Assembly: GCA_016866935.1 (NCBI GenBank)
Contig: VGKS01000005.1
Location: 1 to 37,460 of the forward strand
Reading direction: 5' to 3'
DNA: 37,460 nucleotides
DNA from: Candidatus Pacearchaeota archaeon
GTDB taxonomy: Archaea > Nanobdellota > Nanobdellia > Pacearchaeales > GW2011-AR1
Shown here: in pieces, positions 1 to 37,460 of the stretch
Numbering within the stretch: the stretch's first letter is position 1
Layout of the letters: each line of letters begins with the position of its first letter
Translations under genes and position numbers: made by a program
The notes under the pieces: generated by a model
Told to the model about the DNA's origin: nothing
Databases searched by the model: none
Seen by the model: the letters and a program-made list of their open reading frames with translations, nothing else

Positions 1-41
1 ATAATCTTATTTTTATACTCTAAAAGATATATTTTATTTTG

Positions 42-953
42 ATGGAGCATTTTATTGAATCCCAACAACTTACTCCTGAAATCATATTTGACATATTTTC
101 TCGCGCTGATGAATTTAGAAAGGATAAAATTTATGATCCTATTTTGAGGGGCAAAGTTTTAGCTACTCTTTTTTATGAGCCTTCAACAAGAACTCGCCTC
201 AGTTTTGAAACTGCTATGCTTCGTTTAGGGGGAAGTGTTGTTACAACTGAAAATGCTCGCGAATTTTCTAGTGCTGTGAAAGGAGAAACATTACAAGATT
301 CTATTCGCGTTGTATCAAATTATGCTGATTGTATTGTAATGAGGCATTATGAAGAAGGAATGGCTAAAATTGCTTCTGAAATAAGCAAGGTTCCAGTAAT
401 AAATGCAGGAGATGGCAAAGGACAACATCCTACTCAAGCATTACTTGATTTGTATACTATTTGGAAAGAAACTGGGAGACTTACTAACTTGAAGATTGCT
501 ATTGTTGGAGATTTGGCTTCTGGAAGAACTGCACGTTCTTTATGCTACCTTTTAGGCAAATTTCCTGGGAATGAAATAATATTTTTATCTCCTGAACACT
601 TAAAGATGAAACAAGATATCAAAGAATATCTTTCTCGCCATGGAGTTTCATATAGGGAGGAAAAAAACTTGGATGAAGTTTTACCTAATGTAGATATTGT
701 TTATATGACAAGAATCCAGAAAGAAAGAATTACTCTTGATGAATATAACTCTGCACGTGGAAAATATACCATTAATCAAAACAATTTTAATTTACTTAAT
801 AAAAACGCTAGAATTTTACATCCTCTTCCAAAGATAGACGAAATTGTTTTACCTCTTGAAACTGAAGAAAAAGATGATCGGGTAGCTTATTTTCGGCAAG
901 CCGAAAACGGTTTGTATATTAGAATGGCTTTGCTTGTGCATTTAATGATGTAA
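42..953 (+). CDS. pyrB: Aspartate carbamoyltransferase catalytic subunit
   Basis: FYEPSTRTRLSFETAMLRLGG carbamoyl-phosphate motif, DGKGQHPTQALLDLYT and HPLPK motifs; ATG at 42 preferred over TTG at 39. Confidence 0.97.
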   Translation: MEHFIESQQLTPEIIFDIFSRADEFRKDKIYDPILRGKVLATLFYEPSTRTRLSFETAMLRLGGSVVTTENAREFSSAVKGETLQDSIRVVSNYADCIVMRHYEEGMAKIASEISKVPVINAGDGKGQHPTQALLDLYTIWKETGRLTNLKIAIVGDLASGRTARSLCYLLGKFPGNEIIFLSPEHLKMKQDIKEYLSRHGVSYREEKNLDEVLPNVDIVYMTRIQKERITLDEYNSARGKYTINQNNFNLLNKNARILHPLPKIDEIVLPLETEEKDDRVAYFRQAENGLYIRMALLVHLMM

Positions 954-959
954 CTAAAA

Positions 960-1220
960 TTATTCAAATAATTCAAGATATGTTCCTAAAAGCTGTAGAT
1001 AACTTAAAGTAGTCGGATTTTGTGAGGCTATAGACATTAAACCATGAAGTTCTGCTCTGTAATCTTTTGCCTCTTCTAGTTGTAAAGACTCATCTAGTCC
1101 GAGAAAACTTTGTGAAGTTAAATAATCTAGCGCTCTAACTGCTTGTTCGCGTACATCTAATGAGCCTGAAAACCTAAATCTTGAATCTCGAGTCATGGGG
1201 TTTTGTGAGAAAAATTTCAT
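960..1220 (-). CDS. Hypothetical protein, 86 aa
   Basis: ORF with ATG start, fits the intergenic space; no family recognised. Confidence 0.5.
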   Translation of the reverse strand: MKFFSQNPMTRDSRFRFSGSLDVREQAVRALDYLTSQSFLGLDESLQLEEAKDYRAELHGLMSIASQNPTTLSYLQLLGTYLELFE

Positions 1221-1308
1221 TTATAAAACTATATCTTTTAATAATCCTAGAAGCTTTTATTCAAAGTTAATTGAAGATAACATGCATAAACCTTGCTTAA
1301 GAGTAAGG

Positions 1309-1317
1309 TTTATATAC
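1309..1317 (+). promoter_or_regulatory. Putative TATA box (tttatatac) for the 16S transcription unit
   Basis: TATA-like element ahead of a structured leader and the 16S processing stem. Confidence 0.5.
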
Positions 1318-1417
1318 TATATTTTGGAACACATGTCATTAAGATGGAACACGTCGTGAGTGTCTTACGTTATATAGTCGAGGTTCATCTCTCGGCAATT
1401 GCAAAGTAAGATATGAT

Positions 1418-1430
1418 GTATGCAATCGGT
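1418..1430 (+). repeat. 5' arm of pre-16S processing stem (gtatgcaatcggt), pairs with 3951..3963 (gccgattgcgtac)
   Basis: 13-nt inverted complementarity with G.U pairs flanking the 16S gene. Confidence 0.7.
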
Positions 1431-2962
1431 TAATTAGTATTTCAAACAAATGCTTTATTTTTTGGAGCGAGTGCGAACGAACATTTTGTAAAAAAGATGT
1501 TCAATATTTTTCATAATAATAATTAATGCAATCTTGCCAGTGCATACGAGATCGATAAGATTTTCAAAACTCAAATTTCAACTTACAAGAAGAAATTTGA
1601 GACCTAGAAAACATCAGTTTTCTAGTTCATAAAAATTCTAACGAATTTTTAGAAATCCAGTTGATCCCGCTGGCGGTTGCGGCTATCTGGTTTGACTTAG
1701 ACATGCAAGTCTTCCGAAAGGAGGCGAACTGCTCAGTAACACGTAGATAACCTGCCCTATTGCCCTTGATACCCTCGGGAAACTGAGACTAAGAAAGGAT
1801 AGGCGCCGACTACTGGAATGTGTTGGCGCTCAAAATTTGCAATAGATTGGGTCTGCGGTGGATTAGGTTGTTGGCGGGGTAAAGGCCCACCAAGCCGATG
1901 ATCCATACGGGCTTTTAGCGAAGGGGCCCGGAGAGGGAGTCTGAGACACTACTCCCAGCCCTACGGGGTGCAGCAGTCGGGTATTTTCTGCAATGTACGA
2001 AAGTATGACAGGGCGAGCCAGAGTGATTCTCTATATTTGAGAATCTTTTGTGACATGTAAATAGTGTTACGAATAAGGACCGGGCAAGACTGGTGCCAGT
2101 CGCCGCGGTAATCCCAGCGGTCCAAGTCGCAACCACAATTATTGGGTCTAAAACATCCGTAGCTTGCTTAGAAAGTCTCTTGTGAAATCCGGCCTCTTAA
2201 GGGTCGAAGAGCAAGAGATACTTCTTGGCTAGAGACCGGGAGAGGTAAGAAGTATGGTCGGGGTACCGGTAAAATGGGTTGATCCCGTCTAGACTAACAA
2301 CAGCGAAGGCATCTTACCAGCACGGATCTGACAGTAAGGGATGAAGGCTAGGGGCGCAAAAGGGATTAGATACCCCTGTAGTCCTAGCAGTAAACACTGC
2401 ACACTAAACATTGGGGCCTCTTCGAGAGGTTTCAGTGCTGTAGCGAAGGCGTAGAGTGTGCTACCTGGGAAGTATAGTCGCAAGACCGAAACTTAAAGGA
2501 ATAGGCGGGGGAGTACTACAACGAGTGACGCGTACGGTTCAATTAGATTCTACACCGTGAACCTCACCAGAGCCGACAGCAGAATGAAGGTCAGTCTGAA
2601 GGGCTTACCTGACACGCTGAGAGGAGATGCATGGCCGACGTCAGCCTGTGTCGTGAGATGACCTGTTAAATCAGGTAACAGGCGAGACCCATATGTATAT
2701 TTAATTTTCAATATACAGACTGCCTTGGCAACAAGGAGGAAGGTGTGGGCTACGTTAGGTGAGTACGTCCCAAATGCTCTGGGCTACACGCGCGCGGCAA
2801 TGCTGCACTCAAAGGGTCGCAACGCCGAAAGGCGAAGCTAATCTCATAAACTGCAGCTTAGTTCAGATTGGGGGTTGCAACTCACCCCCATGACGCTGGA
2901 ATTCGTAGTAATCGGGCGTTAGCAACACCCGGTGAATATGTCAATGCTCCTTGCACTCACCG

Positions 2963-3787
2963 AAATAAATGTGCTTGGCAGCTTATTTTTCTAGAAAGTG
3001 AAAATCTTTCAGTTATCTTTCAACCAAATGTGCAGAAAGATAATTTAGCCAACAACGCAGGCGTAATTTGGTAACAAATACGCTGGAGGGCGTGAGGCAA
3101 AATTCAGCCAGTAACCTGTAAGGGTTTCCACAACGATATCTACAACGGGTCGGTGGTAGATAGAAGTTAATAGGGACGAGACTTGGATGAATGAAACAGA
3201 ATTGTAAGTGACCCAAGGAGATCCTAACTACTTTAGAATTAAAAACAAAGTATATTAGGAAGTCAGCTTAGTTCATAGTACCTTAAAGGGAAGGAACTAA
3301 ACCTTAATGCTAAATCCGGAATATGTAATTGGCTTAGTAGATGGTGAAGGATCATTTTACGTTAGAGTAAATGAAGATCCTAAACGAAGAAATAAGACTG
3401 AGTTTAAATTCAGTGTTAAACTTCGACACCATGATAAAGAGATTCTTGATAATCTAAAACAATTTTTTAATTGTGGCAATGTATATCTACAAAAAGATTC
3501 GAGGCCCAATCATACAGATTGTTACAGATTTGAAGTTAATAAGAAAGAAGATATTTTTAACAAAATAATTCCTTTTTTTGAAAAGAATCCTCCTAAGATA
3601 CAAAGCCGAAAGAGAGATTTTGAATTGTTTAAGCAAATTTCAAAGTTATCTCAAGAAAGTATTCTTGATAAAGAGAAAATTAAATCTCTAAAAAAAGAAA
3701 TGCATTGGGGGCTCGCAGTATACGGGAAATCCGTTCGTACTGTGGGGAACCAGTAACTCTAAGACGAAATAGAGTGAAAAGGAAATG
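2963..3787 (+). mobile_element. Intron in 16S rRNA with LAGLIDADG homing endonuclease ORF; probably a group I-type ribozyme
   Basis: Exon reads ttgcactcaccg|...|cccgtcaaacc, continuous with conserved 16S only after removing 825 nt. ~340 nt of hairpin-rich sequence lies upstream of the ORF and the last nucleotide is G. Confidence 0.88.
3307..3756 (+). CDS. Single-motif LAGLIDADG homing endonuclease encoded in the 16S intron
   Basis: YVIGLVDGEGSFYVRV motif plus GNVYLQKDSR...YRFEVNKKEDI typical of LAGLIDADG_1. Confidence 0.93.
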   Translation: MLNPEYVIGLVDGEGSFYVRVNEDPKRRNKTEFKFSVKLRHHDKEILDNLKQFFNCGNVYLQKDSRPNHTDCYRFEVNKKEDIFNKIIPFFEKNPPKIQSRKRDFELFKQISKLSQESILDKEKIKSLKKEMHWGLAVYGKSVRTVGNQ

Positions 3788-3950
3788 CCCGTCAAACCAA
3801 CCGAGTTATGCATTGATGAGGCCCGTTAGGGACGAGTCTTTGTATGTCGAGGTAGGTTAAGTCGTCACAAGGTATCCGTAGGGGAACCTGCGGATGGATC
3901 ACCTCCTAAATTTATTACAAATTGATTAAAGTTATATTGATTACTGGTTT

Positions 3951-3963
3951 GCCGATTGCGTAC
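3951..3963 (+). repeat. 3' arm of pre-16S processing stem
   Basis: gccgattgcgtac complementary to 1418..1430. Confidence 0.7.
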
Positions 3964-4024
3964 TGACGTGTTCTATCTTTATTTTTTTAGATAGTTTTAT
4001 AAAAGATTGTTTTTGATATTTTTC

Positions 4025-4318
4025 ATGGTAAGACGAAATGGAAACCATTTAGAAACTGTAACGTCTGAAGGCATTTATTCTTTTAGAATGGTTCCTCATG
4101 TAGATGGAGGGTTTGATATTTCAGGAGATAACTATAGAGTAGATTGGGAAATTAGGCCTCAAGAATTATCAGACATTCCGCGGCCCATTAGACTTAAAAT
4201 GTTTAATGAAGCAATATTGGCTGGACAAGAATTTAAAAGAAGATACAGTGTAAAATCGACTGTTATTTATGTTAGTGCTAGTGATTTCTCAAATCTTGTT
4301 CGTACTGTAGCAGAATAA
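4025..4318 (+). CDS. Hypothetical protein
   Basis: ATG-initiated part (MVRRNGNHLETVTSEG...) of ORF 4007..4318. Confidence 0.55.
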   Translation: MVRRNGNHLETVTSEGIYSFRMVPHVDGGFDISGDNYRVDWEIRPQELSDIPRPIRLKMFNEAILAGQEFKRRYSVKSTVIYVSASDFSNLVRTVAE

Positions 4319-4347
4319 TTTTTAAATAACAATCTGCATTAAAATTT

Positions 4348-4557
4348 ATGGAAAAGAGGAAACATGTTTTCTGGGAGCTGATGCTTATTATTGGCTCTGT
4401 ATTTGTTTTCAGAAGCCTTTGGATTTTGATGGATAGAATTGATCTTTTTAATTCTGGAAAGAGCCTTATCATATTCTTCTTTGTAGGAGTTGTGCTTACA
4501 GGTATAGGGTTTTACAAGATAGTACATTCCGACAAGGGCTGGGGAAAAAGACATTAG
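4348..4557 (+). CDS. Small membrane protein, 69 aa
   Basis: Two predicted hydrophobic segments; ATG start. Confidence 0.5.
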   Translation: MEKRKHVFWELMLIIGSVFVFRSLWILMDRIDLFNSGKSLIIFFFVGVVLTGIGFYKIVHSDKGWGKRH

Positions 4558-5081
4558 CTTTCTAGATGCTTTTTGCATGCAATTAGTTTGATTTCATATT
4601 TATTCTTTATTTTTTCTACAATACTGACGCAGGTATTTCCATATTTATGACTATAATCTTTGACAATTTTTCCGCCTTCTTCTTTACTTCCTGTTGTGAG
4701 TGCTAATAAAGTCAAACAAACAGAACCATGAGCAACTATAATCGCATTTTTACCAAATTTCTCTATTTCTTTAAAGGATTCACTACATCTTGAGATAAAA
4801 TCTTTTAGAGATTCATCATTAATATCATCTATGAGTCTAGAGTCATATTTAATCTCAACATTATGAAACTTGTTTATTTCTTGCGCTGTTTCTTTTGCTC
4901 TTTGTAATGTAGAACAAAAAATAATTTCTATTTTTTCATTTTTTAATCTTTCTGCAACAGCCCTTGCTTGAATTAATCCCTTTTCTGTTATGGGGGTATC
5001 TGACCATTCATCTTTGTTAGCCTGGCTCATATTTTTAGAATTGGCTAAAGATTCTGCGTGCCTTACAATTATTAGATTCAT
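4554..5081 (-). CDS. Histidine phosphatase (phosphoglycerate mutase-like) family protein
   Basis: N-terminal IVRHAES (RHG-type) motif, TEKGLIQA, CSTLQRAKETA, second His in VAHGSV. Confidence 0.93.
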   Translation of the reverse strand: MNLIIVRHAESLANSKNMSQANKDEWSDTPITEKGLIQARAVAERLKNEKIEIIFCSTLQRAKETAQEINKFHNVEIKYDSRLIDDINDESLKDFISRCSESFKEIEKFGKNAIIVAHGSVCLTLLALTTGSKEEGGKIVKDYSHKYGNTCVSIVEKIKNKYEIKLIACKKHLES

Positions 5082-5091
5082 GAATGTGAAA

Positions 5092-5162
5092 TGGACTCGC
5101 CGAGGATCGAACTCGGGACCCCCCGGTGCAAGCGGGGCGTTTTACCACTAGACTACGAGCCC
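5092..5162 (-). tRNA. tRNA-Ala (anticodon TGC)
   Basis: Reverse strand cloverleaf GGGCTCG..CGAGTCCA with G3:U70; anticodon loop CTTGCAC; T-arm CCGAGTTCGATCCTCGG. Confidence 0.95.
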
Positions 5163-5214
5163 ATTAAAACAACTTAAAGAAGATGATTTTTAAGTCTATC
5201 TAAAATATGAAATC

Positions 5215-5445
5215 TTACCTGTGAGACTTTTTATTTTCAAGCATTATATACTCGAGTAAACGTTCTACACCTTCATTTACCTCATCTAAATAAGCCATTG
5301 CAAGACCCCATCTAAAAGTTGCTATCTGATGAGATTCCCTACGCTCTTGTAATGTTGAAGGTGTTTTTCGCTCATCATTTTTAAAAATCAATTCTACAAC
5401 AGGATGTAACCTGTAACTTCCAAGTGACGCTTCGTAATCTACCAT
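5215..5445 (-). CDS. Hypothetical protein, 76 aa
   Basis: ORF only. Confidence 0.45.
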   Translation of the reverse strand: MVDYEASLGSYRLHPVVELIFKNDERKTPSTLQERRESHQIATFRWGLAMAYLDEVNEGVERLLEYIMLENKKSHR

Positions 5446-5532
5446 TGTTCTAATATTTTTGAATGGTTTTTAAACCTTGACATTTTCATTTTTTTAGAAT
5501 AATTTTAAATATGATTGTTACTTACTTTTATC

Positions 5533-5877
5533 ATGAGTAAAACTCAAACAGGGTTAACTTTTATTGCTCTTTTTTCTTTAGGAGTTACGGGTATACTTAA
5601 TTATCAAAGTAAAGGTCTGGATTTGGCCGCGAGACTATATGGTAAAGCAGCTGGAAATGATGGTGTGCTGCAAATCGAAGAGAAGGGAAGATTATTATCA
5701 GGTCTTGGGCTTGATGCAAAAATTGCTGATGAAGGATCTCTTTTAATAAGACCTTCGGAAAAAAGTGAAAGATTAGATTTGTATATTGTTAGAGGAAGTT
5801 CTTCAGAGTCAGCATATAGAAAAATTGGAGAAGTAGAATTTAAAATTGCTGAAAGATATTTGTTGAATGACGAATAA
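5533..5877 (+). CDS. Hypothetical membrane-anchored/secreted protein
   Basis: N-terminal hydrophobic segment (TGLTFIALFSLGVTGIL); ATG at 5533 inside ORF 5515..5877. Confidence 0.55.
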   Translation: MSKTQTGLTFIALFSLGVTGILNYQSKGLDLAARLYGKAAGNDGVLQIEEKGRLLSGLGLDAKIADEGSLLIRPSEKSERLDLYIVRGSSSESAYRKIGEVEFKIAERYLLNDE

Positions 5878-5903
5878 TTTCTCGAAAACTTTATGGCGAA
5901 AGC

Positions 5904-5912
5904 TTTTTAAAG
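5904..5912 (+). promoter_or_regulatory. Putative TATA box (tttttaaag) for the 23S transcription unit
   Basis: BRE/TATA-like cgaaagctttttaaag ahead of a structured leader. Confidence 0.45.
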
Positions 5913-6068
5913 ACATTATCGCTGGAGTTGTTTAGATGTTACGCTACCAAAGATTACACTTACTTGCCGGAGAGTTAGTCGACGGTATTTAAGATAACTT
6001 TCTAGCGCATCATCACTCATAGGGTGCGCAATCATTGGTTGCGTTATCTTGCAGAGTTGATATTCAAT

Positions 6069-6087
6069 GACGCGCGTACGCAGGAAA
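6069..6087 (+). repeat. 5' arm of pre-23S processing stem (gacgcgcgtacgcaggaaa)
   Basis: Perfect 19-nt inverted repeat with 9579..9597, flanking the 23S gene. Confidence 0.9.
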
Positions 6088-6228
6088 ACACAGAAAATAA
6101 GAGAAATTTTATTTTCTGTGCGATCGACATGCTGACTGATAAAGGAAGCATGATCGACGCAAGCAAATCTAATTCCTAATAGGAAAAATTTGTGAGTTTA
6201 GAAGAATACTACAACGTATTTTTTATAT

Positions 6229-9200
6229 AAAATTCTGATTGAAACTGAAAAATTTCGACACAATTAATTTTGTGTTTTACTATGCTAGTTAACGGATAGC
6301 TTGGCTTGAATTGTTATGAAGGACGCGGCAAGCTGCGATAAGCTTTGGGGAAGTGCATGCGACTTTTGATCCAAAGATCTCCGAATATGACAACAGACAC
6401 TTTTAGTGTATGCCGAGAGGCAAATGAAACGCAGGGAATTGAAACATCTTAGTACCTGCAGGAAAAGAAAGAATTATCGATTCCCTTAGTAGTGGCGAAC
6501 GAAAAGGGAAGAGGGCAAACCGAATCTCCTTTTGAAAAGAAGGCAGAGATGTGGTGGAGATACATGGCTGCGATACCGAGCAAGAGTCCTCTGGAACGAG
6601 GCGCCTTAGAGGGTGATAGCCCCGTATGTGAAGGTATTATGTCGTGCTCCGAAAGAGTAGGGCTCCTTGGATAAGGAGTCTGAATACCGGTGGATTAACA
6701 CCGAACCCTAAATATAGATTCAAGTCCGATAGAGAACTTAGTACCGCGAGGGAAAGCTGAAAAGTACCCTTAACCGGGTGTGAAAAGACTTGAAATTGAC
6801 TAGCGACAGCTGGTTACGGCTTTTAGGAGTCGTAACGTACGTTTTGAAAAACGAGCCAAGGAGTTTTACTAAGTGGCAAGGTTAGCGAAAGCGAGCCATA
6901 GCGAAAGCGAGTCTGAAAGGGCGCGAGTCACTTGGTAAATACCCGAAGCCGGATGATTTACTCGTGAGCAGGCCGAAGTTCTCCGAAAGGGGGATGGAGG
7001 GCCGAAGTGGTGTTATGTGCATGTACTCATATGACTTACGAGTAGGGGTGAAAAGCCTATCTAATTCGGCGATGGCTGGTTCCTGTCGAAATATGCCTCA
7101 GTATAGTCTCGCGCAGTTATGGTGGCGGGGTAAAGTACGGATATGGTCCGCAGGGTCGAAAGATCACGGGACTCTTTCCAACTCTAAACCTGTCATCGAC
7201 GTAACGCGGGAATGGGGGCCGGTGCGTAAGGTACCGTTCCGAGACCCGAACAAGGGAGACTGGAGTTAAGGTCCCAAAATGTATGTTAAGTGTATCAAAA
7301 GGAGTCTTGATCCTGAGACAGTGGGGATGTAGGCTTAGAAGCAGCCACCATTTAAAGAAAGCGTAATAGCTCACCCATCGAGGCTCGAGGCCCTGAAAAT
7401 GGACGGGGCTAAACATACTACCGATACTCCAGAGGCGCTCTGTATGAGCGTTCTGGTAGGCAGGCGTCTATGTTGCGTAGAAGTATTTCCGTGAGGAGAT
7501 ATGGAGCGACATGGAATGCAGATCTTGGTGCTAGTAAGATCAGATTGTCCTGAGAACGGACAGCGCCGTAAGAGCAAGGTTTCCTTGGCACTATCGATTA
7601 ACCAAGGGTTAGTCGGCACCTAAGTCACCCCTTAGCTGGAGGTGGCGAATGGGAATCCGGTTAATATTCCGGAACACAACCTTCTTTGACATAGAATAAC
7701 TTGGGGATATGCTGGTACTCGAGAGAGTGCTTTGCAAGAGAAATTAATGGATCGTTATGATACGAAGTTAATCAAACTTGCAAGCGAAAGCAGCAGAGTC
7801 CTTGAGTCCATGAAAAAATTTATGTCGTGTGGGGAGGTTGGGCCGTACCAAGAATCGACACTGATGCTCTGGCTGAGTAGGCTAAGGCGTGCAAGGGATA
7901 CGTTGGGTAAGGGAACTCGGCATATTGGCCCTTTAGCTTCGGTATAAGGGGTGTCTATAATCGTCTTTGACATTAGAAGGCGATGGTAGATCTCAGTAAC
8001 AAGGACTGTCCGACTGTTTATCAAAAACGTAGCTGGTTGCTAATCTGAAAAGATGTGTATAACCGGTGAGATCTGCCCAGTGGCGGTGTTTCAAAGCTCG
8101 GTTCAACGGGCCTAAGACCCGCTAAACGGCGGGCCTAACTATGAGGCTCTTAAGGTAGCGTAATGCCTTGTCGTCTGAATGGCGACGTGCATGAATGGTT
8201 TAACGAGATAGTCACTGTCCCTACCCAATACCTTCTGAACTCACTTACCGGTGAAAATGCCGGTGACTCCTTGTGGGAAGCGGAGACCTTGTGGACCTTT
8301 ACTGCAACTTGTTGCTGTACCATTATGGTGAATGCATAGAATAAGTAGGAGCGTCGAAACTCGTTTTTAGGAACGATGGAGCACAATATGTAATACTACT
8401 CATTTGTTGTCATGGTGCTCACCTCGCGAGAGGGACACCAGCAGGCGGGCAGTTTGGCTGGGGCGGCACCCTGTCGAAAAGATATCGATAGGGCCTAACG
8501 ACAAGCTCATTCGGGTTGGAAATCTGAAGTTGAGTGCGAAGGCAAAAGCTTGTCTGACTGTATTCCGAACGGCAAGGGATGCAGAGATGAAAGTCGGGCT
8601 TAGCGACCCCACGTAGTTTCTTAATAGGACTCGTGTGTGACAGAAAAGGTACCCCAAGGATAACAGGCTTGTCGCGCCCGATAGTCCATATTGACGGCGC
8701 GGTTTGGTACATCGCTGTCGGCTCTTCCTATCCTGGTTGTGCACAGGCAGCCAAGGGTGTCGGAGTTCACGCATTAAAAGGGATCGTTAGCTGGGTTAAG
8801 AACGTCAAAAACGCTAACGCAAAATAATTCCCGTACCAAAAATTAATTGTTATTGAGAGAAACTCACTTCAGAAATGAAGAACTGTTAAAAAGAGTTATC
8901 AAAATAATTACTAAATTTATTTACCGCATACTATCAAAATACGGCGTTGCATTCAAGCGATTGAATGAAAAATAGAATCAGCTCATATCGGTGAAGTCTT
9001 TCTCGCAACAGAGAATGATAATCCCGAGGGAAGTTTTACTCATGAAGTAAAACCCCGTAGAGACTTTAGTTTTTTTGAAATAAATAGGCATCGTCAATGC
9101 TGACAAAACTAGGAATTATTCGATCTGGATTGATCTCCAGGAAAAACTTAAGTGTTTAGAATAGTTAAGACGCTGATCGCTCATTAATTTGAGATGAAGG

Positions 9201-9551
9201 TATAGTCCATACTAATCGAAGAAATTAAGATTAGAGTATATACGTGAGACAGTTTGTATGATATCTGCAAGGAGCGTTGTTGTTTGAGTGGAACGAGGAT
9301 TTAGTACGAGAGGAACGATCCTCGGATGCCTCTGGTAAACGGTTGTTATGAAGCAGGCCGTGTAGCTACGCATTGTTTGGATAAGTGCTGAAAGCATCTA
9401 AGCACGAAGCCATCCGCAAGACGAAACAACTAAGGCCGTCATAGAAGATGACGTTGATAGAGCTGGTGTGTACGCCCTAAGGCAACGAGGGGTTCAGCAT
9501 ACAGCTACTAATAGCCTCAAATGAATTTGTTTAGAAGTAAATCAGAATTTT
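6229..9551 (+). rRNA. rrl: 23S ribosomal RNA, interrupted by an intron at about 8806..9242; ends approximate
   Basis: ggcgatggctggttcc-type segments, gtaatagctcac, aaggtagcgtaatgccttgtcg, gataacaggct, cgaggatttagtacgagaggaac, tactaatagcctc. Terminal helix 6229..6240 / 9540..9551. Confidence 0.96.
8806..9242 (+). mobile_element. ORF-less group I intron in 23S rRNA at about E. coli U2593 (I-CreI-type site)
   Basis: Exons aagaacgt|cgtgagacagtttg flank 437 extra nt. Core order: P-like atcggtgaag, P5 hairpin, Q-like aatcccgaggg, P6 hairpin gttttac..gtaaaac, R-like cgtagagacttta, S-like gaaggtatagtcc. Confidence 0.9.
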
Positions 9552-9578
9552 AGTAGACTCACAAATTTTTGCTTAATA

Positions 9579-9597
9579 TTTCCTGCGTACGCGCGTC
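9579..9597 (+). repeat. 3' arm of pre-23S processing stem (tttcctgcgtacgcgcgtc)
   Basis: Perfect 19-nt reverse complement of 6069..6087. Confidence 0.9.
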
Positions 9598-9626
9598 TAT
9601 GATTTTTTAGTAGACTTTAAATATTG

Positions 9627-9884
9627 ATGATTTTTTATTCAATTATGAGAGGATATTCAAATAAATCTATCATAAGCATAAGTCTTGGGATACTGTCCCT
9701 ATGGTTACTTTGGATAGTTATTATTAGTGTCCCTTTAGCAATTCTTGCAGTAATATTTGGTTTTATTGCACTAAAAGAAATTAGAAAAAGTAAAAATAAA
9801 ATAGAAGGGAGAACATTAGCTATTATTGGTTTAGTTACTGGAATAATTTCGCTTTTAAATTATATTCTTATATTTTTAATATAA
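9627..9884 (+). CDS. DUF4190-like small membrane protein
   Basis: Two TM segments with AVIFGFIALKEIRKSKNKIEGRTLAIIGLVTGI pattern. Confidence 0.75.
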   Translation: MIFYSIMRGYSNKSIISISLGILSLWLLWIVIISVPLAILAVIFGFIALKEIRKSKNKIEGRTLAIIGLVTGIISLLNYILIFLI

Positions 9885-10286
9885 TTATTTCTTATCTGAT
9901 TTTATAAAATAGAAAATTGTATAAAATAGAGCTAAAATTATTCCTATTATGAGAAAAGTTGTTGTGTAAAATCCTTGATATTTCCTCGTTAAAGCGTAGC
10001 CTACGCTGATTATTCCCCCTAAACTTAAGAATAATCCTAGAAATCTATTGCTTGCCATGATGAACCTTGTCCAAATTAAATATAATGTAAGAACTATTCC
10101 AGATATTGCTCCAAACATTATTTGAGTTAATCCGAATGTTGCATCTGTTTTTGTACTTAAAAAATAGAGAAATAATTCGCAAATTAATATAAATAATACC
10201 CCTGAGATTACAGTTAACTTATCAAGTGCAAAAGTCTTAGAGTTATCTAGATCCTCGTCTTCTTCATAATCATCTCTTTTTACCAT
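9885..10286 (-). CDS. Four-TM hypothetical membrane protein with acidic N-terminus
   Basis: Hydrophobic segments; MVKRDDYEEDEDL start. Confidence 0.7.
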   Translation of the reverse strand: MVKRDDYEEDEDLDNSKTFALDKLTVISGVLFILICELFLYFLSTKTDATFGLTQIMFGAISGIVLTLYLIWTRFIMASNRFLGLFLSLGGIISVGYALTRKYQGFYTTTFLIIGIILALFYTIFYFIKSDKK

Positions 10287-10307
10287 GGTTTTTTTTGTTT
10301 TGTAGTT

Positions 10308-10967
10308 TTATATATCTTTAGAAGATAATCTTATTTGCTTTCTGTATTTTATCCAAGAGTATATTGCATATAGAGAAGAACCAAATATTCCGAATGACAG
10401 GTCAATTATAGTGTCGCTAAGTGGATCTAAAATCAAATTGAACTTATCTAATCCAGTTATATCTCTTAAATAAACTCCTTGCAACTTCCAATTAAAAAAT
10501 GAATCTAATACAAATTCTAAAATCTCGAAAATTCCTAAAAATGCGATGACTGATAAAACTGTGAAAGTTAACTTCCATTTTATTGCTAATTTTAGTTTGT
10601 TAACCATGAAGAACATTATAGAACATAAAGGTATTGGAATGATGAAGTGCTGGATTTTATCATAAGTAGGGTAAACAAAATAAAAAGAGCTCATCATTAT
10701 CGTGATAACACCTATTATAATAATAAAAACATAATGCTTTATTTTTAATCTGATATCGAAGAGATGGTCTGTTATATAAGAAGCTAAAAGAATCCCAATA
10801 AATGTTGAATATCTTAAAGTTATTGAAGAAGAATCCTTGAATAGATAAATTGCGACTAGAAGCAAAACAGTTATTATTCCTACAATAAGTCTTTTGTGTT
10901 TGTAGGCTTTTTGAATTTCTTCGCGTATTTTTCTTTTTATTCTTTCCTTTCTGGATTTTTTTTTCAT
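10308..10967 (-). CDS. Polytopic membrane protein, possibly DUF2238/YjdF-like
   Basis: YDKIQHFIIP, FEILEFVLD, DPLSDTIIDLSFGIFG motifs between TM segments. Confidence 0.65.
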   Translation of the reverse strand: MKKKSRKERIKRKIREEIQKAYKHKRLIVGIITVLLLVAIYLFKDSSSITLRYSTFIGILLASYITDHLFDIRLKIKHYVFIIIIGVITIMMSSFYFVYPTYDKIQHFIIPIPLCSIMFFMVNKLKLAIKWKLTFTVLSVIAFLGIFEILEFVLDSFFNWKLQGVYLRDITGLDKFNLILDPLSDTIIDLSFGIFGSSLYAIYSWIKYRKQIRLSSKDI

Positions 10968-11019
10968 TGTTAGATTAAAGATACAATAGCTTTAAATATA
11001 GTTCTTTTCGCTCATTTAT

Positions 11020-11354
11020 GTGAGTCGGGCAGCTAACTTACGAAGGTGTCTTTCGATAGACAAGAATTTTTATGAATTCTCCTTTGAGGAAGGTCCGGAC
11101 ATCATTAAACATGACTTCCTGAAAGGGAAGCAGTCGCGAGGCTGAGCTCCGCAACAGAAACGAACCAACCTTTTAATTAAGGGAACGGATGAAACGCACT
11201 AATTGTGCATAGCACAATGGTGACTCCAACTCTCACGAGTTGAAGTGGCGCCTTCATGGATGCAACCGCCGAAGCCGCGGGCTTAGAAAGATGTTAGCGC
11301 ACACAGTTTGTCGCAAGACGATGTTTGACAAAATCTGGCCTATGCCTGACTCAC
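11020..11354 (+). ncRNA. rnpB: RNase P RNA (archaeal)
   Basis: P1 helix gtgagtcgggca/tgcctgactcac; conserved gaggaaggtccggac, acagaaac, and 3' gacaaaatctggcctatg. Confidence 0.95.
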
Positions 11355-11927
11355 AATTTTTTTGTATTTTTCTTCTAACAAAATTATAACCTCTTCTTTT
11401 TCATAGTTCTCGCAAGAAGTGCATAATATATTCTCCTTACTCCCATCTAAATATTTTAAGTAATGGTAATCTTCAATTATAGATGCTTCCTGTTCAGGAT
11501 TATAACTCTCTGAATCTAAAGAATAAAGATAAGCATGTCCTCTTGAACCTTTTGTTATAAATGCTTTAAATTGATGATATAAAGAAGATAAACTATTTTT
11601 TACACATCCTTCTTCTTTATTCTGATATATATGTGTAGACTCATGAATTATTAGAGATTTCAAACTATTATCTGTTAATTTTGATGGATTTTTGAGATAT
11701 ATAGAATTACAAACCGTTATGCTAGAAAATGTCTGAAATATTCCTTTGCTGTAAAATTTTACATTATAATCTCTTATAAAATTCTCTCCGAATATATTTT
11801 TAATATTTTGTTCATAATTTTCTATTTCCATCTTTTCCCTCAAAATAATATTTAAAATAACTAAAAAGAAAATTAGCCCTATGAGAGATATTAGAATTAT
11901 CCATGTCTTGCTTAGTTTTCTTTTCAT
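11340..11927 (-). CDS. Membrane-anchored putative zinc-dependent protease-like protein
   Basis: N-terminal TM and HESTH (HExxH) motif in SLIIHESTHIYQNKEEG. Confidence 0.6.
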   Translation of the reverse strand: MKRKLSKTWIILISLIGLIFFLVILNIILREKMEIENYEQNIKNIFGENFIRDYNVKFYSKGIFQTFSSITVCNSIYLKNPSKLTDNSLKSLIIHESTHIYQNKEEGCVKNSLSSLYHQFKAFITKGSRGHAYLYSLDSESYNPEQEASIIEDYHYLKYLDGSKENILCTSCENYEKEEVIILLEEKYKKIVSQA

Positions 11928-12003
11928 TGAATTAATGAAATAACCATCATTAAATAGGTTATTAAAAAGATTTAAAACCGCTCTTTTTATTGATGTTTTA
12001 GAG

Positions 12004-12075
12004 GGGCGGGTAGCTCAGTGGGAGAGCACACGACTGAAGCTCGTGGTGTCGGGGGTTCGATTCCCTCTCCGCCCA
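12004..12075 (+). tRNA. tRNA-Phe (anticodon GAA)
   Basis: Cloverleaf GGGCGGG..TCCGCCCA; anticodon stem-loop CACGA-CTGAAGC-TCGTG; T-arm GGGGGTTCGATTCCCTC; CCA not encoded. Confidence 0.95.
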
Positions 12076-12079
12076 TTAA
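12060..12079 (+). repeat. Copy 1 of 20-nt direct repeat at tRNA-Phe 3' end (ATTCCCTCTCCGCCCATTAA)
   Basis: Identical to 12142..12161. Confidence 0.95.
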
Positions 12080-12141
12080 AGTGGAATCGAAGTGCTCACA
12101 AACTGATGTTCGTGGCAACTTAAAATCTAAAGATTTAAAGT

Positions 12142-12161
12142 ATTCCCTCTCCGCCCATTAA
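12142..12161 (+). repeat. Copy 2 of the 20-nt direct repeat
   Basis: Identical to 12060..12079, offset by 82 nt. Confidence 0.95.
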
Positions 12162-12601
12162 TTAATAACAAAACCAGTTATTTGAGAATTAAGAGGTTTC
12201 TCAAAAGTATAGTCACAAGGCAATGCGTTACCTTCTGCATTCTTTATTATTGGAGTAATAGATAACTGCCTTCTTGAGATATCCTCTAAACTAATTTCTT
12301 GAGATATCGATTGACCTGGATTGACTACTAAATGTATTTTTTTTACATCGATATTTTCAAATTTGTCTTTTATTTTTAAATTGAATCCATCAATAACTTC
12401 GTTTCCTGTATTTGTAGCTTCAATAAAGTAAACTCCTCTTTCCTCATGTATTCCTGCATTAAAAGATACTCTTTCACAATAAGGCGCTGGAGCAAGTTGG
12501 GTAATAAATTCGTTGCTTGAATTATAAACTATAAAGCCTAAAGTAACTGTTATAACAATTAGAATCACTGTCGCAATTATGGGAGATACTCCTTTTCTCA
12601 T
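12158..12601 (-). CDS. Archaeal type IV pilin-like protein with class III signal peptide
   Basis: MRKGVSPIIATVILIVITVTLGFIVYN N-terminus; C-terminal QITGFVIN. Confidence 0.85.
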   Translation of the reverse strand: MRKGVSPIIATVILIVITVTLGFIVYNSSNEFITQLAPAPYCERVSFNAGIHEERGVYFIEATNTGNEVIDGFNLKIKDKFENIDVKKIHLVVNPGQSISQEISLEDISRRQLSITPIIKNAEGNALPCDYTFEKPLNSQITGFVIN

Positions 12602-14211
12602 TCTTTTATTAGTCTCTCCTTACTGAATTTATGTAACATTATTGAGGTTATAAATAAGACTATTGCCATTATAGGTAGAAGAATTATATCCCAAATGCTT
12701 TGTATTCCTTTATTGAAGAAAAGGGATTTTGACACTCCTTGTTCTACTATTACTGCTGGGCTTTTAGAGAAAATAGTCCTTAGTGTCTCTGGCATTGTTT
12801 CTATTGGATTTATTAGAGGCGAAAATATTATGAAAATTAAAGAAATACAAACTGCAGATAATATTACTGTATCTCTGTTGTTAAATGAATAACCTATAAC
12901 CATTCCGAGGATTGAAAATACTGTTACCCCTAGACTTATATAAATTAAGATAGAAAACCAATTTTGAGAAATTGAACTATTAATAAAGAAATTCGCGAAG
13001 ATTAATAGAATTACAACTTGGAGCATTATTATAATAATAAGATAAGATAGATTCCCTAATACAAAACTTGTAGAAGAAGTTTTGCTTAAATAATTTCTAA
13101 TATGTGCATTTGAAGATCTTTCTTTTATTACTAGTGAAGAACCGAACATTAAAGAGGTAAATACTATAAAAAAAGATAAAAGGCTAGGAAGAAGATAGTC
13201 TACTAAGTTTAATGGATTGGATCTTTCCAAATTTTTATCATATAGGTTAGCTGCTTCATCTGTAACTGATGAATAGGATAAAGGAATTGGTTCTACAAAT
13301 TTGTTGATACTTAGACTTCCTTTATCAGAGATAGTATCTTTTATCTCCTCTACTTCATCTTTTGTACTTACTATTCTAGATCTAATTAGATCTATGTTAT
13401 TTGAAACTAAATCTATGTTGCTTTCTATTGATGCAAGTGAATTTGTACCCAAATTAGAGGAGAGTGCATTGTTTAGATTAGTTAATGCAGAATTTATCTC
13501 GTTTACTTGATTAGGGTAAACTGCCATTGCAGAAGGGCTAATTAGGTTTAAGTTGTTGCTAATTACATTTAACTGATTTAATGAATTAGTTCTAAAAGAA
13601 TTTATCTCTTGAGACGTTACAGCTATTTGACTTTTGCTTCCATCTACTCTGGACTTCATGAAATCTATATTATCCTCGAGCGTTTCAAGTTGGCTTAAGC
13701 TCGAGTCAAATTTTGAAGTAACCTCTTCTATTGCTATCCTCTGTATTTCTTTTGAAAATCCATCAACTACTGCTTGAACTTTGTTTATTATTCCCCAAAC
13801 TACCCTTTGCTTTGAAAAATCTACTTGTACTTCTACCCCGTAAGATTTTCTAAAGTTTCTAATATTTCTATCGTTTATATTTTCCGGTAGAGGTATTCCA
13901 TTTGGATCGTTTTTTAAGATTATGCAAACATTAGTATTTCCGTTTAGAACTTGTTGAACACACTCTCCTCTATTGTCTGTATATGCAATTATGAAAGAAT
14001 TAGATTCTAATGCTGTAATGAATAAACTTCTATAATCTCCGTCATCTTCACTATAGAAACTAGCTTCTATATTTGAAATTCCCGTGCCTATAATTCCAAA
14101 ACTAAACAACGAAACTAAAACTAGCGGACCTAAGACTATTAAACTTATAACAAACTTTGACTTGAACATATTATGTAAATTTTTTATTAGAATACTAAAA
14201 AAACTGAACAT
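12598..14211 (-). CDS. ABC-2 type transporter permease with large extracytoplasmic domain
   Basis: N-terminal TM, ~300 aa ectodomain, C-terminal TM bundle; adjacent to ATPase gene. Confidence 0.88.
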   Translation of the reverse strand: MFSFFSILIKNLHNMFKSKFVISLIVLGPLVLVSLFSFGIIGTGISNIEASFYSEDDGDYRSLFITALESNSFIIAYTDNRGECVQQVLNGNTNVCIILKNDPNGIPLPENINDRNIRNFRKSYGVEVQVDFSKQRVVWGIINKVQAVVDGFSKEIQRIAIEEVTSKFDSSLSQLETLEDNIDFMKSRVDGSKSQIAVTSQEINSFRTNSLNQLNVISNNLNLISPSAMAVYPNQVNEINSALTNLNNALSSNLGTNSLASIESNIDLVSNNIDLIRSRIVSTKDEVEEIKDTISDKGSLSINKFVEPIPLSYSSVTDEAANLYDKNLERSNPLNLVDYLLPSLLSFFIVFTSLMFGSSLVIKERSSNAHIRNYLSKTSSTSFVLGNLSYLIIIIMLQVVILLIFANFFINSSISQNWFSILIYISLGVTVFSILGMVIGYSFNNRDTVILSAVCISLIFIIFSPLINPIETMPETLRTIFSKSPAVIVEQGVSKSLFFNKGIQSIWDIILLPIMAIVLFITSIMLHKFSKERLIKE

Positions 14212-14837
14212 TACAAAAACCTCTTTACTTCTTCCCTAGAAACTTCTTTTATTTCTCCATCTTGTACTAAAATGAATCTGTTACATATATCTATCATGCT
14301 AGGAATTATGTGTGATGAAATAATTATGGTTACCCCCAAACTATGAATTGTTTTTAGTAGGGTGTTGAGTTCATCTACAAACATTTTGTCAAGCCCTGTA
14401 AATGGTTCATCTAAGATAATGGTAGAAGGACTATTAAGAAGAGAACAAGCGAGATCTAATTTCTTTTTTGTTCCTCCAGATAAAGTGTTTGCACCAGACT
14501 TAACAAATTTTTCCAGACCCAGTTCTTTGAGAAGCTCGTTTATTTTTTTCTTTTTTTCTTTTATTCTGTAAATTCTTGCAAAATAATAAAGATTTTGTTC
14601 CACAGTTAAAGACTCATAAAATGAATTATCTTGAATTGAAATCCCTATCTCTCCTTTAGAATAAATTTTTCCTTTATCTGGTTTAAGAAAACCTGCTATT
14701 GTTTTTAGTAAAACTGATTTTCCTGCGCCGTTTGGTCCTAAAACTCCAACAACATCATTTCCTCCGAACTTAAGACTGACGTTATCTAAAATTTTTCTAC
14801 CCCCTAACTTTTTGGACACATTCACCAACTCAATCAT
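14211..14837 (-). CDS. ABC transporter ATP-binding protein
   Basis: Walker A GPNGAGKS, signature LSGGTKKKL, Walker B TIILDEPFTGLD. Confidence 0.97.
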   Translation of the reverse strand: MIELVNVSKKLGGRKILDNVSLKFGGNDVVGVLGPNGAGKSVLLKTIAGFLKPDKGKIYSKGEIGISIQDNSFYESLTVEQNLYYFARIYRIKEKKKKINELLKELGLEKFVKSGANTLSGGTKKKLDLACSLLNSPSTIILDEPFTGLDKMFVDELNTLLKTIHSLGVTIIISSHIIPSMIDICNRFILVQDGEIKEVSREEVKRFL

Positions 14838-14889
14838 TAGTTAGTTAAAATTTAGGAATATTTATAAACATCGGCTTGTTTTTCTGAGT

Positions 14890-15177
14890 ATGAAAAAAGA
14901 GATGATAGATAGAGAGATTAGGCACCATGATAATAGCTCAGGGGTTGCGGGTGTCATTTTTGGGATAATGGCTATTCTTTTTGGAGCTCCAGGAATATTG
15001 CTTGGATTGGTAGGTTTCTTCTTTTCATTAAATCAAAATAAGAAAGCTAAGAACAGTTGGTCTAAATGGGGAATTGTACTTAATGTTGTAGGGTTTGTTC
15101 TAGGAATTATCTTTGCAGTTTACATATCTGTGTATGTTAGAAACGCAGTTGCTGGTTTGAAAGGAATATCTGGTTAA
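14890..15177 (+). CDS. DUF4190-like small membrane protein
   Basis: AGVIFGIMAILFGAPGILLGLVGFFFSL..KKAKNSWSKWGIVLNVVGFVLGI. Confidence 0.75.
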   Translation: MKKEMIDREIRHHDNSSGVAGVIFGIMAILFGAPGILLGLVGFFFSLNQNKKAKNSWSKWGIVLNVVGFVLGIIFAVYISVYVRNAVAGLKGISG

Positions 15178-15179
15178 TT

Positions 15180-15776
15180 ATGGTAAATAAAAACAGAGAG
15201 GGAGCTCTTGAGCTTTCAATAGGGACGATTGTTGTAATTGTCATAGGTATGAGTATGCTTATTCTAGGTCTTGTTTTGGTAAGGACTATATTCTCAGGTT
15301 CAACTCAAAGTATTGACAGTTTAAATGATCAGGTACAGAGTGAGATTCTTGGATTATTCGGAGATGGAAATGGAAACCTGGTAATTAAATTAGGTTCTGC
15401 TGATACTGCTAAAGTTAAACCTGGAAGCGATCCCTTTAAGCTTGGAATAGGAGTTAGGCATCCCGATGGACTTGCACTAACCGGAAGGGATAGCTTGCAA
15501 TACAAGCTTACTCTTGCTGATGACAGTGGTAATAATTGTTTAAGGGTTTTAGGAAAAGAAAGAGCTGAAAGATTATTTATTACTAGATTGAATAATTGGA
15601 ATTCATTTGATGAATTTTCTGGTTCAACTGCTTTTGCATTAGTTCAAGTTCAAGTGCCTAGCGGAACATCGAGATGTACTCAAAAAGTTAATGTAGATAT
15701 GAAACTTAAAGAGACTCAGACTGCAAGTGAGGGTAAATCATTTATTTTGGAAGTAGCTCGCGAGGGAATATTCTAA
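15180..15776 (+). CDS. Membrane-anchored protein with pilin-like N-terminus
   Basis: NREGALELSIGTIVVIVIGMSMLILGLVLVRTIF N-terminal hydrophobic segment. Confidence 0.7.
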   Translation: MVNKNREGALELSIGTIVVIVIGMSMLILGLVLVRTIFSGSTQSIDSLNDQVQSEILGLFGDGNGNLVIKLGSADTAKVKPGSDPFKLGIGVRHPDGLALTGRDSLQYKLTLADDSGNNCLRVLGKERAERLFITRLNNWNSFDEFSGSTAFALVQVQVPSGTSRCTQKVNVDMKLKETQTASEGKSFILEVAREGIF

Positions 15777-15826
15777 CATAAAAAATTCTTGAGTTTATTA
15801 TTTAGACTTTTGAATAATCAGAGTTC

Positions 15827-15846
15827 TGTCAAAATAAGCTTTGACA
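15827..15846. promoter_or_regulatory. Candidate operator dyad TGTCAAA-N6-TTTGACA upstream of the RuBisCO TATA box
   Basis: Perfect 7-bp inverted repeat, directly followed by tttataaaa (15851..15859). Confidence 0.5.
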
Positions 15847-15880
15847 TAAGTTTATAAAATAAAATCAGTTAAATTAGTTG

Positions 15881-17182
15881 ATGAGTGAAAAGAAAGTTGA
15901 ATGGTACTTGGAGTTTGTGGATCCTCACTATAAACCAAAGAGTGATGAGCTGGTTGCTTTATTTTATTTTGAGTCTGCGAAAGGCATATCTAATAATGAA
16001 GCAATGGGAAGAATTGCCTCTGAAAGCTCGACAGGAACATGGACGACGCTCTTTAAGATGCCCCCTCGCATGAAAAAACTGATGGCTCATCCGTTCCATA
16101 AAGATGGCAATTATGTCAAAGTAGCTTATCCTTTAGATTTATGGGAGAAAGGAAACTTGCCACAACTCTTAAGCGGGATTGGTGGAAATATCTTTGGTAT
16201 GAAAGCTTTAGAAAACTTGAGACTTATGGATATTCAATTTCCTAAAAGTTACTTGAGAAGTTTTCCTGGACCTAGACAGGGAATGCATGGAATAAGAAAA
16301 ATGATGAATGTCTATAAGCGACCTATTTTGGGTTCTGTGCCTAAACCTAAAATTGGCTTTAGCGATAAGGAACATTCTGAAATTGGATTTGAGACATGGA
16401 TGGGTGGATTTGATTGTGTAAAGGACGACGAGAATTTGACTTCTACATCATTTAATAATTTTGATAAAAGAGTAAAGTATATTGCTAAGTTAAGAGAAAA
16501 GGCAGAGAAATTAACTGGAGACACAAAAGATGCTTATATCAATATTACTGCAGAAACAGACGAGATGAAAAGAAGAGCTAAATTGCTTCATGATTATGGA
16601 TTTAAGCACGCCATGATTGATGTAGTTGTTGTTGGAAATTCCGGAGTGCAGACTTTACGTAATACTCTTGGAGATTATGGGATGGCAATTCATGCTCACA
16701 GGGCAATGCACGCGATGTTTGATAAAAACCCAAAACATGGAATGAGCATGTATATGCTTGCTAAATTAATGAGAATGGCTGGAGTAGACCAGATACATGC
16801 AGGAACAGCTGTGGGTAAACTTGTAGGAACAGCAGAAGAAGTAAGAAATGTTTCTGACACATTAAGAGAGAATAAAGTGAAAGAAAAGAGAAATATTAGA
16901 CTTAGCCAGGATTGGTTTGGTCTTAAGCAAGCTTTCCCTGTTTCTTCAGGGGGCGTTCATCCAGGCCTATTGCCTGATTTAATGAAACTATTTGGAGATG
17001 AATGTGTAATACTTGTTTCGGGTGGAATTCATGGACATCCTCGAGGAACTCGGGCAGGAGCAATGGCGGCACGACAGGCAATTGACGCATGGCACGAAGG
17101 CGAGACTTTAGAAGAGCATGCCAAATACAATAAAGAACTTAGAGAAGCCCTTGATAAATGGGGTGGAATGAAGCCTGTTTAA
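15881..17182 (+). CDS. rbcL: Ribulose bisphosphate carboxylase large chain, form II/III-like
   Basis: ASESSTGTWTTL, GNIFG, VPKPKIGFS, GGFDCVKDDE, HAHRAMHA, HAGTAVGKLVG, VSSGGVHPG, SGGIHGHPRGTRAGA. Confidence 0.96.
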   Translation: MSEKKVEWYLEFVDPHYKPKSDELVALFYFESAKGISNNEAMGRIASESSTGTWTTLFKMPPRMKKLMAHPFHKDGNYVKVAYPLDLWEKGNLPQLLSGIGGNIFGMKALENLRLMDIQFPKSYLRSFPGPRQGMHGIRKMMNVYKRPILGSVPKPKIGFSDKEHSEIGFETWMGGFDCVKDDENLTSTSFNNFDKRVKYIAKLREKAEKLTGDTKDAYINITAETDEMKRRAKLLHDYGFKHAMIDVVVVGNSGVQTLRNTLGDYGMAIHAHRAMHAMFDKNPKHGMSMYMLAKLMRMAGVDQIHAGTAVGKLVGTAEEVRNVSDTLRENKVKEKRNIRLSQDWFGLKQAFPVSSGGVHPGLLPDLMKLFGDECVILVSGGIHGHPRGTRAGAMAARQAIDAWHEGETLEEHAKYNKELREALDKWGGMKPV

Positions 17183-17308
17183 GGTGCGTATTTGTCAAAA
17201 TGTATAGAGTAAAATGGGATTAATAGTCTGCTATCCCAATCATTGTTTTTTCTATAAGTCACTCTATTTAAAGTTACATAGTTTAATATATTTGATTAGT
17301 TATTTTTG

Positions 17309-17875
17309 CTTATGATTGATTACAAGAAATACAAATGGTTTTTTACTAAGTCTGGAAAACTTGTTGTGGGAGGCAAAAGTGCTGAGAGCAATGATTCTCT
17401 TCTTAATGAATTGAAGAAAATGAAAAAAGAATTAATTGTGATGCACACCAAATCTCCTGGTTCTCCTTTTTGTGCTATTATTGCTCCGGTTAATGCCGTT
17501 TCTGAAGAAGATATGATGGAATGTGCTGTTTTTACTGGTTGTTTTAGTAGAGCTTGGAAAGAAGGCAAAAAAAATACTAACGTTCATTCTTTCAAACTAT
17601 CTCAATTAAATAAAAATGTGGATATGAAGGAAGGAACTTGGAGTGTTTCTGGAAGAGTTAAAAATTTTAGTGTCGAGCTAAAACTTGCTATTGCTTATCA
17701 AAATAAAATTGTTAGGGCTGTGCCTGTTATTTCTGTAAATGAAGATGAAATAATTGCTTTAGTTTATCCTGGCAAGATTGATAAAACAAATATTAGAACA
17801 GAAGGTTTAAAAGTAAACAAAGAGCAGCTTGTTTCTGCTCTTCCTGCTGGAGGCGTTAAATTTGTTAAAACATGA
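17309..17875 (+). CDS. NFACT-R (DUF814) domain protein
   Basis: YKKYKWFFTKSGKLVVGGKSAESNDSLL and HTKSPGSPFCAI match the RqcH C-terminal NFACT-R domain. Confidence 0.85.
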   Translation, partial: LMIDYKKYKWFFTKSGKLVVGGKSAESNDSLLNELKKMKKELIVMHTKSPGSPFCAIIAPVNAVSEEDMMECAVFTGCFSRAWKEGKKNTNVHSFKLSQLNKNVDMKEGTWSVSGRVKNFSVELKLAIAYQNKIVRAVPVISVNEDEIIALVYPGKIDKTNIRTEGLKVNKEQLVSALPAGGVKFVKT

Positions 17876-18117
17876 AACCCGATACACTAGCATTTCAGAT
17901 TGGAAAAAATGGTCTGACTAAAACAGGAATAGAACATTTAGCAAGTGCTTTCAAAACACGAAGAGTAATAAAAGTTCAACTTTTGAAAAGCGCAGTCTCA
18001 AGTAGAGAAAAAATTGAAGAAATTGCTGAAACTTTGATTACAGAATTACCTGGAAAGTATAATTATAGAATTATTGGATTTACAATAATTTTAATGAAAA
18101 GATCAAATAAAAGTTAA
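17872..18117 (+). CDS. CRM/YhbY-domain RNA-binding protein
   Basis: IGKNGLTKTGIEHLASAFKTRRVIKVQLLKSA pattern. Confidence 0.85.
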   Translation: MKPDTLAFQIGKNGLTKTGIEHLASAFKTRRVIKVQLLKSAVSSREKIEEIAETLITELPGKYNYRIIGFTIILMKRSNKS

Positions 18118-18154
18118 TTGTATATATTTATAATCTCTCAAAATATATACGGTT

Positions 18155-18370
18155 ATGGTTAAGAGATTGATATCTAAACCTAAAAGAGGAGGATATCATA
18201 TGAATCCTAAACCTCCTCATAAAAGAGAGGTTAAAATTGATTTTGTTGATAGAACATTATTTCTTCCGGACTCTATGCAACATGAAGTAGATTCTCAACG
18301 TGCTGTGGATGGTTACTTACAAGAACATATTTTTAGTGGTAGATTATATAGTAGAGATTACAGAGACTAA
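18155..18370 (+). CDS. Hypothetical protein, 71 aa
   Basis: ORF with TATA-like element about 30 nt upstream of ATG. Confidence 0.5.
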   Translation: MVKRLISKPKRGGYHMNPKPPHKREVKIDFVDRTLFLPDSMQHEVDSQRAVDGYLQEHIFSGRLYSRDYRD

Positions 18371-18433
18371 AACTTATCCAAACATCTGCTTTGGTAATCT
18401 TTATACAATGAAAATACATTGTTATTTTCAGGC

Positions 18434-18468
18434 ATAAAACTTGCTAGATTTAAATAAGCAAGTTTTAT
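18434..18468. promoter_or_regulatory. 12-bp perfect inverted repeat overlapping the TATA box of the S19e operon
   Basis: ATAAAACTTGCT-N11-AGCAAGTTTTAT; TATA-like tttataaa about 25 nt upstream of ATG 18493. Confidence 0.55.
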
Positions 18469-18492
18469 AAAGCGTGTTTTTTAGTACAATTC

Positions 18493-18903
18493 ATGAATGC
18501 AATTAAGTCTATTCAAGCTGGAAAATATAACCATTTACTAGCTAGTGAATTAAAAAACCATAAGGAATTCAAGGCTCCTGAATGGATTGATTTTGTTAAA
18601 AGCGGACATGGAAAACAAAGACCTATTGAAGATCAAGACTTTTGGTATAACAGAGCTGCAAGTATTCTAAGGCAGATTTATTTGAGGGGAGTTGTTGGAA
18701 CTCAAAGGCTTAGAACAAGATATGGGAACAGAAAAAATAGAGGAAAACAACCTGCTCATTTTACAAGATCAAGTGGAAAGATAATAAGGCTAATTTTACA
18801 ACAAGCTGAATCTGCTCATTTGGTTTCAAAATCTGAAACTGAAAAGAAAGGTAGAATGCTTACTGAAAAAGGAAAGAAGTTACTTGAAGGAGTTAAAGCA
18901 TAA
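18493..18903 (+). CDS. rps19e: Ribosomal protein S19e
   Basis: PEWIDFVKSGHGKQRPIEDQDFWYNRAASILRQIYLRGVVG. Confidence 0.96.
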   Translation: MNAIKSIQAGKYNHLLASELKNHKEFKAPEWIDFVKSGHGKQRPIEDQDFWYNRAASILRQIYLRGVVGTQRLRTRYGNRKNRGKQPAHFTRSSGKIIRLILQQAESAHLVSKSETEKKGRMLTEKGKKLLEGVKA

Positions 18904-19100
18904 TGGCCGAATATCATAAAAAGATTGTTTTAGGAACTCATACAAAAAGAACTAAGTGGGCTCCTGTTTGGGCAGTTGTAAGAAGATTTGGAAAGGGAAA
19001 GAGAGTTCACCCATCTGCGATTACTGCTGTAAGAAGGAACTGGAGAAGAACAAAATTGAAGGTTAAACCAAGAAGAGCTACAAAGAGGCACCTAGGTTAA
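18903..19100 (+). CDS. rpl39e: Ribosomal protein L39e
   Basis: Basic small protein with RNWRRTKL signature, in ribosomal operon. Confidence 0.85.
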   Translation: MAEYHKKIVLGTHTKRTKWAPVWAVVRRFGKGKRVHPSAITAVRRNWRRTKLKVKPRRATKRHLG

Positions 19101-19646
19101 ATGGCTGAAGTAAAAACAGACAAGCTTGAAAGAGAATATACAATACCTCTTAGAAAAGAATGGACTAAAGTTCCTTCGTACAAGAGAACTGCTAAGAGCG
19201 TTAAGGCAATAAAAGAATTTATTGCTAAGCATATGAAAGTTCCTAATAGAGATTTGAATCTTGTTAAGATAGATTCTTACTTTAATAATGAAGTTTGGTA
19301 TAGGGGAAGCGCAACACCTCCTGCTCGCGTTACAGTTAAAGCAATTAAAACTGGAGATGAAGTTAAAGTTACTTTTGTTAACGATCCAGATCATGTAAAG
19401 TTTGCAAGAGAAAGACATACAAGAAGAAATGTTAAGACTCAAAAGACCGTAACTGCTCCTGAAGTTAAGAAAGAAGAAAAAACTGAAGAACAAAAGAAAG
19501 AAGAATCTGAAAAAGAACAGTCTGCTGCTATTGCAAATGAAAAATTAGCTGAAGTAAAAGCTAAAGAGCAGAAACATGTTGCTAAAGATAACATGGCTAA
19601 TAAGAAAGCGCCTATTCAAAGACGAAGAACAATTGCTTCTAATTAG
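19101..19646 (+). CDS. rpl31e: Ribosomal protein L31e with charged C-terminal extension
   Basis: EREYTIPLRKEW..RTAKSVKAIKEFIAKHMKV core; extension rich in K/E/Q/A from about residue 110. Confidence 0.93.
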   Translation: MAEVKTDKLEREYTIPLRKEWTKVPSYKRTAKSVKAIKEFIAKHMKVPNRDLNLVKIDSYFNNEVWYRGSATPPARVTVKAIKTGDEVKVTFVNDPDHVKFARERHTRRNVKTQKTVTAPEVKKEEKTEEQKKEESEKEQSAAIANEKLAEVKAKEQKHVAKDNMANKKAPIQRRRTIASN

Positions 19647-19675
19647 AGATTATAATGTAAGGTCTGGGCATATAT

Positions 19676-20023
19676 CTAATCCAAATCTAAACTTATTTTC
19701 AATGCTGTATCTATTTCCATCATTAATTCTTTATTTATTGAACCTATTCTCTTAATTATTCTTGATTTATCAATCGTTTTTATTTGATTTAATAAGACTA
19801 TTGAATCTTTATCCAAACCTGTTTTGCCTTTGGATATGGGTATATTTGTTATGAACTTTGTGCTTTTTATGATAGATGTTATTGCAGCACCTATTGTTAA
19901 TGGACTATATTCATTTGAGATGTCATTTTGAATTATTAGAAATGGTCTAATCCCTCCTTGTTCTCTACCCTTTACTGGTTCTAAGTTTACTAGGAAGATC
20001 TCTCCCCTATTAACTTTCACCAT
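19676..20023 (-). CDS. mazF: MazF/PemK-type mRNA interferase toxin
   Basis: RGEIFLVNLEPVKGREQGGIRPFLIIQND and LDKDSIVLLNQIKTIDKSRI. Confidence 0.93.
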   Translation of the reverse strand: MVKVNRGEIFLVNLEPVKGREQGGIRPFLIIQNDISNEYSPLTIGAAITSIIKSTKFITNIPISKGKTGLDKDSIVLLNQIKTIDKSRIIKRIGSINKELMMEIDTALKISLDLD

Positions 20024-20262
20024 TTTTCATCTTTATCTAAACCATCAAGTAAGGTATTGTCCCATTCTTTCGCTATTTCTTTATCTAAGTAGTACATTTC
20101 AATGCATTGATCCTTAAGTAGGCTTTTAATATTCTTTTTTTCTTTTTCTTCAATTAACTTAGAGATCACATCTTCATAGCTCTCGTTAGGTTTTTGCTTT
20201 AATTTATCTAAAGCTTGTTTTACTTTATCCCTTAATTGAATTGTACTTATTTGATTTTGCAT
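20017..20262 (-). CDS. Cognate antitoxin, small DNA-binding type
   Basis: TIQLRDKVKQALDKLKQKPNESYEDVISKLI, typical archaeal antitoxin N-terminus; overlaps toxin gene start. Confidence 0.8.
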   Translation of the reverse strand: MQNQISTIQLRDKVKQALDKLKQKPNESYEDVISKLIEEKEKKNIKSLLKDQCIEMYYLDKEIAKEWDNTLLDGLDKDEKW

Positions 20263-20311
20263 GTATCTATAGAATATCTATAGTTTATATATTTTTCTAG
20301 CTCGGGTCAGA

Positions 20312-20485
20312 TTAAAGATCACGGGCTTGAACTGTTCGTCTGCCATTTGCCTTTGCCCTTTCAGAAGCTTTATCTAAAATTTCCTTGACTTTTTTGTTTA
20401 ATGCTTCTGGAACTTCTCCTGCTACGCTCATGTCAGGTACTGCAGATTTTATTTTGCTTTTTATTATTAAGTCTATGTCAGTCAT
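20312..20485 (-). CDS. 57-aa histone-fold-like (DUF1931-like) protein, absent from the ORF track
   Basis: MTDIDLIIKSKIKSAVPDMSVAGEVPEALNKKVKEILDKASERAKANGRRTVQARDL; ATGA overlap with lysS stop. Confidence 0.85.
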   Translation of the reverse strand: MTDIDLIIKSKIKSAVPDMSVAGEVPEALNKKVKEILDKASERAKANGRRTVQARDL

Positions 20486-21981
20486 TTTTTACCTTCTTTA
20501 CTTGGGCGCATGAATGGGAAAAGTATTACATCTCTTAGTGATTCTTGGCCTGTTAATATCATTGTTAGTCTATCTATACCCAGGCCATAACCTGCTGTTG
20601 GAGGCATTCCATACTTTAGAGAATTGATGAAATCTTCGTCCAATGGCATTGCTGATTCGTCTCCGCCCGCAAGATACTCTTGTTGTTCTTTGAGTCTAGC
20701 TTCTTGATCTAGCGGATCATTAAGCTCATCATAGGCTTTGATAACTTCCGCTCCATCTATAATTAATTGAACTGAATTTATTTTGCTTTCGTCTTCTTTA
20801 TTTCTTTTTGCTAAGGCAATCATTTCAACAGGGTAGTGGGTCAGGAAAGTAGGCTGTATTAAATTAGGTCTTGCAACTCTTTTATATAATTCATCAAGAA
20901 GTGCTCCATAGTGATGAGCCTCTGCTGTGCTTACTCCTTGTATTTTCTTATCATGAATTGCTTTCTTTAATTTCTCAAATGTATTTGCGACATTGATATC
21001 TATTCCAGATTCTTTTAGAAGAAGATCTCTAAAAGTAATTCTTTTGAAAGGTGTTTTAAGGGAGATCTTATTTCCTCTGTAAGTAATTGAATCATCTAGC
21101 TTTAACTCTTTTCTTAACTTGTTGAATAATTCTTCTGTAAATTCCATGTGGAACTCATAGTCTTTGTAAGCTGCATAATATTCCATCATTGTAAATTCAG
21201 GATTATGCTGGTGATCTATTCCTTCATTTCTGAAGTTTTTACAAATAGTAAATACTCTATCTATTCCACCTACAACTAGCCTCTTGAGGTAAAGCTCTGG
21301 AGAAATTGAGAGATAGAGATCTATATCAAGTGCGTTCAAGTGAGTTTTGAATGGGGCTGCACTTGCTCCACCATACATTGATTGCAAAGTAGGAGTCTCT
21401 ACTTCAACAAATTCTTTTTCTCTAAGTAAATCTCTTACACAATTAACAATTTTCTCTCTTGTTAAGAATACGGATTTTACTGCTGGATCCATCATTAAGT
21501 CAAGATATCTTTTTCTATATCTTTCTTCTTTATCTTGTAACCCGTGCCATTTTTCAGGAAGAGGAAGTATTGATTTTGTAAGCATTGTTATTTTTTTAAC
21601 TAAGACCGATAATTCTCCTCTTTCTGTTCTCCATATTACTCCTTCTACTCCCACTATATCTCCAGTATCACAGTATTTTTTGAATAGATTTTGAGCACTT
21701 TCTGGAGTTTCTTCTGCTTTGATTGCAATTTGAATATAACCTGATTTATCTTGAATTACTCCGAAAGCAATTTTACCAAAGTCACGAATACTCATGAGAC
21801 GACCCGCAATTATTGCTTTCTTTTTAGATTTTGCACCATTCTTTAGAGACTTATTCTCTTCCTTTAAATCTGACGCGTAATCTTTAACTTCAAACAATTG
21901 TGGATAGGGATCTATTTTTGCACTTCTTAAAGAGTGTAGTTTTTTCAAACGTTCTTGAATGATTAATTCTTCTCTACCCAT
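20482..21981 (-). CDS. lysS: Lysyl-tRNA synthetase, class II
   Basis: KYRKRYLDLM-type RYRKRYLDLMMDP, FRNEGIDHQHNPEFTMMEYY, GYGLGIDRLTMILTGQESLRDVILFPFMRP. Confidence 0.98.
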   Translation of the reverse strand: MGREELIIQERLKKLHSLRSAKIDPYPQLFEVKDYASDLKEENKSLKNGAKSKKKAIIAGRLMSIRDFGKIAFGVIQDKSGYIQIAIKAEETPESAQNLFKKYCDTGDIVGVEGVIWRTERGELSVLVKKITMLTKSILPLPEKWHGLQDKEERYRKRYLDLMMDPAVKSVFLTREKIVNCVRDLLREKEFVEVETPTLQSMYGGASAAPFKTHLNALDIDLYLSISPELYLKRLVVGGIDRVFTICKNFRNEGIDHQHNPEFTMMEYYAAYKDYEFHMEFTEELFNKLRKELKLDDSITYRGNKISLKTPFKRITFRDLLLKESGIDINVANTFEKLKKAIHDKKIQGVSTAEAHHYGALLDELYKRVARPNLIQPTFLTHYPVEMIALAKRNKEDESKINSVQLIIDGAEVIKAYDELNDPLDQEARLKEQQEYLAGGDESAMPLDEDFINSLKYGMPPTAGYGLGIDRLTMILTGQESLRDVILFPFMRPSKEGKK

Positions 21982-22055
21982 GTGTGAAGATGATTTATGT
22001 GATTTATATGCTTTTCTTAAGAAAAATTTATATAGTATTTATTTGAAATCACATA

Positions 22056-22139
22056 ATGGTAAAAGAGTTTGAAGAAGATGACTTTGAAGAAGACGCAGAC
22101 GAAGATGAAGAAGAGGATGAAGAAGACGAAGAATATTGA
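22056..22139 (+). CDS. 27-aa highly acidic microprotein (candidate)
   Basis: MVKEFEEDDFEEDADEDEEEDEEDEEY; TATA-like tttatata (22027..22034) about 25 nt upstream of ATG. Confidence 0.5.
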   Translation: MVKEFEEDDFEEDADEDEEEDEEDEEY

Positions 22140-22146
22140 TTTTTAA

Positions 22147-22422
22147 TTAAAAGTCCATTATTTTAAAGTCTTTGAATCCTTGAAATTTTTCTTCTTTTTC
22201 TTGTATATTTCTTATCATGGAATGTTGAGGTCCTGTTTTGCAGGCTAGAGTCATTGCATTTACATCATTAATATTACCCTCTACAAATATTTCTACTATT
22301 CCATCTCCTTTGTTTCTTATGAATCCTTTTATTGAAAACTTTTCTGCATTTTCCTTTATGAATCTATTAAAGAAAACTGGTTGTATTGAACCTTGTATAG
22401 TTAATCTAACTGATTTTTTCAT
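22147..22422 (-). CDS. Acylphosphatase-like protein with altered active site
   Basis: IQGSIQPVFFNRFIKENAEKFSIKGFIRNKGDGIVEIFVEG aligns by eye to the acylphosphatase fold. Confidence 0.8.
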   Translation of the reverse strand: MKKSVRLTIQGSIQPVFFNRFIKENAEKFSIKGFIRNKGDGIVEIFVEGNINDVNAMTLACKTGPQHSMIRNIQEKEEKFQGFKDFKIMDF

Positions 22423-22449
22423 GTTTTTAGATAATAACCTATGTTAATA

Positions 22450-23241
22450 TTATTTACTATTTTCGGGAAGCTTTCCAACTAGATGATCTACGCTTTCTAC
22501 TTTGGGAGCCTGATTAAAACTTTCATCAACAAGTCTTATATGTGGAATATTATTCCAATCTAAGCCAAATAGCTTAGTAGCTTGTTTATCCATATCAAGA
22601 GGTTTACCTGTTATAATAAATCCTTTGTCACCTGCATCGATTATTGCTAGGTCAGGCATTTTACACTTTAGAATATCATGAATCTGGTATTTTGTTGGGT
22701 AATCTCTAAGCTTCTTTTTGGCATTTGAGAAAAATCCTCTGTACTTGTAACCCGGAAATGCTCCAAGCATTGTATCTAAGGAAGCCGATAATCCTAACTC
22801 GGAATGCTCTCTAACCGGAGTAGCTGTAATAACAAAACTATTCAGAAGTATTTCTGGGTATTGTATCGATTTGAATCTTAAGAATTCAGGGTTTTGGACC
22901 TCTACTGAGCTAGATTCATTTAAGTCTATAAGACCTATGCTGTATTTCTCAGCAAGTCTTGTAAAACCTAGCTCATCAAAGAGATCTCTTGTTTCTGCAC
23001 CATCACATCCTTCTGCCAGGATTATATCAGAACTAGGGTTCTTGTTTGCCACTAAAAACTGAATTAGGGGTTCAAGAAACTCTAGTTTTGTTGAGTTTTG
23101 AGGTTGACCTGGTATTAAGTGTATCTTTACCACTATATTTTTATGTTTCTTTAATTCTTCATTCAATTTTATCAAGTTTAAAACCTTAGAAATTGTTTCA
23201 TCATACGACTTTAATCTAACAGCCAAACCCTTTACCATCAC
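22450..23241 (-). CDS. DUF362 domain protein
   Basis: VVKIHLIPGQPQNSTKLEFLEPLIQFL..DIILAEGCDG..LDTMLGAFPGYKYR..DLAIIDA. Confidence 0.75.
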   Translation of the reverse strand: MMVKGLAVRLKSYDETISKVLNLIKLNEELKKHKNIVVKIHLIPGQPQNSTKLEFLEPLIQFLVANKNPSSDIILAEGCDGAETRDLFDELGFTRLAEKYSIGLIDLNESSSVEVQNPEFLRFKSIQYPEILLNSFVITATPVREHSELGLSASLDTMLGAFPGYKYRGFFSNAKKKLRDYPTKYQIHDILKCKMPDLAIIDAGDKGFIITGKPLDMDKQATKLFGLDWNNIPHIRLVDESFNQAPKVESVDHLVGKLPENSK

Positions 23242-23391
23242 AGATTCTTAGGTCTTGAGTTTTTAACCATTGTTGTGCCGAGACTCTTATATGCTAGAAT
23301 ATACTTTGAATCTCGGAATCATAAAATTCCTAAAAACCAGTATGAAAAAAAGGACTTTTAGATGATTTGATGTAGCTTTTATTAATTGATT

Positions 23392-24000
23392 TTAAATTCC
23401 TCGTCTATCCAATTCATTATTGACTATTGCAACTGTGTGGGATGCAAAATAAGTGTTTGGTCCTATTGTAACTGGTGTTGCTAGCTTCTTAAGGCGTTTG
23501 TATTCTTTATCTGGAAGGCCCCTATGGTCTCCTAAAATAAAAACTGGATTTGGTTTTATATCTACTTCTCTTATATCTTGCCCATCCGCATCAAGAATAA
23601 AGACTTGTTTTCCTTCATCAATTAGCTCATTAACCACTTCCATAAAATTTTTCTTCTCTATCCAATATCCTGGAAAAACTTGATTTTTCTTCCCTTCTTT
23701 ATATTTGTAAAGCATCTTTTTAATTACATCTTGAACATTTTTTTTACTCAAGTAAATTTTGTCTATTCCTGTAATTCCTTCCATTACAGGTTTCATCTCT
23801 AGATGTTTTACTGGGTCAGGAGGACCTGCAAAGATAAGATGTAACTTCACATCTGTTCTCATTTTGTGGCTTAAGAAAAATGAGGCTATAACTGAATGAA
23901 TTGCTATATCTAGTCTTCCTGATTTCATTAAATCTTCTTTTATTGCTTGTCCTGCTGTTGGAGCTGTTCTTGAATAGTAAATGAATTCTCTCATGTCAAT
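23392..24000 (-). CDS. trmY: tRNA pseudouridine(54) N1-methyltransferase
   Basis: MREFIYYSRTAPTAGQ start, LHLIFAGPPDPVKH, FILGDHRGLPDKE, TIGPNTYFASHTVAIVNNELDRRG. Confidence 0.95.
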   Translation of the reverse strand: MDMREFIYYSRTAPTAGQAIKEDLMKSGRLDIAIHSVIASFFLSHKMRTDVKLHLIFAGPPDPVKHLEMKPVMEGITGIDKIYLSKKNVQDVIKKMLYKYKEGKKNQVFPGYWIEKKNFMEVVNELIDEGKQVFILDADGQDIREVDIKPNPVFILGDHRGLPDKEYKRLKKLATPVTIGPNTYFASHTVAIVNNELDRRGI

Positions 24001-24084
24001 ATGCTTACAAATCATGATTTAAATATGTTGTAGCATATTGAGCATCCAAAAGTTTAAACAGGAAACTCAAAAATTTTTTGATGT

Positions 24085-24924
24085 TTAATTTAGTACAAAC
24101 TCAGGTTTAGCTATTAAGTCTTTGGAATTTATGAATTCATAAACTCCTATGAACCTGTCTTCTGCATAAACTACTACTTTTTGTCCTTTTTGAATATCTT
24201 TACCTGGTGACTCTGAAAGGAATGATTTGAATATTGGACTGCCCGTAATTATTTTCTTAACTACATCTTTACGCACTTTTATTTTTGGGAATATCTTGCA
24301 CGCTTCCTCCCCGGAAATAAGAACATTTCTTAAAGGTCCATCATTTCCAGATTTATAATCTTTGATAATTTTATCAAATTCGTAAAGAGTTATTGATTTA
24401 TTTTCTGAAAAGATTCCTGCTTTCGTTCTTCGTAATTCTAGCATGTGTGCTCCGCCTATTTTCTCTCCTAAATCTGAACAAAGTTTTCTTATGTATGTTC
24501 CAGCTTGCACTTCTGTCATAAAAAGAAAGTCTTTATCTCTTTTCTCTAAAATTTCAAAAGACTTGACCTCTCTTTCCCTTACTGCCCTTTTTACGCTTGA
24601 CCTGACTGGGGGAAGTTGAGTAATTTTTCCAATGAATTTTTTAGCTTCTTTTTGCAATTCTTCTAAAGAAATCTCCTTATGAACTCTTATTATTCCAACG
24701 TAAGATTTATCTTTATTCATAAAAAAAGTGCTTAGTCTGCAAGCTCTGTTTAATGCTATGGGTAGGACTCCTGAAACTTGAGGATCTAAGGTTCCAAAAT
24801 GGGAGGCTTTTGTTGCTTTCAATTCTTTAGCTATATAGGTAGATACAGTAAAACTAGTAGGCCCTGAAGGCTTATCTATATTTATTATCGAAAATTTTAA
24901 TAGTTCTTTAATGGGTTTTTCCAT
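24085..24924 (-). CDS. cbf5: tRNA/rRNA pseudouridine synthase, Cbf5/TruB family with PUA domain
   Basis: NIDKPSGPTSF, HFGTLDPQVSGVLPIAL, GTYIRKLCSDLG, C-terminal PUA. Confidence 0.95.
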   Translation of the reverse strand: MEKPIKELLKFSIINIDKPSGPTSFTVSTYIAKELKATKASHFGTLDPQVSGVLPIALNRACRLSTFFMNKDKSYVGIIRVHKEISLEELQKEAKKFIGKITQLPPVRSSVKRAVREREVKSFEILEKRDKDFLFMTEVQAGTYIRKLCSDLGEKIGGAHMLELRRTKAGIFSENKSITLYEFDKIIKDYKSGNDGPLRNVLISGEEACKIFPKIKVRKDVVKKIITGSPIFKSFLSESPGKDIQKGQKVVVYAEDRFIGVYEFINSKDLIAKPEFVLN

Positions 24925-25032
24925 CTATAATTTATTGAGATAAGGTATTTAAAGGAATTTGCTTCAATCCTTTAGTGGCTTTGAAAACTGTGAGTAAGGG
25001 AATTCCTTTAGGAATAAAGGTTATAATGGTAT

Positions 25033-25272
25033 TTGACTTTGTTTTGTTTGGATTGTATTTATACCCAATTCTTGAAATTCATTGACGATGCTAGTGGAGA
25101 CCCTACTGAAGCACGAATAAAGATTGCATTTGACAGGAGTGTAACTATTAACTCTGATGATGAAGACAACTCTAGGCAAAATAAAGAAGATAGGAGCGGA
25201 AGCAATTCTGGTTCTGACACTAATGAAAGAGGATTCTTTAAATTCTTTAGCAGAATCTTCGGACGCGAGTAA
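25033..25272 (+). CDS. Hypothetical protein, uncertain start/frame
   Basis: TTG-start ORF; a 19-codon ATG ORF (25026..25085) overlaps its 5' end in another frame. Confidence 0.35.
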   Translation: MTLFCLDCIYTQFLKFIDDASGDPTEARIKIAFDRSVTINSDDEDNSRQNKEDRSGSNSGSDTNERGFFKFFSRIFGRE

Positions 25273-25332
25273 ATAGATTTTTATTTTTTAGATTTTGAAT
25301 AGATTAAAATATAGGATAGTTATTTGATATTC

Positions 25333-25749
25333 ATGTCAAAGGCAAAGGGGTCTAGGGCCGAGCGTGAATTACTTGATTTATTTACTCAAAATGGCTGGAG
25401 TGCTGCACGCGTTGCGGGTTCTGGAGTAAATGATAATACTTTTTGCGATTTAATTGCTGGAAAAAACGGAAGGAAATCTTACACGATTGAAGCTAAATCT
25501 TCCAAAAATCCTCGCATTTACATCACGAAGAAACAAATTGAAGATTTTGTTAAGTTTTCAGAGGTTATGGGATTAACTCCTGTTGTTGCAGTTAGATTCA
25601 ATCGAGAGGGCTGGATTTTTATTAATCCTTTTGATCCAGATCAACTTGAAGATTCTGGGGTAAACTGGGTAGTTAACCTAAAAAGTGCTAAAGAAAAGGG
25701 AAAGAGGTTTGGGCAATTTTTTGAAACTCAAGCTGAAGAGATTATTTGA
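25333..25749 (+). CDS. hjc: Holliday junction resolvase
   Basis: KGSRAERELLDLFTQNGWSAARVAGSG, CDLIAGKNGRKSYTIEAKSS. Confidence 0.95.
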   Translation: MSKAKGSRAERELLDLFTQNGWSAARVAGSGVNDNTFCDLIAGKNGRKSYTIEAKSSKNPRIYITKKQIEDFVKFSEVMGLTPVVAVRFNREGWIFINPFDPDQLEDSGVNWVVNLKSAKEKGKRFGQFFETQAEEII

Positions 25750-26695
25750 GATTTTTTGAAATGTATTCATATGCAGAGAATGCTGCAGTACAGCCTTCTG
25801 CTACACCAGTAATTAATTGTTTGAATGGTTTATCTGTGAGGTCCCCTGCTGCGAACACTCCAGGAATGTTTGTTTCGCTAGTTTTATGATTAATTTCTAC
25901 TTCACCTTTTTCGTTTGTTTTTACGCCTAATGACTTTGGAAGGTCTGACAAAATTATGTGTCCTATTGCTACAAATACTCCTTGTAACTCTAATTCTTTA
26001 CTTCCTTTGTAAGGTTTGTCTAAAACTACTCGGTCTACAAACTGTTTACCTTTAACTTCAACTATGTTTGTATTGTTTATTACTTCTATTTTCTTGTTTT
26101 TCATTATTCTTTCATAGTTTATCGGCTCTGGTCTTATTTTTTCACCTCTGTAAATTATGTAAACTTTCTTTGAGTGTTCTGCCAAGACCATTGCGTCTTT
26201 TGCTGCGCTGTCTGATCCTCCGACGACACAAACAACTTTATTTTTGAACAATGGTGCATCACATAAAGCGCAATAGGCTACGCCTTTATTTTCATATTCC
26301 TTGCTGCCTGTAACCTCAAGTTTTCTCCATTTTGTCCCTGTCGCAAACAAAATAGTTTTTCCCTTGTAGATATTTTCCTCTGTTTTTACAATAAATTTAT
26401 TTTCTTTTTTTTCTACCGACAATACTTTTTCTTCTTTTAATGTGACTTCAGGGTATGATTGCGCGTGTTCCCTTATTTTGTCAGCAATTTCAGTTCCTGT
26501 CAACCGAATAAAACCAGGGTAGTTTTCAACAACATTTGTTGTGGTAATAACTCCTCCAAGAGGGAGTTCTGTTCCATGGGATGCTCCTAGACAGAGAGTT
26601 TTCATCCCTAGCCTAGCACCATACATTGCAGCACTCATGCCTGCACCTCCTGCACCAATTATTATGAAATCGTAATCGTTACCTTCTTTTTTCAT
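25742..26695 (-). CDS. trxB: Thioredoxin-disulfide reductase
   Basis: IIGAGGAGMSAAMYGARLG, YCALCDAPLFKNKVVCVVGGSDSAAKDA, IPGVFAAGDLTD. Confidence 0.96.
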   Translation of the reverse strand: MKKEGNDYDFIIIGAGGAGMSAAMYGARLGMKTLCLGASHGTELPLGGVITTTNVVENYPGFIRLTGTEIADKIREHAQSYPEVTLKEEKVLSVEKKENKFIVKTEENIYKGKTILFATGTKWRKLEVTGSKEYENKGVAYCALCDAPLFKNKVVCVVGGSDSAAKDAMVLAEHSKKVYIIYRGEKIRPEPINYERIMKNKKIEVINNTNIVEVKGKQFVDRVVLDKPYKGSKELELQGVFVAIGHIILSDLPKSLGVKTNEKGEVEINHKTSETNIPGVFAAGDLTDKPFKQLITGVAEGCTAAFSAYEYISKNLK

Positions 26696-26749
26696 TTTAG
26701 AAAACTGCCAATAAAGTTATATAAACTTATGTTTGATTTATAATTTACA

Positions 26750-27193
26750 ATGAAATTAAAGATATTAATTATTATTGGTGTAGTTATTTTAACTCTGATT
26801 TCAATAAGATTTATTTCAAAAGATGAATCTGAAAGAGTTTGCATAGGAAATAATTGTTTTAATGTTGAGGTTGTAGACAATCCTCAAACTCGTGAAAAAG
26901 GATTGATGTTTAGAGAAAGTCTTGATCTTGATAATGGAATGCTTTTCATTTTCGAGAATGAAGGCAATTATTCTTTTTGGATGAAAAATACGCTCATACC
27001 TTTAGATATGATTTGGATTGATTCTTCCGGAAGAATAATAGATATTAAAGAAGCTGATCCTTGTAAGTTTGACCCATGTACTATTTACAGTCATGCTGGA
27101 TATGCAAAATATGTTCTTGAGATAAATAAAGGGGTAAGTAAGAATCTTGGGATAGAAATAGGACAATTAGCCAAATCTGATTTAATAGTATGA
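26750..27193 (+). CDS. DUF192 family protein, membrane anchored
   Basis: REKGLMFRESL..GMLFIFENEGNYSFWMKNTLIPLDMIWID. Confidence 0.93.
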   Translation: MKLKILIIIGVVILTLISIRFISKDESERVCIGNNCFNVEVVDNPQTREKGLMFRESLDLDNGMLFIFENEGNYSFWMKNTLIPLDMIWIDSSGRIIDIKEADPCKFDPCTIYSHAGYAKYVLEINKGVSKNLGIEIGQLAKSDLIV

Positions 27194-27915
27194 ATAAGAA
27201 AGCATCATTTTTTCTAGCTTTGGCAATTACAGCAATTATTACTGGTAATTATTTATTCTTTGCAGATGATGGTTTAGTTAGGGAAAAAGTAGAAATTTCG
27301 AGAGTTTTGGATGGAGATACTGTTGAACTTAGTGATGGGAGAAAGATAAGACTTTTGAACATAAATACTCCTGAAAAAGAAGTTTCTTACTCTGAATTGG
27401 GAAAAGATTATTTATCTAGTTTTAAGGAAGTTGAACTTGAAAGTGATGGTCTTGATAGATATCAAAGAACACTTGGAAGATTATACTATCAAGAAACTTA
27501 CATTAATCTTGAGATTGTAAGAAGAGGATATGCACATAGTTATTTGGTTTCAGATAAAGAAGAAAAGTTATTCGATGATGCTGAGGAATATGCTAGAAAA
27601 AATGAACTAAATATTTGGGATAGATCTGAATTTTATGATTGTCTTAAAGTCGAAATAAATAAATATGACGAATACTTAGATGTTGAAGAATCATGCAAGA
27701 TAAACTTCAAGGGATGGAGCATAAAGGATGAGAGCACTAAAACTTATAGTTTTGAAGAGGACATCGGAGATTCTTTCAGGCTTTATTCCAAGAAGGGGGA
27801 AGATAACGAAAAAGAATTATATTGGGGAAGAGAAAAAATATGGAATGATGACCATGATGAAGTTTTCATCCGTGATTCTGCTGGTCTTCTTGTTTACTAT
27901 AATTCTTACGGATAA
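27190..27915 (+). CDS. Secreted staphylococcal nuclease-like domain fused to lamin-tail-like domain
   Basis: RVLDGDTVELSDGRKIRLLNINTPE, LDRYQRTLGRLYYQETYINLEIVRRGYA; C-terminal LTD-like FKGWSIKDESTKTYSF..FIRDSAGLLVYYNSY. Confidence 0.88.
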   Translation: MNKKASFFLALAITAIITGNYLFFADDGLVREKVEISRVLDGDTVELSDGRKIRLLNINTPEKEVSYSELGKDYLSSFKEVELESDGLDRYQRTLGRLYYQETYINLEIVRRGYAHSYLVSDKEEKLFDDAEEYARKNELNIWDRSEFYDCLKVEINKYDEYLDVEESCKINFKGWSIKDESTKTYSFEEDIGDSFRLYSKKGEDNEKELYWGREKIWNDDHDEVFIRDSAGLLVYYNSYG

Positions 27916-28549
27916 TGTTTCTTCATTAAGAATAAATGAAATTGAGTCTAATCCTGAAGGTGAAGATTCGGGATTTGAGTGGATTGAGTTTTATTCTGAA
28001 ACTGAAGTTAGTCTTGAGGGATATATTCTTGACCATGAGGGTAGAGGAGATTCAATTAATTTAAGTGGTTCTTTTTTGGGTTTCTTTGTTTTAACATTTC
28101 AGACTCAATGGTTAAGAAACACAAACGAGACAGTATATTTGAAATATGGGGAACAAATAATTCAAACTATTGGGCCTTTTAGTGATAATAAAGTCGAGAA
28201 AACATACAACTTCTGCAATGACCAGTGGAAGTTTGATATAGAAACTAAGAATGAACAAAATTCATGTGATGGCTCTCCAAGTAGTACTCAATCAAGTACA
28301 AATAATAATAATCAAATAGAAGTCCAAGATGAAAGTGATAAAGAAGACGTTTTTAATAACACAATTATTTCTTCTGATAAGATAGTGTATGAAAAAGAGG
28401 TCAAAAATAAAATAGAAAAAATATCACTTAGCAAAAAAGGTGAAACTCAAGAAATAACTAAAACTTACAAAACAAGAATTGGGGTAATATATTTCTTTAT
28501 TGGTTTTTGTGTATTTCTCGTTATTCTTATTGCTTTAAGAAAACTCTAA
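27845..28549 (+). CDS. Lamin-tail domain surface protein with signal peptide and C-terminal TM
   Basis: LRINEIESNPEGEDSGFEWIEFYSETEVSLEGYILDHEG; TM near C-terminus; ATG cluster 27845..27857. Confidence 0.82.
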   Translation: MMTMMKFSSVILLVFLFTIILTDNVSSLRINEIESNPEGEDSGFEWIEFYSETEVSLEGYILDHEGRGDSINLSGSFLGFFVLTFQTQWLRNTNETVYLKYGEQIIQTIGPFSDNKVEKTYNFCNDQWKFDIETKNEQNSCDGSPSSTQSSTNNNNQIEVQDESDKEDVFNNTIISSDKIVYEKEVKNKIEKISLSKKGETQEITKTYKTRIGVIYFFIGFCVFLVILIALRKL

Positions 28550-28974
28550 CATTGGGATATAGTTGCAGTTTCTTCGAGGCATTTGTTTATTGAGACGGTT
28601 ATAGTGTCTTGAAGATTTACATTTTCTTGAGTGTTTATATAAATAACTTTTCTTCCTTGCTCGTCGATTACACTACATGAGCCACATGTCTGACCACAAA
28701 AGAAAGATTCTTCTAGATAATTAATATTTAAATTGTAAATGTACTCTTCTAGACCTACATCTATATTTAGTTTTACTTTCCCCTCAGAATTAACACAAGC
28801 GCTTGTTAATTTCGACTTTTGAGATATGCAATCTACCGCCGGAGAGAGTTGATTGAGACTATTTGAGAAATCACTTACATAACCCCATACCATCGAAATT
28901 GCTGTTACACTTAAAATTGTAAGTAAACTAATTTGAACAACGGAAGACATTCCTTTTTTGTTTAAATTACGCAT
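28546..28974 (-). CDS. Pilin-like protein with class III-type signal peptide
   Basis: MRNLNKKGMSSVVQISLLTILSVTAISMVWGYV. Confidence 0.7.
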   Translation of the reverse strand: MRNLNKKGMSSVVQISLLTILSVTAISMVWGYVSDFSNSLNQLSPAVDCISQKSKLTSACVNSEGKVKLNIDVGLEEYIYNLNINYLEESFFCGQTCGSCSVIDEQGRKVIYINTQENVNLQDTITVSINKCLEETATISQC

Positions 28975-30044
28975 GCTGTTGCTCCCGCTTCTGCTGTGTT
29001 TATGGTGCCTATTGTTTCTCCATCAAATAAAACTTTAACTATTTGATTTTCTAAGTTTTTTTCTACATGCATGATTATTGGAATGTCTAGATTTTCAATG
29101 GTCTCTCCGTGTAAAGTTTCGTCTGTTTCGATGTCTTGTGCATCTGTAAATAAAACATTAGTGTTGCAGACCTCTTCAACACATAATGGCCCTGCAAGAC
29201 CCCTATCCGGAATACAGGCCTCCTTTAGAACATTATTTGTTGTTACTCTAAAACCACCTTCGTCTTGGTAAATTTTCACTTCTTGTACTTTTTTAATACA
29301 TAAATAAGTAGATATTTGATTGCCAGTTATTACTGAATCTTTTGGTTTGTTTTTGTTTAATAATTCAGAGATTAGATTTATATTATAAATACCATAATTA
29401 TCTGTAATTAATGATCTCATTACTCCTAATGCAATGGATCTATAATAAGATGATTCTGAACATTCTTGTGTGCAACCATCTACTTGTCCGCTGAAACGAT
29501 TGCATGAAGATACGCAATTTTTAGACCCTCTTGGAATTTTTGCAGGACCATATTCTTCCGCTAAGTTTCCAATAGCGTGGCCTAATTCGTGTATTAAAAC
29601 TGAGTCCTCGTGAGCTTTATTTAGACTTATTACCTTGCCGTATGCTGAGCTCCTTATTTGTTTAGAATCTTCTTTTATAACAATAACATAATCATGTTCA
29701 CATTGGTCTGCAAGATCTAAAATTTCCTTATTGTAACATAGTATTGCTATGTCTTGGTAGATCTCACATTCTACTTCTTGTGTAATTACTCTGGTGTTGA
29801 AGTATGACTTATAGGTTTTATATGGCTCAACAGTAAAGAGATAATCGGTGTATCTTTTTGCATCTTCTAGGGATGAAATAAATAATAAATCAATCCTATC
29901 TTGGCCATTTATTTCAATATCTTGACATTGGTGAGAGTATTGATTTTCCTCAAATGTAGAGTTCTGCTGAACATTAAGGTATCCAAAAATTAGTATAATT
30001 CCTATCAAAGGAATTGAGGTAAACATGAATGCTTTATGTTCCAT
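28962..30044 (-). CDS. Secreted/membrane-anchored zinc metallopeptidase, M64-like
   Basis: N-terminal TM and HELGHAIGNLAEEYG motif, Cys-rich region. Confidence 0.8.
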   Translation of the reverse strand: MEHKAFMFTSIPLIGIILIFGYLNVQQNSTFEENQYSHQCQDIEINGQDRIDLLFISSLEDAKRYTDYLFTVEPYKTYKSYFNTRVITQEVECEIYQDIAILCYNKEILDLADQCEHDYVIVIKEDSKQIRSSAYGKVISLNKAHEDSVLIHELGHAIGNLAEEYGPAKIPRGSKNCVSSCNRFSGQVDGCTQECSESSYYRSIALGVMRSLITDNYGIYNINLISELLNKNKPKDSVITGNQISTYLCIKKVQEVKIYQDEGGFRVTTNNVLKEACIPDRGLAGPLCVEEVCNTNVLFTDAQDIETDETLHGETIENLDIPIIMHVEKNLENQIVKVLFDGETIGTINTAEAGATACVI

Positions 30045-30114
30045 ATATTAATTATCAAATATGTGCTTAAATAAACTTCGGAAGGTTTAAAACGACATTT
30101 AATTTTTAGATTAA

Positions 30115-30630
30115 ATGGTTGCATTAAAGGCAAAGTTCATAATTGAGATTCTTGGAAGACCTGTTGAACATCTTGAGAAAACATTAGCTGATTTAGTCGA
30201 AAAGATGGGAACTGAAAAAGGAGTCTCTTTGTTAAAGAAAGAAATAAACAAACCTAAAAAAGTAGAGAAAGCTGAGAATTTATGGACTACTTTCGCAGAC
30301 ATAGATTTGAGTTTTGAAAGCCTTCCTGTTTTTATGAATACTGTAATAAATTATATGCCTGCCCACGTTGAAGTCTATGAACCTGATATGTTTAAAATTA
30401 ATACATTTGAAATGAATGAGTTTGTTAACTTTGTAGTGTCTCGATTGCATAATTTTGATGCTTTGGCGAAGAGAATGATGGGAGAACGAGAGATATTAAT
30501 AAGTAAACTTGACTATATACGTAAAGGCGGAAACCCAAAAGATGTTTTTGCTCCGCAACAAACTCCAGTTATTCCCCAAGAACAAAAAACTGAGACGAAG
30601 AAAGAGACTAAAAAGAAAAAGAAGAAGTAA
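30115..30630 (+). CDS. Conserved-looking hypothetical protein, 171 aa, Lys-rich tail
   Basis: ORF, ATG start, TATA-like sequence upstream. Confidence 0.7.
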   Translation: MVALKAKFIIEILGRPVEHLEKTLADLVEKMGTEKGVSLLKKEINKPKKVEKAENLWTTFADIDLSFESLPVFMNTVINYMPAHVEVYEPDMFKINTFEMNEFVNFVVSRLHNFDALAKRMMGEREILISKLDYIRKGGNPKDVFAPQQTPVIPQEQKTETKKETKKKKKK

Positions 30631-30672
30631 AACCCATATAAATGGTGTGGTTTGTGTGAGAGACTATCGACA

Positions 30673-31854
30673 TCAAATAGATTTCTTAAGAATTGAACTT
30701 ATAGGTAAATTTTTTGGACTTGGAAGTTTTGTTTTTCTGTATCTTAGAAATATGAATATTATTACTATTAAAACTACACCTATGAAAAGATAAAGAATCC
30801 AGGAGCTTGATTCTTCTTCTACAATACTACATATTCCGACACAGCATGATCCATCTAGAGTCTGAACGTTTTGTCCTGAACAGGTTTCTGTAGCCGAGCA
30901 GAACTTTCCTCCGAGTTCAGAGCAATAGTACTCTGGATTTGAACTATTTGTAACTTGACTATCATTTTGAGTAAAATATATCTGGAAAGATATGTTCTCT
31001 ATTGCTTCAGACCCTTTAGATATTAAGATTGTCTCTAAAATATCTGTGTTTGTATTTATAAGAGATATGGATAAATTTACAGTTTGATTTGCACCAAGAT
31101 TTATTGAATTATTACTTAAAGAAAATATGTCTTCGTTATATACAAAATAAATTCCTTCGACTGCTTGTTGACCATTGTTTCTTATAGAAATATTATAAGA
31201 TTTAGGAGAGTTTATTTTTAATGTTTCTCTTAATATTTTAGGATAAACTGTTAAAGATATTCTTTCTTGAGTGGACTGAGAATCTGTAATGAAAATTGGA
31301 ACTTGATATTTCCCTATTGTTGCTATATAAAATCCTGATTCTTTAGAATCTGTATCAAAATTTACATTGTTAATTCCAGGATTTAATATTATAGACATTT
31401 CTTCTGGGAAGTCAGAGTTTATAGTTTGAGAGAAGTCAAGATTTGAGTTTATAGATATAGAGAAGTCTTGATTTGTAATTATAAACCCAGGATTTATTGA
31501 ATAGTCAGTCAAGTTACTTGTTACTTCGAATGTTTGATTAAAGTTCACTAATTTGGTTTGACCATTCACTGTTGTAGCTATATTGTTTATGAAAAGAGTA
31601 TAATTATTTGAAGTCGAAGGTACTTGAGCATATAAGTAATATTTATCCAATATTCTTCTTAAGTCATAGTCGACTGCTATCGCTACATGACCTCTCTTAA
31701 AAATAATATCGGATCTTTCTATTGGCTCTAATATATTTCCTTGTATTTCTATAATCATCGTTTCAGAACGCTGATAAAATGGAAGCATTGTTGTGCTTAC
31801 AGAGGATACTAAAGGTAAAATCAATAATATAATTAAAAGTAATAATATCTTCAT
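30673..31854 (-). CDS. Surface protein: signal peptide, Ig-like/CARDB-like region, Cys-rich module, C-terminal TM
   Basis: YYCSELGGKFCSATETCSGQNVQTLDGSCCVGICS followed by TM SSWILYLFIGVVLIVIIFIFL. Confidence 0.75.
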   Translation of the reverse strand: MKILLLLIILLILPLVSSVSTTMLPFYQRSETMIIEIQGNILEPIERSDIIFKRGHVAIAVDYDLRRILDKYYLYAQVPSTSNNYTLFINNIATTVNGQTKLVNFNQTFEVTSNLTDYSINPGFIITNQDFSISINSNLDFSQTINSDFPEEMSIILNPGINNVNFDTDSKESGFYIATIGKYQVPIFITDSQSTQERISLTVYPKILRETLKINSPKSYNISIRNNGQQAVEGIYFVYNEDIFSLSNNSINLGANQTVNLSISLINTNTDILETILISKGSEAIENISFQIYFTQNDSQVTNSSNPEYYCSELGGKFCSATETCSGQNVQTLDGSCCVGICSIVEEESSSWILYLFIGVVLIVIIFIFLRYRKTKLPSPKNLPISSILKKSI

Positions 31855-31855
31855 T

Positions 31856-33706
31856 TTACTTGCTCATTTCTTTGAGCTTTGCCATTGTATCTTCCATTTC
31901 CTTATCTTTACTTGATAAAGGTCTTCTTATTGGAGGAGTAGATGATGGTGAGATTATTCTAGGTTGTGCTCTTGGGTAAGGCATTGGTCCTCTGTATGGT
32001 GGGAAAGGAGGTCTTCCAGGAGGCGATGGTCTGCTAGGCCCCCCTGATGCAGGAGACTTATTATTTCTTGACTTGAATAGCATCATCTTTAATTTATTAC
32101 GGAATAATATTCCTACCACAACTAAAATTATAAGGATTATAAGTAAAATCATCCAAACTCCTAACCCTGACGATTCCGATGATGTACTCTTTACTCTGCA
32201 ACAAACATTTCCTTTTATAGGGCATGAGGATGGTATTTGCTCTTCAATATCAAGACATGAATCATCACATGTTCCTCCCGCAGTTGTACATTCATTTGTT
32301 TGAGGAGCAGGTCCGCAAGTTCCTAGACAGCATGTTCCTTCAGTGGACTTTTGAGTTGAACCAGAACATACTTCTCCAGTTAAACAAAGTTTTCCAGATA
32401 ATGCAGAACATGATTGTAATGCTGGAGCCTTAGAACAACATTCCTTTGTTCCAGGACACAAGTATTCATTTAATACCTCCCCTTCTAACTGGGCACAGTT
32501 TAGTGCTGATGTGCAATAATATCCAGCGGGTTCACAAGGATCAGCAGGACTAGGACCAGGACCAGGACCAGCTACAGCTCTTGACTCTCCAGCATAAAGA
32601 AGGAATCCTGTATCTCTTATATTATTGTTATTCCAACAACCTTCGCTAGTTGTTATTGTCTCAAAGTATTTCTTAGAGTTAGTTTCCTCTGCTGAGTTTG
32701 TTCCTTGTAATGATAATATAGCTAGGGCAGAATCATAGTATCTATTGTATGGGGTATTAGGAGCTTCCCAGAACTTTAACTGTTGCTGTTGTTGAACTAG
32801 TTCTGAATATTGATCCTGACCATCTGTTAATATATGAAGTAAGCTACTTGGAAGGAACTTCTTGTTTGACTCAGACAAAGCAAGAAGATAAGGAATATAT
32901 TCACTTACTGATAACCCTAATTTGTCAAGAGCAATAGTAGCCCATAATGTCCCTTCATAATCACATGATGTAGATGATGAAGTAAGACACTTGGAATTTA
33001 TCCTTTCAGTCGTTGTTCCAAGAGCGGATGTTGAATGAGCTACTGGAGAAACATAAATTGTTGACGAACCTGTTCTTTGGTATAATGTAGAAGTTGTAAA
33101 GTCTTTATTACAAGAAATAGTGTAATTATAATCTATGCACGTATTAGCGACGCGAAGCCAGAATCCTTCTTGGGCTATTGAAAGACAAGATCCTGGATTC
33201 CCGGATATAGTCATATCCTCATTAATTGTTATAGATCTCTGTTGTTCATTTGAATAAGATAAATTACACCCAGATGACTCGTGATTCTCTATATCTATTT
33301 CTATATACCAAGTTAATTCGGTTGCTGGTTTACTCTTTGATAATATCCAGCTTTTAATTTCATTAGTATTTCTTCCTATTCTATTGTATGCAAGCAACCC
33401 CTGGGCTGTATCTTTAAGAGGATTAGAAGATTCTTGCCAGTGATTTCCTGAAACAGCTTTACTTTCTATTACTGAAATTAATTTTGAGTTTCCTCCCAAG
33501 GCTAAAACTCCAAAAACTGCTTCCTGAAGAGAAATTGAACTTTGAGCTTTTGATTCTACTTGAGACTGCAAGCATTGGTATGCTTTTGCTACAAAATTTG
33601 TGTTTCCAGAGTTTGACGAAGGATTATTTGTAGATGCATTTTGCGCAATAGCAATAGATATAAAAGATACAAACAATAAAAATATCAAGACACCCTTTTT
33701 ATGCAT
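31856..33706 (-). CDS. Surface protein: toroid (prenyltransferase/squalene cyclase-like) ectodomain, three Cys-rich modules, TM, Pro-rich cytoplasmic tail
   Basis: SLQEAVFGVLALGG, DTAQGLLAYNRIGRN, YYDSALAILSLQGTNSAE; Cys modules; TM LGVWMILLIILIILVVVGILF. Confidence 0.7.
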   Translation of the reverse strand: MHKKGVLIFLLFVSFISIAIAQNASTNNPSSNSGNTNFVAKAYQCLQSQVESKAQSSISLQEAVFGVLALGGNSKLISVIESKAVSGNHWQESSNPLKDTAQGLLAYNRIGRNTNEIKSWILSKSKPATELTWYIEIDIENHESSGCNLSYSNEQQRSITINEDMTISGNPGSCLSIAQEGFWLRVANTCIDYNYTISCNKDFTTSTLYQRTGSSTIYVSPVAHSTSALGTTTERINSKCLTSSSTSCDYEGTLWATIALDKLGLSVSEYIPYLLALSESNKKFLPSSLLHILTDGQDQYSELVQQQQQLKFWEAPNTPYNRYYDSALAILSLQGTNSAEETNSKKYFETITTSEGCWNNNNIRDTGFLLYAGESRAVAGPGPGPSPADPCEPAGYYCTSALNCAQLEGEVLNEYLCPGTKECCSKAPALQSCSALSGKLCLTGEVCSGSTQKSTEGTCCLGTCGPAPQTNECTTAGGTCDDSCLDIEEQIPSSCPIKGNVCCRVKSTSSESSGLGVWMILLIILIILVVVGILFRNKLKMMLFKSRNNKSPASGGPSRPSPPGRPPFPPYRGPMPYPRAQPRIISPSSTPPIRRPLSSKDKEMEDTMAKLKEMSK

Positions 33707-33794
33707 TATCTATTAGAGAATAAGGTGTTTATAAAGATTATTAAAAATTTTAGTAAAGAGTAATGTTTAAAATTAAAGAGATTCTTTGGGTTAT

Positions 33795-35852
33795 ATGTTA
33801 AGAAAGAGGAATGTATTATTTGTAAGCATCTTAATTTTCATTTTTATTGCTATAGCTACTGCGGCAATATTTGAAGATAATGATTCTAGCGATTTTTCTC
33901 AAGGAAGTTTTTATAGAACTTTCTATAATACTTCTAATTCGGTACACTTTTTACAATTAAACATATCACAAGGATTTAACTCTGGAAATTATTCATCAAG
34001 AATTTTTGATTCAGGAATAAATTTTACTTGGAATAATATTTCGTGGACTAGTGAATTATGTTATGGTTGTGAATTAATTGGAAATTCTTTAATTGAAACT
34101 GGAAATTTTGTAAGGCCTTTAAACATGAGCGGGAATATCTTGCTTTTGCACATGAATGAATTGAGCGGGAATATAACTGATTACTCCCCATATAATATTA
34201 CTGGGAAAGTTGCTTTGTTTGAAGGAACAGAATATGGAGCCATTGGAAGATTCAATACCAGTATAGACTTTGAAAACGGAATAGGGTCAAACGGAGAATA
34301 TATTAATTTTTCTACACCTGCTCCAATGAATAGTTTGAGTAATCAGATTACTTTAGAGTCATGGATAATGGCTGAGAGTTTTCCTTCTGACCCTACAATT
34401 ATAGATAAAGGAACTTCATTATTATCATTTTTCGTTTCTTCTGGAGCAAGTAATCTTTTAACATTTATTTTGGATACTAGTTCCGGATCAGCAACCACTT
34501 ATACAGCAAACACGGATATGGATACCGGTCAATGGTATCATGTAGTTGCTACATATAATGGCTCTCAAGTTAGATTATACTTAAACGGGGAACTTGACAA
34601 TACTCCTGTAGCAAGAACTGGAACTGTCTCTACAAATAGCTTGGATTTAGTTGTTGGATCTGGATGGAGCGCGTCTAACCCTAATGCCTTTCCATTTGAT
34701 GGATTAATTGATGAATTAGCAATATATAATAGGTCATTGAGTGCTCAAGAAATTCAAGACAGATATGCTAGAGGAGCATTAAGATTAAACTTAAGCGTTA
34801 GAAGTTGTAATGATTCTTCTTGTGTTGGGGAAAGTTTCAATAAAATAAATGGAATATCTCCTCAGAACTTGAATTTAATTAGCAATAGATACTTTCAATA
34901 TAAGTTTGATTTCAATACTGAGAACACAACAATAACTCCTAAATTATATAATGTAACGACAAGTTATGTTGTTACAAATGCTCCTCCTACGATTAATTTG
35001 ACTTACCCTTTTAATAATACTAATTATGCTTCGTGCCCGTCATCGAGTATTAGACAATCATATTTAGCCCAGCTCCAGACAATAGATGAGATTAAAATAA
35101 GAAGAGGGGAATCTGAATCAATAGAATTGCCTGTTAAAAATAATGGGTTGAGATTCTTGAATAATTGCTTATTCACTAAGAGTGCTGGAGTTTCGGAGTG
35201 GATATCTGGACAGGATATTTACTCGCTAAGCCCTGGACAAACAATTAATTACATATTTTCTGTAAATGTTCCAATTGATGCAGAGGTCGGAGATTATTTT
35301 GTAACTCTTGGTGTTAGTTGTCAAGAAGTAAACTCAAGTTTCACATATCAGATAAGTGTTTTAGGTGGAGAATTTGAACTTAATATATTAGAATCAGAAA
35401 GAGTAGGAACAAAGCTAAGAGTAAGTTACGCTATAGAAAACTTTGGAGAATCTGAAAAAGAACTAAATGTTAATTATAAGTTAATTGATTCTGATAGTCA
35501 AATCGTTTCTGAAGGCTTATTTGATTCTGCTAGATTATTAACTAGGGAAAGAAAAGAATTTGAAGGAGAATTTGAACTTCCTAGAAATTCACTAGGAGAG
35601 TATACCCTCATAATGGAAGTTTCTGATAACTTAGATACTGTACAAAAACAACAAGACGTTAGATTGACCACTGGAGGAATATCTGGTTTTGCAATATCAG
35701 ATAACAATCTTAGAACTATTGCATGGTTTGGAATAGTTGTATTACTGAGCTTTGGAATATCTATAGTAATTAAAGTAATAAGAAATCAGCTTGCAGTTAG
35801 AAGAGCCAATCAAGAAATGCAAAGACAATTTATTACTATTGATTTGAATTAA
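33795..35852 (+). CDS. LamG-like domain surface protein with C-terminal TM
   Basis: ITLESWIMAESF..GQWYHVVATYNGSQVRLYLNGELDNT..FPFDGLIDELAIYNRSLSAQEIQDRYARG. Confidence 0.9.
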   Translation: MLRKRNVLFVSILIFIFIAIATAAIFEDNDSSDFSQGSFYRTFYNTSNSVHFLQLNISQGFNSGNYSSRIFDSGINFTWNNISWTSELCYGCELIGNSLIETGNFVRPLNMSGNILLLHMNELSGNITDYSPYNITGKVALFEGTEYGAIGRFNTSIDFENGIGSNGEYINFSTPAPMNSLSNQITLESWIMAESFPSDPTIIDKGTSLLSFFVSSGASNLLTFILDTSSGSATTYTANTDMDTGQWYHVVATYNGSQVRLYLNGELDNTPVARTGTVSTNSLDLVVGSGWSASNPNAFPFDGLIDELAIYNRSLSAQEIQDRYARGALRLNLSVRSCNDSSCVGESFNKINGISPQNLNLISNRYFQYKFDFNTENTTITPKLYNVTTSYVVTNAPPTINLTYPFNNTNYASCPSSSIRQSYLAQLQTIDEIKIRRGESESIELPVKNNGLRFLNNCLFTKSAGVSEWISGQDIYSLSPGQTINYIFSVNVPIDAEVGDYFVTLGVSCQEVNSSFTYQISVLGGEFELNILESERVGTKLRVSYAIENFGESEKELNVNYKLIDSDSQIVSEGLFDSARLLTRERKEFEGEFELPRNSLGEYTLIMEVSDNLDTVQKQQDVRLTTGGISGFAISDNNLRTIAWFGIVVLLSFGISIVIKVIRNQLAVRRANQEMQRQFITIDLN

Positions 35853-37422
35853 CTAAAGAACTTTTTGATTTTCTTAGTCTTCTGGATACTTCAACTAACG
35901 GATTCTTTATATCTGGAGCTTTATCTATTAATTTAAGGTCTTTGTAAAAAGAGTCGTTGCTGTAGTTAGGAGGCAGAATCTTTTTTTTCTGTCTAAAATG
36001 CCAATCAAGTTGAGATTTTATGTAACCTTCTTTAAGGGGAGGGTCGTTTAGTTTATTCCAATCTCTTATTTTTTGGGATACATAATCATCAGGATAATTA
36101 AGACATCTCAGAAAAGTTAGAAGAACAAAAAGTCCTCTTTTTCTTCCCTCTGGAAGCCCTTTCAACAATTTCTTTATTGATTGAGGGTACATATCTTCTG
36201 TAACTCCTGTATAATCTGCAACATATTCTTCAGATATTCTTTTCTTTTCTTCTTTTGGTTGACTTTCGGATTTCCAATTGAGAGAGGTTTCAAGTAAATG
36301 TTGCGATTCATTTTCTTTTGCTTGTTTATAGAATGGCTTGATTATTATTCTTAGAGGATTCGCATTTGCTGGAGTAAAAGATAATATTTCGTCTTTATCT
36401 AATACTACGCTAGAAAGGGATGTCTTTTCATGAAGAGAATAAGGCATTCTGAATAAATGACGAGGGGCTACTAATACTAAGTCTAGTGGAGCTATATCTT
36501 CTGTTTTGATATCTTCTGCAAATTCTTTAGCATATTCAGATTTAGAAGATATAGTCACTTTATTTCTAGACTCGACTTCAGATTTATTTAAATTAGAGAA
36601 ACCACATTTTTCACACTCGAAATATTCTTTGGAGCTTATTACTTCAAAGAATCCTCTGCATATATCATTAGTACATCGCAGTTTCTTTGCTGTAATTTTG
36701 TAATCTGGCCTTTCTAGAGGTGTTGAGCAAACGTTACATTTGAATAATACTGAACTTTTCTTATTAGCACCACTAGAACATTTTGGACATGTAATTGTCA
36801 ATAAATCTTCTTTAGAAAGATTCATTCTTTCTTTAACTGCTTCAAAGTTTATCCCTAATTCTTTTAATTTTAAACTGAACTTAGGCTTTATCTTTTGCAT
36901 AAGGAACTCGACTATGGCTCTAGGCCATTCAGGAAACATGTCTTTTGTTTTCAAACCTCTAAATTCGATAGGGAATGCACTTGAAGGAACTATTATGTGC
37001 AAACCTTTAGATCCTGAAAACTTTAGACCGTAACTCGTTATCCCAAAATTCTCTAGTTCTTCTACCAATAAAAGGGCTGCAATTTTAGAATAGTCAAGAA
37101 ATGGTGAGTCTATATCTATCAGAAGATCCCACGACTTTCTGTTTTCAGACATTTCTTTTTGAGTCATGTCCGAATTTATTGCCAATGGGTCATTCCAAAT
37201 TTCTTCTGAAGCATGAAAAGATGTTGCTCCTTTATTTACTAAACCCATTATGTCAGAGATATACTGTATTGTATCAGGTCTTTTACCAAATCCTTCGAAA
37301 TATCTAGGTACAACTTCTCTATCGCGCGCGAATTCAAGAATTGCCTGTTGAACCTTTGGGTTTGAGTAGTATAGTTTTGTTATTGATCTTATTCTCTTTT
37401 CTTTCTCTGATACCTCTTCCAT
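35836..37422 (-). CDS. priS: DNA primase: PriS-type catalytic domain, Cys4-type insertions and PriL-CTD-like C-terminus
   Basis: LLIDIDSP, YGLKFSGSKGLHIIVP, RHLFRMPYSLHEKTSLSSV; CPKC/CNVC/CTNDIC/CEKC. Confidence 0.88.
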   Translation of the reverse strand: MEEVSEKEKRIRSITKLYYSNPKVQQAILEFARDREVVPRYFEGFGKRPDTIQYISDIMGLVNKGATSFHASEEIWNDPLAINSDMTQKEMSENRKSWDLLIDIDSPFLDYSKIAALLLVEELENFGITSYGLKFSGSKGLHIIVPSSAFPIEFRGLKTKDMFPEWPRAIVEFLMQKIKPKFSLKLKELGINFEAVKERMNLSKEDLLTITCPKCSSGANKKSSVLFKCNVCSTPLERPDYKITAKKLRCTNDICRGFFEVISSKEYFECEKCGFSNLNKSEVESRNKVTISSKSEYAKEFAEDIKTEDIAPLDLVLVAPRHLFRMPYSLHEKTSLSSVVLDKDEILSFTPANANPLRIIIKPFYKQAKENESQHLLETSLNWKSESQPKEEKKRISEEYVADYTGVTEDMYPQSIKKLLKGLPEGRKRGLFVLLTFLRCLNYPDDYVSQKIRDWNKLNDPPLKEGYIKSQLDWHFRQKKKILPPNYSNDSFYKDLKLIDKAPDIKNPLVEVSRRLRKSKSSLVNSNQ

Positions 37423-37460
37423 AATTTTTTAGTATCTAGTATGTTTATATGAATTGTTAT

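Follow-up and report, generated by a model that had tools for sequence, protein, structure and literature searches.

A group I intron ending in adenosine in an archaeal 23S rRNA gene and its relatives at LSU/2593 in a DPANN family

Group I introns end almost universally in a guanosine (omega-G), which is taught as being needed for the second step of splicing, and Tetrahymena ribozymes in which the guanosine-site pair is altered to A:U can use adenosine. In the Tetrahymena intron, the G264-C311 pair holds the terminal G, while the preceding strand is anchored by P9.0 and the 3' exon is brought into line by P10 (PMC10020454). The mitochondrial ND5-717 intron of hexacorals lacks omega-G and its exons are nevertheless perfectly ligated in vivo (PMC6545197); in Stichodactyla it ends in A (PMC8146996). 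A terminal A was suggested by the authors of these studies to prevent hydrolysis at the 3' site and circularisation (PMC6545197, PMC8146996). ND5-717 was the only intron without a terminal G found in the literature searched, which did not cover subscription papers.

At position 2593 of the large-subunit rRNA (LSU/2593), group I introns are known from several sources. Nawrocki, Jones and Eddy (2018, PMC6125680) catalogued 39 group I introns in archaea. Subtype IA3 accounts for 12 of these, and ten of the 12 lie at LSU/2593; these ten share the site, the DPANN hosts and the core with the intron described here. The main text of that paper is silent on the terminal base, though its intron IA3.12 ends in A. 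Bacterial, largely CPR, 23S introns at 2593 (PMC11270868) have the same site and core type. The Chlamydomonas chloroplast LSU intron, which encodes I-CreI, was compared through its endonuclease and target site alone; its target site is that of the present intron, relatives of which have endonucleases of the I-CreI family, whereas its host is a chloroplast.

In this study, a 37,460-nucleotide stretch of a Candidatus Pacearchaeota archaeon (the window) was analysed with metagenome-assembled genomes of the host family and its relatives; named records among the family members are Pacearchaeota. An initial annotation had proposed an ORF-less group I intron in the 23S rRNA gene of the window and had called archaeal group I introns a recent and small set, which is correct but understates that this kind of intron is already published at exactly this site and in this subtype. 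That reading agreed with the sequence on all counts tested, and the missing terminal G went unremarked in it.

Host gene and intron boundaries

The RNA genes of the window are an archaeal 16S (from 1654), a 23S (6269-9531), RNase P RNA and two tRNA genes. The features of the 23S gene and its intron are as follows.

6269..9531 (+): host 23S rRNA gene, split at E. coli U2593/C2594; RF02540, 2180 bits, full model
8801..8805 (+): 5' exon strand of P1, AACGU; U2593 pairs with G8944 as U.G
8806..9242 (+): group I intron, 437 nt, ORF-less; first base C8806, last (omega) base A9242
8806..8939 (+): long L1 loop from the 5' splice site to the internal guide sequence (IGS; 138 nt counted to the IGS)
8940..8943 (+): IGS extension UACG, intron strand of P10; pairs with 9243-9246 CGUG, 4/4
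8944..8948 (+): IGS GCGUU, intron strand of P1; 5/5 pairs
8950..8967 (+): P2 hairpin (CAUUCA/UGAAUG)
8977..8982 (+): 5' strand of P3, AUCAGC; pairs with 9172-9177 GCUGAU; covaries in relatives
8988..9027 (+): P4 (8988-8991/9024-9027) around P5 (9000-9004/9011-9015)
9028..9056 (+): P6 (9028-9030/9054-9056 and 9033-9039/9047-9053); covaries in relatives
9060..9065 (+): 5' strand of P7, with bulged A9061 and guanosine-site G9062
9066..9168 (+): P7.1/P7.2-like hairpin region, predicted only; no better than shuffles
9172..9177 (+): 3' strand of P3, GCUGAU
9180..9193 (+): P8 hairpin (CUCA/UGAG); covaries in relatives
9204..9208 (+): 3' strand of P7, AGUCC; C9207 pairs with G9062 and C9208 with G9060
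9209..9211 (+): 5' strand of P9.0, AUA; pairs with 9239-9241 UAU, 3/3; covaries in relatives
9212..9234 (+): P9 hairpin (CUAAUC/GAUUAG)
9242..9242 (+): terminal intron base (omega), A and not G
9243..9246 (+): 3' exon strand of P10 (C2594-G2597, CGUG)

The exons end in ...GGGTTAAGAACGT (to 8805) and begin with CGTGAGACAGTTTG (from 9243), and the gene is gapless once 8806-9242 is removed. In intronless relatives of the host family, the 23S gene is continuous across the 8805/9243 junction and equals the joined exons of the window. The length and coordinates given in the initial annotation are exact. A one-base ambiguity of the junction (C8806 = C9243) was resolved by the first intron base of relatives, which is U or A. 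The 23S region was matched in 34 of 57 host-family genomes, the majority of them empty at L2593, and an insertion was present in G000, G027, G028, G035 and G052. The published IA3.12 intron (MNVZ01000017.1) was recovered by a pattern search, with exon-derived coordinates equal to the published 14519-14202; since this homologue is published as LSU/2593, the site is E. coli U2593/C2594, as had been claimed, and the insertion follows U2593 as in the IA3 subgroup at LSU/2593. The longest ORFs fully within 8806-9242 reach 42 aa, which bears out the description as ORF-less.

The 16S and 23S genes (1654-9531) lie on the same strand more than 2 kb apart, with protein genes and a tRNA-Ala gene on the other strand between them, and hence do not form a usual rRNA operon. 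The window of this DPANN genome also carries a RuBisCO large-chain gene (15878-17182, +; PF00016, E 2.6e-83).

The 16S gene is itself split by an 825-nt insertion (2962-3786, +, about E. coli 1400), in which ORF 3307-3756 encodes a LAGLIDADG_1 protein (E 1.8e-18). Its match to group II D1-D4 scores 31.2 bits, just under the cut-off of 35. It further has a domain VI hairpin, a domain V-like hairpin with a CGC triad and a 2-nt bulge, and AU at its 3' end. At the same 16S site, L142 (G063, host family) has a 795-nt group II-like insertion with an endonuclease 62% identical and a domain VI hairpin altered with compensation. At the start of both insertions, GTGC is preceded by some 8 additional bases (AAATAAAT), which recalls the sequences added at the 5' end of fungal rRNA group II introns. 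By these features, the window insertion seems to be an archaeal representative of the group II introns with LAGLIDADG genes, which are known at this 16S site in CPR bacteria (PMC11270868) and of which a 2026 survey of 753 listed green algae, fungi and bacteria only (PMC13190283).

Fold, model scores and endonucleases of the lineage

The window intron can be folded with every element from P1 to P9, with P9.0, P10 and the P3/P7 pseudoknot, and all of these pair, including the P, Q, R, S, P5 and P6 elements named in the initial annotation. A U.G pair (U8805.G8944) stands at the 5' splice site in P1, the conserved core P3-P8 contains the P3/P7 pseudoknot, and P7 has the guanosine-binding pair G9062-C9207 with bulged A9061. 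Among 12 relatives, with the window excluded, 27 core pairs were formed in 99.4% of cells, compared with 33-52% for slid-partner controls, and changes on both sides occurred at 6 core pairs, in P3, P6 and P8; P7 is invariant among the relatives and is thus backed by pairing alone. Fold and covariation are accordingly evident in the aligned sequences and agree with a group I intron in an archaeal 23S gene, as originally proposed. Two hairpin domains corresponding to P7.1/P7.2, an IA3 trait, were predicted in 9066-9168, no better than in shuffles.

The check suggested in the initial annotation, the curated model RF00028, gave a match to the window intron (29.4 bits, E 1.5e-5 in a 651-nt search) but one under the gathering score of 50 bits, which is why the intron is missing from the gathering scan of the whole window. 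When its own genome was searched with RF00028, the intron was not among the matches, all of which were weak and unrelated. The published IA3.12 intron scored 34.8 bits in the same test, and Nawrocki et al. describe no significant RF00028 match for their archaeal introns either (PMC6125680); the low score therefore reflects the model more than the intron.

A 153-aa LAGLIDADG protein is encoded in P6 of L171, L185 and L187, at the same site in the host family, and the L171 protein matches I-CreI with an E value of about 7e-30. I-CreI-family endonucleases occur in P6 of these three and of L181 and L182. Because relatives at this site encode I-CreI homologues, the previously claimed link to the I-CreI target position holds for this lineage, the window copy being without the gene; a search for endonuclease remnants in the window intron gave only chance-level tblastn matches (best E 0.023 over 12 residues). 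Pairwise dN/dS among the L171, L185 and L187 endonucleases was about 0.10-0.19: the homing endonucleases of these three omega-A introns are intact and under purifying selection, which points to a live element. The bacterial L056 intron also encodes an I-CreI-like LAGLIDADG protein.

Terminal adenosine across the family

The window intron ends in A9242. Of the distinct L2593 introns that lie in the host family or closely match it, 22 could be read across both junctions, and every one has a terminal A, including L028 and L073, which match the family without bearing a family label; the intron of G035, of which only the 3' end was read, is a 23rd. The family search alone gave omega-A in 20 genomes of 13 genera. 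Terminal G was found in L156, L180, L181, L182 and L183 of other DPANN families and in the seven bacterial introns compared (L032, L038, L051, L056, L094, L123 and L140), and additional searches in three other DPANN families yielded no new case of either omega-A or omega-G. The 3' ends of L171 (ATTAACATA/CGTGAG) and L183 (ATTAACATG/CGTGAG) differ solely in the terminal base. L073 (CAIVPY010000543.1) lies on a contig filed as Bacteroidetes whose 23S gene has the omega-A L2593 intron, and which is probably a misbinned archaeal contig.

P9.0 covaries up to the terminal base in both omega-A and omega-G introns, as AUG/CAU, AUA/UAU, ACA/UGU, ACU/AGU, AUC/GAU, ACC/GGU and GUG/CAC, the first six of which make up the omega-A set. 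Its first two pairs form in 22 of 22 omega-A introns and all three in 19 of 22. P10 starts from C2594, and its third pair tracks base 2596 (C-G in 12, U-A in 9 and U.G in 1 of the 22). The 3' register is therefore fixed by covarying P9.0 before and P10 after the terminal base, and in this register the A is common to the family's sequences. P10 was contiguous over 3 bp or more and adjoined P1 in 22/22 omega-A introns versus 1/11 omega-G introns; in the bacterial introns, the IGS-adjacent base is unpaired with C2594, so that P10 is not contiguous with P1. Common descent confounds the association of P10 with terminal A, since the change may have happened only once. The tree needs two changes of the terminal base, on weakly supported branches, and does not separate a single gain of A from a gain followed by a reversal.

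In L096 and L126, the L1923 introns of the same 23S genes terminate in G; hence the A is specific to the L2593 intron, and the hosts are not generally without omega-G introns. No compensatory change was found at the P7 guanosine site, the omega-G intron L156 having an identical P7, and the A:U change known to permit the use of adenosine is absent from the window intron (G9062-C9207). A long L1 was ruled out as a correlate of terminal A by the short L1 of L184 and L187, and of 20 omega-A introns only 3 showed pairing between L1 and the IGS that was better than in shuffled sequences (5% level). Two motifs are conserved in most omega-A introns: GCUAACGA near the 5' end of L1 (window 8812-8820) and CGCAACUAUCAAAA directly before the IGS (window 8925-8940), neither of them clearly complementary to the IGS.

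Proposed splicing and alternative explanations

The window insertion is very probably an IA3-like self-splicing group I intron of a lineage spread by I-CreI-type endonucleases, with a 3' site set mainly by P9.0 and P10, which are proposed in this role because the terminal base is A and not G. An exogenous G docked in the normal P7 site would cut after U2593, and the 5' exon, held by P1, would then attack after A9242. P9.0 (9209-9211/9239-9241), ending exactly at A9242, and P10 (8940-8943/9243-9246), continuing directly from P1, would help to set the 3' splice site. We infer that the intron splices, that A9242 is the base used and that P10 rescues the reaction, and that P9.0 and a strong P10 may compensate for the missing G; against this, the P7 guanosine site keeps a G:C pair, which is expected to favour G over A.

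Four other explanations were weighed. That the intron is decayed and non-splicing, retained in or fragmenting the 23S rRNA, is suggested by the loss of a catalytically important base and by a window copy without an ORF, and the single occurrence of the 23S region in this incomplete genome, a terminal A common to at least 13 genera with a conserved core and covarying P9.0 and P10, and the selected endonucleases of some members make it very improbable, although still the likeliest of the four. Somewhat less credible is a true terminal G at G9244, with an intron ending ...UACG and a mature 23S without C2594 and G2595. Such an end would restore an omega-G fitting the intact guanosine site and resembles the bacterial L2593 introns, which end ACG/CG; however, P9.0 and P10 put the splice site after A9242, the archaeal omega-G homologues (ACATG/CG) and the host family (ACATA/CG) are in the same register and differ by a single substitution, and part of the conserved H93 tip, kept by all intronless relatives, would be deleted.

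Alteration of the terminal A in the RNA, for example deamination to an inosine acting like G, would reconcile a normal guanosine site with the genomic A. No sequence evidence for deamination was seen, to our knowledge no archaeal enzyme exists for such a change, and the L1923 introns of the same genes keep a genomic G; this explanation is regarded as highly improbable. The most remote of all is a bulge-helix-bulge intron cut by the tRNA splicing endonuclease, the commonest type among archaeal rRNA introns: of the 4-bp central helix that such an intron would need between 3-nt bulges at the junctions, 1 pair of 4 forms in either register, and the group I core is complete and covaries.

As the ND5-717 intron documents a natural exception to omega-G, the window intron can be placed as a variant within the group I class. 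Both ND5-717 and the archaeal set lack terminal G; ligation was seen in vivo for the former and is proposed for the latter. ND5-717 belongs to another host gene and domain of life, is strictly vertical with mitochondrial genes inside P8, and is back-spliced in corallimorpharians, whereas the archaeal omega-A introns lie in rRNA, are variably present and carry endonucleases in some members. By analogy, the suggested protection from hydrolysis and circularisation could also benefit the archaeal omega-A introns.

It is rather likely that, in one DPANN family, every L2593 intron joins its exons via a terminal A although its guanosine site is otherwise normal, with P9.0 and a reinforced P10 choosing the 3' site. 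If true, this would be an exception to the omega-G rule that occurs naturally in prokaryotes and spans several genera. At least 22 sequence-diverse omega-A introns beside same-site omega-G homologues would offer a natural comparison of G replacements, and annotation rules requiring a terminal G would miss archaeal rRNA introns or place their ends wrongly.
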